Source of the DNA: Kaistella yonginensis
Lineage (GTDB): Bacteria; Bacteroidota; Bacteroidia; Flavobacteriales; Weeksellaceae
Assembly: GCF_030409525.1 (NCBI RefSeq)
Contig: NZ_JAUFQB010000022.1
Location: 1-64,000, forward strand
Reading direction: 5' to 3'
DNA length: 64,000 nucleotides
The position numbers and the translations under genes are program-made. Positions within the stretch are counted from its first letter, which is position 1. Every line of letters starts with the position of its first letter. The notes under the pieces were generated by a model. The model had not been told where the DNA came from. It searched no databases and saw only the letters and a program-made list of their open reading frames with translations. Below, piece after piece: positions 1 through 64,000 of the stretch.

Positions 1-165
1 GGAATTGTATTAAATCAATTTATGCTTATATTTGAAGAAAGGCTCAAATTATAAAAATTCAAGCCTCAAACTTTTCAACTTACACACTTTACGGGATAGT
101 GTCTTATAAATAGAAAAAAACTTGGACCTGGGATTATTTATTTTATTATATCCAGTGGAGTAGTA

Positions 166-696
166 ATGGCTCTTGATGCAATTATTTTCATTATGCGCAT
201 CACCGTCCCGCAATTTAATAGTACGCCGTTATATACCGTAGGAGTCAACTTTTTCGTGTTCTTACTTTTCTTTTTGTATTTTCATGCCATTTTAGAATTA
301 AAGAGAAATAAAAGATTAAACCTTGTTTTGACCTTTATATTTGTAGTGATCTATCTATTATTTGCTATTTTTTCTGATCAGTTTTTTTACAGATTTCCGT
401 ACAAATTTTATTTTATTGAAGTCATTATCTTACTAGGAAATATTTATTTAGTCTTACATGAAACATTTAACACCGACAAAGTATTATATATCCGGTCTTT
501 TTACCCTTTTTGGGCATGTATTGGTTTAATGACCATCTATTTGGGTGTTACGCCATTATTAATTATAAGTAATTCCGCGATGCAATTGATGAATATCAAT
601 ATATTTTTCATAATTTTATTTATTGTTAATGTTATCGGTTATTCGATACTTATAACAGGAATTTTTTTTGCGGAAAATATTAATTCAAGAAAATGA
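166..696 (+). CDS. Integral membrane protein of a two-component operon
   Basis: Function not recognised. The 176-residue product is almost wholly hydrophobic, with about five membrane segments (roughly residues 25-44, 52-69, 80-97, 112-134 and 143-168). Its last codons overlap the histidine kinase start by 4 nt (ATGA), so the two are translationally coupled. That suggests it is the membrane sensing or accessory part of the system (inference). The frame stays open upstream of this ATG back to about position 100 and encodes more hydrophobic residues that would complete a membrane helix, but there is no ATG, GTG or TTG there. The true N-terminus is therefore uncertain: a rare start codon or an upstream frameshift is possible. 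Confidence 0.7.
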   Translation: MALDAIIFIMRITVPQFNSTPLYTVGVNFFVFLLFFLYFHAILELKRNKRLNLVLTFIFVVIYLLFAIFSDQFFYRFPYKFYFIEVIILLGNIYLVLHETFNTDKVLYIRSFYPFWACIGLMTIYLGVTPLLIISNSAMQLMNINIFFIILFIVNVIGYSILITGIFFAENINSRK

Positions 697-1469
697 ATCT
701 TACAGAGACTGATTTCCTTCTTACCATTACCACTTTTATAATTCTTATTGTAATATTAATGATGGTTCTGGTTTATGGTGTTTTTGTGAAAAAAAAATCC
801 GAACTTTTACTTTCACAACAAAGAAAAGAAGCGCTGTTCGTGCAGGAATTGGCGATTTCTCAGGTGGAAATTAAAGAGCAAACTTTAAATTATATAGGAC
901 AAGAATTGCATGATGATTTGGGGCAAAAGCTTTCTGTAGCGCGATTGATGACCAATAAAATAGCAATGGCTGATGAAAGTGATCAAAAAAATATTGCTCA
1001 TGAAATTAATATGTTAATTGGGGAATGCATCCAAGATATTAGAAATCTTTCTAAAGTATTTATCAGTAAACAAGTAAAGCATTTCGGATTTGTAGAATCT
1101 TTGGAACGTGAAATTTTCAGAATCGAACGATTAGATTTGCTGCAGGTAGATTATCAAATAAACAATCACCATTTAGAAATTAACTCCGAACATGCACTTA
1201 TTTTATTTCGAATCATTCAGGAGTGTATCACTAATGTAATAAAACACGCTCGCTCAAATAAAATAGTCATTAGAATTGATGATCATCTCAATTTTATAGA
1301 AATTAATATTAATGATTACGGGATCGGATTTAATGCACAAGAAAGAAAAGATGGAAGTGGGCTAGAAAACATTAAAAATCGAGCAAAGATTATTAATGCT
1401 GACTTTAAAATTAAATCAACTGAAGCGCTTGGTACAGAAATTACGATTACCTATAAAAAACCAAAATGA
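693..1469 (+). CDS. Sensor histidine kinase, NarL/HisKA_3 type
   Basis: Autophosphorylating sensor kinase in the inner membrane. One N-terminal transmembrane helix (about residues 9-32) is followed by a HisKA_3 dimerisation segment with the HDDLGQ motif, phospho-acceptor His73. A C-terminal HATPase_c domain carries an N-box-like ECITNVIKHA and the G-box patterns DYGIGF and GSGLENIKNR. There is no recognisable periplasmic sensor domain, so the upstream membrane protein may supply it. The gene overlaps its neighbours by 4 nt on both sides, giving a tight three-gene operon ending in the cognate response regulator. The signal sensed cannot be read from sequence. Confidence 0.9.
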   Translation: MNLTETDFLLTITTFIILIVILMMVLVYGVFVKKKSELLLSQQRKEALFVQELAISQVEIKEQTLNYIGQELHDDLGQKLSVARLMTNKIAMADESDQKNIAHEINMLIGECIQDIRNLSKVFISKQVKHFGFVESLEREIFRIERLDLLQVDYQINNHHLEINSEHALILFRIIQECITNVIKHARSNKIVIRIDDHLNFIEININDYGIGFNAQERKDGSGLENIKNRAKIINADFKIKSTEALGTEITITYKKPK

Positions 1470-2113
1470 TGGAAAGAATAAAGATTGCAATTGTAGATGA
1501 CCATAAATTGGTTTCTAAAGCAATAGAAAATATGATTTCATTTAATCCAAAATTTGAAGTGGTTATGAATTGTTTTAATGGCGAGGACTTCCTGAATCAA
1601 TTACAAATTCAAAAAAAACTTCCGGAAGTGGTATTAATGGATATTAACATGCCCCGTAAAAACGGAATAGAAACAACCATCGAATTATCCAAAAAATATC
1701 CAGATTTTAAAGTAATTGCTTTAACCATGGAAGATAATGAAAGCACCATCATCAGTATGCTAAAAGCTGGCGCAAAGGGATATTTGCTGAAAGACATGTC
1801 GCCCAATATCCTTTTTGATGCGATCAATATCGTTCATGAAAAGGGCGTGTTTTATACCGATATTGTCACCCAAAGTTTATTGAAAATAAAATCAGAGGAA
1901 AAAGAAACCAAAGAAATTTCGTCAAGATTGAAAGATCGGGAAATAGAATTTGTTAAACTTGCCTGTTCTGAACTCACGTATAGAGAAATTGCCGAACAAA
2001 TGTGCTTAAGTCCCAGAACAATTGATGGTTACCGAGACTCTGTGTTTGCCAAACTTAATGTAAAAACCAGAGTAGGAATTGTGTTATTTGCAATAAAACA
2101 TGATATGTGTTAA
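1466..2113 (+). CDS. LuxR/NarL-family response regulator
   Basis: DNA-binding regulator of the operon. The receiver domain (residues 1 to about 125) has the acidic pair Asp11/Asp12, phospho-acceptor Asp59 in VLMDINMP, the T/S switch in IALTMED and the conserved Lys in GYLLKD. A C-terminal GerE-type helix-turn-helix follows (REIAEQMCLSPRTIDGYRDSVFAKL). The start is ATGATG overlapping the kinase stop, so either the first or second ATG may be used. A hairpin terminator lies just after the stop, so the operon ends here. Target genes are unknown. Confidence 0.92.
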   Translation: MMERIKIAIVDDHKLVSKAIENMISFNPKFEVVMNCFNGEDFLNQLQIQKKLPEVVLMDINMPRKNGIETTIELSKKYPDFKVIALTMEDNESTIISMLKAGAKGYLLKDMSPNILFDAINIVHEKGVFYTDIVTQSLLKIKSEEKETKEISSRLKDREIEFVKLACSELTYREIAEQMCLSPRTIDGYRDSVFAKLNVKTRVGIVLFAIKHDMC

Positions 2114-2115
2114 AA

Positions 2116-2140
2116 AAAGGGTGATTTCACCCTTTTATTT
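2116..2140 (+). terminator. Terminator of the two-component operon
   Basis: Nine-base inverted repeat (AAAGGGTGA / TCACCCTTT) starting 2 nt after the response regulator stop, followed by TTATTT. The actual loop must open the innermost pairs. Confidence 0.75.
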
Positions 2141-2155
2141 AATATCAATTTATAA

Positions 2156-2163
2156 TATATTTG
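2156..2163 (+). promoter_or_regulatory. Candidate -7 element with no gene downstream on this strand
   Basis: TATATTTG fits TAnnTTTG. No ORF follows on the plus strand before the terminator at 2206-2230. No clear -33 element is visible. Confidence 0.25.
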
Positions 2164-2169
2164 CAGCAG

Positions 2170-2230
2170 GATTACTAAAGACAGAATTAGTGAAAAAGAT
2201 AAAGAGCCGGTTGTAATAATCGGTTTTTTG
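2170..2230 (+). ncRNA. Possible short intergenic transcript
   Basis: About 60 nt between a TAnnTTTG element and a plus-strand terminator, with no ORF. It may instead be just the 3' trailer of the preceding operon. Weak call. Confidence 0.18.
2206..2230 (+). terminator. Second intrinsic terminator, plus-strand polarity
   Basis: GCCGGTT / AATCGGT stem with loop GTAAT, then six T. The two G-T wobble pairs of the plus-strand RNA become A-C mismatches in the minus-strand RNA, so it fits a plus transcript better than the minus-strand sirtuin gene that ends at 2242. Confidence 0.55.
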
Positions 2231-2241
2231 TTTAGACTGAT

Positions 2242-2931
2242 TTACTTGATTGTTTGTAAGATGATCGACTTAAAATAATCCATACCTTCTGTAGCCGATG
2301 TTTTAAAGTGGTTTTCTTTGTTGGTAAAGGTATTTTCTAGTAGGGGATCAATCACAAATATTTTACAAGTTTCTGGAATGTGGTGGATGAGTCCCGCAGC
2401 AGGATAAACACTCATCGAGGTTCCCACAACCAAGAAAAAATCGGCTTGTGCTGCAGCCTGTATGGCATTTTCCATTTCAGGAACCATTTCTCCAAACCAC
2501 ACAATGTGTGGACGGAGTTGTATCCCTTCAGAATTAAAATCACCCAAATTCAAATCGGTTTCCCACGGAATTACTTCTGAATCAGCGTTCACTGGTCTTG
2601 CTTTTTTCAGCTCCCCATGTAGATGAATTACCTGAGTAGATCCTGCTCGTTCATGCAAATCATCTACATTTTGTGTGATCACCTGCACGTCTAAATATTC
2701 CTCTAATTCAGCTAAGATAAAATGAGCTTTATTGGGTGTGATTTCACGCAATTGCCGTCTGCGAGCGTTGTAAAAATCCAATACCATGTTCGGGTTTTTA
2801 GCAAACCCTTGTGGACTTGCCACGTCTTCTACACGATGATTTTCCCATAAACCATTAGAATCGCGAAAAGTTTGCACTCCACTTTCAGCAGAAATACCTG
2901 CACCTGAAAAAACCACCAATTTCTTTTTCAT
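2242..2931 (-). CDS. cobB: Sir2-family NAD-dependent protein deacylase
   Basis: Removes acyl groups from lysines using NAD+. It has GAGISAESG (residues 10-18), the QNVDDLHERAG NAD pocket (87-97), catalytic His105 in VIHLHGE, and FYNARR, whose Tyr54-x-x-Arg57 is the class III (SIRT5/CobB) signature for succinyl or malonyl lysine. The four zinc-binding cysteines of the family are absent: the segment after the catalytic His has none, and the only Cys is near the C-terminus. The start at 2929-2931 (MKKKLVVFSGAG) is preferred over an upstream in-frame ATG at 2982, which would add 17 residues not typical of the family. Divergent from the GNAT gene. Confidence 0.88.
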   Translation of the reverse strand: MKKKLVVFSGAGISAESGVQTFRDSNGLWENHRVEDVASPQGFAKNPNMVLDFYNARRRQLREITPNKAHFILAELEEYLDVQVITQNVDDLHERAGSTQVIHLHGELKKARPVNADSEVIPWETDLNLGDFNSEGIQLRPHIVWFGEMVPEMENAIQAAAQADFFLVVGTSMSVYPAAGLIHHIPETCKIFVIDPLLENTFTNKENHFKTSATEGMDYFKSIILQTIK

Positions 2932-3008
2932 TAAACTTTTTTTTAAAAATAAGAATTTAAAATGACTCTTGAAATGAGACAACTACTTCAATGAACAAAA
3001 ATCTTCAT

Positions 3009-3016
3009 TAAATTTG
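3009..3016 (+). promoter_or_regulatory. -7 promoter element of the GNAT gene
   Basis: TAAATTTG, 16 nt before the ATG. Position and sequence fit the Bacteroidota TAnnTTTG element. No good -33 element seen. Confidence 0.5.
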
Positions 3017-3032
3017 TAAAAAAAACAGTGCT

Positions 3033-3554
3033 ATGGATGCAATAGAAAATCAACTCCACTTTAGAAAGGCCGAACAGGCAGATAAAGAAAAAATCTGGAA
3101 AATCCTGCAGCAAGCTATTACAAAGCGTAAACAAGATGGGAGTGACCAGTGGCAAGACGGGTATCCAAATCTGCAAACCATTGAAAATGATCTTAAAAAT
3201 CAATACGGATTTGTCTTAACCTCAAAACATGATGTTTTGGCTTATGCTGCCGTGATCTTTGATCCAGAGCCCGCGTATGAAGCAATGAAAGAAACATGGT
3301 TGTCGAACGGTCAATATGTGGTGATTCACCGGGTTGCCGTTTCCACAGAATCAGCGGGGAAAGGAATGGCAACGCATATTTTTGAAGAAATTGAAAAACT
3401 GGCCATTGAAAATAAGGTTTTCAGCATTAAAGTGGATACCAATTTTGATAATGAACCGATGTTGAAAATTTTAGATCGACTTGGATATCAATATTGTGGT
3501 GAAGTTTATTTTCGTAACGCTGCCCGAAAAGCTTTTGAAAAGCTACTCACTTAG
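3033..3554 (+). CDS. GNAT family N-acetyltransferase
   Basis: Acetyl-CoA-dependent acetyltransferase of unknown substrate, 173 aa. The acetyl-CoA loop appears in VIHRVAVSTESAGKGMATHIFEEIE (A-motif, Q/R-x-x-G-x-G/A type), followed by the DTNFDNEPMLKILDRLGY motif common in small-molecule GNATs. Monocistronic by context: it has its own promoter element, and a hairpin at 3556-3590 separates it from gpmI. Confidence 0.82.
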   Translation: MDAIENQLHFRKAEQADKEKIWKILQQAITKRKQDGSDQWQDGYPNLQTIENDLKNQYGFVLTSKHDVLAYAAVIFDPEPAYEAMKETWLSNGQYVVIHRVAVSTESAGKGMATHIFEEIEKLAIENKVFSIKVDTNFDNEPMLKILDRLGYQYCGEVYFRNAARKAFEKLLT

Positions 3555-3555
3555 T

Positions 3556-3590
3556 GCGATTGATTTATAAGTTTATTTAAAATCAATCGC
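3556..3590 (+). terminator. Hairpin after the GNAT gene
   Basis: Eleven-base perfect stem GCGATTGATTT / AAATCAATCGC with a 13-nt loop, beginning 1 nt after the stop. No strong T-run follows, so it may be a weak terminator or 3'-end stabiliser. Confidence 0.5.
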
Positions 3591-3609
3591 TTAATAATTG
3601 TGAAATCAC

Positions 3610-3617
3610 TAAATTTG
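3610..3617 (+). promoter_or_regulatory. -7 promoter element of gpmI
   Basis: TAAATTTG, 23 nt before the gpmI ATG, implying a 5' leader of about 16 nt. Confidence 0.5.
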
Positions 3618-3640
3618 TCTACAATAAAAAATCATTAGAA

Positions 3641-5170
3641 ATGTCAAAAAAAGCCATTTTAGCAATCCTTGACGGATGGGGAATAGGAACCGATCCAAAA
3701 GTTTCGGCAATTGCACAGGCAAGTACTCCGTTTATCGATTCTTGTTATGAAAAATTTCCGCATACCACCCTGGAAGCAAGTGGGATTGCAGTAGGTTTGC
3801 CTTTCGGACAAATGGGAAACTCAGAGGTTGGACACATGAATCTAGGCGCAGGCAGGGTGGTGTACCAAAATCTGGTAAAATTAAATATGGCCGTTGAAAA
3901 TGCGACGTTAGGAAAAGAAAATGTAATTACAAAAGCATTTGATTACGCTTTAAAAAACAATAAAAAAATTCACTTTATCGGTTTGGTTTCAGATGGTGGC
4001 GTTCATTCTCACATCAATCATCTAAAAGGTTTATTGACTGCCGCTCACGAGTTCGGTTTAAATAAAAATGTTTTTGTACATGCATTTACCGATGGTAGAG
4101 ATTGTGACCCTCATTCCGGCAAAAATTTTATTAAGGAAATTCTGGAGCACATGAAAGCAACCACGGGCGAATTAGCCTCTGTAGTTGGGAGGTATTACGC
4201 GATGGATCGCGACAAAAGATGGGAACGCGTGAAAGTAGCGTACGATGCGATGGTCAATGGAATTGGCGAAGGTACCCGAGATGTTATTCAAAGTATCGAT
4301 CATTATTACAAAGAAAAAATCACCGATGAATTTTTGAAACCAATTATTTGCCTGAAAGACAACAGTTTACCCATTGCAAAAATTGAAAATGATGATGTGG
4401 TTTTCTGCTTTAATTTCAGAACAGACCGAGGTCGAGAAATCACAGAAGTTCTTTCACAACAAGAGTTCCCAGAATTTGGAATGCACCCATTGAAGCTGTA
4501 TTATGTTACAATGACCAATTATGATAAGCATTTCAAAAATGTTCATATCGTTTTTGATGAAGAAGTTTTACATGAAACAATGGGGGAAGTTTTAGAAAGA
4601 AATAATCGCACCCAAATAAGGGTGGCAGAAACTGAAAAATATCCGCATGTAACTTTTTTCTTTTCGGGTGGTAGAGAAGCAGAATTTGTGGGCGAGACTC
4701 GCTTGTTATGTCCAAGTCCCAAAGAAGTCCCAACGTACGATTTTAAACCAGAAATGTCTGCTTACGATATTACAGAAAAAATTCTACCTAAAATTGAAAG
4801 TGAAGCCGCTGATTTTATTTGTTTAAATTTCGCTAATACTGATATGGTCGGTCATACTGGTGTATTCTCAGCCGCTGTAAAAGCTGCAGAAGTAGTTGAT
4901 GAATGTATTTCGCGCGTTGCAACCGCAGCCTATGAAAATGATTATGCCGTTTTCATACTTGCAGATCACGGAAATTCAGATGTGATGAAAAATCCAGATG
5001 GCAGTCCGAATACCCAACATTCAACCAATCTGGTTCCTTTAATTGTAATGGATAAAGACCGAACTTGGAATTTAAAACCCGGAAAACTAGGCGATATTGC
5101 ACCATCTATTCTAGCGGTAATGGGAATTGAAATTCCTGAAATAATGACTGGAGAGGTTTTGGTGAGTTAA
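3641..5170 (+). CDS. gpmI: 2,3-bisphosphoglycerate-independent phosphoglycerate mutase
   Basis: Interconverts 3- and 2-phosphoglycerate in glycolysis and gluconeogenesis; cytosolic, two Mn2+ ions. 509 aa, normal length. It is an alkaline-phosphatase-fold enzyme: LAILDGWGIG (metal Asp11), the phosphoserine nucleophile Ser61 in GQMGNSEVGHMNLGAG, substrate loops DGGVHSH and FTDGRDCDPHSG, RYYAMDRDKRWER, FNFRTDRGRE, and C-terminal metal ligands in NFANTDMVGHTG and ILADHGNSD. Standalone gene with its own promoter element. Confidence 0.97.
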   Translation: MSKKAILAILDGWGIGTDPKVSAIAQASTPFIDSCYEKFPHTTLEASGIAVGLPFGQMGNSEVGHMNLGAGRVVYQNLVKLNMAVENATLGKENVITKAFDYALKNNKKIHFIGLVSDGGVHSHINHLKGLLTAAHEFGLNKNVFVHAFTDGRDCDPHSGKNFIKEILEHMKATTGELASVVGRYYAMDRDKRWERVKVAYDAMVNGIGEGTRDVIQSIDHYYKEKITDEFLKPIICLKDNSLPIAKIENDDVVFCFNFRTDRGREITEVLSQQEFPEFGMHPLKLYYVTMTNYDKHFKNVHIVFDEEVLHETMGEVLERNNRTQIRVAETEKYPHVTFFFSGGREAEFVGETRLLCPSPKEVPTYDFKPEMSAYDITEKILPKIESEAADFICLNFANTDMVGHTGVFSAAVKAAEVVDECISRVATAAYENDYAVFILADHGNSDVMKNPDGSPNTQHSTNLVPLIVMDKDRTWNLKPGKLGDIAPSILAVMGIEIPEIMTGEVLVS

Positions 5171-5361
5171 TTTTTTTTAGAGTGTAGGAGAAGGTACTTA
5201 ATTATTTTTCAATTATTAAGAGATTAAAGTTGAATATTATTTTAAATTTTAAGTCGGCTTAGCTTTATAACGTACAATATTGTGCTTTTCAATGTTACTA
5301 AAAAATTGCTTTCTTTGTCAAATCGCAAAAAAAACTATGTCATAGATAATAATTTTTATTT

Positions 5362-5369
5362 TATCTTTG
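5362..5369 (+). promoter_or_regulatory. -7 promoter element of the acyl-ACP desaturase gene
   Basis: TATCTTTG, 22 nt before the ATG. The rest of the 5171-5391 gap is AT-rich with no ORF. Confidence 0.5.
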
Positions 5370-5391
5370 TCTTCAATCAAATAAAGTAAAA

Positions 5392-6369
5392 ATGTATAAT
5401 AAAATAATGAGGATAGAAGTGATGAGGACTTTAGGCAAGAATGTTGATGACTACATAGACTCCTATTTAACGCCCGCAGAAAAAATTTGGCAGCCGACCG
5501 ATTTTTTACCAGATCCCTCCGCAGACAGTTTTAGATATGATGTAGAGGAACTTCAAACCTACGCCCAGGAAATGGGTTATGATTTGTTTGTAACCTTAAT
5601 CGGCGACTGTATTACCGAAGAAGCCTTACCAAGTTATGAATCTTGGATTATGGGAATTGATGGAGTAGAACAGGAAGAACGATCGGGTTGGTCGCAATGG
5701 GTTAGAAGTTGGACCGCAGAAGAAAATAGACATGGTGATTTGCTGAATAAATACTTATACCTCTGTGGTCGTGTAAATATGCGCGAAGTAGAAATCACCA
5801 CCCAATATTTAATTCAAGATGGATTTGATATCGGAACGACCATGGATCCTTACCGAAATTTCGTTTATACCAGCTTTCAGGAAACTGCAACCAATATATC
5901 GCACCGAAGAGTTGGCTCTTTGGCAAAGCAAAGTGGAAACACAAAACTATCCAGAATGTGTGGCGTAATCGCTGCTGATGAAGCACGGCATGCCAAAGCT
6001 TATAAACATTTCGTAACCAAAATTTTCGAACTGGATCCCTCTGAAATGATGTTGGCTTTTGAAGATATGATGCGTAAGAAAATTGTAATGCCGGCACACT
6101 TAATGCGCGAATCCGGCCAAAAAGCAGGCGAACTTTGGGGACATTTCTCCGATGCAGCACAAAGAGCGATGGTCTATACCGGGCAAGATTACATTAATAT
6201 TTTAGCAGAACTCTTAGAAGACTGGAAAATTGAACACATTAGCGGTTTAAATGAATCAGCGGAAAAAGCACAGGAATATTTAATGAAACTCCCAGGAAGA
6301 TTGCAAAGAATTACCGATAGAATTGCTACGCCAGATCAGGAATACCAATTCAAATGGATTAAATCTTAA
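5392..6369 (+). CDS. Acyl-[acyl-carrier-protein] desaturase (ferritin-like diiron)
   Basis: Soluble diiron desaturase that introduces a cis double bond into acyl-ACP, making unsaturated fatty acids. 325 aa. The two iron-binding E-x-x-H motifs are EENRHG (about residue 112) and DEARHA (about residue 199). A further helix Glu lies in the FQETATNISHR region, and the SWIMGIDGVEQEERSGWSQWVRSWTAEE block is typical of the plant-type FabA2/DesA family. Three possible ATG starts lie within the first 11 residues (residues 1, 6 and 11); the first is used here. Single gene; an electron donor (ferredoxin) is not nearby. Confidence 0.92.
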   Translation: MYNKIMRIEVMRTLGKNVDDYIDSYLTPAEKIWQPTDFLPDPSADSFRYDVEELQTYAQEMGYDLFVTLIGDCITEEALPSYESWIMGIDGVEQEERSGWSQWVRSWTAEENRHGDLLNKYLYLCGRVNMREVEITTQYLIQDGFDIGTTMDPYRNFVYTSFQETATNISHRRVGSLAKQSGNTKLSRMCGVIAADEARHAKAYKHFVTKIFELDPSEMMLAFEDMMRKKIVMPAHLMRESGQKAGELWGHFSDAAQRAMVYTGQDYINILAELLEDWKIEHISGLNESAEKAQEYLMKLPGRLQRITDRIATPDQEYQFKWIKS

Positions 6370-6433
6370 TTTTTTATTCAAAATCAGAAATATAACAATC
6401 GTTGCGTATTTCTTCCCAACGAACGAAATTTAT

Positions 6434-6441
6434 TATCTTTG
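6434..6441 (+). promoter_or_regulatory. -7 promoter element of the HAD-like gene
   Basis: TATCTTTG followed by CACC, 21 nt before the ATG. Confidence 0.5.
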
Positions 6442-6462
6442 CACCATTGAAATTTTAGAACA

Positions 6463-6894
6463 ATGAGAAACAGTAAAAAACTTGCTATTGATTTTGATGG
6501 AACAATCGTAGACGATGGATATCCTGGGATCGGGAAAACAAAAACCTTTGCTTTTGAAACCCTTAAGAAATTACAGTCCGAAGGCTATCGATTGATCCTC
6601 TGGACTTACCGGCATGGAAAAACTTTGGATGAAGCAGTGGAATTTTGCAAAAAAAATGGCGTTGAGTTTTATGCGGTTAATTCAAGTTTTGAAGGGGAAG
6701 TTTTTGAGCAGGAAAATGCGTCCCGCAAAATTGATGCTGACCTCTTCATCGATGACCGAAATCTTGGTGGATTCCCTGGCTGGGGCGAAATCTATAATAT
6801 CATAAGTGAAAGAATAGAGTTTCGTGTAGAAGGCAAAGAAGTTTTGGCTTATTCTAAAATAAAAAAAGATAAAAAGAAAGGATTATTCTGGTAA
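6463..6894 (+). CDS. BT0820-like HAD-superfamily hydrolase
   Basis: Small (143 aa) capless HAD-fold protein. Motif I is LAIDFDGTIVDD (nucleophile Asp and acid/base Asp), motif II Thr lies in LILWTYRHG, and the distal acidic pair is in DLFIDDRN. The size and the FPGWGEIY segment match the Bacteroidota BT0820-like phosphatase group, whose substrate is not established. It lies 55 bp upstream of map and could share its transcript, since no terminator is visible between them. Confidence 0.8.
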   Translation: MRNSKKLAIDFDGTIVDDGYPGIGKTKTFAFETLKKLQSEGYRLILWTYRHGKTLDEAVEFCKKNGVEFYAVNSSFEGEVFEQENASRKIDADLFIDDRNLGGFPGWGEIYNIISERIEFRVEGKEVLAYSKIKKDKKKGLFW

Positions 6895-6949
6895 ATTTTC
6901 ATTAAAATTTCTCATTCCTTTTTAGCAATTATTAAGATGAAATAATACA

Positions 6950-7759
6950 TTGATACAGTTAAAAACATTAGAAGAGCTTCGCTTAATGCGCGAAAGCGCA
7001 CAATTGGTTTCTAAAACTTTGGGCATGCTTGCCAAAGAAATAAAACCGGGAATAACCACCTTACATCTGGATAATTTGGGGGGAGAATTCATCCGTGATC
7101 ATGGTGGTGAACCAGCTTTTTTAGGAATGTATGGTTTCCCTAAAAACCTGTGTATTTCGCCAAATGCTGAAGTTGTGCACGGTATTCCTAATGAAAAGCC
7201 ATTGCAGGAAGGTGATATCCTATCGGTAGATTGTGGCGTTTATATGAATGGATTTTACGGTGATCACGCGTATTCATTTGAAGTAGGTGAGGTGACCCCA
7301 GAGATCAAAAAACTCTTAAAAGTGACCAAAGAATCTCTTTACAAAGGGATCGCACAATGCGTGCGTGGAAAGAGAGTAGGAGATATTTCACATGCCATTC
7401 AATCACATTGTGAAGCATATGGTTACGGTGTTGTTCGGGAACTGGTCGGACATGGTTTAGGCCGAAAAATGCATGAAGACCCGCAGGTTCCAAACTACGG
7501 AAAAAAAGGAAGTGGTAAGGTTTTAAAAGATGGAATCGCGCTTGCAATCGAGCCAATGGTTAATTTAGGAACAGAAAAAGTAAAATTTCATGATGATGGC
7601 TGGACGGTCACCTCACTCGATAACTCACCTTCTGCTCATTTCGAACATGATGTTTGTATCATCAACGGGAAACCCGTTTTATTGTCAACCTTCAAATACA
7701 TTTATGAAGCTTTGGGAATTGTGAGTGATGAGGAAAAACCTTTTACACTGGATTTTTAA
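6950..7759 (+). CDS. map: Type I methionyl aminopeptidase, TTG start
   Basis: Removes the initiator Met from nascent proteins; dinuclear metallopeptidase. 269 aa. Ligands in order: Asp in SVDCGV, Asp in YGDHAYSF, His in GHGLGRKMHEDP, Glu in AIEPMV and Glu in FEHDV. The N-terminus (IQLKTLEELRLMRESAQLVSKTL) aligns with normal MetAP starts. The only usable codon there is TTG at 6950, because an in-frame stop (TGA 6938-6940) lies just upstream and the next in-frame ATG falls inside the conserved region. It is followed at a 1-nt overlap (TAATG) by a methyltransferase gene, so it is co-transcribed with 7759-9315. Confidence 0.95.
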   Translation: MIQLKTLEELRLMRESAQLVSKTLGMLAKEIKPGITTLHLDNLGGEFIRDHGGEPAFLGMYGFPKNLCISPNAEVVHGIPNEKPLQEGDILSVDCGVYMNGFYGDHAYSFEVGEVTPEIKKLLKVTKESLYKGIAQCVRGKRVGDISHAIQSHCEAYGYGVVRELVGHGLGRKMHEDPQVPNYGKKGSGKVLKDGIALAIEPMVNLGTEKVKFHDDGWTVTSLDNSPSAHFEHDVCIINGKPVLLSTFKYIYEALGIVSDEEKPFTLDF

Positions 7760-8526
7760 TGAAAAAAATCACCAAATTTCTTTTGAATACAATCCCAAGA
7801 CCGGTGCTTATTCATTTAAGCGTTTTATTACGGCCCTTGATTTATTTATTTTTTAAAGGGACAACATTCACCGATCCAATCGATGGAAAATCCTACCGAA
7901 AATTTCTACCTTACGGTTATGGCAAACAACGTGAAAATGCTTTATCACCCGGAACTTTAAGCCTAGAACGCCACCGCCAAATGTGGTTGTATTTGCAAAA
8001 TGAAACCGATTTTTTTACCAAAAATTACAAAGTTTTACATATTGCTCCAGAACAAGAATTTCTGCGAAAATTCAAGAAAATGAAGAATCTCGATTATATT
8101 TCTGCCGATTTATATTCACCGATTGTCGATGTAAAAGCAGATATTTTAGAGTTACCTTTTGAAGATGAAAGTTTCGACATTGTCTTTTGCAACCATGTTT
8201 TAGAACATATTGAAGACGACGGAAAAGCAATGAGCGAACTTTTTCGGGTGATGAAAAGTGGAGGATGGGGAATTTTTCAAGTTCCAATGAAGAATTCTTT
8301 AGAAAAAACCTACGAAGACTTCTCCATCAAAGATCCCAAAGAAAAACAGAAGCATTTCGGGCAATACGATCATGTTCGTTGGTACGGAATGGACTATTTT
8401 GACCGCTTAAAAATCGCTGGTTTTGAGGTTGATATTAACTTTTATTCAAAACAATTTTCTACAGAAGAACGCAAAAAATTTGGACTGATGGAAAATGAAA
8501 TTTTACCCGTGATCTCTAAAAAATAA
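7759..8526 (+). CDS. SAM-dependent methyltransferase (type 11-like)
   Basis: Class I methyltransferase fold. Motif I is degenerate (KVLHIAPEQEFLRKF instead of a glycine-rich loop). Motif II acidic residue is in YISADLYSP, post-II in ADILELPFEDESFDIVFCNHVLEHIEDD, and motif III in ELFRVMKSGGWGIFQVP. A short hydrophobic stretch near the N-terminus (residues 10-33) could attach it to the membrane. Substrate unknown. The start overlaps the map stop codon by one base, and an SGNH hydrolase follows within 15 nt, so the three form an operon. Confidence 0.82.
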   Translation: MKKITKFLLNTIPRPVLIHLSVLLRPLIYLFFKGTTFTDPIDGKSYRKFLPYGYGKQRENALSPGTLSLERHRQMWLYLQNETDFFTKNYKVLHIAPEQEFLRKFKKMKNLDYISADLYSPIVDVKADILELPFEDESFDIVFCNHVLEHIEDDGKAMSELFRVMKSGGWGIFQVPMKNSLEKTYEDFSIKDPKEKQKHFGQYDHVRWYGMDYFDRLKIAGFEVDINFYSKQFSTEERKKFGLMENEILPVISKK

Positions 8527-8541
8527 GTGAAAGTAATCGAC

Positions 8542-9315
8542 ATGAAAAAGAAATATTTTATTCATTTATTAAAGTCGATTCCTTTATTACCGGTTATTTA
8601 TTTTCAGGGTAAGCGCATTAAGAAAGAAATTCAATTTCTACCAGAAGCAAAAAATCCGCAAGGTTCAGTTGATATCAATTCTATTAAAACTTTAGACCTA
8701 CTCTTTATCGGCGAAAGTTCCTTTGGTGGTGTAGGTTCAGATTTTCATAAAAATAGTTTTGCAGGCCATTTTTCTACTGAATTATCAAAATTGTTTAACC
8801 GCAATGTCAACTGGAAAGTGTATGCTAAAACGGGATATAATGTTGGTAAAATTCAGCAACGAATTATTCCTAAAATTACAGAAACTAAATGTGATCTTTT
8901 GGTGGTCGGTATCGGTGCCAATGACTCTTTTGAATTCACTCACCCAAAAAAATGGCAAGAGAATATTCAACTTCTCATTGATTCTTTGCGCTATAAATTC
9001 CCAACAACGCCAATTTCATTTGTGCAGTTGCCTACGATTGAAGTTTTTCCTGCGCTGACAAAACAAATGCAATTCGTCCTCGGAAATCATAAAGATCTTC
9101 TGGCAGACTATTTGGAACTGCAAACTTCAAAAAATAAGAACATTTATTTTCCAAATAAGAAAATAAATATCGATCGATGGATGAGTGAATTGAATGACCA
9201 TCAAACAGTTCTTGATTTTTTCAGTGATGGAATTCACCCTTCAGAACTTACCTATGAATTGTGGGCCAAAGAAAGTGTGCAATTCTTAAAAGATTCTGAC
9301 CTTAATTTTAGTTAG
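8542..9315 (+). CDS. SGNH/GDSL-family hydrolase
   Basis: Predicted esterase or acetylhydrolase. Block I is LLFIGESSFGGVGS (GDS-like, with Ser nucleophile and Glu in place of Asp). Block III is VVGIGANDSFEF (G-x-N-D), and block V is FFSDGIHPSELTY (Asp-x-x-His). The N-terminus has a hydrophobic patch (HLLKSIPLLPVIYF), so it may be membrane-associated or exported. An in-frame GTG at 8527, directly after the methyltransferase stop, is an alternative start adding five residues. Last gene of the map operon. Pairing with a methyltransferase might mean surface glycan or lipid modification (inference). Confidence 0.8.
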   Translation: MKKKYFIHLLKSIPLLPVIYFQGKRIKKEIQFLPEAKNPQGSVDINSIKTLDLLFIGESSFGGVGSDFHKNSFAGHFSTELSKLFNRNVNWKVYAKTGYNVGKIQQRIIPKITETKCDLLVVGIGANDSFEFTHPKKWQENIQLLIDSLRYKFPTTPISFVQLPTIEVFPALTKQMQFVLGNHKDLLADYLELQTSKNKNIYFPNKKINIDRWMSELNDHQTVLDFFSDGIHPSELTYELWAKESVQFLKDSDLNFS

Positions 9316-9449
9316 TTCTGGCAATTCTCTGCAAAATTGAATGAAAAGGCAGGCTGGTCTTTATCATTTTGTAGTGATCATTCTGTTGTGTTCAATTAGT
9401 AAATACATCATTTTATCTACAAATAAAAACAACACCGTCGAAAATTCCT

Positions 9450-9457
9450 TAACTTTG
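9450..9457 (+). promoter_or_regulatory. -7 promoter element of era
   Basis: TAACTTTG, 24 nt before the TTG start of era. Confidence 0.45.
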
Positions 9458-9481
9458 CCTTTACTTTAAAATTAAAATACA

Positions 9482-10363
9482 TTGAGCAATCATAAAGCGG
9501 GCTTCGTTAATATCGTAGGAAAACCCAACGCAGGCAAATCAACACTTCTTAACCAACTCATGGGTGAGAAACTCGCGATTGTTACCCAAAAAGCACAAAC
9601 GACCAGACATCGTATTTTCGGGATTTATAATGAAGAGGATTTACAAATTGTATTTTCAGACACGCCCGGCGTTTTAGATCCAAAATATGGTTTACAGGAG
9701 AAGATGATGGATTTTGTAAAGGATTCTCTGCAAGATGCCGATGTTTTTCTTTTCATTGTCGATATTACGGATCGCGCTGAACACAGTGAATTTTTAGTTG
9801 ATAAACTGAATAAAATCCCAGTGCCGGTTTTAATCTTGGTCAATAAAATTGATGCTTCTAATCAAGCTGATTTGGAAAAAATGATGAAATTTTGGCACGA
9901 GCAGATTCCAAAAGCGGAAATCTTGCCGATCTCTGCATTGACCGGCTTTAATACAGAAGTGATTTTACCAAAATTAAAATCAATGTTACCGGAAAATCCA
10001 CCTTATTACGACAAAGATCAATATACTGATAAACCAGAACGATTCTTTGTGAATGAAACCATTCGCGAGAAAATCTTGTTGAATTATGATAAAGAAATTC
10101 CTTATTCCGTAGAAGTCGTGACCGAACAGTTCAAAGAGACGGAAGGAATGCTATTTATTGATTCTGTTATTTATGTAGAACGTGATACGCAGAAAGGAAT
10201 TATCATCGGTCATAAAGGGGACGCAATAAAAAAAGTGGGCACTGAGGCTAGAATAGATTTAGAAAAATTCTTTTCTAAGAAAATACATTTAAAGCTTTTT
10301 GTGAAAGTTAAAAAAGACTGGCGTAAAAATGATCGCGATTTAAAAAATTTCGGTTATCGTTAG
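9482..10363 (+). CDS. era: GTPase Era, TTG start
   Basis: Ribosome-assembly GTPase binding 16S rRNA. The G domain has G1 GKPNAGKS, G2-like TTR, G3 DTPG, G4 NKID and G5 ISAL. A C-terminal KH domain contains IIIGHKGDAIKKVG. 293 aa, normal length. The start must be the TTG at 9482: the in-frame codon three positions upstream is TAA (9473-9475), and no ATG lies before the G1 loop. The sequence before the start (ATACATTGA) is nearly the same as at the other TTG gene here, map. Confidence 0.96.
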   Translation: MSNHKAGFVNIVGKPNAGKSTLLNQLMGEKLAIVTQKAQTTRHRIFGIYNEEDLQIVFSDTPGVLDPKYGLQEKMMDFVKDSLQDADVFLFIVDITDRAEHSEFLVDKLNKIPVPVLILVNKIDASNQADLEKMMKFWHEQIPKAEILPISALTGFNTEVILPKLKSMLPENPPYYDKDQYTDKPERFFVNETIREKILLNYDKEIPYSVEVVTEQFKETEGMLFIDSVIYVERDTQKGIIIGHKGDAIKKVGTEARIDLEKFFSKKIHLKLFVKVKKDWRKNDRDLKNFGYR

Positions 10364-10429
10364 CAATTTTTAGATGAATATTTTGTATTTTCGATGTTTT
10401 AATTAATATCCTAATCTAATTTATTATAA

Positions 10430-10861
10430 ATGAATTACTTTTCTTCGACCAAAGACCATCCTGCAGTTAATAATATTATAATGTTGCTAGTCCGAATTTT
10501 TGTAGGAGTGGCCATGATTATTTTGCATGGATTGCCTAAATTACAAAAATTTATGGCAGGTGGTGAGATTCAATTTTATAACTTTTTGGGGTTGGGCTCC
10601 AATACAACTTTAATTCTGGCCATATTGGTAGAGCTCATTTGTGCTTTTTTAATCATGATTGGCTTGTTCACGAGAGCAGCAAGTTTACTATTAATTTTAG
10701 TAATGGCCGTTGCCGCAATTGCAGTTCATGCTGCAGATCCTTTCACGATCAAAGAAAGCAGTCTTTTATACCTTTCTCTTTTTGCTTTAATTTTTTCCTT
10801 CGGCCCACGAAAATTTTCAATTGATAATATGATTGCCAAGAGGAGAGAGTCCCGTTGGTAA
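10430..10861 (+). CDS. DoxX family membrane protein
   Basis: 143 aa with four predicted membrane helices (about residues 18-36, 57-80, 83-100 and 108-126). RIFVGVAMIILHGLPKLQKF is the DoxX N-terminal signature, followed by LVELICAFLIMIGLFTRAASLLLILVM. Members of the family are linked to oxidoreductase and thiosulfate or redox functions, but no activity can be assigned here. Followed by an intrinsic terminator at 10883. Confidence 0.88.
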   Translation: MNYFSSTKDHPAVNNIIMLLVRIFVGVAMIILHGLPKLQKFMAGGEIQFYNFLGLGSNTTLILAILVELICAFLIMIGLFTRAASLLLILVMAVAAIAVHAADPFTIKESSLLYLSLFALIFSFGPRKFSIDNMIAKRRESRW

Positions 10862-10882
10862 ATCCTCACAAAATAGCAACAG

Positions 10883-10917
10883 CCACCAATTAACATTTAT
10901 GTTTTGGTGGTTTTTTG
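10883..10917 (+). terminator. Terminator after the DoxX gene
   Basis: CCACCAA / TTGGTGG stem with a 14-nt loop and six T. Confidence 0.85.
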
Positions 10918-10935
10918 TTTTATTATTGATGGTTA

Positions 10936-10967
10936 TTTGCGTAAAACATTAATTATTGATACTTTTG
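10936..10967 (+). promoter_or_regulatory. Promoter of the S9 peptidase gene
   Basis: TTTG (10936-10939), 20-nt spacer, TACTTTTG (10960-10967). This is a full match to the Bacteroidota -33/-7 arrangement. The ATG follows 14 nt later, so the leader should be short. Its position fixes the translation start at 10982 rather than at an ATG lying upstream in the terminator. Confidence 0.75.
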
Positions 10968-10981
10968 AAAAAAGAGTATAC

Positions 10982-13387
10982 ATGAAAAAAAGACTTACGG
11001 CTATTGCCTTGTTGTTTGTTGTTTTTGCAACTGCGCAAGAAAGCATTACCTACCAAAAACCCTCATCGGAAATAATGCAATTGGCAGATTTTGAACGGGC
11101 ACCGTCGGTAATGATGGACAGTAAAAGAGATCAAATGATCTTTTCTTACCGAGACACCTATAAATCCCTGGATGATTTGAACCAAGATGAAATGAAATTG
11201 GCAGGTTTAAGGGTAAATCCGGTGACCAATATTTCAAGTACGATGACTTACGTTAATAACTTGAAAACACGCAAGTTAAAAGATAAATCTGAAATACAGG
11301 TTAAAGGATTACCCGCAAATGCAAGAATATCTTATATGTCTTTTTCGCCCGATGAAAAAAAATTAGCATTCACCAATACAACCAAAAATGCAGTAGAATT
11401 ATGGATTTTAGATCTTGCCTCTAACACGGCAAAAAAGATTTCAAATCAACCATTGAATGCAAATTTGGGTAGCCCGTATGTTTGGATGTCTGATTCAGAA
11501 AATCTGCTCATCAAGCAAATCCCAAGCAATCGAAATCCTTTGATTGATGAAAAACAAAATTTACCCACCGGACCAACCGTTTCTAATTCAGACGGAAAAG
11601 TTTCGCAAAATAGAACCTATCAAGATTTATTGAAAAATCCACAGGATGAAGCGAATTTCGAAACCTTGGCAAAATCGGAATTGGTTAAGATTTCTATTGA
11701 TGGAACGCAGCATAAATTTAAAAGCGATGCCATTTATGCTTCAATGAACTACTCACCAGATGGAAAATATCTGATGTTGACCACGATTCAGAAACCTTAT
11801 TCTTATATCGTGCCTTTGAACAGATTTCCGATGACTTCAACGGTGTATGATCTGAACGGAAATTTAGTTAAAGTTGTGAATGAAACACCACTGAACGAAA
11901 TTATGCCGAAAGGATTTTCGTCTGTGCGGGAAGGAAAACGAAACATCAGCTGGAGAGATGATCAACCCGCGACATTGGTTTTTGCGGAAGCACTTGATGG
12001 TGGAGATCAAGCAAAAAAAGTAACATACCGTGATGAAATTTTCACTTGGGAAGCTCCTTTTAATGCCGCACCAAAATCCTTCTTCAAAACCCAACAAAGA
12101 TTTGGAGGAATTGATTGGTCTAATGGAAATTTTGCCATCGTCTCAGACAGTTGGTATGATACCCGAAACTCTAAATCTTATCTAATTAATCTTAAAGATC
12201 ATTCTTCTAAGATTATTGATGATCGTAATTACCAAGATGTGTACAGCAACCCCGGTAATTTTGTAGAAAATAAAAATCAGTTTGGTAGAAACGTTATTGA
12301 TATTAAAAATAATAAAGCACAACTTATTGGTCCTGGTTTTACAAAAGATGGTCAGTTTCCTTTTATTGATGAATTGGATTTAGTCACGATGAAAAAGAAC
12401 AGAATGTACACTTCAAAACTGAAAAATTCTAAAGAAAGTATTGTAGATATTTTAGATGCGAAAAGTGGCCAAGTTTTAGTAGTTGAGCAATCGGCAAGTC
12501 AATATCCGAACTATTTTGTAAGAAATATTAAGAACGGAAAAGCAACAGCGGTTACCCATTTTGCCAATCCTTTTGAAAGCATTAAAAATGTGTATAAAGA
12601 AGTAATTACTTATAAAAGAAATGATGGAGTAGAACTGACAGGAACATTGTATTTACCAGCAAATTACGATCGTAAAAACCCTAAAGAAAAATTACCACTT
12701 TTAATTTGGGCTTATCCAAGAGAATTTGTGAGTAAAGATACGGCCGGCCAAAACACGCAGAATCCCAATGATTTTACTTTCCCCAGTTATGGATCGTTTA
12801 TTTATTGGGTAACCAAAGGATATGCAGTTTTAGATGATGCGGCGTTCCCAATCATTGGCGAAGGAAATGCGCAACCGAATGACACCTTTATAACTCAATT
12901 GGTTGCTAACGGAAAAGCAGCGATTGATGCAGTGGATAAATTAGGATATATTGACCGAACGAAAGTAGCGGTTGGTGGACATTCTTACGGTGCATTTATG
13001 ACAGCGAATCTTCTGACTCATTCCAAAGATTATGCCTGCGGAATTGCGAGAAGTGGAGCTTACAACAGAACATTAACACCATTTGGATTCCAAAGTGAAC
13101 AGAGAAATTACTGGGATGTTCCAGATATTTACAATACAATGTCACCATTTATGCAAGCCAACAAAATGAAAACACCATTGTTGCTAATTCACGGTGAAGC
13201 GGATAATAATCCTGGAACATTTACTTTGCAAACCGAAAGATATTTCCAAGCATTGAAAAATTTGGGAGCTCCAGTGAGAATGGTCCTTTTACCAAAGGAA
13301 TCTCATGGTTATGCAGCCAAAGAAAGTATTTTACATACGTTGTGGGAACAAGATCAGTTTCTTGAAAAGTGTTTAAAAAATAAATAA
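10982..13387 (+). CDS. Secreted S9 family peptidase, glutamyl-endopeptidase-like
   Basis: Serine exopeptidase or oligopeptidase with a signal peptide (KKRLTAIALLFVVFATAQ), so periplasmic or secreted; about 801 aa. An N-terminal beta-propeller (residues about 60-520) precedes an alpha/beta-hydrolase domain with nucleophile Ser in GGHSYGAFM, Asp in LLIHGEADNNPG and His in LPKESHGY. The C-terminal blocks (CGIARSGAYNRTLTPFGFQ, MSPFMQANKMKTPLLLIHGE) closely resemble my recollection of plant chloroplast glutamyl endopeptidase (S9D), so Glu-specific cleavage is plausible. Own promoter and terminator. Confidence 0.9.
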   Translation: MKKRLTAIALLFVVFATAQESITYQKPSSEIMQLADFERAPSVMMDSKRDQMIFSYRDTYKSLDDLNQDEMKLAGLRVNPVTNISSTMTYVNNLKTRKLKDKSEIQVKGLPANARISYMSFSPDEKKLAFTNTTKNAVELWILDLASNTAKKISNQPLNANLGSPYVWMSDSENLLIKQIPSNRNPLIDEKQNLPTGPTVSNSDGKVSQNRTYQDLLKNPQDEANFETLAKSELVKISIDGTQHKFKSDAIYASMNYSPDGKYLMLTTIQKPYSYIVPLNRFPMTSTVYDLNGNLVKVVNETPLNEIMPKGFSSVREGKRNISWRDDQPATLVFAEALDGGDQAKKVTYRDEIFTWEAPFNAAPKSFFKTQQRFGGIDWSNGNFAIVSDSWYDTRNSKSYLINLKDHSSKIIDDRNYQDVYSNPGNFVENKNQFGRNVIDIKNNKAQLIGPGFTKDGQFPFIDELDLVTMKKNRMYTSKLKNSKESIVDILDAKSGQVLVVEQSASQYPNYFVRNIKNGKATAVTHFANPFESIKNVYKEVITYKRNDGVELTGTLYLPANYDRKNPKEKLPLLIWAYPREFVSKDTAGQNTQNPNDFTFPSYGSFIYWVTKGYAVLDDAAFPIIGEGNAQPNDTFITQLVANGKAAIDAVDKLGYIDRTKVAVGGHSYGAFMTANLLTHSKDYACGIARSGAYNRTLTPFGFQSEQRNYWDVPDIYNTMSPFMQANKMKTPLLLIHGEADNNPGTFTLQTERYFQALKNLGAPVRMVLLPKESHGYAAKESILHTLWEQDQFLEKCLKNK

Positions 13388-13391
13388 TAGT

Positions 13392-13428
13392 AAAAAAAAG
13401 TCTTCTCAAGTGGAAGACTTTTTTTATT
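13392..13428 (+). terminator. Terminator after the S9 peptidase gene
   Basis: AAGTCTTC / GAAGACTT stem (13398-13405 / 13413-13420) with a T-tract after it and an A-tract before it; can work both ways. Confidence 0.85.
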
Positions 13429-13946
13429 GAACAATTAGTCATTGTTTAACAAACGATTATTTAATTGAAAATGATGTATGATTAGTAGATAGACTCCTTT
13501 CTAAAGAAATATTTACGATTTAACATAATATAAATTATAGGACTTTTTGCAATCTGTCTTAAAGCAAAATTTTACCCAATCGAGAATTTATAGGCAGTAT
13601 TTCATCTGGCTTTGGCCGTAAAAAAAATACAGTCGATTCTCAACGTTTAAAAAATGTATATTCTTACGTACGATTAAAAAATCTTTAGCATGGTGAACAT
13701 TAATTAGAATTTCTTTTAAGATTCAAATTCTATTATTTTGGAAAATACTGGCATTCCAAAATTTTAATGGAATATTCCGAGTTAGTTTTTGTTTCCAGTT
13801 TCAAATAAATTTTTAGAAGTTTTCGGCTTGCATCTTATTCCCTGTAAGATTGACCATGATTAAAATCATTTTCAAATTTAACATAATATTTTTCGCTCTA
13901 TTTTAATTTTCGTAAATTTAAGCTTCAACAAACGATTTATCAATTT
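13429..13946 (+). other. Gene-free AT-rich region upstream of a lipoprotein gene
   Basis: About 520 bp with no convincing ORF on either strand and no RNA gene that I recognise. A 14-nt AT-rich word (ATTTAACATAATAT) occurs at 13518-13531 and 13876-13889. The 3' end should contain the promoter of the lipoprotein gene; only a near-match (TAAATTTA) is seen. Confidence 0.4.
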
Positions 13947-14459
13947 ATGAAAAAATTCATTATTTCTGCCTTAGTTGTTCTACTGGCTCTAAGCTGCAAT
14001 AAAAATTCTGCAGAAACAACCGTACATAGCACACCGATGGATTCTATGGTCGTGGTTCCGGAAACCAACGAGCCTATTGAGTCCTCTACGCTACAAACAT
14101 GTTATTTAGAGGTCTCTGGAAAGGATTCTGTCTTTGTTTCCTTGGAAGATAATCTAGGTACAATAATCGGGAAAATGCGTTATAAGAATTTCGAAAAAGA
14201 CAGTTCTATGGGAACAGTGATCGGAAGCCAATATGGGGACACTTTAAAATTAACCTATACTTTTGAAGCAGAAGGTACAACTTCTGACCGTATGATTTAT
14301 TTCTTGCGAAAAGGCGAAAATTTAATTGAAGGAATTGGTGAACAAAAAGTTGATGGGAATACATCGACTTATGCCAATGACCGTCAACTGAAATATGAAG
14401 GGCATACTTTAAAACAAGTAGATTGTACCGATTTTGATAAAAATTTCACCCACAAATAA
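13947..14459 (+). CDS. Hypothetical lipoprotein
   Basis: Not recognised. 170 aa with a type II signal peptide: a KK start, hydrophobic core and lipobox LALSC with Cys17 as the lipidated residue. The mature protein has a Ser/Thr/Glu-rich linker (about residues 18-45), then a compact domain predicted to be mostly beta (LEVSGKDSVFVSLEDNLGTIIGKMRYKNF). Probably anchored in the outer or inner membrane, periplasmic side. Monocistronic, bounded by a long upstream gap and a strong downstream terminator. Confidence 0.78.
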   Translation: MKKFIISALVVLLALSCNKNSAETTVHSTPMDSMVVVPETNEPIESSTLQTCYLEVSGKDSVFVSLEDNLGTIIGKMRYKNFEKDSSMGTVIGSQYGDTLKLTYTFEAEGTTSDRMIYFLRKGENLIEGIGEQKVDGNTSTYANDRQLKYEGHTLKQVDCTDFDKNFTHK

Positions 14460-14478
14460 TCACTTATTTTTATCATGA

Positions 14479-14510
14479 GAAAAGAGCAACCAATTTTGAT
14501 TGCTCTTTTC
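14479..14510 (+). terminator. Bidirectional terminator between convergent genes
   Basis: Perfect 11-bp stem GAAAAGAGCAA / TTGCTCTTTTC, 10-nt loop, between the lipoprotein gene (+) and the GH30 gene (-). Confidence 0.85.
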
Positions 14511-14530
14511 CTTTAACATGAAAAAAATAA

Positions 14531-15973
14531 TTAAAGTAAGATGGTCTGTATTGAATGTGCTGGCGCTTTAAGTTTCGTTGCTTTTCCTTCAATCCATAAA
14601 AACACATCAGTGTCGGTATCACCTTCATTCATGATGACATTGACCATTCTGCCATCTTCATTCATAAAAGTGGTTGACAGTAAAAAGTCGCGATTCGTAG
14701 AGGTTGCAACTCTTTGTGCTTGTGGTTTCACGTATTTTGATAGATGACCGATGTAATAATATTCGTAGGTATAATGAATTTCGTTCGTTCGTGTATCTGC
14801 AATAATGGGTGCAAAACAGAAATTGCCAACGTGATTTGGTCCCCCATTTTCATCTAATAAAACATTCCAATCGGTCCAAGCTGCTGTACCTTGGTTAAAA
14901 TCATTAATCATATTTCTACCATACAATTCGCCTAAACTTACATCGTAAATTTTGCTGAAATCAAACTGCTCTTTACACCCTTCTGTAAATATTAAAAATT
15001 TATCTGGAAAAGCTCGGGCGGTTTCTCCGATGTTATCAAAAAGAGGTTTACTTTTCGTCCAGGTTTCGTACCAGTGGTACCCAATTCCGTGTGCATATTT
15101 TGCCGTTTCTGGATCTTGCAAAGTGGTTGTAGCACGCTGAAAAATTAGATCTCGATTATGATCCCAAATGATTACTTTTTTGTCTTTGTACCCATTTTTC
15201 CATAAAGTGGGTCCAAGGTTTTCTCTTAAAAATTTAGCTTCTTCATCGGCAGTGTAAATACATGATTCCCAGGTTTGGGTTGCCATTGGCTCATTTTGTA
15301 TGGTTAATCCCCAAACTGGCATGCCACGTTTTTCGTATTCCTGAATAAATTTAATGTAGTAATTCGCCCAGGATTGATAATACTGATCTTCTAACCTTCC
15401 GCCTTGCAGCATACTTTTATTAGATTTCATCCAAGCAGGTGGACTCCACGGTGAAAAATAAAATAGGAAATGATCTTTCCCAATCAATTTTTGCGCTTCT
15501 TTAATCATGGGAATTTTATATTTTTCATCATGTTTAATGTCGAAGGATTTCAACGAAATATCTCCGTCTTTTACATAGGTATAAGAACTGCTGGAGAAAT
15601 CACAAGAATTCATATTGGTACGAACAATATTATATCCTAGGCCGGTTTTCCCATAATAGGCTTCTAGAATTTCCTTTTGTTTATCTTTTGGTAATTTATA
15701 CAGCGTTTCTGCTGAGGAATCAGAAATTGCACCACCAAATCCGATGAGTTTTTGGTATTTATAATCTGGATCAATGAATACGCAAACATCAGTTTCTTTG
15801 GGTTGGGCAAATGTTGCGAATGAAGCACTGCCCTTTTTAGCAAATTTCTCGCCGGTTTTTGCATTGGTTAAAATAATTTTCGCCTCAATTCCAGTATTAT
15901 TCTTCCAAAAATTCTGCGCATTGATGCTCACCATGCTGCCTAGAATAAATAGAGTTACTATAGTCCTTTTCAT
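14531..15973 (-). CDS. Secreted glycoside hydrolase family 30 (glucosylceramidase-like)
   Basis: Retaining beta-glycosidase, 480 aa, with signal peptide (ending SINAQ). It has the TIM-barrel plus beta-sandwich layout of GH30: GFGGAISDSSAETL, FYFSPWSPPAWMKSN, acid/base Glu in GLTIQNEP, HGIGYHWYETW, and nucleophile Glu in FLIFTEGC. Last gene of a four-gene minus-strand PUL (susC-susD-GH30-GH30). Together with the second GH30 the likely target is a beta-1,6-linked glucan or related beta-glucoside. The exact subfamily (GH30_1 or GH30_3) is not settled by reading alone. Confidence 0.92.
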   Translation of the reverse strand: MKRTIVTLFILGSMVSINAQNFWKNNTGIEAKIILTNAKTGEKFAKKGSASFATFAQPKETDVCVFIDPDYKYQKLIGFGGAISDSSAETLYKLPKDKQKEILEAYYGKTGLGYNIVRTNMNSCDFSSSSYTYVKDGDISLKSFDIKHDEKYKIPMIKEAQKLIGKDHFLFYFSPWSPPAWMKSNKSMLQGGRLEDQYYQSWANYYIKFIQEYEKRGMPVWGLTIQNEPMATQTWESCIYTADEEAKFLRENLGPTLWKNGYKDKKVIIWDHNRDLIFQRATTTLQDPETAKYAHGIGYHWYETWTKSKPLFDNIGETARAFPDKFLIFTEGCKEQFDFSKIYDVSLGELYGRNMINDFNQGTAAWTDWNVLLDENGGPNHVGNFCFAPIIADTRTNEIHYTYEYYYIGHLSKYVKPQAQRVATSTNRDFLLSTTFMNEDGRMVNVIMNEGDTDTDVFLWIEGKATKLKAPAHSIQTILL

Positions 15974-16028
15974 TTTATCTTTATTTTTATTTGTTACTTT
16001 TCACAGTTTATCACTTTTGATAAATCTG

Positions 16029-17474
16029 CTAAAATAGATAGGTTGCAACCGACTTTCCTGCTATCGTTGCCGTTGCTGTCTTTCCTTTATATTTAATATT
16101 AAAATTTTCTGGATCAGAATGATCGTTTTGTATAATTAGCACAGTTTTTCCTTGCGGTGTAGTAAATGCGGCACTAGAAATTTTAGATGTTTCTGAAGAA
16201 GCAACACGTACTGAGCCTGCTGGAACGAATTTAGAAGCATGTGCAATGATATAATACGCTACATTTCTGGTGAAATATTCGCTGGAGTTAATGGTAATAG
16301 CACCTTTACACTCGGTACAACCCCCAGGCGTATGTGGGCCGAATTCTTCGTTATTGGCCAAATTCCATTCTAACGCAGTTTTACTCCAATTTCTCATTGA
16401 ACCAATGATTACATTTTTTATATGCCAGTTTAAATCACCAATAAAGTCTCCTTTTGAGCCTGTCCACTGTTCAGTGAAATAAACATTTTTATCAGGATGT
16501 GCATTGTGCACGGTACTTAAGGCAGAAATAGAACCATTGTACAAATGAAAGGCAGAACCATCAATAAAATTCTTTGCGGCAGGATCATTCAAGATATTGA
16601 TCGGATATTCTGGTCGGTCGCAATTGTGATCGTAAAGTACAATTTTGGTCTTGATATTTTCTGTCTTAAAAGTGGGACCCAAATTATTTTTAATAAAATC
16701 ACGTTGTTGGTCAGAGGTCATATATAAACTGGGGTTATTTCCCGGGTGCAGTGGTTCATTTTGAGGCGTAATTGCATCGATAATAATACCTTCTTTTTTC
16801 ATTCCCTGAATATATTTTACGAAATAATTTGCATATGTTTGGTAAAACTCTGGTATCAGGCTTCCACCAACGGTACTGCCGTTATCTTTCATCCAAACGG
16901 GAGGTGACCATGGTGCTGCCATTATTTTTATATCTGGATTAATGGTCAGTATTTCCTTTAGCATCAAAATGAGTTTCGCATCTTTTGCCAAACTAAACTT
17001 GGTTAGATTCTCATCTGTTTGCCCAGCGGGCAAGTCATTGTAAGAAAATACGTCGGAATCTAAATCAGAAGCGCCGATGCTCAGTCGTAAATAACTTACT
17101 GAAATCGATTTTCCAGATTTACCAAATAGTTCTTCCAGAAGCTCTTTTCTTTTGACTGCCGACAGTTGATTAATCACTTCTACACTGCCACCGGTTAGGG
17201 TGTAGCCAAATCCATCTACCGTCTGAAATTTCTGGGTGTCATCAATAACAATGGATTGCAATTGATTGGTTTCCGCAGTAAATTGTAAACTATTTTGCTG
17301 TTGTAATTTAACGGATTCATCACCTTTGGTCAACCAAACCTCAATCGTATTATCCATTGGTTTTGGGGTGATTTCGCCGACTCTGTTACCGCAAGATAAC
17401 AAAGAAAAAAGTGCTACACCGCACAGTGCAGCACCTTTATAAAAGAAACTATATGAGGTTTTAAACTCCTTCAT
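16029..17474 (-). CDS. Glycoside hydrolase family 30 lipoprotein
   Basis: 481 aa with a lipoprotein signal (FSLLSCGN, Cys28), so probably on the cell surface, where it could make the first cuts. Motifs: VDGFGYTLTGGSVEVINQL, MAAPWSPPVWMKDN, acid/base Glu in TPQNEPLHPGNNPS, and nucleophile Glu in VYFTEQWTG. The NPSLYMTSDQQRDFI and NWSKTALEWNLANNEEFGPHTPGGC stretches resemble GH30_3 endo-beta-1,6-glucanases. Its start codon overlaps the susD stop by one base, so it is co-translated with the binding protein. Confidence 0.92.
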   Translation of the reverse strand: MKEFKTSYSFFYKGAALCGVALFSLLSCGNRVGEITPKPMDNTIEVWLTKGDESVKLQQQNSLQFTAETNQLQSIVIDDTQKFQTVDGFGYTLTGGSVEVINQLSAVKRKELLEELFGKSGKSISVSYLRLSIGASDLDSDVFSYNDLPAGQTDENLTKFSLAKDAKLILMLKEILTINPDIKIMAAPWSPPVWMKDNGSTVGGSLIPEFYQTYANYFVKYIQGMKKEGIIIDAITPQNEPLHPGNNPSLYMTSDQQRDFIKNNLGPTFKTENIKTKIVLYDHNCDRPEYPINILNDPAAKNFIDGSAFHLYNGSISALSTVHNAHPDKNVYFTEQWTGSKGDFIGDLNWHIKNVIIGSMRNWSKTALEWNLANNEEFGPHTPGGCTECKGAITINSSEYFTRNVAYYIIAHASKFVPAGSVRVASSETSKISSAAFTTPQGKTVLIIQNDHSDPENFNIKYKGKTATATIAGKSVATYLF

Positions 17475-18928
17475 TAATACCCTGGATTTTGGGTAAGGTT
17501 CGGATTATTATCAAGCTGATTTTGCGGAATCGGCCATAATAATCTGTTTTGATTGATATTAGACGCGTAACTCAAGATGTTTCCGTTTTGATCGCGTCTG
17601 TTGCTTAGGATTTCTATGGCTTTGCCTGTGCGTTTTAGATCGAACCAGCGGTGTCCTTCAAATGCCAATTCTAATTTACGCTCGTGCAAAACTTTATTAA
17701 TTCCGTCTGCCTCACTGGTAATTGTTGCAATAGGTGTCAATCCTGCTCTACTTCTAATTTGATTAATCAGCGTAGTCGCTTCTCCGAACGCGCCAGTTTT
17801 AACTTTTGCTTCTGCTTTGAACAAAAGAATATCTGCTAATCTTAAGATGTAATTATTTTGATTTCCGCTGGTATCTCTTTGTTTCCAGGCGAAAGGATAA
17901 TTGCTGCTCGGCCAGTAATTATCTGCCCAGCCCACTGCTTCAAATTTAACCGTTGCGGTTTTTCTTACGGCATCAGCCTCAGCATCAAACGATTTTACCA
18001 AATCATTAGACGGCGTGTTGAATTTTTTCCAATCGTTACCAACAAACATAGAGGCTCCCCACCACCAGATGCTTGACCCATTACCATTGATTTCAAAAAT
18101 TGATTCAGCATTTGCATTATGGGCATTATCAAAAAGATCTGCGTAATTCGGTAGTAAACTGTAACCTTGTGCCATCACTGCATCGGAATACGAAATTACT
18201 TTTGCATAATCAGGGCTTGGTTTAGTTGCATTTACTTTGGCGAGTAAAGATAAAGTTACGCCTTTCGATACTTTATATTTATCTGCAGAAGAAGGTAGTG
18301 TGGCTGCTGCGCCTTCTAAATCAGAAAGAATGAGTGCGTAGACTTCGCTAACAGGTTTTCTTGCTGGATAAACCTGAGCATATACTTCTTCAAAGTTTTG
18401 GGAATTTACTCCAATGACTGCTTTGGTAACAATTGGAACATCGCCCCAAAGTTGAACAGCGTGAAAATAATACATCGCCCTCATGGTGGCAGCCTCGGCT
18501 TTCATTTGTGCTTTTCTAGCTGTTGTAAGCGCTGGATCAGGAATATTGTCTACGTAATTCAGAACTTTATTACAATTATTAATTAAGCCATAAAGATAGT
18601 TCCAATCACGGCTAACATTACTGTTGGTTGCTTGGATTCGATATTCTGCTTGTTGCTGATTTTGAGGATTATCGCCTCCCATGTATGCAACGTCTGATTG
18701 AGCATCTCCATTGAAAAAATAATCCAGCTGCCAATATTCATTCCCTAAACCATTATAAATGGTATTCATCAAGTTTTCTGCTTGTACAGCGGTAGTATAT
18801 GGTGTATCACTCAGTGGTACCGCTTGATCTGTGATGGGTTCGGTATCAAGATAGTCGGAGCAAGAAGTTGTGCCTAAAGCCAAACTTGTTCCTAAAAATA
18901 AATAAAATATGGTTTTATTAAGTTTCAT
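17474..18928 (-). CDS. SusD/RagB-family glycan-binding lipoprotein
   Basis: Surface lid and substrate-binding subunit of the SusCD transporter. 484 aa; lipobox GTTSCSDYLD with Cys23. It shows the SusD TPR-like helices (TMRAMYYFHAVQLWGDVPIVTK) and the C-terminal SusD/RagB block (ILRLADILLFKAEAKVKTG, INQIRSRAGL, LHERKLELAFEGHRWFDLKRTGKA, LLWPIPQNQLDNNPNLTQNPGY). It follows susC by 18 nt. The ligand is inferred to be the GH30 substrate. Confidence 0.95.
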   Translation of the reverse strand: MKLNKTIFYLFLGTSLALGTTSCSDYLDTEPITDQAVPLSDTPYTTAVQAENLMNTIYNGLGNEYWQLDYFFNGDAQSDVAYMGGDNPQNQQQAEYRIQATNSNVSRDWNYLYGLINNCNKVLNYVDNIPDPALTTARKAQMKAEAATMRAMYYFHAVQLWGDVPIVTKAVIGVNSQNFEEVYAQVYPARKPVSEVYALILSDLEGAAATLPSSADKYKVSKGVTLSLLAKVNATKPSPDYAKVISYSDAVMAQGYSLLPNYADLFDNAHNANAESIFEINGNGSSIWWWGASMFVGNDWKKFNTPSNDLVKSFDAEADAVRKTATVKFEAVGWADNYWPSSNYPFAWKQRDTSGNQNNYILRLADILLFKAEAKVKTGAFGEATTLINQIRSRAGLTPIATITSEADGINKVLHERKLELAFEGHRWFDLKRTGKAIEILSNRRDQNGNILSYASNINQNRLLWPIPQNQLDNNPNLTQNPGY

Positions 18929-18946
18929 AATTCAGATTTTATAAGA

Positions 18947-21709
18947 TTAAAAATTAGCTTTAAGACCGAAGATTACGGTTCTAACTTGTGGATAGGTTCC
19001 ATAGTCAATTCCTGTTACTCCATTGGTATTTGCAAAAGCATTCACTTCAGGATCAAATCCTGTATAATCAGTCCAAGTATACAAATTCTGTCCCGTTACA
19101 TAAAGGTTTAGTTTATTAACTCCTTTCATTGGTTTGGCAAAATTATATCCTAAAGTAGCACTTTTCAGTTTAATAAAAGAGCCATCTTCGATAAATCGAT
19201 CGGAGATAACCATGGCAGAATTCGATTTTGCGCGTGGAACATTGGTAATTTGTCCCGGCGTTGTCCAACGGTCTAAAACTACTGTTGACTGGTTTTTAAA
19301 ATCGTTCATTAATTCCAACTCAAAACGCGATGCATTATAAATATCGTTTCCTTGGGAAGCCGTAACCAACACATCAAAATACCAATTTTTGTAAGTGAGG
19401 TTATTGCTAAATCCAAACGTATAATCCGGATTTGGATTTCCTATAAAGGTCCGATCTGCGGTATTAAATGTACCATCGCCATCTAAATCTCGATAGACAA
19501 TATCACCAGTCTGTGGATTTACTCCTTCCATCTGGTAACCAAAGAAAGCACCGATTGGTTGCCCAGCTGTAAATCGTACAAGATTACCCATTCCTTCGAT
19601 CCCTGCTCTATCTATATTTGGCATCCAAGCAATTTCATTGATATTACTTTTGTTAAAGGAGATATTAAAATTGGTATTCCAAGTGAAATTTTCATTTTTA
19701 ATGTTCACCGTGTTTAAGGTAAATTCCATTCCTTTATTTTCCATAGAACCCACATTTCGCAGGATGTTTCCGATTTGTCCCATTGCAATTGGCATAATCA
19801 AATCATCAGTAGTTCTTTTGTAGAAATCAGCGGTTAATTTTATTCTGTTATTTACAAAGCCGAAATCAACTCCAAAGTTAGTGTCGGTGGTCACTTCCCA
19901 GCCAATATCACTCGCCCATTGGTAGGTAGACCAAGAACCATTTGGTCCTTCTTGATTTAATCGTTCTAAATTAAAATGAGAATAAGGTGGGATTCCAGAG
20001 GCGTTACCGGTTTTACCCCAACCTCCTCGTAGTTTCAGGTCGGAAATTATTGTATTGTCGACTAAGAAATTTTCATTTGAAATATTCCAAGATGCAGAAA
20101 CTCCTGGAAAGAAGCCCCATTTTTTGTCAGGATCTAACGCTGAACTTCCATTATAACGGAAAACACCCATTACCGTATATTTGTTATCTAAGGTATAGAT
20201 CGCACGGCCGAAATAAGAAAGCTCTCTTAAAATTTCCTTACGGAACACTTGGTTCGGATTTTCAGATAAGTCAAAAACAAACTCTCTTAAATATTCTGGA
20301 AATTTATTTCCCCAAAAATATTGTCCTTGCGTGTTACGCTCATGCAATTGGAACCCACCTAATAATCCCAAATCGTGAACGCCAGATTTTAAGGTATAAT
20401 TTAAAGTGTTTTCAAAGTTAAAATCCTGGTATAGATTAAAACTTTGGGAGCCAGTTCCTTTTTCAGAGCGACCATAAACAGAACGATAGGCATCGATGAA
20501 TTTATCGTTTACACTGTCAATGACATCCAAAGACACGCTTGGTTTCCAAACTAAAGTGGGTAGAATATGTACTTCTAAACCGATATTGGAGAGGAATCTT
20601 TGTGTATTGGTATTGTCTAAACCTCTGTACTGAAAAGCGACTGGATTTTCCCAACCTGCTGTAAAAGGGTTCATGGCAAACTGCCCGTCTTTATAACCAT
20701 CAAGGTAATTTCCGTTCGTATCGGTTTCTCTAACTTTCAGCTGATCGGCATAAGCGGGCATAAAAGTAGGGGTTGTTAAGGTACTTAGAATGACACCTGC
20801 TCTAGCTCCAGCGGCATTATCATTGGTGTTTTTAAGTTTTGTGTTAATGTAATTTAAAGATGCATTAACCTTCAACCAATGATTAATTTTTGAGTCTAAG
20901 TTGATTTTGGCAGAAACCCGCTCAAATTTGGAAGGAGCGACGATGCCATCAATTCCTTGGTAACCCAAGGAGGTATAAGCCCTCATTTTTTCATTGCCGA
21001 AGGTATAATTTACATTATAATTCTGATCAAATCCGGTACGGAAAACTTCTTTACGCCAGTCTGATTGGATTCCTGCATATCTTGGATTGTCAATCGTCGT
21101 AAGATAGGCTGGATTAATTTCTCCCATTAATTTTCGGTATTCCTCAGGATTCAGTACATCTACATTATCAACTTGTTCAGAAACTCCCCAATAGGCATTG
21201 AAATTAAGTTCAGAACGATTGGCTTTTGCTCTTTTGGTGGTAATGATTACAACACCCGAAGAACCGTTAATCCCATAAATTGCAGTAGAAGTTGCATCTT
21301 TTAGAATCGTAATATCAACGATATCATCAGTATTGATGCCGCTTACATCGTTGGTCTGAATACCATCTACCACATAAAGTGGGTTTACACCAGATGAAAT
21401 CGAGTTATTTCCTCTAATCTTTACGTTTAAAGATTGACCAGGCTTCCCAGAATTCTGAATAACACTTACTCCAGCCGCATTTCCCTGAAGTGCCTGACCA
21501 ATATTATAAATCGGTCGGTCTTCAAAAACATCCGACTTGATGTTTTCAATTGCACTGGTTACATTTTTCTTTTTTACAGAACCATAACCAATGACCACCA
21601 CTTCTTCAATCGTTTTTTCTTTGATCGAATCGGTTGTTTGGGCATTCATTCCGGAGGCAAAATAAAGTACTGCGATTAATCCCAGACTTTTTGAATACTT
21701 TAAGTTCAT
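18947..21709 (-). CDS. SusC/RagA-family TonB-linked outer membrane transporter
   Basis: Outer-membrane beta-barrel that imports glycan oligomers with SusD, powered by TonB. 920 aa with a signal peptide (ending GMNAQ). The plug domain starts at EEVVVIGYGSVKKKNVTSAI and contains the SusC signatures ALQGNAAGVSVIQNSGKPGQ, IRGNNSISSGVNPLYVVDGI and LKDATSTAIYGINGSSGVVIITTKR. The barrel ends in an aromatic residue (Phe). It lacks the N-terminal carboxypeptidase-regulatory-like domain of most SusC proteins: only about 16 residues separate the signal peptide and plug. First gene of the PUL operon; a palindrome lies 13 nt upstream of the ATG. Confidence 0.95.
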   Translation of the reverse strand: MNLKYSKSLGLIAVLYFASGMNAQTTDSIKEKTIEEVVVIGYGSVKKKNVTSAIENIKSDVFEDRPIYNIGQALQGNAAGVSVIQNSGKPGQSLNVKIRGNNSISSGVNPLYVVDGIQTNDVSGINTDDIVDITILKDATSTAIYGINGSSGVVIITTKRAKANRSELNFNAYWGVSEQVDNVDVLNPEEYRKLMGEINPAYLTTIDNPRYAGIQSDWRKEVFRTGFDQNYNVNYTFGNEKMRAYTSLGYQGIDGIVAPSKFERVSAKINLDSKINHWLKVNASLNYINTKLKNTNDNAAGARAGVILSTLTTPTFMPAYADQLKVRETDTNGNYLDGYKDGQFAMNPFTAGWENPVAFQYRGLDNTNTQRFLSNIGLEVHILPTLVWKPSVSLDVIDSVNDKFIDAYRSVYGRSEKGTGSQSFNLYQDFNFENTLNYTLKSGVHDLGLLGGFQLHERNTQGQYFWGNKFPEYLREFVFDLSENPNQVFRKEILRELSYFGRAIYTLDNKYTVMGVFRYNGSSALDPDKKWGFFPGVSASWNISNENFLVDNTIISDLKLRGGWGKTGNASGIPPYSHFNLERLNQEGPNGSWSTYQWASDIGWEVTTDTNFGVDFGFVNNRIKLTADFYKRTTDDLIMPIAMGQIGNILRNVGSMENKGMEFTLNTVNIKNENFTWNTNFNISFNKSNINEIAWMPNIDRAGIEGMGNLVRFTAGQPIGAFFGYQMEGVNPQTGDIVYRDLDGDGTFNTADRTFIGNPNPDYTFGFSNNLTYKNWYFDVLVTASQGNDIYNASRFELELMNDFKNQSTVVLDRWTTPGQITNVPRAKSNSAMVISDRFIEDGSFIKLKSATLGYNFAKPMKGVNKLNLYVTGQNLYTWTDYTGFDPEVNAFANTNGVTGIDYGTYPQVRTVIFGLKANF

Positions 21710-21722
21710 ATTATTTAAGTTT

Positions 21723-21747
21723 TTGTTATCTCATATTGAGACAATAA
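21723..21747. promoter_or_regulatory. Candidate operator upstream of susC
   Basis: Imperfect palindrome: core TCTCA (21729-21733), spacer TAT, TGAGA (21737-21741), with flanking TT.TT / AA.AA that also match, giving 9 of 11 paired positions. It lies within the leader or promoter of susC. Eighteen bases of it (21727-21744) match a site upstream of gcdH at 13 positions. Likely a repressor or activator site; the protein is unknown. Confidence 0.45.
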
Positions 21748-21824
21748 AGTTAGAGATTATTTTAACACAACAAAATTATTTCTTGTAATAATTATTTTTC
21801 TAGTATTTTTGGCACTTCTAACGA

Positions 21825-21838
21825 TTCACTGGAGTGAA
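21825..21838. promoter_or_regulatory. Candidate operator upstream of the MFS gene
   Basis: Perfect palindrome TTCACT-GG-AGTGAA, flanked by two direct copies of CTAACGAT (21818-21825 and 21841-21848) whose starts are 23 bp apart. It lies 72 bp upstream of the MFS start. Could bind the neighbouring Nudix-type regulator (inference). Confidence 0.35.
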
Positions 21839-21909
21839 AACTAACGATAAACGGTAAATAATTACTCCCAAAAACGAACTTTGGAGGAAGGAAATCCCAA
21901 TTTTTACAA

Positions 21910-23091
21910 ATGACTGTTAAAATTTTTTCATCAAATACGCTTGGATTGAAAATGAGTTTCTTAATATTCTCTATGGTTTTAAACTGTATGGGAATCGTTA
22001 TTCTGCAATTGTCAGACACGCAGGTTTCTTATAATAAATTAGGTCTGCTAGAGGCTTTCAAAGATTTACCAATCGCATTTGTTTCGTTGTTTGCAGTTAA
22101 TTTTATACATCGATTAGGAAATAAAAAATCATTATTAATCGCACTTTTCATTGTGGGTGTTTGTTGTTCTATCCTCCCTTTTCTACAGGATTTCTGGTTT
22201 TTCAAAATTTGGTTTAGCATCATCGGTATTTGTTTTGGAATGGCCAAAATTGCCGTTTACGGACTTATTAGAAATAATATTTCCACAGAAAACGAATTAG
22301 CAAAAGTGATGAGCAGCGTAGAAGCATCGTTTATGCTCGGGATTTTTCTAGTAAACATCGGCTTTGGATGGTTATTGGCAAGTAAATATGCAGCAGACTG
22401 GAAATTTGGATTTTGGTTGATTGCTGTTCTGGCCTTCTTTAATTTTTTAATCCTTTTTAAAACGGAATTAGTAGATGGTGGTACAAGAACTCAAGTATTC
22501 TCTAAAAGCATTCTCGCCCAGTTTTTTAGGCGCAGAACGGTGTTGTTTTTTAGCATCATTTTCGGAATTGTATTTGTGGAGCAAAATTTCAATTCTTGGT
22601 TGCCTTCCTTCTACAAAAAACATTTGAATGTAAGTACATTTTCTGCTTTACAAGCCTCTGCTTTCTTAGCTTTATTTTCGTATATCGGTCGAATTATTAC
22701 TGCTCACATTATTCATAAATTTTCGCTGGCAAAATATTTCATGACTTGTCTGGTTTTTATTTTCGTGATGTTAATGGTTGCGCATTTGCTTTTAACACTA
22801 AATTACTCACAAATCACGCTTTTTCTTTTTCCGTTGATCGGTTTATTTCTAGCGCCACTTTACCCTGTGATTAGTTCTAAAATGATTGCGGGAATCAAGA
22901 AAGATGACATCAATATTTTCACTTCATTAATGGTCATATTTTCATCGCTCGGAAGTTCGGTCGGTTCAATATCCATTTCTTTTTTGTTCCAAAATGAATT
23001 GGGAAGTTATTACGCTATTTTTATTTCGATTGCGGTGATCATTGTCTTTATTACAAGTTTCATTTATTTTAAATCCTTTGTCTCTAAATAA
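21910..23091 (+). CDS. MFS transporter, probably sugar
   Basis: 393 aa with about 12 membrane helices. Between helices 2 and 3 is the MFS loop NFIHRLGNKKSLLIALFIVG, and two six-helix halves are separated by a charged loop (about residues 185-205, TELVDGGTRTQVFSKS). Conserved SLGSSVGSISISF lies near helix 11. By position, divergent from susC and followed by a sugar-type Nudix regulator, it likely brings the mono- or disaccharide freed by the GH30 enzymes across the inner membrane. The substrate is not readable from sequence. Confidence 0.85.
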   Translation: MTVKIFSSNTLGLKMSFLIFSMVLNCMGIVILQLSDTQVSYNKLGLLEAFKDLPIAFVSLFAVNFIHRLGNKKSLLIALFIVGVCCSILPFLQDFWFFKIWFSIIGICFGMAKIAVYGLIRNNISTENELAKVMSSVEASFMLGIFLVNIGFGWLLASKYAADWKFGFWLIAVLAFFNFLILFKTELVDGGTRTQVFSKSILAQFFRRRTVLFFSIIFGIVFVEQNFNSWLPSFYKKHLNVSTFSALQASAFLALFSYIGRIITAHIIHKFSLAKYFMTCLVFIFVMLMVAHLLLTLNYSQITLFLFPLIGLFLAPLYPVISSKMIAGIKKDDINIFTSLMVIFSSLGSSVGSISISFLFQNELGSYYAIFISIAVIIVFITSFIYFKSFVSK

Positions 23092-23103
23092 GAAAATAAG
23101 TGT

Positions 23104-23111
23104 TAATTTTG
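23104..23111 (+). promoter_or_regulatory. -7 promoter element of the Nudix regulator
   Basis: TAATTTTG, with TTTG at 23077-23080 as a possible -33 (23-nt spacer). Only 6 nt separate it from the ATG at 23118, so the mRNA could be leaderless. Confidence 0.45.
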
Positions 23112-23117
23112 TTAGAT

Positions 23118-23864
23118 ATGAAAGTAGATTCCTCTAAAAATAAACAATCGCTACAGGAACTAATTGATACCAGAGACTTTGTACAACATCTTTCGGTAGA
23201 TTGCGTTATTTTCGGTTTCCATGAAAATATTTTAAAAGTTCTTCTTTTAAAATACCACGATTTAGATTTATGGTCATTGCCTGGCGGATTTATTTTCAAT
23301 GATGAAAATTTAGACGATGCCGCTTTTCGAGTGTTGTACGAAAGAACGCACCTTGAAGATATTTTCCTGGAACAATTTCATACCTTTGGTAGCATTGACC
23401 GAACAGAAAATAATGTACATCAAATCTTACTGAAAAATAAAAATATTGAGCTTCCAAAAGATCATTGGATTTTTCAAAGGTTTATCACCGTTGGATATTG
23501 TAGCTTAATCGATTTTTCTTTGGTAGACACCTTTCCTGATGCTTTCAATGAGACCTGCGCTTGGTTCGAAGTCGATGACTTACCCCCAATGGCTTTTGAC
23601 CATGAAATTATTATTACTGCAGGACTAGAACATATTCGAAAAAATATTGATACCCAATTGGTCGCAAGTAATCTTCTTCCTGAGAAATTTACCATGAAGG
23701 AATTGCAAAATGTATATGAAACCGTCTTGGACGAAAAGTTCCGCCGAAACAATTTTCAGAGAAAAGTACTCGCAGAAAATTCCTTGGAACGTTTAGAAAA
23801 ACTCTTCGATGGATCTGCAAATAAAGCCCCGTACTTATATCGTTTCATGCCAAAATCTAAATAA
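23118..23864 (+). CDS. Nudix-domain transcriptional regulator (NrtR/AraR-like)
   Basis: Predicted DNA-binding regulator with an N-terminal Nudix fold and a C-terminal winged helix. The Nudix region (LWSLPGGFIFNDENLDDAAFRVLYERTHLE) keeps GG and one Glu but has V and R in place of the catalytic E residues of the REUxEE motif, so it should sense a ligand rather than hydrolyse. The C-terminal part (MKELQNVYETVLDEKFRRNNFQRKVL) matches the winged-helix domain of NrtR-like regulators. In Bacteroidota such proteins control sugar use (AraR). Start chosen at ATG 23118; a GTG at 23100 overlaps the -7 element. Confidence 0.85.
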   Translation: MKVDSSKNKQSLQELIDTRDFVQHLSVDCVIFGFHENILKVLLLKYHDLDLWSLPGGFIFNDENLDDAAFRVLYERTHLEDIFLEQFHTFGSIDRTENNVHQILLKNKNIELPKDHWIFQRFITVGYCSLIDFSLVDTFPDAFNETCAWFEVDDLPPMAFDHEIIITAGLEHIRKNIDTQLVASNLLPEKFTMKELQNVYETVLDEKFRRNNFQRKVLAENSLERLEKLFDGSANKAPYLYRFMPKSK

Positions 23865-23929
23865 TTAAATCCTCACTGTTAATTAAGTCAGTTAATTTTC
23901 ATTAAATATCTTCTTAAAATTTTTAAATA

Positions 23930-23942
23930 TCCTAAATTAGGA
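23930..23942. promoter_or_regulatory. Candidate operator upstream of gcdH
   Basis: Perfect palindrome TCCTAA-A-TTAGGA, 13 nt before the ATG. The 18 bases 23928-23945 match those at 21727-21744 upstream of susC at 13 positions (shared TATC, A.ATT, GACAA). Confidence 0.4.
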
Positions 23943-23955
23943 CAAACAAAATACT

Positions 23956-25137
23956 ATGTCATACTATCCACTGAACGCTATTCCAGATTATTACGGAATT
24001 GACAATTTACTTACTGAGGAACAATTACTTATACGCCAGTCTGTTCGTGATTGGGTAGAAAGTTTTGTGATGCCGCAAATTGATGAAGCCGCGCAAAACC
24101 ATACTGATATTCCAAACTTAATGAAGGAATTGGGGAAAATTGGTGCACTCGGTCCTTATATTCCGGAAGAATATGGCGGTTCTGGCTTAGACCAAATCTC
24201 TTACGGAATTATCATGCAGGAACTAGAAAGAGGCGATTCGGCAGTTCGTTCAGCGGCTTCTGTACAAAGTTCATTGGTGATGTTTCCTATTAATGAATTC
24301 GGTTCCGAAGAACAAAAAAAGAAATTTCTTCCGCAATTAGCAAGTGGCGAAATGATTGGTGCTTTCGGTTTAACCGAACCCAATCACGGCTCAGATCCTA
24401 GTTCTATGGAAACTCATTTTGTGGACAAAGGCGATCATTATTTGCTGAACGGTGCAAAAATGTGGATTACCAATGCTCCTGTTTGTGATATCGCTGTAGT
24501 TTGGGGAAAAAATGAAGAAGGAAAAGTTCAAGGTTTAATCGTAGAAAGAAATTTTGCTGGTTTTACAACACCAACAACTCATAACAAATGGTCTCTTCGC
24601 GCCTCCAAAACAGGAGAATTGGTTTTTGATAATGTGAAAGTTCCAAAAGAAAATCTACTACCGAAAGTTACTGGTTTAAAAGGACCTTTATCTTGTTTAA
24701 ATTCTGCACGATACGGAATTTCATGGGGTGTAATTGGTGCCGCAATCGATTGTTATTGCACCGCAGTTCAATATGCAAAAGAAAGATCGCAGTTTGGAAA
24801 ACCAATTGCCTCTTTCCAATTGCAACAGAAAAAATTGGCAGAATTTTTAACGGAAATAACGAAAGCACAATTGCTTTGTCTTCAGTTAGGAAATTTGAAA
24901 AATGCAAACACCGCAACGCCAGCGCAAATTTCTATGGCGAAAAGGAACAATGTGAAAATGGCAATTGACATCGCACGAGAGTCCAGACAAATTTTGGGTG
25001 GTATGGGAATTATGGGAGATTTCCCGATGATGAGACATGCTGCGAACCTCGAATCTGTAATAACTTATGAAGGAACCCACGATATTCATTTGCTAATCAC
25101 AGGCATGGATATTACCGGAATTAATGCTTTCGGATAA
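23956..25137 (+). CDS. gcdH: Glutaryl-CoA dehydrogenase (acyl-CoA dehydrogenase family)
   Basis: FAD enzyme that oxidises and decarboxylates glutaryl-CoA to crotonyl-CoA in lysine and tryptophan breakdown. 393 aa. The blocks SAVRSAASVQSSLVMFPI, GAFGLTEPNHGSDPSSMET, WITNAP, ARYGISWGVIGAA, RSQFGKPIASFQL, GGMGIMGDF and the catalytic Glu in ITYEGTHDIHLLITGMDITGINAF match the GCDH subfamily specifically. It lies 91 bp after the Nudix regulator with a palindrome in front, and a strong terminator follows. Confidence 0.93.
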   Translation: MSYYPLNAIPDYYGIDNLLTEEQLLIRQSVRDWVESFVMPQIDEAAQNHTDIPNLMKELGKIGALGPYIPEEYGGSGLDQISYGIIMQELERGDSAVRSAASVQSSLVMFPINEFGSEEQKKKFLPQLASGEMIGAFGLTEPNHGSDPSSMETHFVDKGDHYLLNGAKMWITNAPVCDIAVVWGKNEEGKVQGLIVERNFAGFTTPTTHNKWSLRASKTGELVFDNVKVPKENLLPKVTGLKGPLSCLNSARYGISWGVIGAAIDCYCTAVQYAKERSQFGKPIASFQLQQKKLAEFLTEITKAQLLCLQLGNLKNANTATPAQISMAKRNNVKMAIDIARESRQILGGMGIMGDFPMMRHAANLESVITYEGTHDIHLLITGMDITGINAFG

Positions 25138-25144
25138 TTTACTC

Positions 25145-25181
25145 AATCCTTCAAGGCTTTAGAAACTTTGAAGGATTTTTT
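25145..25181 (+). terminator. Terminator after gcdH
   Basis: AATCCTTCAA / TTGAAGGATT perfect 10-bp stem, 13-nt loop, T6; A/T content lets it also serve the convergent minus gene. Confidence 0.88.
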
Positions 25182-25184
25182 ATT

Positions 25185-27911
25185 TTACCAACTTTGTTTC
25201 ACTTCTTCTACGAAATCACTTGCTGGATTTAGAATTTCTACAATTACGTTTTTAACCCAATTCATAGGACTTACAAGTGCTTGATTGCTAATCGTATCAT
25301 CACCATAAATCTGTAGATTCTGCACGCCTTTGTTGGCTTCTGCAAAACTCCAAATGCCACATGCTAAAGAATGATCAGGATATTTTTTTTCATTTAAAAC
25401 CGCATAAGCATAAACACACAGTTGCATTGCCTGTTTATAATCATCTCTAAAAAATAACTGCTCCATTTTTTCTGCATCCTCTTCTTTTTTAGGTTCTTTA
25501 ATGAGCAGGTTTTTAGTTTTTGCTGTTTTATAATCAATAATTCTTAGGTTCCCGTTCAGTCGGTCGATTCGGTCGATAAATCCGTAGAAAGAAACCTTGT
25601 CAGTTTTCCCTTCATCAAGGTAATAATCAATATTTTCAAAGTTCCCTTCCACACTTAAAATTTCTAAAATATTCCCATCTAATATTATTTTTTGATCCAC
25701 CACCAAAATCGTTCGCACTACCCTTTCTGCAATTGATTTATGAATATAATTCATCCCTTTTTCGTAAAAATCGGTTTGATGATTTAATTGAATAATCGCC
25801 TGGTTCATTACTTCAAGCAATTGTTGATTTGAAAGCTCTAAATCGTTAACAGTTAGTTTTTTACCCAAGTGCTTCTCATAAATAATTTGCAGTGCATAAT
25901 GAACCAAATTCCCATAGCTTCTTTGCGAAAGTTCTTCTTCAATTTCACTGGCTTCGCTGGTTCCTAGAATTTTTGTTAAATAGAAATCAACCGGATTATA
26001 AATGAAAGAAGTTAAGTGTGAGGGTGAAACTCTTTTTTTCCATTCCTCTAATTTCTGCAAAACAGAAGGCGTTTTTTCTATTTGAATCAATTGTTTATTA
26101 ATCGGCTCTGAAGCGTTTTCTATAACAATATTTTCGAGCTTGTGATGTTGATCCTCGATTTCAATTTGAGTAATAAATCTGCTTTTTTCACCTGTATTTA
26201 CACCCGAACTTAAGGCATTAAACAACAAATGAACATTTTGCGAATCCTGCAGTAAGCGGTAAAAATGATAGGCATAAATACTGTCATTTTCTAAAAAAGT
26301 ATGCAGATGAAAATGTTGCCGAACATCAAAAGGGAGATAGGTATTCTGCGAATTTCCTAAAGGCAATTTTCCTTCATTTGTGGATAATAAAATAATATTA
26401 TCAAAGTTCAATAATCGGGTTTCCAAAAGTCCCATGACCTGTAATCCTTGCAAAGGTTCTCCTTGAAAATCAATGGTTTCCGAATTCACCAATTGATTAA
26501 TCAACACTTCCAAAGTTTCCATTTTTATTTCAAATGAATAGGGTGAAAGTTGATTTTTAATAATTTTAAAACTTTTTTCGAAATGGGAAATATTTTCATA
26601 CAAAATATCGTCTAAGTCTCTGTATTTTAATTGATAACAATAAGCGATTAAATCATCAATGAATTTTTTTACTGAGGTGGGCTTTTCAAATAAAGTAAAA
26701 TAAGAAAGTTCTGATAAAAATGAGTTGAATTGCTTTTTTGAAATATACACGATATTTCTTTGTTCAATTTTAGATTTAAATTCCAAAACAAGCTGCTGAT
26801 CAAATTCCTCATTAGGAAGTTCTTCTAAAACCGATAAAACATCATTGTAATAATACGAAGAGTCTTTTTTCTCCAACTGTTTTTGCAGATAAAAAAGCTG
26901 TTTCATGGCATTGCTGAACCCAAGATTTTTCAATGGAAATCCCATGGTAATATTCAAATATTCTACACTGCTCATGGCATCTAAGCAAGTTGGCAGCAAG
27001 TTTTCATCTAATAAAACAACTGCGGTATTTGATAAATTTTCATCATTTATTTCAGCAAAAATTTCCGGCAGCACTTTGGCTTGGGTTATATTTCCGGAAA
27101 CTTCATACACTTTGATGTTTTTAGGTTGTGAAAAATCATTTTCAATCCAGTTGAAATTTCGATTTTCGTTAAACTCTTTCCAGGTTTTTATGGTTCGCAA
27201 AAATTTGCCGGCTTCCTGTCTTTCATCATCAATATAATAGGCATCAGCCTGGAAAAAACACTGTGCTTTGTCCCATTGCATTAGGTTTCTTACTAGTTTT
27301 TCTTCTACCGGTGTAAAGGCATTAAAGCCACAGAAGACAAACTTTCCACTTGTTTTCTGCGCATAATTTTCGATTTTATTTTTTGCAGTTTCATGAATCA
27401 TTCCAGAGGTTGCCCAACTTTTATCAGTCAACTTCTTTTTTAATAATGGTAAAAATAAATTCATTTTTTGCCAAAACGTGAGGAATTTTCTTAAGGATCC
27501 GTCTTCGCGTATTTCTAAGTTCTCTGACCAGTTTTTTATTTGTTCATCGTCAAACATAAATTCCAACACCGCTTGGTCGGATTCAGAAAATTTCAATATA
27601 TCATCCCAGTCTTTTAACAACGTTGGAAACCATTTCAAAAAATTGGCAAAATCCTCTGAGGGTTGTATTTCGCGATACACCTCAAAAGAAAAGAGCCACA
27701 AGGCAATGCCCTGTACGGGCTGTTGATCAGCTATTTCTTTGATCAAATCCTCTACGGTAAAAAAATTCGGCAGCATCCCAGAATACTGTTTTTCCTTCAA
27801 TATTTTTTTGATAAAAACGATCGGTCTTTTTCCCGGAAGAACAATATTAAAGGTGGATAGATCTGCATCTTGTACCAGAAGTTCCGTGATGATTTTATGG
27901 AGAAATTTCAT
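25185..27911 (-). CDS. AddB/RecB-like PD-(D/E)XK nuclease family protein
   Basis: 908 aa, in the layout of AddB: a degenerate UvrD-like helicase region (IVLPGKRPIVFIKKIL at the N-terminus; ILLSTNEGKLPLGNSQNTYLPFDVRQ in the middle) and a C-terminal RecB-type nuclease with GFIDRIDRL...LRIIDYKT (catalytic Asp, Asp-x-Lys) and a downstream QAMQLCVYAYAV. It should take part in recombinational repair of double-strand breaks with an AddA-like helicase that is not in this window. At the site where AddB proteins have an Fe-S ligand Cys before Pro (CP), this one has Asn (SFIYNPVDFYL), so the Fe-S cluster is probably lost. Confidence 0.82.
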   Translation of the reverse strand: MKFLHKIITELLVQDADLSTFNIVLPGKRPIVFIKKILKEKQYSGMLPNFFTVEDLIKEIADQQPVQGIALWLFSFEVYREIQPSEDFANFLKWFPTLLKDWDDILKFSESDQAVLEFMFDDEQIKNWSENLEIREDGSLRKFLTFWQKMNLFLPLLKKKLTDKSWATSGMIHETAKNKIENYAQKTSGKFVFCGFNAFTPVEEKLVRNLMQWDKAQCFFQADAYYIDDERQEAGKFLRTIKTWKEFNENRNFNWIENDFSQPKNIKVYEVSGNITQAKVLPEIFAEINDENLSNTAVVLLDENLLPTCLDAMSSVEYLNITMGFPLKNLGFSNAMKQLFYLQKQLEKKDSSYYYNDVLSVLEELPNEEFDQQLVLEFKSKIEQRNIVYISKKQFNSFLSELSYFTLFEKPTSVKKFIDDLIAYCYQLKYRDLDDILYENISHFEKSFKIIKNQLSPYSFEIKMETLEVLINQLVNSETIDFQGEPLQGLQVMGLLETRLLNFDNIILLSTNEGKLPLGNSQNTYLPFDVRQHFHLHTFLENDSIYAYHFYRLLQDSQNVHLLFNALSSGVNTGEKSRFITQIEIEDQHHKLENIVIENASEPINKQLIQIEKTPSVLQKLEEWKKRVSPSHLTSFIYNPVDFYLTKILGTSEASEIEEELSQRSYGNLVHYALQIIYEKHLGKKLTVNDLELSNQQLLEVMNQAIIQLNHQTDFYEKGMNYIHKSIAERVVRTILVVDQKIILDGNILEILSVEGNFENIDYYLDEGKTDKVSFYGFIDRIDRLNGNLRIIDYKTAKTKNLLIKEPKKEEDAEKMEQLFFRDDYKQAMQLCVYAYAVLNEKKYPDHSLACGIWSFAEANKGVQNLQIYGDDTISNQALVSPMNWVKNVIVEILNPASDFVEEVKQSW

Positions 27912-27964
27912 AAATATATTCTTAATTACTGCCTTTAATCCTAAAGATTATTTAGAAGATGAAA

Positions 27965-28017
27965 ATAAGAAAAATAAAATAAAAAAGCATTAAGAATAAT
28001 TGAAATCTTAATGCTTT
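27965..28017 (-). terminator. Terminator of the 28053 lipoprotein gene
   Basis: Perfect 12-bp stem AAAGCATTAAGA / TCTTAATGCTTT (27984-27995 / 28006-28017) with a T-rich tract on the minus strand. Confidence 0.85.
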
Positions 28018-28052
28018 ATAATTATAATAAGTGTACTGAATAACTTATGTAT

Positions 28053-28469
28053 TTATTGTACCACGATTGTTTTTTCAATCCAAGTGTTTTCTCCGGCAGC
28101 ATCTTTTCCATTCCAAAATTTAAAAACATAATTACCCGGCATTTGCGGACGGAAATTAATTTGGGCAGCGCGTGCAACTTCTTCTCCACAAGCGACCCCA
28201 GTTTTAAATTTAAAAGAACTCACAGAACGGCTAAGTTCATCCGTATGAATATAATCGTAACCATAAAAGCCTTCGCATTTGGTAGTGAAATTAGAATAGG
28301 TTTTGATGGTTTGGGTCGTAAAAACATCCATCGAATCTTGTGCAATTTTTACACTATCAATTTTTACACGAGCTACACTTTGTATTAAATCCTCTTCTTC
28401 ACGGTCATTACAACTCGTCAATGAGAAAAACACCAAAAGTGCCAAACTGAATTTTAAACTATTTTTCAT
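28053..28469 (-). CDS. Hypothetical lipoprotein
   Basis: Function not recognised. 138 aa; type II signal peptide with lipobox SLTSCND (Cys20). The mature part is short and beta-rich, with two further cysteines (in TTKCEGFYGY and GVACGEEV) that could form a disulfide in the periplasm. The C-terminal NYVFKFWNGKDAAGENTWIEKTIVV looks like an immunoglobulin-like strand pattern (inference). It lies 33 nt downstream of rsmG and could be co-transcribed, with its own terminator after it. Confidence 0.78.
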   Translation of the reverse strand: MKNSLKFSLALLVFFSLTSCNDREEEDLIQSVARVKIDSVKIAQDSMDVFTTQTIKTYSNFTTKCEGFYGYDYIHTDELSRSVSSFKFKTGVACGEEVARAAQINFRPQMPGNYVFKFWNGKDAAGENTWIEKTIVVQ

Positions 28470-28502
28470 TGCAGTAAAATTTTAATTAAAATAATAATCT
28501 CT

Positions 28503-29138
28503 TTAGGAATTAAAATTTCCCTTAGATAAATATACTACTTTTTTAGTTTCAAAAAATTCTCCTTCAAAATTATTCTTTAATGGAAATAACTCTGCTTTCA
28601 AACCAGCAAGCTCTTCGCCCAAATCTCCTCCTTTTAAATAAAGCACACCGTTGTGTTTTGGATTAAATTGCTCTTTTAAAAATTTACCTTTCAACCAACG
28701 TAAAAAAACCGGCATTTGTGTCACTGCTCTGCTCACCACAAAATGAAATTGGTCTTTCATATCTTCTGCTCTTTCGTGAATTGCTGTTACGTTTTTTAAG
28801 CCAATTCCCGCCGAAACTTCTTTAACCACGGTAATTTTTTTACCGATGGAATCAACCAAAGTAAAATGAGCTTGAGGAAATAAAATAGCCAATGGAATAC
28901 CGGGAAATCCACCGCCAGTGCCAATATCTAGAACTTTGGTATTTGGTGCAAATTCCATTACTTTGGCAATTCCAAGGGAGTGTAGAATATGTTTTTCGTA
29001 AAGCGAATCCATATCTTTTCGAGAGATCACATTGATTTTTTCATTCCATTCCTGGTACAATTGCTCAAGGTCTACAAATTGTTTTTTCTGAGTGTCAGAA
29101 AGATTAGGAAAATATTTTTCAATTAATTCTACAGACAT
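28503..29138 (-). CDS. rsmG: 16S rRNA (guanine(527)-N7)-methyltransferase RsmG
   Basis: SAM-dependent methyltransferase (formerly GidB) acting on G527 of 16S rRNA. 211 aa. It has EKHILHSLGIAKV, motif I KVLDIGTGGGFPGIPLAILFP, LVDSIGKKITVVKEV, AIHERAEDM and VVSRAVTQMPVFLRW. A TATTTTTG element on the minus strand (29157-29164) lies upstream; the gene is divergent from the aminotransferase gene. Confidence 0.95.
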   Translation of the reverse strand: MSVELIEKYFPNLSDTQKKQFVDLEQLYQEWNEKINVISRKDMDSLYEKHILHSLGIAKVMEFAPNTKVLDIGTGGGFPGIPLAILFPQAHFTLVDSIGKKITVVKEVSAGIGLKNVTAIHERAEDMKDQFHFVVSRAVTQMPVFLRWLKGKFLKEQFNPKHNGVLYLKGGDLGEELAGLKAELFPLKNNFEGEFFETKKVVYLSKGNFNS

Positions 29139-29189
29139 TTTTAAATAAATTTTTTACAAAAATAAACAAACGAATTCACAATTTTTTGG

Positions 29190-29220
29190 TTTGCACTTTC
29201 AAACTAAAAAATTATCTTTG
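29190..29220 (+). promoter_or_regulatory. Promoter of the aminotransferase gene
   Basis: TTTG (29190-29193), 19-nt spacer, TATCTTTG (29213-29220). Full match to the Bacteroidota promoter; ATG 17 nt downstream. Confidence 0.75.
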
Positions 29221-29237
29221 ATTCTTTTAAAATCAAT

Positions 29238-30437
29238 ATGAAAAAATTCTCAGACCGCCTAAACCGAATGAGCTTTTCACAGACTTTTGTAATGAGCAAC
29301 AAAGTTCGCCAAATGAAATCAGAAGGGATTGATGTGATCAGTTTAACCTTGGGTGAACCAGATTTTGATGTGCCACAAAATATTAAAGAAGCGGCTTTTG
29401 AGGCGATTAATAATAATTTTAGCCACTACTCGCCTGTGCCGGGATTTTTAGATTTAAGAGAAGCGGTTTGCGAAAAATTAAAAAGAGATAATAATTTAGA
29501 GTACAGCGCAGCGCAAATTTGCGTGTCCAATGGCGCCAAACAAGCGATTTTAAACGTACTTTCTTCTATTATTAATGATGGTGACGAAGTTATTTTACCC
29601 GCACCTTACTGGGTCAGTTATGACGAAATGGTTAAAATGATGGGTGGTAAATCGGTATTTGTAAAAACATCGATTGATACTGAATTTAAAATTACCGCTG
29701 AGCAACTTGAACAAGCCATTACGCCTAAAACAAAAGCCTTGCTTTACAGTTCTCCTTGCAATCCCTCGGGAAGTTATTACACTTACGAAGAATTGGAAGG
29801 TATTGCAAATGTGATTGCAAAATACCCGCACATAACAATTATCTCTGATGAGATTTATGAGTTCATTAATTACGAAGGAAAACATACTTCCATTGCAGAG
29901 TTTCCGCAGGTTTATGAACAAACTGCAGTGATTAACGGCATGTCGAAAGCATTTGCGATGACGGGTTGGCGGATTGGTTACTCGGCTTGCCCGACCTGGT
30001 TGGCAGAAGCATGTGAAAAAATTCAGGGGCAGATGACCAGCGGTGCGAATTCAATGGCTCAGAAAGCTTCTATCACTGCCTTGAGAACCGATCCAGGCGA
30101 ATATCGATTTATGATTGAGGAATTCAAAAAGCGACGGGATTTGGTGTACTCATTGATTAAAAATATCCCAGGATTCAATGTTAATTATCCGAAAGCGGCC
30201 TTCTACTTTTTTCCAGATATCTCATATTATATCGGTAAAACATTAAATGGAAACTTCATTAACGATGCTGATGATTTTGCAATGTTTTTATTAGAAAACG
30301 CACATGTTGGTACGGTTGGTGGCGTTTCTTTTGGCAACCCCAAATGCATTCGTTTTTCGTATGCAGCGTCTGAAAAAGATTTGAAAGAGGCCATGAAAAG
30401 GATTCATGAATTTTTAGAAAATGTAGCACTCAGCTAA
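29238..30437 (+). CDS. Class I/II PLP-dependent aminotransferase (aspartate-type)
   Basis: 399 aa. It has SLTLGEPDFDVP near the N-terminus, SNGAKQAI, PAPYWVSY (aromatic stacking on PLP), SPCNPSG, ISDEIYEF, the PLP lysine in NGMSKAFAMTGWRIGY, and the C-terminal Arg block IRFSYAAS for the substrate carboxylate. This is the aspartate aminotransferase Ib-like group, so Asp/2-oxoglutarate exchange is the likely reaction; other amino acids cannot be excluded. Own promoter and strong terminator. Confidence 0.9.
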   Translation: MKKFSDRLNRMSFSQTFVMSNKVRQMKSEGIDVISLTLGEPDFDVPQNIKEAAFEAINNNFSHYSPVPGFLDLREAVCEKLKRDNNLEYSAAQICVSNGAKQAILNVLSSIINDGDEVILPAPYWVSYDEMVKMMGGKSVFVKTSIDTEFKITAEQLEQAITPKTKALLYSSPCNPSGSYYTYEELEGIANVIAKYPHITIISDEIYEFINYEGKHTSIAEFPQVYEQTAVINGMSKAFAMTGWRIGYSACPTWLAEACEKIQGQMTSGANSMAQKASITALRTDPGEYRFMIEEFKKRRDLVYSLIKNIPGFNVNYPKAAFYFFPDISYYIGKTLNGNFINDADDFAMFLLENAHVGTVGGVSFGNPKCIRFSYAASEKDLKEAMKRIHEFLENVALS

Positions 30438-30450
30438 ATAAATAACCCAT

Positions 30451-30493
30451 AAAAAAACCGGTTTGAATATTTATTTCAAACCGGTTTTTTTTT
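30451..30493 (+). terminator. Bidirectional terminator
   Basis: Perfect 17-bp stem (30451-30467 / 30475-30491) with AACCGGTTTGAA core and 7-nt loop, flanked by A and T tracts, between convergent genes. Confidence 0.92.
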
Positions 30494-30507
30494 CTTATAA
30501 GAAAGTA

Positions 30508-31287
30508 TTAAAATTTAATAATATCTTTCATTTTTTCATTTTCTTCGTTTACCAAATCATCGTCTACCAGGATTTTTCCGGAATGTTCGTCGATAATTAT
30601 TTTTTTACGCTGTGCGATTTCCATTTGCTTTTGTGGCGGCAATGTAAAGAATGATCCTTTCGGCGCACCTCTTTCTAAACCTACAACTGCTAAACCGGTT
30701 GGTGAATTCGTGCGGATTCTTTGGTATGATGCCAATAATCTCTCATCGATATTCTTTGCAAATTCCTTTGATTTTCCGATTAAGAAATCTTCTTCTTTCT
30801 GTGTTTCTGAAACCAAGTTTTCAAGCTCTTCTTTTTTGAATTTCAAGTGATTTTTTAAATCAGCAATTTTAGAATTTAACTCCTCTAAAGTTTCATTCTT
30901 ATGACCAATTTTCACACTAAATTCATTGATTCTTTTTTCTGAAAGTTGAATTTCCAATTCCTGGAATTCAATTTCTTTATCCAAAGCTTCAAATTCTTTG
31001 TTATTTCTTACGTTATCTTGCTGAGACTTGTATTTATCAATCAAAGTTTTTGCGTGACTAATCACTTCATTCTTTGTATTGATTTCATCACTTTGAGCTT
31101 TAATCTCGCTTTGAAACTTATCAGCTCTTTTTTCCAGACCTTCGATTTCAATTTCTAAATCTTCAACTTCAATCGGCAATTCGCCTCTTGTGCTACGGAT
31201 TTCGTCTAATCTTGAATCGATGATTTGTAGGTCGTAAAGTGCTCTTAGTTTGTCTTCAACGGCGATTTCTACTGTTTTTTTAGCCAT
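30508..31287 (-). CDS. Coiled-coil protein of the zinc-ribbon (zf-RING_7) family, zinc site lost
   Basis: 259 aa. A long antiparallel coiled coil (residues about 10-185) precedes a C-terminal segment matching the family's C4 zinc ribbon in position and spacing (GAPKGSFFTLPPQKQMEIAQRKKIIIDEHSGKILV). All four expected cysteines are replaced; the protein has none. Family members are thought to act with ribosomes or nucleic acids, but the role is not settled. It lies 3 nt downstream of the Nif3-family gene, a common pairing, so the two are an operon. Confidence 0.85.
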   Translation of the reverse strand: MAKKTVEIAVEDKLRALYDLQIIDSRLDEIRSTRGELPIEVEDLEIEIEGLEKRADKFQSEIKAQSDEINTKNEVISHAKTLIDKYKSQQDNVRNNKEFEALDKEIEFQELEIQLSEKRINEFSVKIGHKNETLEELNSKIADLKNHLKFKKEELENLVSETQKEEDFLIGKSKEFAKNIDERLLASYQRIRTNSPTGLAVVGLERGAPKGSFFTLPPQKQMEIAQRKKIIIDEHSGKILVDDDLVNEENEKMKDIIKF

Positions 31288-31290
31288 ATT

Positions 31291-32388
31291 TTATAAAAAA
31301 TAGTTTACAGGGTTGGTTTTCTCGGTAGATTTTGAGACTGCAAAGGTAGTGAATTTTTGTGATAATATATCAACTAAATGCTCCGTAACAAATTGTTCAG
31401 ATTCAAAATGACCGATATCACAGGTTAACATTTTGCCTTCTCCCAGAAAATAATCATGATATTTGAGGTCGCCTGTTAAATATGCGTCACATTGATGCAC
31501 AAGAGCGGCGCCTATTCCACTTGCTCCACTTCCACCCAAAACCCCAACTCGTTTGATTTTTTTCTTGTTTAAATTGGAGTGCCGAATGGCTTGTAAATTA
31601 AATTTCTCTTGTACAAAACCTAAAAATTCTTCTTCGTGCATTGGTTCTTCAAATTCTCCAAATCGTCCCAAACCTACAAATTGATTTTCATTTTCTAGCT
31701 GAATGATTTGATAGGCTACTTCTTCATAAGGATGGGCCGACCGCATGGCAGCGAGAATCTGGTTTTTTTTGTAATTTTCATAAATTACAGAAATCAGCAC
31801 TTCATCAGCCTTTTCTCGAACTCCTAGTGTTCCGGAAAATGGCTTTGCTCCCTCAATTGGTCTAAATGTTCCTTGGCCCGAAACTGAAAAACTGCATTCT
31901 TCATAAAAGCCGATATTTCCCGCACCAGAATCAAAAAGTGCATTTTGCAATTTTTCGCTAAAATTTTGCGGAACGAAAACTTCAAGTTTATGCAGGTTTT
32001 GTTTTTTTGGCATTAAAATTTTTTGATTTTGAAGTCCAAGCTCTTCGCAGATTCTAAAATTCACACCAAAAAAGTCATTGTCAAAAGCCGTGTGAATAGC
32101 ATAAATAGCGATTTTATTTTCGATGGCTTTCAGCACTGCTTTTTCAACATGGTTTTTTCCGGTAATCGATTTTAGACCTGAAAAAATAATGGGATGAAAA
32201 GTCACAATGAAATTAATATTCATAGTAATAGCTTCCTCTATAACACATTCCAACGCATCGTGGCAGACCAAAATACCGGAAACCTGCCGTTCTAGATTTC
32301 CGCAAAGTAAGCCTACATTATCATAATCTTCCGCTTGTGCTAAAGGAATTATTCTTTTCAGGTCAATAATTAATTCATTTACTGTCAT
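31291..32388 (-). CDS. Nif3-like dinuclear metal centre protein (YbgI/DUF34)
   Basis: 365 aa; the long form with an inserted PII-like domain (about residues 130-235). Metal-binding blocks: DNVGLLCG, VTFHPIIFSGLKSITGKN, AIHTAFDN, GGSGASGIGAALVHQCDAYLTGDLKYHDYF and DIGHFESEQF. A hexameric metal protein; annotated elsewhere as GTP cyclohydrolase type 2-like, but its physiological role is unclear. First gene of a two-gene operon with the coiled-coil protein. Confidence 0.92.
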   Translation of the reverse strand: MTVNELIIDLKRIIPLAQAEDYDNVGLLCGNLERQVSGILVCHDALECVIEEAITMNINFIVTFHPIIFSGLKSITGKNHVEKAVLKAIENKIAIYAIHTAFDNDFFGVNFRICEELGLQNQKILMPKKQNLHKLEVFVPQNFSEKLQNALFDSGAGNIGFYEECSFSVSGQGTFRPIEGAKPFSGTLGVREKADEVLISVIYENYKKNQILAAMRSAHPYEEVAYQIIQLENENQFVGLGRFGEFEEPMHEEEFLGFVQEKFNLQAIRHSNLNKKKIKRVGVLGGSGASGIGAALVHQCDAYLTGDLKYHDYFLGEGKMLTCDIGHFESEQFVTEHLVDILSQKFTTFAVSKSTEKTNPVNYFL

Positions 32389-32445
32389 TTTCTTATGTTT
32401 GCAACGAATTTAAGAATTAAATCTGTAAATATACCCTCAATAGCA

Positions 32446-33276
32446 ATGGAAAGAGAACATAATTTTATGCCGGAGCGAACCCGCTGGAAACGTAAATTAT
32501 TCCGCATTATTTTCAAAGCTGATACCAAGATGGGTAAACTCTTTGATATCATGCTGTTGGTCTTAATCCTGCTCAGCACCTTCATTGTCATGATGGAAAG
32601 TGTTCGGGTGTTCGATGCCAAACTGCATAATGTATTTGTGATTGTAGAGATCATCATTACGGTTTTTTTTACGATCGAATACGCCTTACGGGTCATCACT
32701 ATTAAAAATAAAAAAGATTATATTTTTAGTTTTTTTGGGGTAATCGATTTTCTGGCAATTTTACCTTTCTATTTGAGTTTATTTTTTCCCATTACCAAAT
32801 ACTTCCTCATCATTCGAATGCTCCGAATGTTAAGAATTTTTAGAATCTTAAACTTAATGGATTTTATGGACGATGGTTATTTCATTGTCACCGCGCTGAA
32901 GAATAGTTCCAGAAAAATCTATATTTTCCTCTTATTTTTAATGATATTCTCAGTAATCGTGGGTTCGATGATGTTTATGGTAGAAGGTCACCGTGAGGGT
33001 TTTGAAAGTATACCTCAGAGTATTTATTGGGCAGTAGTTACCGTGACAACAGTTGGTTATGGCGATGTTTCACCGGGAACACCATTGGGAAAATTTCTTT
33101 CGGTATTATTAATGCTTGCGGGGTATTCAATCATTGCTGTTCCTACCGGGATTGTTACCGCTGAAATGAGAAATAAACGCCAGGAGATTGGTAAATTTTG
33201 CAACCGCTGTGGTAATGGAGATGTTGATGACGACTCCAGATTTTGTAAAATTTGTGGGGAGAGAATCGTTGAATAA
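32446..33276 (+). CDS. Voltage-gated-type potassium channel with C-terminal zinc ribbon
   Basis: Six-helix ion channel. S1 (LFDIMLLVLILLSTFIVMM), S2-S3, an S4-like helix with regularly spaced arginines (IIRMLRMLRIFRIL), S5, pore helix and K+ filter TTVGYGD, S6 (LSVLLMLAGYSIIAVPTGIVTAEM). The cytoplasmic tail ends in a C-x2-C...C-x2-C zinc ribbon (FCNRCGNGD...RFCKICGERI). The start at ATG 32446 is preferred. An upstream in-frame ATG at 32395 would leave only 6 bp from the divergent Nif3 gene, with no room for promoters; a further ATG at 32467 is also possible. Confidence 0.9.
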   Translation: MEREHNFMPERTRWKRKLFRIIFKADTKMGKLFDIMLLVLILLSTFIVMMESVRVFDAKLHNVFVIVEIIITVFFTIEYALRVITIKNKKDYIFSFFGVIDFLAILPFYLSLFFPITKYFLIIRMLRMLRIFRILNLMDFMDDGYFIVTALKNSSRKIYIFLLFLMIFSVIVGSMMFMVEGHREGFESIPQSIYWAVVTVTTVGYGDVSPGTPLGKFLSVLLMLAGYSIIAVPTGIVTAEMRNKRQEIGKFCNRCGNGDVDDDSRFCKICGERIVE

Positions 33277-33280
33277 AAGA

Positions 33281-33307
33281 AAGGTACATTAAAAAATGCA
33301 CCTTTTC
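33281..33307 (+). terminator. Terminator after the K+ channel gene
   Basis: AAAGGT / ACCTTT stem with one mismatch then CAT / ATG, followed by TTC-rich sequence. Confidence 0.55.
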
Positions 33308-33646
33308 TTCCTTCCAATCATTTGTGTTTTCGTAATTGGCTTTTTACTTAATCTTGATTTTTTAGGGTTAAAAAAATCATCATTTGTGTTTGATTGGTTT
33401 GTAGCTTTTACCCTATTTTTTAAGATTAAATTAGATCGAAGAAATATGAATTGACCCCATTGAGAAATAAATCTTACGGTAGATTATAATAGATTAATGA
33501 AAAAATAAAATTAAATTCATAGTGCTTGATCTTATGCTACAAATATAAAAGTTAATTCCTTAAAAACTCACCGTTAAATCACCCTATTTTTATTAGAAAA
33601 GTAATTTATAATGCAAATAATTATTAATAGGAGCTATTAAGACCTA
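33308..33646. other. Gene-free region between convergent genes
   Basis: About 340 bp of AT-rich sequence between terminators of the K+ channel gene (+) and PPIase gene (-). No ORF is supported on either strand and no RNA family is recognised. A 12-nt direct repeat (TCATTTGTGTTT) occurs at 33318 and 33380. Confidence 0.4.
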
Positions 33647-33680
33647 AAAAGCACTTCAATTGCTTGAAGTGCTTTTGTTT
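33647..33680. terminator. Strong hairpin, possible terminator
   Basis: Perfect 13-bp stem AAAAGCACTTCAA / TTGAAGTGCTTTT with tetraloop TTGC; can act on both strands. Confidence 0.75.
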
Positions 33681-33691
33681 AATTTGCAATG

Positions 33692-33716
33692 AAAAATCCA
33701 TCAAAAGGATTTTTTT
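33692..33716 (-). terminator. Terminator of the PPIase gene
   Basis: AAAAATCC / GGATTTTT stem with 7-nt loop, 6 bp after the PPIase stop on the minus strand, with T tracts either way. Confidence 0.7.
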
Positions 33717-33722
33717 GGAAAT

Positions 33723-34856
33723 CTATTGTGCAAGCGTGCTGTTCACTTTTACCAATTTTACATCAAAGATGAGCCATGCGTTTGGAGGAATAACACCACC
33801 CGCTCCATTTGCTCCATAACCAAGCTCCGATGGAATTAGTAAAGTAGCTGATTCTCCTTCTTTTAATAAAAGAATTCCTTCATCCCAACCTTTAATTACT
33901 TGTCCTACCCCAATTGGGATTTCAATCGGTTCATTTCTTTTAAATGAAGAGTCGAATTCTTTTCCATCAACCAGTTTTCCTGCATAATGCACAGATACTA
34001 CATCGCCTGTATTTGCCTTCTTCCCATTGGTTGTTTCTGTAATTTTATAGTATAATCCAGAAGGTGTCGCTTGCATTGTGGCTTTTAAGTCATCAACTAG
34101 TTTTTGCTGATTGGCAGCAAACTCTTCGGCTTTTTTCTTTTTATCTGCCTCTATTTTGTCGAGAATTGCTTTGTTATTTTCCTTGATTTTTCCTTTTCCT
34201 TCTGTGAAAATTTTTGCAGCGTCATAATTTTTGTACTGATCACCTTTTGAGAAAATGGCCACTTTTTCTAAAACAACATCAGTTTTAGGTTTATCTTGTG
34301 CTCCTTTTTCTACCGTGGCAATAGAATCAATAACTTCAATTCCGTTGACTACTTCACCAAAAATGGTGTGCTTTCCATCCAACCAAGGGGTTGCAATCTC
34401 TGTAATGAAGAACTGTGATCCGTTGGTATTCGGTCCTGAATTTGCCATCGATAGAATTCCTTTTCCGGTATGCTGAAGGTCGTTTTTTTCATCATCAAAT
34501 TTATATCCTGGATCGCCCATTCCGGTTCCTTTTGGATCTCCACCTTGAATCATAAAATCTTTAATTACCCGGTGAAAAATAGTACCGTCGTAGAAAGGAA
34601 TATCATTCTTTTTTGCGGTATTTTCAATTTTTCCTTCAGCTAATCCAACAAAATTCGCCACGGTAACGGGGGATTTTTTGTCTTCAAGTTTTACAATCAT
34701 ATTTCCTTTTGAAGTTTGGAAATTGGCATAAAGTCCTTCTTTCAGACCTGCGTAAGTTTCTTTGTCTACATTCATTTTTTTATAAATTGGGGTGCAACTT
34801 GTTATTGAAATCGCTGCTATCGCGATTAATAAATTCTTTTTTAACATAAATAGCAA
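33723..34856 (-). CDS. Lipoprotein peptidyl-prolyl isomerase: cyclophilin-FKBP fusion
   Basis: 377 aa with two PPIase folds of unrelated families on one chain. Lipobox ISITSC, Cys21. The cyclophilin domain (about residues 40-205) has FHRVIKDFMIQGGDP, ANSGPNTNGSQFFIT and WLDGKHTIFGEV. A charged helical linker (about 220-265) leads to the FKBP domain (about 270-372) with VSVHYAGKLVDGKEFDSSF, GVGQVIKGWDEGI and LIPSELGYG. Should fold proteins on the periplasmic face. A start at the fourth codon (MLKKNLL) is equally plausible. Four nt separate it from gldI, so they form an operon. Confidence 0.93.
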   Translation of the reverse strand: MLFMLKKNLLIAIAAISITSCTPIYKKMNVDKETYAGLKEGLYANFQTSKGNMIVKLEDKKSPVTVANFVGLAEGKIENTAKKNDIPFYDGTIFHRVIKDFMIQGGDPKGTGMGDPGYKFDDEKNDLQHTGKGILSMANSGPNTNGSQFFITEIATPWLDGKHTIFGEVVNGIEVIDSIATVEKGAQDKPKTDVVLEKVAIFSKGDQYKNYDAAKIFTEGKGKIKENNKAILDKIEADKKKKAEEFAANQQKLVDDLKATMQATPSGLYYKITETTNGKKANTGDVVSVHYAGKLVDGKEFDSSFKRNEPIEIPIGVGQVIKGWDEGILLLKEGESATLLIPSELGYGANGAGGVIPPNAWLIFDVKLVKVNSTLAQ

Positions 34857-34860
34857 TATT

Positions 34861-35370
34861 TTAGAGTACTTTTAATTTAATTATCAAAGGCATATCATTT
34901 GAAATCTGATCATTATCTCCGTACGTTCCATAGCCTAAGGCAGACGGAATCAGCAACGTTACTTCCTGATCTTTGCCCATATACCGTAATGCATCTTCTA
35001 TGGGTTTTAGCTCTTGGAAATGACCAAAAACAACATTTTTATTTTCTATGGGAGTTTCATACAGTTTTACCCAATCAAAATCATAAATATAATATAGGTA
35101 AGAGATCGAGTCACCATTACTTTTCCTGTTTTGATTTTGAAGATTTGCATCATTTACCCAATAATTCATCTTCATGGGATAAAAGTCTTCATTTTGGTTT
35201 TTAATCCAGTCTTCAATTTGTCCTCTTTCAAGAATATTTAGGTTTTTCGATCTGTTTTTCGAAATATCCAAATCTTTTTCACTCAATATTCCACCTACTG
35301 GTGGATGTGTGGGTGCATGTTCCACACAGCCAATCATTAATAACGAATAAAATACAATCAATTTTTTCAT
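34861..35370 (-). CDS. gldI: GldI-like FKBP peptidyl-prolyl isomerase lipoprotein
   Basis: About 169 aa lipoprotein with lipobox LLMIGC. The C-terminal half is an FKBP-like domain ending in VTLLIPSALGYGTYGDNDQISNDMPLIIKLKVL, a pattern characteristic of GldI, a PPIase needed for gliding motility and type IX secretion proteins in flavobacteria. The start at 35370 (MKKLIVFYSLLMIGC) gives a proper signal peptide; an upstream ATG at 35394 adds eight residues. It sits directly before the cyclophilin-FKBP gene. The FKBP N-terminal part is divergent, so enzymatic activity is not certain. Confidence 0.78.
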   Translation of the reverse strand: MKKLIVFYSLLMIGCVEHAPTHPPVGGILSEKDLDISKNRSKNLNILERGQIEDWIKNQNEDFYPMKMNYWVNDANLQNQNRKSNGDSISYLYYIYDFDWVKLYETPIENKNVVFGHFQELKPIEDALRYMGKDQEVTLLIPSALGYGTYGDNDQISNDMPLIIKLKVL

Positions 35371-35415
35371 AAAAACTTTTGCGAAAATAAGCATTTCGAT
35401 TTAGATTCAAAAACG

Positions 35416-35446
35416 AAAAAACCGAGAAGAAATTATTCCCGGTTTT
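35416..35446 (-). terminator. Terminator of ilvE
   Basis: AAAACCG / CGGTTTT stem with T-run on the minus strand, between ilvE and gldI. Confidence 0.75.
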
Positions 35447-35478
35447 AATTTGCTAATGATCTGGAAAAATTATACCGT

Positions 35479-36543
35479 TTATAAAATGTTTTTTTCTACT
35501 AAAACTCTCCACCCAAAAGGATCTTCAGCAATATTCGTTTGAATATCTACCAAATCTTTTTGAAGGGTTAAGGCAAAACTTTCTTCTAATGATAATTGTG
35601 GCAATTCTAATTTCTCACCTTGATAACCTATCGCTTTGAAAACGGACGTAACAACTGCAGTTCCTACTCCCCAGATTTCTTTCAATTCGCCATTTTTATG
35701 CGCCTCAACAACAGCTTTCACGGAAACGGGTTCCACTTTTATATCAATTCCTCTCTTTTTCGCTAGTTGGATGAAGCTGTCTCTGGTAACACCGTCTAAG
35801 ATTTTTTCTGAAGTTGGTGGTGTATAAATCGTATCATTAATCCGAACAAAAACGTTCATCGTACCACTTTCCTCAAAATATTCGTGCGTAGAATCATCAG
35901 TCCAAATAATCTGCTCAAATCCTTCGTCATTCGCCAATTTAGTCGGGTAAAAAGAAGCGGCATAATTTCCTGCAGCTTTGGCAAAGCCTACACCACCGTT
36001 GGCAGCTCTAGAATAATAATCAGAAATTTTTACGGAAACGGGTGCAGAATAATAACTTTTTGCTGGTGTTGCTACGATAGCAAACATGTATTTATTGGCA
36101 ATTCTAGCTTTTAAGGCTTCTTCTGTCGCAAAAATTAGCGGTCGAATGTATAATGAATTTCCTTCGCCAAAAGGGACCCAATCTCTATCTAGGTCGACCA
36201 AGGCTTTCAAACCACCTAAAAATACTTCTTCAGGAATTTCTGGCATTGCAAGTCTAGTGGCTGATTTATTGATTCGGGAAAAATTCTTTTCTGGTCGGAA
36301 AATGAAAACTTGACCGTCTTTATCTTTATAGGCCTTCATTCCTTCAAAACAGGCTTGGCCGTAATTAACACCCATCATTGCTGGAGTAAAAGGAAGTGGG
36401 CCGTAAGGCATTACCTTCACATCTCCCCATTTCCCGTTCTCATATTCGCAAATAACCATGTGATCACTAAACATATTTCCGAAAGAAAAGTTCTCTGGAT
36501 CAAATTCTGAAATTCTCGGATGAGTAGATTTTTCAATTATCAT
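35479..36543 (-). CDS. ilvE: Branched-chain amino acid aminotransferase
   Basis: Fold-type IV PLP enzyme that makes or breaks down Leu, Ile and Val. 354 aa, the long (BCAT II-like) form. Blocks: YGQACFEGMKAY, FRPEKNFSRINKSATRLAMP, YIRPLIFA, PLP lysine in VGFAKAAGNYAAS, EYFEESGTMNVFV, LDGVTRDSFIQLA and GVGTAVVTSV. Single gene with its own promoter on the minus strand. Confidence 0.95.
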   Translation of the reverse strand: MIIEKSTHPRISEFDPENFSFGNMFSDHMVICEYENGKWGDVKVMPYGPLPFTPAMMGVNYGQACFEGMKAYKDKDGQVFIFRPEKNFSRINKSATRLAMPEIPEEVFLGGLKALVDLDRDWVPFGEGNSLYIRPLIFATEEALKARIANKYMFAIVATPAKSYYSAPVSVKISDYYSRAANGGVGFAKAAGNYAASFYPTKLANDEGFEQIIWTDDSTHEYFEESGTMNVFVRINDTIYTPPTSEKILDGVTRDSFIQLAKKRGIDIKVEPVSVKAVVEAHKNGELKEIWGVGTAVVTSVFKAIGYQGEKLELPQLSLEESFALTLQKDLVDIQTNIAEDPFGWRVLVEKNIL

Positions 36544-36568
36544 TTTTTAAATTTTTATTGATGTTCTA

Positions 36569-36598
36569 CAAATTTATAATAATTTTTCAAATATCAAA
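36569..36598 (-). promoter_or_regulatory. Promoter of ilvE
   Basis: On the minus strand: TTTG (36595-36598), 18-nt spacer, TAAATTTG (36569-36576), 25 nt before the ATG. Confidence 0.65.
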
Positions 36599-36607
36599 AT
36601 TTTAAAT

Positions 36608-36615
36608 TAATTTTG
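36608..36615 (+). promoter_or_regulatory. -7 promoter element of mnmD
   Basis: TAATTTTG. It contains the TTG at 36613 that could be mistaken for an upstream start, and so supports ATG 36628 as the true start. Confidence 0.5.
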
Positions 36616-36627
36616 AAAAAAAATAGC

Positions 36628-37302
36628 ATGAAACGAGAAATAAAAACCACCTCAGATGGTAGCAAAACATTATATATCAATGAATTAAATGAGAATTACC
36701 ATTCGCACCACGGTGCCCTTCAGGAAGCCAAACACGTATTTATTGATAATGGATTAAATTTAATAAAAGATTGCGATATTAATATTTTAGAACTCGGTTT
36801 TGGAACAGGTCTTAATGTTTTAGTCTCAATTGATGAATTTTTGAAAACTGACAAAAATCATAAAATTCATTATTTTACCCTTGAAAAATATCCTATAAAT
36901 ATAGATGAAGTGACAGAATTAAATTACGGATCACTATTTTCTAAAAATGAAATGTCGGAAATTTTCCTAAAAATTCACAATGCTCATTGGAGCAAAAAGA
37001 CCGAAATTTGGCCAAATTTCTTCCTTACCAAATACCAGGCTGATTTTTTTGAGCTTAAAAATCTAGACCTCCCGAAAATTGATTTGGTTTATTTTGATTG
37101 TTTTGGTGCGCGAGTTCAACCTGATTTATGGGAAAAACCTCTTTTTGAATTGGTTGCAGACACTATGAAATCTGGAGGATTGCTAACAACCTATTCTTCT
37201 AAAGGCAGTGTTCGCCGCATTTTAACGGCATTAAACTTTAAAGTAGAAAAAAAATCAGGCCCTCCGGGAAAACGTGAAATGATTAATGCCATCAAGAATT
37301 AA
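36628..37302 (+). CDS. mnmD: tRNA (5-methylaminomethyl-2-thiouridine)-methyltransferase MnmD
   Basis: SAM methyltransferase for the last step of mnm5s2U34 synthesis in tRNA; the stand-alone MnmD form of the MnmC methylase domain. About 224 aa. SDGSKTLYINELNENYHSHHGALQEAKHVFI is the family N-terminal signature; motif I is NILELGFGTGLNVL; also FTLEKYPI, DLVYFDCFGARVQPDLWE, GGLLTTYSSKGSVRRIL and GPPGKREM. The start was chosen after the -7 element. Confidence 0.93.
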   Translation: MKREIKTTSDGSKTLYINELNENYHSHHGALQEAKHVFIDNGLNLIKDCDINILELGFGTGLNVLVSIDEFLKTDKNHKIHYFTLEKYPINIDEVTELNYGSLFSKNEMSEIFLKIHNAHWSKKTEIWPNFFLTKYQADFFELKNLDLPKIDLVYFDCFGARVQPDLWEKPLFELVADTMKSGGLLTTYSSKGSVRRILTALNFKVEKKSGPPGKREMINAIKN

Positions 37303-37353
37303 ATGAGGCAAAAATTCCTAACTTGTAACGATTAAAAAATCTAAACTTTAATT

Positions 37354-37770
37354 ATGATCGATAAAATAAATGTTAGAGTCTATGCAATGATTCTGAAAAA
37401 TGGCAAGGTGCTGGTTCTTCATGAAGAATATGTGGGTGAACAATTGATGAAGTTTCCGGGTGGTGGCTTAGAATTGGGCGAAAGCGTTTTAGAATGTGTC
37501 CAACGAGAATTAGAGGAGGAGCTTAATATCAAAGTTAAAAATATACAACATTTATATACTCAAGAAGATTTTTTGGTCTCAAAATTTCGAAATAATGAAC
37601 AGCTTTTATCCATTTATTATCTTGCAGAAATGGTCGATGAAAACGAATTACTGATTTTAGATCCTTGTATTGAGAAAATTGAATGGGTTTCCCTCAATAC
37701 CGAAGAAAACCCATTTCCGTTACCTATTGATAAAGTTGCTTTTGATGTTTTAAAGAAAAGAATTTTATAA
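37354..37770 (+). CDS. Nudix hydrolase
   Basis: 138 aa, single Nudix fold. The box GGLELGESVLECVQRELEEEL keeps the catalytic RE-x-x-EE glutamates (the box Gly is Asn), so it should be an active pyrophosphohydrolase, unlike the regulator at 23118. Substrate unknown. Its 3' end overlaps the 3' end of the convergent S1/P1 nuclease gene by 6 bp, which leaves no room for a terminator between them. Confidence 0.88.
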   Translation: MIDKINVRVYAMILKNGKVLVLHEEYVGEQLMKFPGGGLELGESVLECVQRELEEELNIKVKNIQHLYTQEDFLVSKFRNNEQLLSIYYLAEMVDENELLILDPCIEKIEWVSLNTEENPFPLPIDKVAFDVLKKRIL

Positions 37771-38556
37771 AATTTCGTTCAGAATTTTGGCCAAACGCAA
37801 ACCACCATACAGCAATTGTCGCTCGATCAAAGGCTGAAATTTATAATTATAATCGTAGGAATAATTTGATTCTGCAACCGAATTTGCATAAATTCTATTT
37901 GCTGCTTTCTGGCTATTGTACAACCAGTCTTCCAGAGTTCCTAATTGAATGGTTTTTACTTCCTGTTTGGATTTTACATCCAAGACTCTGGTGTATTCGG
38001 TATAGCTGTATTTTTCAAAATCGACTATTTTAGAATCCCAGAGGGCATGCAGGTTGGTAGGTAAACCAAAGTAATTTATTTTTATCTTATTACCGCCCAA
38101 ATCTTCATAGCGACCTACGTGAAGGGGTTGTGCCGCATCACCAACGAGGTGAATTAGAAATCGCAACGCAATTTCGCGATCTTGAGCAGGCGTTTTTTTA
38201 TCTTTAATTTGCTCTGAAAGAATTTTGATTTGCGTATAAATATTTGGTCCTTGTTGCGCTTTCAGACTGTCTGAAAATTGTTTAATATTGGGTTGAGGAT
38301 TTACATTTACGTAGTGCCAGCGTTCCGTAGGTTTCCAAACTCCAGTGGTATCTGCTTTAATTTGATCTGGCCAATTTGCCCAGTAGGCTAATTTCTGATC
38401 GCCAATCATTTTCTTTAAATTTCTCTTAGCTTTTGCAGATAAATGATTTTCTGCAATATCTGCGATTACTCGGTGACCGGTAGTTCCCCAAGAATAACCG
38501 AAATTAAAACTTAATAAAGCAAGCAGCAGTACCGAATTCTGTAAAATTTTGTTCAT
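37765..38556 (-). CDS. Secreted S1/P1-type nuclease
   Basis: Zinc-dependent nuclease for single-stranded nucleic acids or 3'-nucleotides, exported by a signal peptide (ending FNFGYS). The mature N-terminus is the metal-binding Trp (SWGTTGHRVIADIAENHL). Other zinc ligands lie in RWHYVNVNP, IHLVGDAAQPLHVG and NLHALWDS. 263 aa. It lies 1 nt downstream of the DUF4294 gene, so they are co-transcribed; may serve phosphate or nucleoside scavenging (inference). Confidence 0.93.
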   Translation of the reverse strand: MNKILQNSVLLLALLSFNFGYSWGTTGHRVIADIAENHLSAKAKRNLKKMIGDQKLAYWANWPDQIKADTTGVWKPTERWHYVNVNPQPNIKQFSDSLKAQQGPNIYTQIKILSEQIKDKKTPAQDREIALRFLIHLVGDAAQPLHVGRYEDLGGNKIKINYFGLPTNLHALWDSKIVDFEKYSYTEYTRVLDVKSKQEVKTIQLGTLEDWLYNSQKAANRIYANSVAESNYSYDYNYKFQPLIERQLLYGGLRLAKILNEIL

Positions 38557-38557
38557 A

Positions 38558-39262
38558 TTATTTTTTGACTTTAAAAGTAAGATAACCTGGATAAGGTTGC
38601 AAATATCCGCTATTCCAATTCGTTTGAAGCAATGATTCTAAAAATTCATCACTTCGATCATTATGCGGATTGTAAGGTTCTTTGAGACTTACATCTGCAA
38701 TATTCCCCTTCACATTCCACCAGAAAGCACTCCATCCGCCACGCAACTCTCTGATTATATCATAGACGGTTTTCCCCGTGGCACGATTCATGAGTTTGGC
38801 AAAAATTCGACCTTCAGTAGTTGTTAAATCGCGCAATTGAATTTCATATTGATTGGCCAAATCTTTTTGACGTTGATAAACATATTGTTTTTGCGAATTT
38901 TTATCAAGCGATTGCATTTCGTCTTGAATATCTTCATACTGCTCCAACGCAGTCAGGAAAAGCGGATAAACTCGGTTTAATTTTTTATTAAGAAAATAGT
39001 AATAATTGCGATCGAGTTGATTGTTAAATCGGGGTTTATTTCTTAAGAAAAGCTCGTCCATAACCACCACATTTTCGCCGTTAATTTCATAAATTCTCGC
39101 CTTCTGACTGGCATCGTAGTAATATTTACTTCCAAATTCATCAGTTTTAAGAAGTTCAGGTGGATATTCGCTAATGGGTTTTAGTGTAGTTAAAACCTCC
39201 TGCGCATTTGCATGAACTGCGAAAAACAGAAGAAATATAAAGATCAGTCTATTAAAATTCAT
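38558..39262 (-). CDS. DUF4294 domain protein, exported
   Basis: 234 aa with a signal peptide (ending AVHANA). The DUF4294 core is recognisable (NRVYPLFLTALEQYEDIQDEM, GRIFAKLMNRATGKTVYDIIRELRGGWSAFWWNVKGNI, YNPHNDRSDEFLESLL). Function unknown; the family is restricted to Bacteroidota and is often near cell-envelope or peptidase genes. Here it is divergent from an M42 aminopeptidase and forms an operon with the S1/P1 nuclease. Confidence 0.85.
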   Translation of the reverse strand: MNFNRLIFIFLLFFAVHANAQEVLTTLKPISEYPPELLKTDEFGSKYYYDASQKARIYEINGENVVVMDELFLRNKPRFNNQLDRNYYYFLNKKLNRVYPLFLTALEQYEDIQDEMQSLDKNSQKQYVYQRQKDLANQYEIQLRDLTTTEGRIFAKLMNRATGKTVYDIIRELRGGWSAFWWNVKGNIADVSLKEPYNPHNDRSDEFLESLLQTNWNSGYLQPYPGYLTFKVKK

Positions 39263-39317
39263 TATTTTTACCTTCTATTAAATCAAAATTTAACTCAGCA
39301 AAATTCATTCCTTTATT

Positions 39318-40394
39318 ATGAAATTTGAAAACAAATCATTAGAATTTTTAGAAAATTATTTAAACTGTGCATCTCCAACAGGTTACGAGCACAACGGCCA
39401 GAAAATCTGGATGGATTATTTAAAGCCTTATGTGGATAAAATTGAATTTGATCATTACGGAACATGTTACGGAATCATTAATCCCGAGGCAGAATTTCGT
39501 GTAGTTATTGAAGCCCATGCAGATGAAATCTCTTGGTATGTGAATTATATTACTGATGAGGGACTTATTTATGTCATCAGAAATGGAGGCTCAGATCAAA
39601 TGATTGCTCCTTCGAAAGTGGTTCATTTACATGGCGAAAAAGGTATTGTCAAAGGTGTTTTTGGCTGGCCTGCAATCCATACAAGAGGAATAAATTCTGA
39701 TGAACCCGTTCCGAAACTAGAAAACATTTTCATCGATTGTGGTGCTTCCAACAAAAAAGAGGTGGAGGAATTAGGAATATTTGTGGGTACCATGATTACC
39801 TATCCCGACGAATTTTTTCAATTAAACAATAAATATTTCGTGTCACGTGCTTTAGATAATCGGGTTGGCGGATTTATGATTGCCGAAGTTGCCAGACTAT
39901 TAAAAGAGAACAAAAAGGAACTCCCTTTCGGTTTATATGTGACCAATTCTGTTCAGGAAGAAGTTGGTTTATACGGTGCCAATATGATTGCAGACACCAT
40001 TAAACCAAATATTGCCATTGTGACGGATGTTACCCATGACACTTCTACCCCGATGATCGAAAAGAAAAAAGAAGGAGATTTAAAGTGTGGGCATGGTCCT
40101 GTTATTTATTTTGCGCCAAGTGTTCACCATAACATTCGTGAGCTGATTGTGCAAACTGCAAAAACAAAAAAAATACCTTTCCAAAGAGCCGCTGCGAGCA
40201 GAGCAACCGGAACTGATACCGATGCATTTGCCCATTCGAATGGCGGAGTGCCATCAGCATTAATTTCACTTCCATTGCGATATATGCACACAACCGTAGA
40301 AATGGTTGCTCAGGAAGACGTGGCTCATGTAATTCAACTTATTTATGACACTTTGTTACAGATTAAACCTACGATGGCTTTAAAATATCATTAA
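39318..40394 (+). CDS. M42 family metallopeptidase (TET-like aminopeptidase)
   Basis: Cytosolic zinc aminopeptidase. 358 aa. It has ASPTGYEHNGQKIW, metal His/Asp in EAHADEISW, the bridging Asp in VSRALDNRVGGFM, catalytic Glu pair in NSVQEEVGLYGA, IVTDVTHDT, and ligand His in LPLRYMHTTVEM. Normal length and complete active site. Followed after 33 nt by rpe without a clear terminator, so possibly co-transcribed. Confidence 0.93.
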   Translation: MKFENKSLEFLENYLNCASPTGYEHNGQKIWMDYLKPYVDKIEFDHYGTCYGIINPEAEFRVVIEAHADEISWYVNYITDEGLIYVIRNGGSDQMIAPSKVVHLHGEKGIVKGVFGWPAIHTRGINSDEPVPKLENIFIDCGASNKKEVEELGIFVGTMITYPDEFFQLNNKYFVSRALDNRVGGFMIAEVARLLKENKKELPFGLYVTNSVQEEVGLYGANMIADTIKPNIAIVTDVTHDTSTPMIEKKKEGDLKCGHGPVIYFAPSVHHNIRELIVQTAKTKKIPFQRAAASRATGTDTDAFAHSNGGVPSALISLPLRYMHTTVEMVAQEDVAHVIQLIYDTLLQIKPTMALKYH

Positions 40395-40427
40395 TTTAAA
40401 TAAAAAGTAAATCGAAAATAAATAATA

Positions 40428-41078
40428 ATGAAAACAAAATTAATCGCTCCTTCCCTATTATCCGCAGATTTCGGAAATTTGCAAAGAGATATAGAAATGC
40501 TCAATCAATCACAAGCTGATTGGCTTCATGTAGATGTTATGGACGGAAGGTTTGTACCCAATATTTCGTTTGGCTTTCCGGTGATGAAGACAATTCGGCA
40601 ACACGCCAAAAAATTTATCGATGTGCATTTGATGATTGTAGAACCAGAAAAATATGTGGAAGAATTCATCAATCAAGGTGCAGACTTGGTTTCGGTGCAT
40701 TATGAAGCATGTACGCATTTACATCGGGTCATTAATCTAATTCAAGACAAAGGTGCGAAAGCTGGAGTTGTTCTTAATCCTGCAACCCCTGTTTTAATGT
40801 TGGAAGATATTATTGCTGATGTTGATTTGGTTTTACTTATGAGTGTAAATCCAGGATTTGGTGGACAGAAATTTATTGAAAATACTTACAAGAAAATTGC
40901 GGAAACCAGAGATTTAATTTTATCTAATAATTCTACGGCGCTCATTCAGATTGATGGCGGCGTCAATTTAGACAATGCTTCTAAGCTTTTTGAGGCAGGC
41001 GCTGATGTCTTAGTTGCTGGAAATGCAGTTTTTTCTGTAGACAGTCCGGAAAAAATGATTGAATTATTGAAAATATAA
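40428..41078 (+). CDS. rpe: Ribulose-phosphate 3-epimerase
   Basis: Interconverts ribulose 5-phosphate and xylulose 5-phosphate in the pentose phosphate pathway. 216 aa TIM barrel: IAPSLLSADFGNL, WLHVDVMDGRFVPNISFG (catalytic Asp and metal ligands), DVHLMIVEPEKYVEEF, VHYEAC, LMSVNPGFGGQKFIE, IQIDGGVNLDN and the phosphate loop VAGNAVF. Strong terminator follows. Confidence 0.96.
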   Translation: MKTKLIAPSLLSADFGNLQRDIEMLNQSQADWLHVDVMDGRFVPNISFGFPVMKTIRQHAKKFIDVHLMIVEPEKYVEEFINQGADLVSVHYEACTHLHRVINLIQDKGAKAGVVLNPATPVLMLEDIIADVDLVLLMSVNPGFGGQKFIENTYKKIAETRDLILSNNSTALIQIDGGVNLDNASKLFEAGADVLVAGNAVFSVDSPEKMIELLKI

Positions 41079-41103
41079 ATAAAAAAGCAATACATTTAAA
41101 GAC

Positions 41104-41139
41104 AAAAACCCTTTCAGTATGAGTACTGAAAGGGTTTTT
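41104..41139 (+). terminator. Bidirectional terminator between rpe and ndk
   Basis: Perfect 16-bp stem (AACCCTTTCAGTA core) with TGAG tetraloop, A tract on the left and T tract on the right. Confidence 0.93.
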
Positions 41140-41156
41140 TATGATTTTTTTTTCTA

Positions 41157-41186
41157 AACATCATCGCGGTACGATGTTGTTTTTTT
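41157..41186 (+). terminator. Second hairpin at the ndk 3' end
   Basis: AACATCATCG / CGATGTTGTT stem with one mismatch and CGGTA loop, then T-tract on the plus strand; touches the ndk stop codon. Confidence 0.55.
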
Positions 41187-41604
41187 AGAAAATTTCTCTA
41201 CCAGAAAAATGGAAACTTGCTTCGATTAAAGCGTTCTCATCTGAGTCTGAACCATGAACCGCATTTTCTCCTACGCTTCTTGCAAACATTTTTCTAAGGG
41301 TTCCATCTGCTGCTTCCGCAGGATTGGTTGCCCCAATTAATGTTCTGAAATCCTCAACAGCATTGTCTTTTTCTAAAACTGCTGCTACCATTGGTCCTGA
41401 ACTCATAAAGTCAACCAATTCGCCGTAAAACGGTCTTTCAGCATGAACTTCATAGAATTTTTTTGCATCTGAAATGGTAAGCTGTGTTAGTTTTAAAGCT
41501 TTTACTTTATAACCAGCTTCTGAAATTTTTCCTAAAATAGCACCGATATGTCCGTCTGCTACTGCATCTGGCTTAATCATGGTGAATGTAATGTTACCTG
41601 ACAT
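41185..41604 (-). CDS. ndk: Nucleoside-diphosphate kinase
   Basis: Transfers the gamma phosphate from ATP to NDPs through a phosphohistidine. 139 aa, normal. [10 protein letters not shown] (substrate-binding Lys), [32 protein letters not shown] and the catalytic His in [13 protein letters not shown]. Single gene; a candidate small RNA is encoded divergently just upstream. Confidence 0.97.
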
Positions 41605-41646
41605 AAATCTTGTTTTATTGTGGTGCGAAAATACAAAAAACTTTTC

Positions 41647-41654
41647 TATATTTG
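41647..41654 (+). promoter_or_regulatory. -7 element for the candidate small RNA
   Basis: TATATTTG on the plus strand, facing away from ndk and toward the terminator at 41760. The nearest TTG upstream (41618-41620) is 26 nt away, longer than usual. Confidence 0.4.
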
Positions 41655-41660
41655 TACTGA

Positions 41661-41782
41661 AAATTCTTACAGAGATTTGCCAAATTTATTTGGCACGAAA
41701 GTTGTGAATTCATTCACGATTCTCATGTTTAATTTGAGTTTTCATGGTTATTAGTTTTTACCCAGCTTCGGCTGGGTTTTTT
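41661..41782 (+). ncRNA. Candidate small non-coding RNA between ndk and rsgA
   Basis: About 120 nt with no ORF. It has a plus-strand promoter element (41647-41654), a 7-bp hairpin TGCCAAA / TTTGGCA (41678-41684 / 41689-41695), a 5-bp hairpin GTGAA / TTCAC (41704-41708 / 41713-41717), a CTCA / TGAG pairing option near 41722-41737, and a plus-strand terminator with TTCG loop. Both flanking genes are on the minus strand, so this terminator serves neither of them. I cannot assign it to a known RNA family. Confidence 0.42.
41760..41782 (+). terminator. Plus-strand intrinsic terminator with TTCG tetraloop
   Basis: ACCCAGC-TTCG-GCTGGGT followed by T6. On the minus strand the stem is followed by TAAAAA, not a T-run, so polarity is plus. 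Its T-run overlaps the rsgA stop codon. Confidence 0.85.
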
Positions 41783-42707
41783 ATTGTGCTGTATTTTCCT
41801 GAGCTTCTTCCATGATTTTTAAATAGGTGATGTAACGTGTCTCCTCTATTTCTCCTAATTCTATAGCTTTCAATACCGCACATTTTGGCTCGTTAATGTG
41901 CATACAATTATGAAATTTACATTTCCGACCCTCTTTAAAAATCTCTGGAAAATAATGTTGAATTTCCTCTTTTTGCACATCAATCATTGCAAATTCACGC
42001 ACGCCAGGTGTATCAATTACACTTCCGCCAAAATGCCAGAAATGCATTTGAGCAAAGGTGGTTGTATGTTTTCCTTTCAGGTGCGTTTCAGAAATTTCAG
42101 AAGTTTTTAAATTAAGTTCTGGTTGCATTGCATTGACCAAGGTAGATTTGCCACTGCCGGAATGGCCAAAAAACACCGAAACTTTATCTTTGATGATGTT
42201 CTGTAGTACCTCTAGATTTAGTTTTGAGTAAGACGAAATTTCCAAAGTTTCATATCCTATGTTCTCATACAAGGTTTCTATTTCTGCCGAAAATTCTTTT
42301 TCTTGTTCCGACAAGACATCCATTTTATTAAATAAAATAAGCGGTTTTATATTGTAAGCTTCGCAGCAGGCTAGAAAACGATCCAGAAAACCGAACGAAG
42401 TTTCTGGATGTTTAAGCGTAAAAATAAAACACGCGATATCAATATTCGAGGCGATAATATGCGCTTCCTTAGATAGGTTAACCGATTTCCTAATCAAATA
42501 ATTTCTTCTGGGTTTAATTTTTGTAATCCAAGCGACTTCATCCTGTTCCAAAGAAAACTCTACCAAATCCCCTACAGCGAGCGGGTTAGTTAAACGCGTT
42601 TTGATCAGTTTAAATTTTCCACGAATTCTTGCCTCGAAAAATCTTCCGGTTTCACGTTCTAAAACTTGGTACCAACTTCCGGTGGATTTTGTAATGAGTC
42701 CTTTCAC
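41781..42707 (-). CDS. rsgA: Ribosome small-subunit-dependent GTPase A
   Basis: Checkpoint GTPase of late 30S assembly. 308 aa: an OB-fold N-terminus (residues about 1-70), then a circularly permuted GTPase domain in the order G4 LFNKMD, G1 GHSGSGKSTLVNAM, G3 DTPGVREF, and a C-terminal zinc site (CKFHNCMHINEPKC). The start gives a normal N-terminus (MKGLITKSTGSWYQVL). It follows the DAHP synthase gene by 38 nt on the same strand. Confidence 0.96.
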   Translation of the reverse strand: MKGLITKSTGSWYQVLERETGRFFEARIRGKFKLIKTRLTNPLAVGDLVEFSLEQDEVAWITKIKPRRNYLIRKSVNLSKEAHIIASNIDIACFIFTLKHPETSFGFLDRFLACCEAYNIKPLILFNKMDVLSEQEKEFSAEIETLYENIGYETLEISSYSKLNLEVLQNIIKDKVSVFFGHSGSGKSTLVNAMQPELNLKTSEISETHLKGKHTTTFAQMHFWHFGGSVIDTPGVREFAMIDVQKEEIQHYFPEIFKEGRKCKFHNCMHINEPKCAVLKAIELGEIEETRYITYLKIMEEAQENTAQ

Positions 42708-42745
42708 GAATTATTTTTGAGGGAAATTAACTTTAAAAATAAGAA

Positions 42746-43813
42746 TTAAATACTGTTCTGAACTTCAATCGATTCTTCATGAATTGCCTTGAAAACTTTT
42801 TCTATAAATTCGGCCGACATTCCTGATTCATCTGCTTTTTGCGTAGCATATTCGGTAATTACTTTCCATCGTTCGGGTTGAAAAATCGCAATATTATTAT
42901 CTTTTTTCAAGTTCCCTATTTTTTCAGAAATCTTCATCCTTTGAGATAATAAATCGATCAACTGAAAATCCAAATCAGAGATTAAAGTTCGGTGGCGACC
43001 CATTTCTCCATCAAAAGCAGAAATGTCAGAATTTCTAACCTGCAAGTTCTGCATTAAATCGGCTAAGGTTTCGGGTGTGATTTGTTGTGCCGCGTCGCTC
43101 CACGCTTCATCAGGAGTACAATGTGTTTCAATCATCATTCCTTCATAACCCACGTTCAAGGCTTCCTGCGCAATGCCGGCTAAGCCTGTTCTGTTCCCGC
43201 AAATATGCGAGGGATCAACCAACATAGGAATATTTGGAAACTGATTTTTAAAATCCAAGGCAATCTGCCAATTTGGAATATTTCTATACTTTGTTTTTTG
43301 ATAGGTTGAAAAGCCTCGGTGAAGAACCCCTAGGTTTTTAACATTCTGCCCCAGTAGTCTTTCTAAAGCACCAATCCACAAAGCCAAATCTGGATTAACT
43401 GGATTTTTAACCAAGACCGGTTTATCTGTTCCTTTGAGTGCTTCTGCAATTTCCTGAACGGTAAAAGGATTTACGGTCGAGCGGGCACCAATCCACAAAA
43501 TATCAACATCTGCTTCTAAGGCAGCTGCTACGTGATGGGCATTAGCAACCTCGGTAGCTGTTTTGAATCCGTACTCTTCTTTTACCTTTTTTAACCAGTT
43601 TAGACCAATCACTCCTACGCCTTCAAAACCGTTAGGCTTTGTTCTTGGTTTCCAGATTCCGGCCCGAAAAATTGGTACATCAGCATTTGATTCTTTGATT
43701 CTTTTAGCGGTTTCCAGCATTTGTGATTCACTCTCCGCACTGCAAGGTCCGGCAATAATTAAGGGATTGGAAAATTCTTTAATCCAATTGTTTTCTAAGT
43801 TCTGTAAATTCAT
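42746..43813 (-). CDS. Bifunctional DAHP synthase / chorismate mutase (type II CM at C-terminus)
   Basis: First step of aromatic amino acid synthesis joined to the prephenate-forming step. 355 aa. The DAHP synthase barrel (residues about 1-265) shows IIAGPCSAES, RAGIWKPRTKPNGFEGVG, WIGARSTVNPF, VLVKNPVNPD, LHRGFSTYQKTKYRN, MLVDPSHICGNR and MIETHC. The AroQ chorismate mutase helices (about 270-355) contain DLDFQLIDLLSQRMKISEKIGNLKK. Such fusions let the mutase or its ligands feed back on DAHP synthase. A type common in Bacteroidota. Confidence 0.94.
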   Translation of the reverse strand: MNLQNLENNWIKEFSNPLIIAGPCSAESESQMLETAKRIKESNADVPIFRAGIWKPRTKPNGFEGVGVIGLNWLKKVKEEYGFKTATEVANAHHVAAALEADVDILWIGARSTVNPFTVQEIAEALKGTDKPVLVKNPVNPDLALWIGALERLLGQNVKNLGVLHRGFSTYQKTKYRNIPNWQIALDFKNQFPNIPMLVDPSHICGNRTGLAGIAQEALNVGYEGMMIETHCTPDEAWSDAAQQITPETLADLMQNLQVRNSDISAFDGEMGRHRTLISDLDFQLIDLLSQRMKISEKIGNLKKDNNIAIFQPERWKVITEYATQKADESGMSAEFIEKVFKAIHEESIEVQNSI

Positions 43814-43837
43814 ATGGAAGGTTGTGAAGTATTAATT

Positions 43838-44398
43838 TTAATTAAAATCCAATTTAAAAAGATCATCTAATTCCTTAAGGACTGGATTTATTTCGGCAAA
43901 TTTATCGAAAATCTTTCGTTTGGTAACGATTTCTTTTTTCATGCTAAAATCTGCCCGATAGTCTATATTGATGTTATAATGATTGACTTTGTGCATAAAG
44001 TGATTGAAAAATTCGGTTCGTATTTTTTCAAATTCTCCTTTTGCAGATTCTGAAGGATACGTAACTTCCACAATATCTTCCGTTTTTTTCTGAAGGGTAA
44101 AAGAATTGATTGCATTATAGATAATGATATCTTTCGGTTGCAGTTCGGCCAAGAATTTTTGCCACTCGATTTTTAAATCCGTTTCACTAAAATGTTGACT
44201 CGGCAAATTTTTCTGCGTTGAATCAATGATTTGCTCAGGTTCTTCTTCAGATTTTTCTAAAGCAGCACTGATACTGAATGGAGAAGATTTTTTTGGTTGA
44301 CCCAAAGGAACCGTCGTTTTTTGAACAACTTTTTTGATTTCCTCTGGTGTTTCGATTAAAGTTTCTTTAGGTATTTCTTTGGTAGGAACCTTTTTCAT
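43838..44398 (-). CDS. dnaX: DNA polymerase III tau C-terminal region (in the -1 frame of dnaX)
   Basis: Not an independent gene in my reading. Its frame is open without a stop from the internal ATG (44396-44398) back to the A10 tract at 44439-44448, where a -1 shift from the upstream dnaX frame enters it. The 186 residues consist of a Lys/Glu/Pro-rich linker (about 1-75) and a C-terminal domain (TDLKIEWQKFLAEL...TLQKKTEDIVEVTYPSESAKGEFEKIRTEFFNHFMHKVNHYNI) of the kind that ends DnaX tau and binds the replicase core. Joined to the N-terminal part it gives a tau of 559 residues. Confidence 0.8.
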   Translation of the reverse strand: MKKVPTKEIPKETLIETPEEIKKVVQKTTVPLGQPKKSSPFSISAALEKSEEEPEQIIDSTQKNLPSQHFSETDLKIEWQKFLAELQPKDIIIYNAINSFTLQKKTEDIVEVTYPSESAKGEFEKIRTEFFNHFMHKVNHYNINIDYRADFSMKKEIVTKRKIFDKFAEINPVLKELDDLFKLDFN

Positions 44399-44430
44399 TA
44401 CAGGAGCAGTCCTAAGAAACGGCGCTAAAA

Positions 44431-45516
44431 TCAGATGCTTTTTTTTTTAGAATCTGCCGTGTTTGCAGATAAAGAAGAAAGTTGCATTAACGCGATTTCT
44501 ACGGTCAAACGTGGATTCTTGGAATTTTTATAGTTAATGTCTGCATGATTGCAAATCTCAACGGCATCCACCAATTGCTGCGCATTCCACTTTTTACTTT
44601 GGTCTAAAAATTTGGTTTTTGTTTTTTCTCCCACCTCAATTAAACTGACCGTTTGTGGATTTTGAGCCATCATTAAATCTCTAAAGTGGCTTCCCAAACC
44701 GGCAATAAAAATATGGGGATCAAAACCTTTTTTAATGATTTCATTTAAAGCAAACAAAGTTTCAGAAATTTTATTTTCATGCGCTAAATCTACAATGGAA
44801 AGATATTGTTCGTAATCCAGAACATTTAAAACTTCGGCTGCTTTTGCCAAAGTGATATTCTTCTGTGAAAAAGTAGAAAGTCGGTCGAAGATCGACAGTG
44901 CATCACGCAATGCTCCATCTGCTTTTTGTGCAATTAAATAGAGTGCATCATCTTCATATTGGATTCCTTCTTTCTCGGCAATTTTCTTTAAATGAAGTTG
45001 AATATCCTCTATGGTGATTCTCTTAAAATCATAAATTTGGCAGCGCGACAAAATGGTCGGGATGATTTTATGTTTTTCGGTGGTCGCTAAAATAAATATG
45101 GCGTGTGCGGGTGGTTCTTCTAAGGTTTTCAAAAACGCATTAAACGCCGCTTGAGATAGCATATGAACCTCATCAATGATATAGATTTTATATTTCCCAA
45201 CTTGAGGTGCAAAACGAACCTGGTCGGTCAGGTCCCGAATGTCATTAACTGAGTTATTGGAAGCCGCATCGAGTTCGAAAATATTGTACGCGAAACCATC
45301 TTCTGAGGTAGAACCGTCTCGCTCATTGATTTTGCGTGCGAGTATTCTAGCACAAGTTGTTTTACCCACTCCTCTTGGTCCGCAAAAAAGTAAGGCTTGT
45401 GCTAACTGATTTTCTTCAATGGCGTGTTCCAGTGTTTCTGTAATATGACCTTGTCCCACAACAGTATCAAACTCTTGCGGACGGTATTTTCTTGCAGAAA
45501 CCACGAAATTTTCCAT
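44431..45516 (-). CDS. dnaX: DNA polymerase III subunit gamma (dnaX, zero-frame product)
   Basis: Clamp-loader ATPase. 361 aa: a RPQEFDTVVGQ N-terminus, Walker A GPRGVGKTTCARIL, DEXX-box IDEVHML, sensor 1 ATTEKHKI, SRC arginine finger in PTILSRCQIYDF, and a lid and domain III to about residue 350. The four zinc-binding cysteines of enterobacterial DnaX are missing (the region is KINERDGSTSEDGFAYNIF). Reading in frame ends at TGA two codons after an A10 run (KKKSI stop), giving a gamma-like product; a -1 shift extends it to tau. A TATTTTTG element lies only 4 nt upstream of the ATG. Confidence 0.93.
   Translation of the reverse strand: MENFVVSARKYRPQEFDTVVGQGHITETLEHAIEENQLAQALLFCGPRGVGKTTCARILARKINERDGSTSEDGFAYNIFELDAASNNSVNDIRDLTDQVRFAPQVGKYKIYIIDEVHMLSQAAFNAFLKTLEEPPAHAIFILATTEKHKIIPTILSRCQIYDFKRITIEDIQLHLKKIAEKEGIQYEDDALYLIAQKADGALRDALSIFDRLSTFSQKNITLAKAAEVLNVLDYEQYLSIVDLAHENKISETLFALNEIIKKGFDPHIFIAGLGSHFRDLMMAQNPQTVSLIEVGEKTKTKFLDQSKKWNAQQLVDAVEICNHADINYKNSKNPRLTVEIALMQLSSLSANTADSKKKSI
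44439..44448 (-). other. A10 slippery tract in dnaX (frameshift or slippage site)
   Basis: Minus-strand mRNA reads TCT, ten A, GC, ATC, TGA. In frame 0 this is Ser-Lys-Lys-Lys-Ser-Ile-stop. Backing up one base gives Lys-His-Leu-Ile-Leu-Ala-Pro and runs on with no stop into the tau region. A10 is long enough for RNA polymerase slippage and also contains A-AAA-AAG-type slippery heptamers. Downstream there is only a weak AGGA / TCCT stem and no clear Shine-Dalgarno stimulator, which favours transcriptional slippage (inference). Confidence 0.75.
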
Positions 45517-45520
45517 TGGT

Positions 45521-45528
45521 CAAAAATA
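45521..45528 (-). promoter_or_regulatory. -7 promoter element of dnaX
   Basis: TATTTTTG on the minus strand, with only 4 nt to the dnaX ATG (45514-45516); possible leaderless mRNA. Confidence 0.45.
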
Positions 45529-45623
45529 GGGAAATAATTGGGAAAATAAAACAGAAGCCCGAAATTATTATTCCTATTTTTTTTTATGAATTTAATCGCT
45601 TCAAAAGTCAATGTTCGTTCACA

Positions 45624-45658
45624 ATAAAAAACTCCCAAAATATATAATTTTGAGAGTT
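45624..45658 (-). terminator. Terminator of cphA
   Basis: Minus-strand stem of 12 positions with one mismatch (AACTC.CAAAAT / ATTTTG.GAGTT), ATATA loop, then T6. It lies 150 bp past the cphA stop, so the repeat-like element at 45701-45809 is in the cphA 3' untranslated region. Confidence 0.8.
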
Positions 45659-45700
45659 AAACTTGTTTCCGAAGGTAAATTAAGACCTAGTTTGAACGGT

Positions 45701-45809
45701 GCAAATACTGCAGCCCGGCTTGAATGGAGCTCTTTTTGCAGAACGTAGTGGAGCAAAAAAGCGGGAATGGAAGACGGAAATCTCTGCCCAACAAGACTGC
45801 TTTATTTGC
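45701..45809. repeat. 109-bp element with inverted ends, candidate dispersed repeat
   Basis: Ends are GCAAATAnnGCAG at 45701-45713 and its complement at 45797-45809 (11 of 13 match). The interior has a hairpin, GCT(C)TTTTTGC / GCAAAAAAGC (45729-45739 / 45753-45762). Base composition is clearly richer in G+C than its surroundings. It abuts the cphA stop codon by 1 nt. It resembles, from memory, the AGCCCGG...GCAAAAAGCGGGA intergenic repeats of flavobacteria; copy number cannot be judged from one window. Confidence 0.5.
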
Positions 45810-48440
45810 TTAACTGATGTTGCCTTCCTCCAGGATTTCGCGGGTTTGGTATTCCTGCACCAATTCTATGGCATTGGTGACCACGTCACTAAGTGCGGTG
45901 ATAAATGTGCCTTCTTCGGCCATACTCATGGCGTGTTTTAAGGCTTCTATTTCTTTGGGAATCGATTCGTAACTTACGGTACTATCCGATTCTTGAATGC
46001 CAGAAATAATCAAATCATTGATTTCTTCTTCTGTTCTGCCGCGCAAATGTTTTTCATTTCTAATGATGATATAGTCGAACATTCTACCGGCAATTTTACC
46101 ACATTCTTTAATATCTTCATCTCTACGGTCGCCCACGCCAGAAATAATTCCGATTTTTTTGGTGGCTTCTACATTTTTAAGATAATCTTCGATGGCTTCA
46201 TAACCCGCTGGATTGTGTGCAAAGTCGATCAATACTTGGAATTTTTTAAATTTAAAAATATTTAAACGGCCTGGCATCAACATTGGGCTGGGTATAAAAG
46301 TACGCAAAGAATTGGCAATATCTTCAATTGCAAAACCATAGAGGTAAGTCGCTAAACTCGCGGCTAAAACATTAGAAATCATGAATTTTGCTTTGGCTTC
46401 CATGGTAATTGGAATATTGTGCGCTTTGGCAATCCGAATTTTCCAGTCTCCTTTTTTGATGGTTACAAATCCTTCTTCGTACACACAAGTCACTTTTCCT
46501 TCTTTGGCAAATTTCTTAATGTGCGGATTGTTTTCATCTAAACTAAAAATCGCAATTTTAGAATCCAACTCAGGCATCAATCTCATGGAGTATTCGTCGT
46601 CTGCATTTAAAACACTCCAGCCATCTTTCTTCACAGAATCCATAACGACTCTTTTTACCTTGGTCAAATCGCGCAAGGAATGAATGTCATTCATCCCGAG
46701 ATGATCTTCTTTGATATTGGTTAAAACGCCGATGTCACAAGTACTGTAACCCAAGCCTGCGCGCAGAATACCGCCTCTTGCAGTTTCTAAAACGGCAAAT
46801 TCTACGGTGGGATCTTTAAGAATAAATTCGGCAGAAATCGGTCCGGTCGTATCTCCTTTTGTGAGCATGGTATTTTGAATATAGATTCCATCTGAGGTGG
46901 TGAAGCCTACTCTAAAACCATTATTCTTCACGATATGGGAAATAAGTCTTGTGGTGGTTGTTTTACCATTGGTCCCCGTAACCGCAATAATCGGTATTTT
47001 AACAGGTTTCCCAGGAGGATACAGCATGTCTACGACGGGTGCGGCAACGTTTCTGGGCAAACCTTCACTCGGAGCAAGATGCATTCTAAAACCAGGTGCA
47101 GCATTTACTTCTAAAATTGCGCCGCCACTTTCTTTCAAAGGTTGGGTGAGGTTTTCTGCCATAATATCGATTCCAGCTACATCTAAGCCGATAATTCTCG
47201 AAACCCTTTCTGCCATGACGATATTTTCTGGGTGAACCATATCGGTAACGTCGATTGAGGTTCCGCCGGTTGAAAGGTTGGCTGTTGATTTTAAATAAAC
47301 AATTTCACCATTTTTAGGAACTGTTTCTAAGGTGTAATGTAACTTCTCTAAAAGTTCATTGGTATCTTTATCTACCAGGATTTCGGTTAAAACATTTTCA
47401 TGTCCATACCCTCTTCTAGGGTCTAAGTTTTCTTTATCAATTAATTGCTGAACCGTCAACTCGCCATCGCCGATGATATGCGCCGGGACTCGTCTGGCAG
47501 CGGCGATCATTTTATGATTAATGACCAAAATTCGGAAATCATAGCCGGTGATAAACCGTTCTACAATCACTTTCTTAGAATAATTTTGTGCGTGAACTAA
47601 ACCTGCTTTTGCGGTTTCAAAATCATTAACATTAATTGATGAACCTTTGCCATGATTGCCATCTAGAGGTTTAAGTACAAGGGGATAACCAATTTTTCTA
47701 ATGACTCTTTCTAAGCCTTCATCATCCTGAACCAAGTCACCTGTGGGAACGGGAATTGCAGCTTCATCGAGCATTTTTTTTGTCAATTCCTTATTGCACG
47801 CAATATCTACCGCAATTGAACTGGTGTTGCCCGTAATGGTTGCTTGAAATCTGGTTTGGTTAACGCCATATCCTAACTGAACCAGGGAGTTTCTGCCTAA
47901 TCTAATCCAAGGAATATTTCTGGCAACAGCTTCCTCAACGATACTTCCAGTAGAAGGACCCAAGCGTTCACGCTCTCTAATTTCCTTTAAATTCCGAATG
48001 CATTCGTCCAGATTATAGGGCCGATCCTCAATCAGGCATCTCGCCATTTCAACCGATTGTTCTGCAGCGAAGATACCCGAGTTTTCCTCTAAGTAACTAA
48101 AAACAACGTTGTAAACGCCAGGTGTTTTTGTTTCTCTGGTTCTTCCAAAGCCGGTATCCATACCAGCCAGGGTTTGAATTTCCAAAGCGATATGTTCAAT
48201 GACATGACCCATCCAGGTTCCCATGTCGACTCGCAAAAAAAAGCCACCTTCTACGCCTTCTGAGCAGCGATGAGAGATTAATGTAGGCATTAGCAGTTGT
48301 AACCGTTCGCGGAATCCATCGATTTTATTGGTAGGCAAATGCTCCATTTCTTCCAAATCCAAACGCATTTGAATTAGTTTTTTTCTTCTGATACTCCAAA
48401 TGTTAGGTCCGCGTAAAACTTGTATTTTGTCAATTTTCAT
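45810..48440 (-). CDS. cphA: Cyanophycin synthetase
   Basis: ATP-dependent polymerase that builds multi-L-arginyl-poly-L-aspartate, a nitrogen, carbon and energy store. 876 aa, full length. An N-terminal domain (about 1-160) is followed by an ATP-grasp domain with LVLKPLDGNHGKGSSINV, VIVERFITGYDFRILVI and ILEVNAAPGFRMHLAPSEG (Asp addition), then a Mur-ligase-like domain with P-loop VTGTNGKTTTT, LETARGGILRAGLGY, TNIKEDHLGM, MPGRLNIF and DFAHNPAGYEAI (Arg addition). Divergent from cphB and the isoaspartyl peptidase gene, so the store's synthesis and breakdown genes sit together. Confidence 0.96.
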   Translation of the reverse strand: MKIDKIQVLRGPNIWSIRRKKLIQMRLDLEEMEHLPTNKIDGFRERLQLLMPTLISHRCSEGVEGGFFLRVDMGTWMGHVIEHIALEIQTLAGMDTGFGRTRETKTPGVYNVVFSYLEENSGIFAAEQSVEMARCLIEDRPYNLDECIRNLKEIRERERLGPSTGSIVEEAVARNIPWIRLGRNSLVQLGYGVNQTRFQATITGNTSSIAVDIACNKELTKKMLDEAAIPVPTGDLVQDDEGLERVIRKIGYPLVLKPLDGNHGKGSSINVNDFETAKAGLVHAQNYSKKVIVERFITGYDFRILVINHKMIAAARRVPAHIIGDGELTVQQLIDKENLDPRRGYGHENVLTEILVDKDTNELLEKLHYTLETVPKNGEIVYLKSTANLSTGGTSIDVTDMVHPENIVMAERVSRIIGLDVAGIDIMAENLTQPLKESGGAILEVNAAPGFRMHLAPSEGLPRNVAAPVVDMLYPPGKPVKIPIIAVTGTNGKTTTTRLISHIVKNNGFRVGFTTSDGIYIQNTMLTKGDTTGPISAEFILKDPTVEFAVLETARGGILRAGLGYSTCDIGVLTNIKEDHLGMNDIHSLRDLTKVKRVVMDSVKKDGWSVLNADDEYSMRLMPELDSKIAIFSLDENNPHIKKFAKEGKVTCVYEEGFVTIKKGDWKIRIAKAHNIPITMEAKAKFMISNVLAASLATYLYGFAIEDIANSLRTFIPSPMLMPGRLNIFKFKKFQVLIDFAHNPAGYEAIEDYLKNVEATKKIGIISGVGDRRDEDIKECGKIAGRMFDYIIIRNEKHLRGRTEEEINDLIISGIQESDSTVSYESIPKEIEALKHAMSMAEEGTFITALSDVVTNAIELVQEYQTREILEEGNIS

Positions 48441-48486
48441 AGGTTATTATCGTCTTTTTGTGTGGTGTAAAATTTTGTTTGATTAT

Positions 48487-48494
48487 CAAAGATA
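48487..48494 (-). promoter_or_regulatory. -7 promoter element of cphA
   Basis: TATCTTTG on the minus strand, leaving about 46 nt before the ATG at 48440. Confidence 0.5.
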
Positions 48495-48600
48495 AACGAA
48501 AACCTTAATAATTAGAAAAAAATAATAAAAATTAAAAGCATTTTTTTTAGACATCCTCTCATAAAACAATCGTTTCCGCAATCAATCTGCTTAATTTTTA

Positions 48601-48631
48601 TTGAACTACCAAGAATATTTTTTTAAATTTG
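48601..48631 (+). promoter_or_regulatory. Promoter of cphB, probably leaderless
   Basis: TTG (48601-48603), 20-nt spacer, TAAATTTG (48624-48631). Only 6 nt separate the element from the ATG at 48638. The in-frame TTG at 48629 is part of the -7 element and not a start. Confidence 0.7.
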
Positions 48632-48637
48632 CACCCT

Positions 48638-49522
48638 ATGAAAGCAGTTGGAAAATTAATGATCATTGGTGGCGCCGTAAACAAGGGCAGTTTCTCCGAA
48701 ACCGATTATGATCAGAATATCGAAAAAAATCTAAATTTTTTTGAGCGTGGAATTTTAAGAAAAATCATTGATGAATCTCGATTAAAAGAAAATTCGGTCA
48801 TCGAAATTATCACTACTGCCTCGCAAATTCCACAAATTGTAGGTCCTGAATACAAAAAAGCATTTGAATTCTTAGGAGCTAAAAATGTAAATATTTTAGA
48901 TATTATAAATCGTGAGCAAGCCAACAGCGATGCCATTACAGCACGTGCGTGCGCAGCTGATGTGGTGATGTTTACGGGAGGTGATCAACTTCGGTTAACC
49001 TCAATTTTGGGTGGCACTCGGTTTCATGATATTATTTTACAAAAATATCAGGAGGAAAATTTCATTTACGCTGGAACTTCTGCGGGAGCAGCAGCTGCCT
49101 CTGAAAATATGATTTATCAAGGATCCAGCAGCGAAGCTTTACTTAAAGGCGAAATTAAAACTACGCAAGGTTTAGGTTTTATCGATAACGTGATTGTAGA
49201 TACGCATTTTGTACAGCGCGGGAGAATCGGAAGATTGTTTCAGGCTGTGGTAAATAATCCCCGAACTTTAGGAATAGGTCTCGGTGAAGATACGGGACTT
49301 TTTATCGATAATGATATTATGACTGCCATTGGGTCGGGACTTGTAATCTTGGTTGATGGTCGTTTTATAAAAGACACTAACCTGACCAACATTGATCTAG
49401 GAAAGCCTATCTCTATTGATAATCTCATCGTACATGTTTTGTCTCAAAATGATTTTTATGACTTAAAAGCGAAGAACCTGACCATTGTTAACTCGCAATA
49501 CAATCCTATTCCACAGGCATAA
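48638..49522 (+). CDS. cphB: Cyanophycinase
   Basis: Serine-type exopeptidase that cuts cyanophycin into beta-Asp-Arg dipeptides. About 294 aa. It has GKLMIIGGAVNKGSFSE, MFTGGDQLRLTSILGGTRF, nucleophile Ser in YAGTSAGAAAASENMIY, LGFIDNVIVDTHFVQRGRIGRLFQAV and GIGLGEDTGLFI. No signal peptide, so it acts on intracellular granules. Followed 27 nt later by an isoaspartyl peptidase gene in the same direction. Confidence 0.95.
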   Translation: MKAVGKLMIIGGAVNKGSFSETDYDQNIEKNLNFFERGILRKIIDESRLKENSVIEIITTASQIPQIVGPEYKKAFEFLGAKNVNILDIINREQANSDAITARACAADVVMFTGGDQLRLTSILGGTRFHDIILQKYQEENFIYAGTSAGAAAASENMIYQGSSSEALLKGEIKTTQGLGFIDNVIVDTHFVQRGRIGRLFQAVVNNPRTLGIGLGEDTGLFIDNDIMTAIGSGLVILVDGRFIKDTNLTNIDLGKPISIDNLIVHVLSQNDFYDLKAKNLTIVNSQYNPIPQA

Positions 49523-49549
49523 TTGCAAAAAATTTTAGCATCAAAAAAA

Positions 49550-50392
49550 ATGAAAATAATTATTCATGGTGGTTTTTTCTCGGAAAGCGACCAAAGTCTA
49601 GAAGTAAAAATTGCCAAGCAAAATTCTTTGAAAGAAATCGCCAAGACTTCTTTTGAATTTTTAAAAACCAATTCCGCCGAGGAAACGGTAGTTTATGCCG
49701 TAAAAATGTTGGAAGACGATTTGCTTTATAATGCGGGAATGGGTTCTCAAATCCAAAGTGATGGTAAAATCAGGATGAGTGCTTCTTTGATGAATGGTAA
49801 CACCCAAAAATTTTCAGGGGTTATTAATATTGAAAATGTAAAAAATCCGATTGAAGTTGCACAGGTTTTAATGAAAGAAGACGACCGGGTTCTCGGTGGA
49901 AATGGCGCTAAGAAATACGCCACTGAAAGTGGTTTTGAGCAGTATTCTACCGAAATCCCACAACGAAGAAAAGAATATGAAGAGAAATTAAAAAATGGTG
50001 GAAAAGGAACGGTTGGTTGCGTAGCGTTGGATAAGAATGGGAGCTTGGCTGCGGCAACTTCTACGGGTGGTAAAGGTTTTGAACTGGTGGGAAGAATTTC
50101 TGATTCTGCTACCGTGGCCGGAAATTTCGCCAATAAATATTGTGCAGTAAGTTGTACGGGAGTTGGGGAAGATCTGGTGAGCAATGCTACTGCCGCTAAA
50201 ATTGTAACCCGGGTAACCGATGGTTTTTCCCTAGGAGCGGCGGTGGAAAAAACTTTTGTAGAATTGCATGAAATTGATGGTTTTGCCGGCATCATTGCCA
50301 TTGATTATCACGGAAATATAGCACATCAGGATTCTTATCCAACCATGGTTTTTGCCAGTTTTGATGGAGAAATTTTTGAAATTTTTGAATAG
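49550..50392 (+). CDS. iaaA: Isoaspartyl peptidase / L-asparaginase (Ntn-hydrolase)
   Basis: Completes cyanophycin use by splitting beta-aspartyl-arginine into Asp and Arg (role inferred from position; the family cleaves isoaspartyl dipeptides and Asn). About 280 aa: IIHGG N-terminus, NAGMGSQIQSDGKIRMSASLMNG, autoproteolytic site and Thr nucleophile in GGKGTVGCVALDKNG, TSTGGKGFELVGRISDSATVAGNFAN, TGVGED and DGFAGIIAID. No signal peptide. Start at ATG 49550; a TTG at 49523, one codon after cphB, would add nine residues. Co-transcribed with cphB. Confidence 0.93.
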   Translation: MKIIIHGGFFSESDQSLEVKIAKQNSLKEIAKTSFEFLKTNSAEETVVYAVKMLEDDLLYNAGMGSQIQSDGKIRMSASLMNGNTQKFSGVINIENVKNPIEVAQVLMKEDDRVLGGNGAKKYATESGFEQYSTEIPQRRKEYEEKLKNGGKGTVGCVALDKNGSLAAATSTGGKGFELVGRISDSATVAGNFANKYCAVSCTGVGEDLVSNATAAKIVTRVTDGFSLGAAVEKTFVELHEIDGFAGIIAIDYHGNIAHQDSYPTMVFASFDGEIFEIFE

Positions 50393-50421
50393 ATTATTGA
50401 GCTTCATTGCCCTTTTGTAAA

Positions 50422-50460
50422 AATGTGAAAACTGCCTCGATTCGGGGCAGTTTTCACATT
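50422..50460. terminator. Hairpin between convergent iaaA and ppdK
   Basis: Perfect 15-bp stem AATGTGAAAACTGCC / GGCAGTTTTCACATT; only short T stretches follow, but its position fits a two-way terminator. Confidence 0.7.
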
Positions 50461-50475
50461 TATTAATGCTAACAT

Positions 50476-53235
50476 CTATAGCGCTTTTTTATCTTCAATT
50501 GCTGCTTGTGCTGCAGCCAATCTCGCAATCGGTACACGGTAGGGGGAACAACTTACGTAATTCATTCCGAGTCGGTGGCAGAATTTTACGGATTCTGCAT
50601 CGCCGCCATGTTCGCCGCAAATCCCCACTTTTAATTTTGGTTTGGTACTGCGCCCCCTTTCTACACCAATTTTTATTAATTCTCCCACGCCACTTTGGTC
50701 AATGGTAACGAAAGGATCGTCTGGTAGTAATTTTAGATCCAGATATTTTGGCAAGAATCCACCAATATCATCTCTGGAAAAACCAAATGACATTTGTGTT
50801 AAATCATTGGTTCCGAAACTGAAGAAATCGGCAACTTCTGCCATTGAGTCGGCTTTTAAAGCGGCTCGTGGAATTTCAATCATGGTGCCATAGAGATAAA
50901 CGATTTTCTTAAGTTTAAGTTTTTTCAAGGTTTCTGAATACACCCGATCTACAATCTCTTTTTGATGACGTAGTTCATGTTTGCCCATTGTTACAGGTAC
51001 CATAATTTCTGGCATCGCGTGTTTCCCGTTTTTGATCAATTCGCCAGCAGCTTCTAAAATTGCGCGCACTTGCATTTCAGTAATTTCTGGATAAGAAATG
51101 CCCAGACGTACGCCACGGTGACCTAGCATCGGATTATTTTCGTGCAAAGCAAGAATTCTTCTATTCAAAATACTCATGCTTACGCCCAATTCTTTGCTTA
51201 AAGCCATTAATTTTTCTTTGTCATGTGGCACAAATTCATGCAAAGGCGGATCCAGAAGTCTTATGGTTACTGGTTTTCCATCCATCACTTCTAAAGTGGC
51301 TTTTATATCTTTTTTTACGAATTTGAATAATTCGTCGAGCGCAGATTTTCTTTCTTTTAAGGTATCGCTCATGATCATTTTTCTGAGTAAGAAAAGTGGT
51401 TTTTCACTTCCTTCCCCATAAAACATGTGCTCTGTACGGAATAATCCAATTCCTTCTGCACCGAAATAGGCAGCTTGCATGGCATCTTTAGGATTATCCG
51501 CATTGGTTCTTACCCCTAGCACTTTTGCTTTTTCTACCAGTTTCATTAAGGACTGATAGGATTTGTTTTTATTAAGATCAGTTCCAATCAGTTCCAATAC
51601 ACCTTCGTACATCACGCCTTTGGTTCCATTCAAACTGACCCAATCTCCTTCGTGAATTTTTTTTCCTTCTTTGGTAATGAGCATCTTTTCATGTTCCCTA
51701 ATTTCTATTTCACTGCAACCTACGATACAGCATTTACCCCAACCTCTTGCTACTAAAGCCGCGTGCGAAGTCATGCCTCCTTTTGAGGTGATAATTGCTT
51801 GAGCTTTGTGCATTCCGTCTACATCTTCCGGGGATGTTTCTTCTCTTACAAGAATTACTTTTTCACCGCGGGAAGCCCATTCAACGGCTTCTGAAGATTC
51901 AAAAACCAAACGACCAACTGCTGCGCCCGGCCCGGCTGGAAGTCCTTTTGCAATCGGTTTATTTTTCATCTCTTCTGCAAGATCGAACATGGGTAACAAA
52001 AGCTCTACCAACTGATTTGGCGCCACTCTCATGATGGCTTCGTCTGCAGTAATGAGTTTTTCTTTGTACATGTCGGTTGCCATTTTTACGGCAGCAACAC
52101 CATTTCGTTTTCCGACTCGGCATTGTAACATAAATAGTTTACCTTTCTCAATCGTAAATTCAATATCCTGCATGTCTTTATAATGACGTTCTAATTTTTT
52201 TTGAAAATCATCGAGCTCTTTAAATTGCGCAGGCATTAATTTTTCTAAGGTCACTAACTTTTTACTGTGGTCATTTTTAGAGGAATTATTGATAGGAGCT
52301 GGTGTTCTGATTCCTGCTACCACATCTTCACCTTGGGCATTCACCAAATATTCACCATAAAAATGATTGTCGCCATTTCCAGGGTTTCTGGTAAAGGCAA
52401 CTCCTGTACAAGAACCATCGCCCATGTTACCGAAAACCATGGCCTGTACGTTTACAGCAGTTCCCCACTCTTCTGGGATCCTTTCGATTTTGCGGTATTC
52501 AATGGCTCGTTTTCCATTCCAGGAAGCGAAGACGGCACCAACACCGCCCATGAGTTGATCCCAAGGATCTTCTGGAAATTCTTGTTTCAAATATTTTTTG
52601 GTTAAAGCTTTGAATTCTTTGACCAATTTTTTTAAATCTTTGGCTTCAATTTCGGTGTCGAGTTCTACGCCTTTTTCTTTTTTAAGTTCGGAAAGTTTGT
52701 CATCCATAATTCGGCGAATACCGATTCCTTTTGCTGGTTCCAATCCACCAGCTTTTTCGATTACCACATCGGCATACATCATCACCAATCTTCGGTAGGC
52801 ATCGTAGGCAAATCGTTCGTCACCCGTAACTTTAATTAAACCTTTTACAGTCTCATCATTTAAACCGATATTTAAAACGGTATCCATCATGCCGGGCATT
52901 GATCTTCTGGCGCCTGATCGTACTGACAAGAGCAAGGGATCTTTCAGATTGCCAAATTTTTTACCCATTAATTTTTCGATTTGCTTAACGGCGTCCTTAA
53001 TTTGGGGATTTAAAGTGGTAGGATATGTTTTTTTGTGTTGATAATAATACGTACAGACTTCGGTAGTGATGGTGAATCCCGGAGGTACGGGAAGTTTCAA
53101 TTCTGGGTGACCTGCCATTTCCGCCAGGTTTGCCCCTTTACCTCCTAAAAGATTTTTCATGGATTCATTACCATCGGCTTTGCCACCACCGAAGAAATAA
53201 ACATACTTTTGTTGTTTTTTAGTTTGAGTTGCCAT
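50476..53235 (-). CDS. ppdK: Pyruvate, phosphate dikinase
   Basis: Interconverts pyruvate + ATP + Pi and phosphoenolpyruvate + AMP + PPi. 919 aa, full length. The N-terminal nucleotide domain starts VYFFGGGKADGNESMKNLLGGKGANLAEMA and has SVRSGARRSMPGMMDTVLN. The swivelling phosphohistidine domain has ITSKGGMTSHAALVARGWGKCCIVG. The PEP/pyruvate barrel has GIGLFRTEHMFYG, MLGHRGVRLGISYPEI, FSFGTNDLTQMSFGFSRDD, GICGEHGGD and the catalytic Cys in VSCSPYRVP. It makes PPi, which the pyrophosphatases encoded 2-8 kb away can use. Confidence 0.97.
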   Translation of the reverse strand: MATQTKKQQKYVYFFGGGKADGNESMKNLLGGKGANLAEMAGHPELKLPVPPGFTITTEVCTYYYQHKKTYPTTLNPQIKDAVKQIEKLMGKKFGNLKDPLLLSVRSGARRSMPGMMDTVLNIGLNDETVKGLIKVTGDERFAYDAYRRLVMMYADVVIEKAGGLEPAKGIGIRRIMDDKLSELKKEKGVELDTEIEAKDLKKLVKEFKALTKKYLKQEFPEDPWDQLMGGVGAVFASWNGKRAIEYRKIERIPEEWGTAVNVQAMVFGNMGDGSCTGVAFTRNPGNGDNHFYGEYLVNAQGEDVVAGIRTPAPINNSSKNDHSKKLVTLEKLMPAQFKELDDFQKKLERHYKDMQDIEFTIEKGKLFMLQCRVGKRNGVAAVKMATDMYKEKLITADEAIMRVAPNQLVELLLPMFDLAEEMKNKPIAKGLPAGPGAAVGRLVFESSEAVEWASRGEKVILVREETSPEDVDGMHKAQAIITSKGGMTSHAALVARGWGKCCIVGCSEIEIREHEKMLITKEGKKIHEGDWVSLNGTKGVMYEGVLELIGTDLNKNKSYQSLMKLVEKAKVLGVRTNADNPKDAMQAAYFGAEGIGLFRTEHMFYGEGSEKPLFLLRKMIMSDTLKERKSALDELFKFVKKDIKATLEVMDGKPVTIRLLDPPLHEFVPHDKEKLMALSKELGVSMSILNRRILALHENNPMLGHRGVRLGISYPEITEMQVRAILEAAGELIKNGKHAMPEIMVPVTMGKHELRHQKEIVDRVYSETLKKLKLKKIVYLYGTMIEIPRAALKADSMAEVADFFSFGTNDLTQMSFGFSRDDIGGFLPKYLDLKLLPDDPFVTIDQSGVGELIKIGVERGRSTKPKLKVGICGEHGGDAESVKFCHRLGMNYVSCSPYRVPIARLAAAQAAIEDKKAL

Positions 53236-53360
53236 AGTGTATTTTTATGAATGATCACTTTCTAATCATTTGATTCTATGTAAAGTTACAACTCTGCTGT
53301 TTTCAGGAATATTCAGATAAAATGATAAAAATCACCTTTGATAAAAATCATACCTGCACT

Positions 53361-53385
53361 AAAAAATGCGTCGAGCGACGCATTT
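53361..53385 (-). terminator. Terminator of fabH
   Basis: AAATGCGTC / GACGCATTT stem with GAGC tetraloop; T6 follows on the minus strand. Confidence 0.85.
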
Positions 53386-53391
53386 GATATT

Positions 53392-54414
53392 TTAATAATT
53401 AAATAAGACCGAGCCCCAGGTAAATCCACTTCCGAAGGCAGATAGAAGAACCAAATCCCCTCGTTTGATTTTACCTAGTTCAATCGCTTCACTTAAAGCC
53501 AATGGAATTGAAGCAGCGGTTGTATTGCCAAATCGTTGAATATTATTGTACACTTTTTCATCGGGCAAACCGAATCGTTGCTGTACGAATTGGGCAATTC
53601 TTAAATTGGCTTGGTGGGGAATAAACATATCCAGATCTTCTGGTTTTTTGCCCGCTTTGTTTAGGGCTTCCATCATGGTTTCAGGAAATCTGGTGACGGC
53701 ATGTTTGAAAACAAAATTACCATTCATAATCGGGTAGATTTCAGCATCGGTTACCTCATCTGGTTCCAAACGCATGCGGTCACTCCAACCAAATTTAGAA
53801 CCAGGAAATTTGGTGCATAATTCTTCGGCATGCTTTCCTTCAGCGTGCATATTTGTTGCTAAAATATCGCCAGCACTTTCCTCTTCGGTTGCCGATAAAA
53901 TTACGGCTCCGGCGCCATCTCCGAAAATAACAGAAACGCCACGCCCGGCATCAGAAAAATCCAATCCAAAAGAGTGAACTTCTGCACCGACCACCAGAAT
54001 ATTTTTATACTGCCCAGATTTGATAAAAGCGTTGGCCACACTCATTGCATAAACAAAACCAGAACATTGGTTTCTTACATCCAAAGCTCCGATGGTTTCA
54101 CAGCCTAACATTTCTTGCAAAAGTACACCAGAACCAGGGAAATAGTAATCGGGAGAGAGTGTTGCGAAGACGATATAATCAAGGTCTTTAGCAGACATTT
54201 TTGCCATTTTTAATGCCGCTTCCGAGGCTTTGAAAGCTAAATGAGCGGTTGTTTCTTCGGAATCATTTCTGTTTTTTCGATGATGGCGCTCTTTGATTCC
54301 CGTTCTTTCGGTAATCCACTCGTCGTTGGTGGTCATCAATTTAGACAGATCATCGTTGGTCACTATATTCTCTGGCACGTAATGGCCGACTCCTTTAATA
54401 CTACTTTTAAGCAT
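53392..54414 (-). CDS. fabH: 3-oxoacyl-[acyl-carrier-protein] synthase III
   Basis: Condensing enzyme that starts fatty acid synthesis from acetyl- or branched acyl-CoA and malonyl-ACP. 340 aa, somewhat longer than usual (about 320). Catalytic Cys in DVRNQCSGFVYAM, His in DMFIPHQANLRI and Asn in RFGNTTAASIP; the GFTWGSVLF C-terminus is standard. The extra length is an insert around residues 195-240 (HAEGKHAEELCTKFPG...PIMNGNFVFKHAV). It may be a second KAS III with different chain preference, so the exact role is uncertain. Confidence 0.88.
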   Translation of the reverse strand: MLKSSIKGVGHYVPENIVTNDDLSKLMTTNDEWITERTGIKERHHRKNRNDSEETTAHLAFKASEAALKMAKMSAKDLDYIVFATLSPDYYFPGSGVLLQEMLGCETIGALDVRNQCSGFVYAMSVANAFIKSGQYKNILVVGAEVHSFGLDFSDAGRGVSVIFGDGAGAVILSATEEESAGDILATNMHAEGKHAEELCTKFPGSKFGWSDRMRLEPDEVTDAEIYPIMNGNFVFKHAVTRFPETMMEALNKAGKKPEDLDMFIPHQANLRIAQFVQQRFGLPDEKVYNNIQRFGNTTAASIPLALSEAIELGKIKRGDLVLLSAFGSGFTWGSVLFNY

Positions 54415-54430
54415 AAATTTGAAATTTAAA

Positions 54431-54438
54431 CAAAGATA
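54431..54438 (-). promoter_or_regulatory. -7 promoter element of fabH
   Basis: TATCTTTG on the minus strand, 16 nt before the fabH ATG. Confidence 0.5.
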
Positions 54439-54490
54439 AATTTAATTTAAGACATAGAAAATTTTGTATAAATGAAAGTTAATTTTAACC

Positions 54491-54498
54491 TAAATTTG
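54491..54498 (+). promoter_or_regulatory. -7 promoter element of corA
   Basis: TAAATTTG with 4 nt to the corA ATG; TTTG at 54463-54466 could be the -33 (24-nt spacer). Possible leaderless mRNA. Confidence 0.5.
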
Positions 54499-54502
54499 CG
54501 GA

Positions 54503-55405
54503 ATGCCTATTGAAATTATTTATAAAAATGACCATTGCGAATGGATTGATGTAGAAAGTCCTACTGAAGAAGATTTGGATTTTTTGAATAGTCGGTACCA
54601 AATTAATACGCTGCTTTTGGAGGATACCATTGATGCGAATCACTTACCGAAATTTGAACAAGATGGAAATGTGAATTTTTTCCTCATGCGCGAAAACACA
54701 CAATTAGAAAGATCTAATCTAAATACGATCAGTGATATTTCGACAAAATTGGGAGTGTTTTTGATGGATGACGTGATTATTACCATTCACCGGTTAAAGA
54801 ATAGAAGCATCTACGAGTTAAAAAAAGAAATTTTACTTCCTCTTAATATAGATATTAACCGCGACCATATTGCATTAAATTTAGCCTTAAAGGTGATGAA
54901 ATCTTTTGATGATGAATCAAAAAATTTATTAGAAATAATGGATCAAATTGAGAGTGAGATTTTCCTTAAAACCACTAATCATTCTAATCATATCCGACGT
55001 TTATATCGACTGAAAAGAAAATCTGGCTTGAACACCAGAATCCTAAATATATCAACGGTCTGGGTAGAAAAGTTTAAATTGCTGCAACTTGATGATACTG
55101 CAGTAACCGATCTGAAGGATAAACATAAGGATGTAATTGCAGATTTTGAACATTTGAATACACAGGTGGCCAGCTTAATTTCTATGTTTTTGGCCATGAG
55201 TGATCAAAAGGCCAACCAAGTGATGAAGGTTCTGGCCATCTATTCGATGTATTTTTTTCCGATCACCTTTATCGCAGGGATTTACGGAATGAACTTTGTT
55301 TTCATGCCCGAACTTAATTTACAATATGGGTATTATATTACGCTGGGATTAATGGCCGTAATTACTTCTATTACGTTCTTGTACGTTAGAAAAAAGGGCT
55401 GGTAA
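54503..55405 (+). CDS. corA: CorA-family magnesium/cobalt transporter
   Basis: Pentameric Mg2+ channel of the inner membrane. 300 aa: a cytoplasmic alpha/beta domain (about 1-115), a long stalk helix (about 130-235), and two C-terminal membrane helices with the signature GMN in GIYGMNF (about residue 260) and a basic end (VRKKGW). The periplasmic loop FVFMPELNLQYGY keeps the acidic residue that attracts cations. Single gene; promoter element very close to the ATG. Confidence 0.94.
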   Translation: MPIEIIYKNDHCEWIDVESPTEEDLDFLNSRYQINTLLLEDTIDANHLPKFEQDGNVNFFLMRENTQLERSNLNTISDISTKLGVFLMDDVIITIHRLKNRSIYELKKEILLPLNIDINRDHIALNLALKVMKSFDDESKNLLEIMDQIESEIFLKTTNHSNHIRRLYRLKRKSGLNTRILNISTVWVEKFKLLQLDDTAVTDLKDKHKDVIADFEHLNTQVASLISMFLAMSDQKANQVMKVLAIYSMYFFPITFIAGIYGMNFVFMPELNLQYGYYITLGLMAVITSITFLYVRKKGW

Positions 55406-55497
55406 TTATGAAGGCTGATTCGCTTATAGACAATAGACAGTGACAGGAAATCGAAGATTAATAGCAGTTAGGCCGTAAAAATAGGTGCGTTTTGAGC

Positions 55498-55527
55498 AAA
55501 AAAAATCCCAACTTAAAGCTGGGATTT
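55498..55527 (-). terminator. Terminator of hppA
   Basis: AAATCCCA / TGGGATTT stem with 9-nt loop; T8 follows on the minus strand. Confidence 0.88.
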
Positions 55528-55554
55528 ACTATTTTAAAAGAAGCGAATTCTAAC

Positions 55555-58293
55555 TTAAAAGTTTAAAACACGCACATCAATTCTTCTGTTTTGTGCTTTA
55601 CATTCTTCGGTGTCGTTTGCTGCACACACAGGGTGTTGAGAGCCATACCCTTCTGTTTCAATGCGATCAGATCCGATACCCAATTCTATTAATTTTAATT
55701 TTGCTTCCTGCGCTCGTAAGCTTGATAATTTTAAATTGCTTTCATCACTACCCGTGTTATCGGTATATCCTCCTAATTTAACTTTAGCATTAGGATAAGC
55801 ATTTAGAATTTCAGCCAGATTATTGATTTGCTCTTGCGAGCCTGGTTTTAAATCACTGCTTCCGGTTTGGAAATACAGATTTTCTAGGGTAAACCACGTT
55901 GATTGGTCTAAAACATTTTTATCTTCTAATTTCAATCCGTTATACAAGGCATACAATTGGCTATTTTCGCCCAGTGCAATAGATTTATTGCTTAGTTTAA
56001 TTTCTTGGATGTTTCCCGTGTCATATACGAAATCACCCTCTTCATTCAAAGTTCCTTTTACGGTTACGGGAACTATTGCTGTGCTAGCATCTGTACCTTC
56101 TACAGAAAGTGTAGGCGCTGCAACGCTTGAAAATCCTTGTAGGGATTCGATTTTAGCCCTTCTATTTTCCTCGATTTTATCTTTATGCATTACTGCTAAA
56201 GTCGGAGCAATTACCAGAGAAATAATAGACATTAATTTAATCAAAATATTCATCGATGGTCCTGAAGTATCCTTGAATGGATCACCAACGGTATCACCGG
56301 TAACTGAAGCTTTGTGCGCTTCTGAACCTTTGTAATGCATTTCACCATTGATTTCTACGCCTTGTTCAAAAGATTTTTTAGCGTTATCCCAAGCTCCTCC
56401 TGCGTTGTTTTGGAACATTCCCATCAATACTCCGGAAACCGTAGCACCAGCTAAGAATCCACCTAATACTTCTGGACCGAAAATAAAGCCCATAATTAAA
56501 GGAGATACAAGAGCAATTGCACCTGGCAACATCATTTTTTTCAGAGAGGCATCGGTAGAAATTGCTACACATTTTTCGTATTCCGGAACTGCTTTACCTT
56601 CTAAGATTCCTGGGATTTCGCGGAATTGTCTACGAACCTCTTCTACCATTGCCATCGCGGCAGTTCCTACGGCTCTAATTGCCAAGGAGGAGAATATAAA
56701 TGGAATCATGGCTCCCACAAATAATCCTGCCAATACATCGGCTCTGTAAATATCGATTCCATCGATTCCCGCAATTCCTACGAAGGCTGCAAACAAGGCA
56801 AGCGCAGTTAATGCAGCAGAAGCAATTGCAAAACCTTTTCCTGTAGCTGCTGTAGTATTTCCAACCGCGTCGAGTACGTCTGTTCTTTCACGCACTTCTT
56901 TTGGTAATTCACTCATTTCTGCAATTCCACCTGCATTATCTGCAATAGGACCGAATGCGTCAATCGCTAATTGCATGGCAGTTGTTGCCATCATACCAGC
57001 TGCTGCAATCGCCACACCGTATAAACCAGCGCAAAGGTAAGAGCCATAAATACCACCTGCTAAAACAAGTATTGGCAACATGGTCGATTCCATCCCAACG
57101 GCAAGACCGCCAATAATATTGGTAGCGTGACCAGTAGATGATTGTTTGATGATGCTTTTAACCGGTCGTTTACCCATCGCGGTATAGTATTCCGTAATGA
57201 TACTCATCAAAGTTCCTACCACCAAACCTACGATGATTGCACCGAAAACACCCATTTCGGTGAATTCATGACCTCGTAAAACCATGGTGTCAGGTAGTAA
57301 ATAAGTCACTAAGAAATACGAAGAAATTGCAGTTAAGACAATACTTCCCCAGTTCCCCAAATTTAAGGCATTTTGTACAGGAGCAGTATCTAAACTTGTT
57401 GTTTCGGCAATCTTTACAAACAAGGTTCCAATGATAGAATAAATGATTCCTGTTCCGGCGATCAACATGGGTAAAAGAATTGGAGCAAAACCTCCGTAAG
57501 CATCTACAGATAAGGTTTCTCTACCCAAAACCATCGTGGCTAAAACAGTTGCAACATAAGATCCGAATAAGTCAGCACCCATTCCGGCCACATCTCCTAC
57601 ATTATCCCCCACGTTATCAGCGATTGTTGCAGGGTTTCTCGGATCGTCTTCTGGAATACCGGCTTCTACTTTTCCTACTAAATCAGCGCCAACATCGGCT
57701 GCTTTGGTATAAATACCACCACCTACTCTAGCGAAAAGTGCGATTGACTCTGCACCCAAAGAAAATCCGGTCAAAATCTCGATGGTTCTTTCCATCTCGT
57801 GAGAATCAACGCCTGCACCTGGTGCAAAAATTTGCTTAATGATAATGTATAAACCACCCAAACCTAAAACTGCTAAACCAGCAACGCCCATTCCCATTAC
57901 AGAACCGCCGGTAAAAGAAACCTTCAAGGCTTTAGATAAGGAAGTTTTAGCAGCTTCTGCAGTTCTTACATTGGCTTTGGTCGCAATTTTCATCCCGATA
58001 AAACCAGCCAATGCAGACAAAATTGCTCCTAAGACGAAGGAAATACCAATACTCCAGTGAGAGTTTGCACTCGACCCGCCCATTATAGCCAATAAAATTG
58101 CGACCACAACGACGAAGTAAGCCATCACTTTATATTCTGCTTTGAGGAAAGCCATTGCTCCATCAGAAATATAGCCGCTGATTTCCTTCATGCGGTCGTT
58201 ACCTGCATTCTGCTTACTCACCCAAGAGCTCTGAACAAAAGTGTAGATTAAAGCAATAATACCAAAGATTGGTACTAAAATAAATAGATCCAT
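55555..58293 (-). CDS. hppA: Membrane ion-pumping pyrophosphatase fused to an OmpA domain
   Basis: Uses PPi hydrolysis to pump H+ and/or Na+ outward. 912 aa, against about 670-780 for the family. The pump part (1 to about 740) has multiple membrane helices and the active-site loops KAADVGADLVGKVEAGIPEDDPRNPATIADNVGDNVGD and DTVGDPFKDTSGPSMNILIK. GNTTAATGKG has Ala where K+-independent enzymes have Lys, so it is probably K+-dependent. After a linker the last 107 residues form an OmpA-like domain (YFQTGSSDLKPGS, GGYTDNTGSDESNLKLSSLRAQ, with Asp845 and Arg860 as likely peptidoglycan ligands, QNRRIDVRV), with two cysteines (890, 898) that may pair. Tied by context to ppa. Confidence 0.95.
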   Translation of the reverse strand: MDLFILVPIFGIIALIYTFVQSSWVSKQNAGNDRMKEISGYISDGAMAFLKAEYKVMAYFVVVVAILLAIMGGSSANSHWSIGISFVLGAILSALAGFIGMKIATKANVRTAEAAKTSLSKALKVSFTGGSVMGMGVAGLAVLGLGGLYIIIKQIFAPGAGVDSHEMERTIEILTGFSLGAESIALFARVGGGIYTKAADVGADLVGKVEAGIPEDDPRNPATIADNVGDNVGDVAGMGADLFGSYVATVLATMVLGRETLSVDAYGGFAPILLPMLIAGTGIIYSIIGTLFVKIAETTSLDTAPVQNALNLGNWGSIVLTAISSYFLVTYLLPDTMVLRGHEFTEMGVFGAIIVGLVVGTLMSIITEYYTAMGKRPVKSIIKQSSTGHATNIIGGLAVGMESTMLPILVLAGGIYGSYLCAGLYGVAIAAAGMMATTAMQLAIDAFGPIADNAGGIAEMSELPKEVRERTDVLDAVGNTTAATGKGFAIASAALTALALFAAFVGIAGIDGIDIYRADVLAGLFVGAMIPFIFSSLAIRAVGTAAMAMVEEVRRQFREIPGILEGKAVPEYEKCVAISTDASLKKMMLPGAIALVSPLIMGFIFGPEVLGGFLAGATVSGVLMGMFQNNAGGAWDNAKKSFEQGVEINGEMHYKGSEAHKASVTGDTVGDPFKDTSGPSMNILIKLMSIISLVIAPTLAVMHKDKIEENRRAKIESLQGFSSVAAPTLSVEGTDASTAIVPVTVKGTLNEEGDFVYDTGNIQEIKLSNKSIALGENSQLYALYNGLKLEDKNVLDQSTWFTLENLYFQTGSSDLKPGSQEQINNLAEILNAYPNAKVKLGGYTDNTGSDESNLKLSSLRAQEAKLKLIELGIGSDRIETEGYGSQHPVCAANDTEECKAQNRRIDVRVLNF

Positions 58294-58524
58294 AAGTTAC
58301 TTTTTAATGTTAATTTTAATAATGTTAAATTTTTGTTAATTAAAACGAAACCCGAAAATACAATTTTTTTATAACTTAACGTTCTTTTTTAGGTTGAGGC
58401 TGATAAAATTCATTAAAATTAATTTCATGAGGTTTCAAAGCCAGTGAAGTTTATCTATAGCCAAGAAATTTCCAATCATTGCGTTGCGTTGAAAAAGTTG
58501 ATCTATAGACGTATATTAATGAAA
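58294..58524. other. Intergenic region between hppA and ppa
   Basis: No ORF supported. It must contain the hppA promoter (minus strand). The word ATCTATAG occurs twice (near 58453 and 58501); significance unknown. Confidence 0.3.
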
Positions 58525-58550
58525 ATAGACGAATGAAAACATTCGTCTAT
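58525..58550 (-). terminator. Hairpin terminator of ppa
   Basis: Perfect 11-bp stem ATAGACGAATG / CATTCGTCTAT with AAAA loop, 22 bp past the ppa stop. Confidence 0.75.
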
Positions 58551-58572
58551 ATCTATCGAAAAAATTCTATGT

Positions 58573-59184
58573 TTAACCGCCGAATTTATTTGCATAATCT
58601 AATTGTGAAGCCTGAATAACTTTCTTAGCATGTTCGGCACCATAAACTTCATGGATGGTACATTTTGCAGGTTCATCCGGAAGGTTCTTGTAGGTAAGAA
58701 AATAGTGCATTAACCGCTGTACTTCCGCTTGTGGTAATTCGCTAATATCTCTAAAATGGCCAAACGCGTGATCTCCTTTCATCACAGCCACAATTTTATC
58801 ATCCGCTTCTCCTTTATCAATCATTTTAAATCCACCGATGGGCAACGCTTCCATAATCATACCGCCAGATTGAATATTGTGGGAGCTCAACACACAAATA
58901 TCCAAGGGGTCTAAATCGCCCGTATTTACATTTTCTGCACCACTTTCCAAAGCTAATCTTAAAACTTCATCATGACAATATGTTCTTGGAATAAAGCCAT
59001 AGAGCGCTGGGATAATATTAGAAAACTGCTGCGGACGGTCAACTTTTAAATAACCACTTTGTTTATCTATTTCATATTTAATGGTATCACTTGGCACAAT
59101 TTCTACAAAGACATTTACAACATTTGGCGCTTCATCCCCCACTGGAATGCCATGCCAAGGATGTGCTTTAAAATTCGGTATCAT
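58573..59184 (-). CDS. ppa: Inorganic pyrophosphatase (family I, soluble)
   Basis: Cytosolic PPi hydrolysis. 203 aa: EIVPSDTIKYEIDKQSGYLKVDRP, YGFIPRTYCHD, metal ligands in GDLDPLDICVLS, KMIDKGEADDKIVAVM, and HYFLTYKNL. The order is ppa then hppA on the same strand, so soluble and membrane pyrophosphatases are encoded next to each other; they would compete for the same PPi, which suggests differential control. Confidence 0.95.
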   Translation of the reverse strand: MIPNFKAHPWHGIPVGDEAPNVVNVFVEIVPSDTIKYEIDKQSGYLKVDRPQQFSNIIPALYGFIPRTYCHDEVLRLALESGAENVNTGDLDPLDICVLSSHNIQSGGMIMEALPIGGFKMIDKGEADDKIVAVMKGDHAFGHFRDISELPQAEVQRLMHYFLTYKNLPDEPAKCTIHEVYGAEHAKKVIQASQLDYANKFGG

Positions 59185-59193
59185 TTATTTATT

Positions 59194-59703
59194 TTAATTT
59201 ATAATTAGGTTTTCTTTTCTCAAGTCTTCAATACAAGTGGAAATATGATCTTGCTCATTCATATAATTCATTAGAAATACCGTTTTGTAATCCTGCAATG
59301 TGCTTTCATTGCTGAGGTTATCATAGGTTTTATGAAGCAAATGCAAAATGGTATTCTTGCAGTTTACCACTTTACTCCAGGAGTTTTTTGTTAAATAAAG
59401 TTGTTGCGAGGCATTATAGTCAAATTCTTCATTAATGGTTTTTTCTATTAAAAACAAGTATTCGTGTGTCGCTAGATTTTCATCAAATTTCGCTACCAGA
59501 TTGGCTGGCTTAATTCTTTCTAAGAAAAGCGTAATTCTCTCGTAAGCCTGAATCCTTTGTTCCGATTGTCCTTTGACGGTTAAAAAGTTAAGTTCTTGCT
59601 TTTTGAATCTGATATAACTGTACACAAATTGTCTGGTATATATCAAGAACGGTACAGCAATCAATAAGGCAAATGCATAGGGAAAATAAGGCGATTCTAT
59701 CAT
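59194..59703 (-). CDS. Hypothetical protein with one N-terminal membrane helix
   Basis: Not recognised. 169 aa: one transmembrane helix (about residues 8-27, YAFALLIAVPFLIYTRQFVYSY), then a basic, mostly helical cytoplasmic part. No catalytic motifs. It sits 9 nt upstream of ppa and 9 nt downstream of a predicted acyltransferase, so the genes from radC to ppa are probably one transcription unit. Confidence 0.8.
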   Translation of the reverse strand: MIESPYFPYAFALLIAVPFLIYTRQFVYSYIRFKKQELNFLTVKGQSEQRIQAYERITLFLERIKPANLVAKFDENLATHEYLFLIEKTINEEFDYNASQQLYLTKNSWSKVVNCKNTILHLLHKTYDNLSNESTLQDYKTVFLMNYMNEQDHISTCIEDLRKENLIIN

Positions 59704-59712
59704 TGGTTTTTT

Positions 59713-60630
59713 CTACGGTGCAAAATTAGTGATTATTCTGTATTTCTTCCATAAATTTTTCAATAAAGAAATCTTGTCGTTTGTTAAAATTGAATATTTG
59801 TACGAAACAGCGCCAAATCTTTCGTTAAATCGCGCTACATTTTCTACATCACTGCCCATAAAATCGAAATTTTTATTTTCAATAAAACGTTGCAAGCAGT
59901 GGTCAATCATTAGAGACGGAAAATTTGGATTGCTTAGCGGATAACCATTGATAAACAAACTGAGATAGCTGTTTCTTTTTCCTTCATATAAATAAATGAA
60001 CGACTGAATTGCATATTTATATTTTAATACACCGAGATGGCCGATGTTTTTTTCTAATAATGCTTTGAATATTTTAAAATATTGATGATTGTCTTTATCC
60101 TTATTGGTTCCTTTTATATTTTTTAAAAAGAAAGGTTTAAGATCATCAGTCCAATTTTCTTTAAAATGAATATTGCCAACTAAATCACCAGTAATCCGAA
60201 CATTTCTACGGCGGTGACTGCTGTAATTTTTTTTAATGGTTTGGTAATTATTTTTTTCTAATATATAGGAGGTTTTCTTCGCGGTAGGTTGCATAAAATG
60301 ATTGTCTCCATTAAAAGCATAAATTAAAACTAAAAAATTGCTCGCTAAGAAATCATAAAACTGTTGATTGATTTCAGGTTGATCTAATTTTGAAAAAACG
60401 CCTAATTGCTGACACATTTTTGGCATCAGAATAAAAGTCAGTCCAAATTTACGGATATAGGAAACCGGCATAATTGCCTCATAATTCCCTGAAACCAGCA
60501 GAAACCATTGTTTGTTCGAAACAATATCCAAGAATTGTTGGTTGGCATAATCCGTATTTTGGCAGGCGTTTTCTAAACATTGGGCATATTGAACGAAATC
60601 GATTTCGTTGTACTTCAGAAGTCTAATCAT
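59713..60630 (-). CDS. Hypothetical protein, GNAT/FemAB-like fold
   Basis: 305 aa. No motif proves the activity, but the overall pattern suggests a GNAT-superfamily protein of the FemAB or tandem type: LLVSGNYEAIMPVSYIRKFGLTFILMP near the N-terminus, SSHRRRNVR in the middle, and GKRNSYLSLFINGYPLSNPNFPSLMIDHCLQRFIENKNFDFMGSDVENVARFNERFGA at the C-terminus. Substrate unknown. Its start overlaps the radC stop by 4 nt (ATGA), showing translational coupling. Confidence 0.75.
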   Translation of the reverse strand: MIRLLKYNEIDFVQYAQCLENACQNTDYANQQFLDIVSNKQWFLLVSGNYEAIMPVSYIRKFGLTFILMPKMCQQLGVFSKLDQPEINQQFYDFLASNFLVLIYAFNGDNHFMQPTAKKTSYILEKNNYQTIKKNYSSHRRRNVRITGDLVGNIHFKENWTDDLKPFFLKNIKGTNKDKDNHQYFKIFKALLEKNIGHLGVLKYKYAIQSFIYLYEGKRNSYLSLFINGYPLSNPNFPSLMIDHCLQRFIENKNFDFMGSDVENVARFNERFGAVSYKYSILTNDKISLLKNLWKKYRIITNFAP

Positions 60631-61304
60631 AATAAATTTTCGTCTGCAAAACTTAGATAAGAATTTTGTGTAATAATTAAGTGATCAAGCAATTGGATAT
60701 TCAAAATTTTTCCTGCTTCTGCGATTTGCTTGGTAATTTTTAAATCTTCGGAACTGGGTTTTAAATTACCGGAAGGATGATTATGAGCAATGATGATACC
60801 CGTGGCTAGATGTTCTAAAGCGTTTTTAAAAAGAATTCTAAGGTCTACAACCGATTGATTAATTCCACCGGAAGACAATTTACTTTTCCCTAAAATTCTA
60901 TTATTTTGATTAAGATAAACTGTCCAGAACTCTTCCGTCTGCAAATCTGATAAATAAGGGAGCAAGACTTTATAGCTTTCAAGGCTGGTGGTAATTTGTA
61001 TTTTTTCGGGAACTTCTTGGGCAGCTCTTCGTCTACCGATTTCTAATGCGGTGGCAATTGAAATGGCTTTTGCTTCGCCGATACCTTTGAACTTCATTAA
61101 ATCTGAAATCTGCAGTAAGGACAAATTATGCCAATTATTTCCGACAGAACTTAGGATTTTACGACCTAATTCTACGGCAGAATCTTCCCTATTCCCACTT
61201 CCCATGATGATTGCCAGTAATTCGGCATCGGAAAGTGAATTTTTACCTTTTAGTAAAAATTTCTCTCTCGGTCGGTCATCTTCTGCAAGGAATTTAATAG
61301 ACAT
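60627..61304 (-). CDS. radC: RadC family (JAB/MPN) DNA repair-associated protein
   Basis: 225 aa, typical length. An N-terminal helix-hairpin-helix-like part (LSDAELLAIIMGSGNREDSAVELGRKIL, LMKFKGIGEAKAISIATALEIGRR) and a C-terminal JAMM metalloprotease-like core (VVDLRILFKNALEHLATGIIIAHNHPSGNLKPSSEDLKIT), with zinc ligands His-x-His and Asp. The historic link to DNA repair is weak and the true role is unsettled. First gene of a run of overlapping minus-strand genes. Confidence 0.92.
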   Translation of the reverse strand: MSIKFLAEDDRPREKFLLKGKNSLSDAELLAIIMGSGNREDSAVELGRKILSSVGNNWHNLSLLQISDLMKFKGIGEAKAISIATALEIGRRRAAQEVPEKIQITTSLESYKVLLPYLSDLQTEEFWTVYLNQNNRILGKSKLSSGGINQSVVDLRILFKNALEHLATGIIIAHNHPSGNLKPSSEDLKITKQIAEAGKILNIQLLDHLIITQNSYLSFADENLL

Positions 61305-61482
61305 GTTTTTAGAAGTGATTTTAATTATAATTCAGAGCTTGTTTAATTTTTCTTAAAGAAATTTTCTTTATGACCGACCCTAAAGGCTAGAAAATATTTT
61401 ACAAATTCATCAAAATCACATGCTTAAGGGATTGGGGGCAAGTAATTTTGGTGAAATTTAAAAAGGTTCTCAGTTTACAAAT

Positions 61483-62073
61483 TTAATAATATGCGTCTAA
61501 TATTATGCGTTTTTTAGAGGAATCAATATATTTTTCAGCAGTTTTTAAAAATTTTGGCGAAAGCATTGGGCAACCTAAACTCAAACAAGCAAATTCGCTC
61601 GACTCTTCATCTTTTATACAAGAAAGCGAATGAATTACAATGGCTCGCTTCATTGCATTGCTATTTGTTTTATCAAGACCCTTTAATCGAAAAGATAAAC
61701 CAAAAGCGCCAAAATACTTATTTGCAATTTCATATTTTCCCAAAGATGATTGGTAAGAATTTTCGATATAGCTAAATTTCAGTTGATTTGAATTTGAAAT
61801 AACTGAACCAGAACCGTGCGAAACAATCGCTTTTTCAAGAACTTTTCCTTTTTTTAAATCATAAATAAAAAGTCGGAATTTATTAGAAGGTATTTTAAAA
61901 TTAATAAAAATAGCTACATCTTGATTATATTCTTTTCCTTTTAAAAAATTTCTTAATTCAACGATTTTCTCTTTCGAAATTTCTTCTACAGGTTGTTTCT
62001 CTTGTGATTTCGATTCAAAGAAAAACAATAATAAAATGAGTACTGCAAATATATTTTTCATCTTCGATTTCAT
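61483..62073 (-). CDS. Murein L,D-transpeptidase catalytic-domain (YkuD_2) protein
   Basis: 196 aa, exported (hydrophobic NIFAVLILLLFFFESKSQ signal). The C-terminal half has the catalytic pattern RAIVIHS...FACLSLGCPMLSPKF with His and Cys of L,D-transpeptidases. This short form belongs to the YkuD_2 (murein L,D-transpeptidase catalytic domain) group; it may modify or crosslink peptidoglycan, but activity is unproven. A start at the fifth codon is also possible. Confidence 0.85.
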   Translation of the reverse strand: MKSKMKNIFAVLILLLFFFESKSQEKQPVEEISKEKIVELRNFLKGKEYNQDVAIFINFKIPSNKFRLFIYDLKKGKVLEKAIVSHGSGSVISNSNQLKFSYIENSYQSSLGKYEIANKYFGAFGLSFRLKGLDKTNSNAMKRAIVIHSLSCIKDEESSEFACLSLGCPMLSPKFLKTAEKYIDSSKKRIILDAYY

Positions 62074-62104
62074 AAACGACCGTACCTAAAAGTTTTATCC
62101 TTTT

Positions 62105-62770
62105 TTAAATGATCATTCCATCTTTCATAACCAACTTTCGATCGGTTGTGTCTGCCAGATACGTGTTGTGCGTTACGATTACAAAGGTTTGATGGTATTT
62201 ATCTCGCAAATCAAAAAACAGTTGGTGCAAATCATCGGCGTTTTTCGAATCTAAATTTCCTGTTGGTTCATCGGCGAAAATAATTTTAGGTGAATTGATT
62301 AACGCTCTGGCAACGGCGGTTCTTTGGGCTTCACCGCCCGACATCTCATTCGGTTTATGGTGAATTCGATGTGCGATATTCAAATCTTCAAAAAGTGAAT
62401 AGGCTTTATCTATTGATTCTTTTTCGTTTTTTCCGGCAATTTTCGTGGGTAATAAAACATTCTCTAAGGCAGAAAATTCGGGCAAAAGTTGGTGAAACTG
62501 AAATACAAATCCGATATTTTCATTGCGGAATCGAGATAATTGCCGATCGTTCATATGGACAAATGATTGCCCAGCCAATTCCAGAACGGTATTAAATTTC
62601 TTTGGATGAGTGGGTTTATCTAAAGTTCCTAAGATTTGTAACAAAGTTGATTTCCCAGCACCGGATTCTCCGACAATAGAAACCACTTCACCTTCTTTGA
62701 TGTGAATATCAACTCCTTTCAACACTTCTAAATCGCCATAGGATTTATGAATATTACGCGCTTTTATCAT
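62105..62770 (-). CDS. lolD: ABC transporter ATP-binding protein, LolD-like
   Basis: ATPase of a MacB/LolD-type exporter, probably moving lipoproteins from the inner membrane (the permease is not in the window). About 221 aa: Walker A GESGAGKST, Q-loop VFQFHQLLPEFSALENVLLP, signature EMSGGEAQRTAVARAL, Walker B IIFADEPTGNLDS, H-loop VTHN. The start at 62770 (MIKARNIHKSYGD) is right. An in-frame ATG at 62944 would add 58 residues translated from a repeat-like intergenic element. A TATTTTTG element lies 5 nt before this ATG. Confidence 0.9.
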   Translation of the reverse strand: MIKARNIHKSYGDLEVLKGVDIHIKEGEVVSIVGESGAGKSTLLQILGTLDKPTHPKKFNTVLELAGQSFVHMNDRQLSRFRNENIGFVFQFHQLLPEFSALENVLLPTKIAGKNEKESIDKAYSLFEDLNIAHRIHHKPNEMSGGEAQRTAVARALINSPKIIFADEPTGNLDSKNADDLHQLFFDLRDKYHQTFVIVTHNTYLADTTDRKLVMKDGMII

Positions 62771-62775
62771 GGTTT

Positions 62776-62783
62776 CAAAAATA
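62776..62783 (-). promoter_or_regulatory. -7 promoter element of lolD
   Basis: TATTTTTG on the minus strand, 5 nt from the lolD ATG; no clear -33. Confidence 0.4.
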
Positions 62784-62814
62784 GTGAATTGAATTTGATA
62801 TTTGGGTAATATTT

Positions 62815-62944
62815 GCGAGTTTTTGCGCAAGGGCGTAGTGCATTGTTGGAGTTCCTTTTTGTTTTTTCGCAGAAAAAACAAAAAGAACGACTGCACGTAG
62901 ACCGACCCGAGAAGCTGCCAAGCGGTGGCGAGGGAGGCGCCCAA
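62815..62944 (-). repeat. GC-rich, hairpin-forming intergenic element, candidate dispersed repeat
   Basis: About 130 bp clearly richer in G+C than its neighbours (62885-62942 especially). It contains a nearly perfect 17-bp hairpin, GTTCCTTTTTGTTTTTTC / GAAAAAACAAAAAGAAC (62851-62868 / 62872-62888, one bulged base, 3-nt loop). Two reading frames are open by chance through it. From memory, similar sequences occur between genes in many flavobacterial genomes. It lies between the acyltransferase-gene terminator and the lolD promoter. Confidence 0.5.
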
Positions 62945-62977
62945 ATAAAAATCCTTTCAAACTGAATTGAAAGGATT
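62945..62977 (-). terminator. Terminator of the dihydrolipoamide acyltransferase gene
   Basis: Perfect 11-bp stem AATCCTTTCAA / TTGAAAGGATT, 6-nt loop, T5 on the minus strand. Confidence 0.88.
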
Positions 62978-63001
62978 CTATAAAAGTTTTTCCAGAAAAA
63001 C

Positions 63002-64000
63002 TTAGAGTAACAGGGTTAGAGGTTGCTCTAAATAGGTTCTTAATGTTTGCAAAAACTGCGCTCCGGTTGCACCATCAACTACTCTATGGTCACACGCCAT
63101 GGAAAGTTTCATAACATTTCCGACCACGATTTGAGCGTCTTTAACAACAGGTTTTTCAACGATTGCACCTACGGAAAGGATCGCCGAATTTGGTTGGTTA
63201 ATAATGGAGGTGAAGGTTTCAATACCGAACATGCCCAAATTAGAGATAGAGAAGGTTGAGCCTTCCATTTCATTGGCTTTTAGTCCTTTGGATTTTGCTC
63301 TTCCGGCCATGTCTTTTACGCTGGCAGAAATTTGATTGTAATTCATCTGGTCTGCGTTTTTCAATACAGGAACGACCAATCCATCAGGGATTGCAACAGC
63401 TACCCCGATATTGATGTTTCCGTGGTGAATAATTTTATCTGCTTTCCAGCTCGAGTTCACTTGCGGATGTTTTCTTAAAGCCATCGCCGTAGCTTTGATG
63501 ATCATATCATTGAATGAAATCTTGGTATCTGGCAGTGCATTGATTTCTTTTCTGGCTTGTATCGCCTTGTCCATATTGATTTCTACAATCAGATAATAAT
63601 GTGGCGCTGTGAATTTGCTTTCGGAAAGACGTTTGGCGATGATATTTCTTACTTGAGAATTAGGAGTTTCGGAATCTTCACCTTGTACAAAATTCATGGC
63701 CATTGTTGCTGGTGCAGCAACTGCTGGGGAGCTGGCAATTTTTTGTAGTGCTGGTGCTGCGGTAGTTGGTTGATAATTTTCGATGTCTTTTTTTACGATT
63801 CTGCCATTTTCGCCAGAACCTTGCAAGGAATGAATATCAATACCTTTGTCCTCTGCCATTTTCTTAGCCAAAGGAGAGATGGCTAATCTTTCGGTAGATG
63901 AATTTGCAACAGGTTGTTGTTCTTTATTTTCTGCAGCGGAAACATTCTCGGATGATTGTTCAGCAGTAGGTTTTGCAGCAGCTTTTTTTGTTCCTCCAGA
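63002..64000 (-). CDS. Dihydrolipoamide acyltransferase (E2 of a 2-oxoacid dehydrogenase), partial
   Basis: Only the C-terminal 332 residues lie in the window; the frame stays open to the edge. A Ser/Ala/Pro/Lys-rich linker (from 64000 to about 63905) precedes the E1/E3-binding domain (AISPLAKKMAEDKGIDIHSLQGSGENGRIVKKDI), another linker, then the catalytic domain with the active site DHRVVDGATGAQFLQTL. Probably the pyruvate dehydrogenase E2 (aceF/pdhC), with lipoyl domains off the edge; the substrate cannot be fixed without neighbours. The internal Met at 63871 is not a start. Confidence 0.93.
   Translation of the reverse strand, partial: SGGTKKAAAKPTAEQSSENVSAAENKEQQPVANSSTERLAISPLAKKMAEDKGIDIHSLQGSGENGRIVKKDIENYQPTTAAPALQKIASSPAVAAPATMAMNFVQGEDSETPNSQVRNIIAKRLSESKFTAPHYYLIVEINMDKAIQARKEINALPDTKISFNDMIIKATAMALRKHPQVNSSWKADKIIHHGNINIGVAVAIPDGLVVPVLKNADQMNYNQISASVKDMAGRAKSKGLKANEMEGSTFSISNLGMFGIETFTSIINQPNSAILSVGAIVEKPVVKDAQIVVGNVMKLSMACDHRVVDGATGAQFLQTLRTYLEQPLTLLL

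Follow-up and report, generated by a model that had tools for sequence, protein, structure and literature searches.

The dnaX Locus

The 64,000-nt window, by which we mean the whole stretch of Kaistella yonginensis DNA that was analysed, carries on its minus strand a gene divided between two reading frames. The zero frame (44431..45516) encodes a predicted gamma protein of 361 aa with AAA+ clamp-loader domains; this N-terminal piece scores 391 bits against the dnaX_nterm model TIGR02397 (cut-off 250), matches the clamp-loader domains of Pfam, and is matched by the E. coli gamma/tau chains in the PDB with an E value of 1.7e-59. Near its end lies a run of ten A (44439..44448, minus strand; T10 on the plus strand), which supplies three Lys codons and the A of a Ser codon. 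The predicted gamma C-terminus reads Ser-Lys-Lys-Lys-Ser-Ile-stop, and the TGA at 44431..44433 follows the tract by two codons, AGC and ATC. The frame at −1 relative to the N-terminal frame is open from A10 through to a TAA at 43840-43838 and holds the tau C-terminal part (43838..44441, minus strand, about 200 codons). By simple arithmetic, one extra A or one re-read base yields a fusion of 559 codons. The +1 frame, by comparison, meets a stop after 8 further residues. The sequence-only reading had described dnaX with these same coordinates and lengths, from the 361-aa product and A10 to the stop two codons on and the 559-codon −1 fusion, and all of them are confirmed here.

The two pieces cover different parts of PRK14971, a model of 614 positions: the N-terminal piece covers positions 1-371, and a C-terminal ORF of 186 aa covers positions 444-613. 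Both fall under the whole-protein cut-off of 685 bits; the C-terminal piece reaches 43.5 bits, as a fragment of a split protein would. The latter has no match in Pfam, and a scan of defence families gave none either. With the N-terminal ATPase domains and the C-terminal tau extension both present, the gene is dnaX, which encodes DNA polymerase III gamma/tau, and it is the one strong dnaX match in the genome.

The dnaX A10 is the longest of the 29 A/T runs of at least 8 in the window. Genome-wide, 30 overlapping A10 matches represent 26 distinct tracts, and only two of these lie in a stop-to-stop frame of more than 250 codons read in the A sense: dnaX and a second locus, L194, where 19 codons separate the tract from the frame's open end. 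A further five tracts lie in A-sense frames of 216-247 codons. We also note two loci of this genome (L183 at C44:20578 and L188 at C55:9681) in which T10 stands on the T strand deep inside long open frames, of 882 and 892 codons stop to stop with one side being the locus end; their 10- and 12-nt flanks are the same and their 20-nt flanks are not identical.

Conservation of the Split Gene

Does the split belong to the gene or to the assembly? We found dnaX in all 36 congeneric genomes, 11 of which are single-contig, and in every one of them a tract of 9 to 12 A stands at the junction (A9 in 2, A10 in 17, A11 in 16, and A12 in 1). With the exception of one congener, G030, whose zero frame runs for 562 codons, the zero frame is short (362-377 codons, counted from the preceding stop); 293 of 296 genomes gave a match, and among the matches listed only G030 has a frame above 400 codons. 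Tau is in −1 in 34 of the 36 congeners, L032 and L116 differing in frame, and likewise in all 14 other sampled members of the window's family. Where A11 occurs beside A10 relatives, the change is often a base substitution adjoining the tract, with the frame kept.

An error in the homopolymer, behind which dnaX would truly be uninterrupted, could be suspected of a single assembly of 63 contigs given that homopolymers are error-prone, and errors of this kind may account for isolated exceptions in other genomes (G030, G021). The sequence-only reading had named this as the point to exclude, and had proposed comparing tract and stop in Chryseobacterium and Kaistella relatives. That comparison rules out sequencing error as the general cause because the split is conserved in congeners: 35 of 36 are split at the same site, A10 to A12 vary by frame-keeping base changes, and the named isolates of Chryseobacterium lathyri and Halpernia humi are split too. 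We consider error in the window itself extremely improbable. DNA-level phase variation or decay of dnaX is just as remote. Slipped-strand mispairing can mutate long homopolymers, and L032 and L116 do differ in frame within the genus, but the other 34 congeners share one frame state though most pairs are near synonymous saturation, and the genome holds no second strong dnaX match. Moreover, with pairs of dS outside 0.1-1.5 left out, median omega is 0.025 for the gamma part (60 usable of 630 congener pairs) and 0.138 for the C-terminal part (39 usable of 630); the C-terminal part is under purifying selection. The window dnaX is a real, conserved two-frame gene, and a split dnaX looks like the normal state in the window's family.

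Re-initiation is another route by which both parts could be expressed, as gamma and a separate C-terminal protein with no fusion needed. In the window, an ATG lies 14 codons inside the C-terminal frame, but only 6 of the 36 congeners have one within the first 30 codons of that frame, and the fusion is encoded directly in 140 other loci of the survey described below. We rejected the re-initiation start as not conserved, and this route is very improbable.

Tract and Tau Frame across the Bacteroidota

The survey comprises 294 Bacteroidota dnaX loci (36 from the genus, samples of the family, order and phylum, 80 named loci, and three follow-up genera), two of which are identical duplicates of others across the compared stretch. 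An A run of at least 8 lies near the gamma/tau junction in 263 loci, 176 of them with A10, and is absent from 31. Taking as the tau frame the longest open frame past the longest A run at codons 325-415, tau is in the zero frame in 140 tract loci, in −1 in 113, in +1 in 9, and uncalled in one (L209, at a contig end). Uninterrupted relatives free of the homopolymer, the finding that the sequence-only reading had set against itself, did not turn up: the 140 uninterrupted loci retain the run. Even dnaX genes of 60-66% GC keep A9-A10, although Lys outside the tract is mostly AAG; the Lys codons of L288, for example, are AAA twice and AAG 23 times.

How often has the frame changed? On a FastTree tree of the N-terminal protein only (291 loci, 261 with a frame state), on which counts of changes are approximate, frame state requires at least 36 changes, where 50 shuffles average 91, and tract presence requires 15. 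Once 29 leaves that cost one change each are dropped, 9 changes remain, each of them between 0 and −1, and the nine tau +1 loci, every one a lone leaf, are among these 29. Within family f2, tau is in −1 in all 8 sampled genomes of genus g34, and in genus g35 it is in the zero frame in 27 of 30, in −1 in two, and in +1 in one. With respect to individual +1 loci, L126 (G382) lacks two bases just past the tract relative to its congeners, and the missing bases are not in the run itself, unlike those of a typical homopolymer error; L043 and L116 (A9) could be assembly errors.

Stops in the Non-tau Frames

The two frames that do not lead into tau close early. In 207 of 232 loci neither stays open beyond 10 codons, where 65.7 are expected from other positions in the same genes; with later loci added, the figure is 237 of 262. 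The +1-of-zero frame considered alone reaches a stop within 10 codons in 125 of the 140 tau-0 loci (75.0 expected), in 107 of the 113 tau −1 loci (65.0 expected), and in 32 of the 34 tau −1 congeners (19.0 expected). At shorter range the frames differ: of the 140 tau-0 loci, 122 have a stop in the first 3 codons of the −1 frame (43.0 expected), and the +1 frame shows no enrichment at that distance (32 of 140 versus 33.7 expected). These counts include related sequences and are inflated by relatedness.

Candidate Signals around the Tract

What else might direct a change of frame at the tract? Downstream, the 36 congeners have no consistent fold (mean z −0.66 and −0.46), and over the longer span, +1 to +60, z falls below −2 in 6 of them; we dropped a downstream stem-loop as stimulator, there being no consistent signal in the genus. 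Similarly, SD-like tetramers lie upstream in 9 of 36 congeners and in 0 of 14 other members of the window's family, and an SD-like stimulator was rejected on these counts. Elsewhere such an element occurs in 12 of 16 f2 loci, in which the GGAG is part of a hairpin, and in 31 of 69 named loci. Finally, an in-frame A_AAA_AAG is found in none of the 36 congeners.

Upstream of the tract the picture depends on lineage. The window has a possible, weak nascent-RNA hairpin of 6 bp, with 6-nt arms and a 7-nt loop, 3 nt upstream of A10 (44452..44470, minus strand), which ranks at percentile 0.18 within the gene and has a synonymous z of −0.4. In the window's genus, upstream hairpins with a stem score of at least 6 are about as frequent as chance predicts (2 of 36 versus 1.4 expected), and none occurs in the 14 other members of its family or in the 11 f40 loci. 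Across all lineages, such a hairpin is found in 80 of 259 loci where 12.4 are expected. It is concentrated in the newly fetched g35 loci (28 of 28, 1.8 expected), in f2 (12 of 16, 0.9 expected), and in the named loci (24 of 69), with lower counts in other loci of the class (2 of 18, 0.6 expected) and of the phylum (3 of 29, 1.0 expected); in the AT-rich f45 it is present in 5 of 6 (0.8 expected). As a general feature of dnaX the upstream hairpin was rejected, being confined largely to g35, f2 and the named loci.

In g34 (8 of 8) and g35 (30 of 30), a hairpin with a stem score of at least 6 precedes the tract by only 0-1 nt. The 29 distinct 20-mers drawn from 67 loci have 232 pair cells; 165 of these pair, a level reached by 0 of 2000 column shuffles. 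This test is indicative only, since it takes for each locus the spacing that gives the most pairing and its shuffles disregard relatedness. In L036 and L124, the two partners of a hairpin base pair have changed together. Outside g34 and g35, we note hairpins of 10-11 bp lying 0-1 nt from the A tract in L093, L063 and L206, with arms unlike those of the two genera.

Discussion

What is the basis of two-frame decoding in the window dnaX? The gene is most likely programmed for two products, and we propose that it is probably decoded by programmed transcriptional slippage on A10. RNA polymerase would slip on the tract and produce mRNAs with 9, 10, 11 or other numbers of A. The templated 10-A message would give gamma of 361 aa, one A added or two lost would give tau of 559 or 558 aa, and one A lost would give a gamma-like product of 367 aa. 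Such a population of tract lengths would allow either product to be made from any DNA frame, and the mix would provide the clamp loader with both short and long subunits. The identity of the gene, its frames and stops, their conservation and the selection on the C-terminal part are observed; the slipping itself, the ratio of the products, and the role of gamma here are what we infer.

Several observations favor slippage. First, both non-tau frames stop early, including the one that is closed to a −1 ribosomal shift, since a single such shift cannot reach frame +1 of zero. Second, the tract is kept in every congener and in most loci of the phylum, even at 60-66% GC. Third, g34, with tau in −1, and g35, with tau mostly in the zero frame, share a hairpin flush with the tract. 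The sequence-only reading had leaned toward slippage, and the length of the tract, the lack of a conserved downstream hairpin or SD in the genus, and the stops in the frame beyond a −1 shift bear it out; the +1 states do so in part, as they are found in nine loci, all of them lone leaves. Against slippage stand the 31 loci without the tract, the 6 congeners with a downstream z below −2, and the chance level of the upstream hairpin in the genus.

The chief competing explanation is a programmed −1 ribosomal frameshift at A_AAA_AAA within the tract, which would lead to tau from an mRNA that keeps its templated 10 A; in relatives with tau in the zero frame, the same shift would give gamma, as in E. 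coli. This is consistent with tau lying in −1 throughout most of the genus and the rest of the sampled family, and with the presence of an in-frame A_AAA_AAA in every A run of at least 9. Two further observations weaken the case for slippage: the clade-level changes of frame are only from 0 to −1 or back, so that a −1 ribosomal shift could serve too, and in the tau-0 loci only the −1 frame has an excess of stops in its first 3 codons, the pattern expected of a signal directed to −1. In addition, the account in PMC5009743 of the two-frame dnaX of Chlorobium phaeobacteroides mentions potential E. coli-like stimulators. However, the tract has 9-12 A whereas 7 suffice for a ribosomal shift, no stimulator is conserved in the genus, the +1-of-zero frame closes early as well, and tau is in +1 in nine loci, if these lone leaves are real. 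Likewise, the motif missing from the congeners, A_AAA_AAG, is described in the same source as far more shift-prone than A_AAA_AAA in E. coli. We regard ribosomal frameshifting as unlikely here, while giving it more weight than re-initiation, error or phase variation.

How does the window compare with known systems? In Thermus thermophilus, dnaX is decoded by transcriptional slippage on A9 (Larsen 2000, as cited in PMC1088944 and PMC5009743; the gene is also described by Baranov et al. 2005, PMC1088944). The window resembles this case, as far as these accounts describe it, in having a homopolymer of about nine or more A between the gamma and tau parts, nearby non-tau stops, and two expected products. 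The difference is one of direction: Thermus DNA encodes tau in one continuous frame and slippage gives gamma, whereas in the window it is gamma that the DNA encodes and tau that slippage would yield. The continuous tau frame is, however, present in the 140 tau-0 loci. Two-frame dnaX genes with A10 have been known since 2013, when Antonov et al. reported 17 two-ORF dnaX genes drawn from 12 genera; nine of the genes have 10 A, and transcriptional realignment was put forward as the mechanism (PMC3711429). The window is of the same kind as that cluster, its tau too being out of frame in the DNA, so that a −1 transition at A10 is required; the cluster is given with one direction in the part of the paper that describes it, whereas the Bacteroidota loci have tau in 0, −1 and +1 within one phylum. 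The E. coli dnaX, in which a −1 ribosomal frameshift relies on A_AAA_AAG with an upstream SD and a downstream stem-loop (as summarized in PMC3711429 and PMC5009743), is similar in that gamma and tau arise from one gene at Lys codons, but neither the SD nor the stem-loop is conserved in the window's genus and the A_AAA_AAG is missing. The g34 and g35 hairpin, which precedes the tract by 0-1 nt, recalls the nascent stem-loop-dependent slippage of a Roseiflexus IS (Penno 2015, via a figure legend in PMC5009743), with the difference that in the window's genus a hairpin is found in only 2 of 36. In the portion of a 2012 review that treats the subject, most other bacteria are said not to maintain dnaX frameshift signatures (PMC3290774). 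The titles and abstract openings listed, all of open-licence papers and so weak evidence of absence, describe neither phylum-wide changes of dnaX frame nor a hairpin flush with a dnaX tract.

More broadly, we can imagine Bacteroidota dnaX as frame-agnostic: slippage would feed all frames, and the frame of the last third would be near-neutral because polymerase slippage supplies every downstream frame. It would then have moved between 0, −1 and +1 on many occasions, with the tract, the stops and, in one family, the hairpin being kept. To us the case for and against this broader reading is evenly balanced, in part since the clade-level states are only 0 and −1. According to papers on F. johnsoniae, the anti-SD is sequestered in ribosomes of the Bacteroidia (as outlined in PMC9976891), and a 2025 paper notes that prfB frameshifting there is low (PMC12421855). 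A sequestered anti-SD may be a reason why slippage of the polymerase, and not of the ribosome, was retained. In practical terms, gene finders that assume a single frame would label such dnaX genes truncated or broken. If slippage is confirmed, the phylum would offer a set of natural variants, differing in template frame, tract length and hairpin but expected to make the same two products, in which one could test how much gamma and tau cells need and if neutral drift of a coding frame is possible.

Finally, three loci of the survey depart from the usual arrangement. In L239 (G448, a 0.34-Mb contig), whose genome, judging by its size, is probably that of a reduced endosymbiont, the dnaX open frame has only 346 codons and no long downstream frame was called. 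L217 (G450) has one in-frame TAG within the N-terminal part of its dnaX match. The 0.6-Mb genome of L244 (G498) carries a run of 16 A at the dnaX junction, and other small genomes of its group have A7-A11 with tau in frames 0 and +1.
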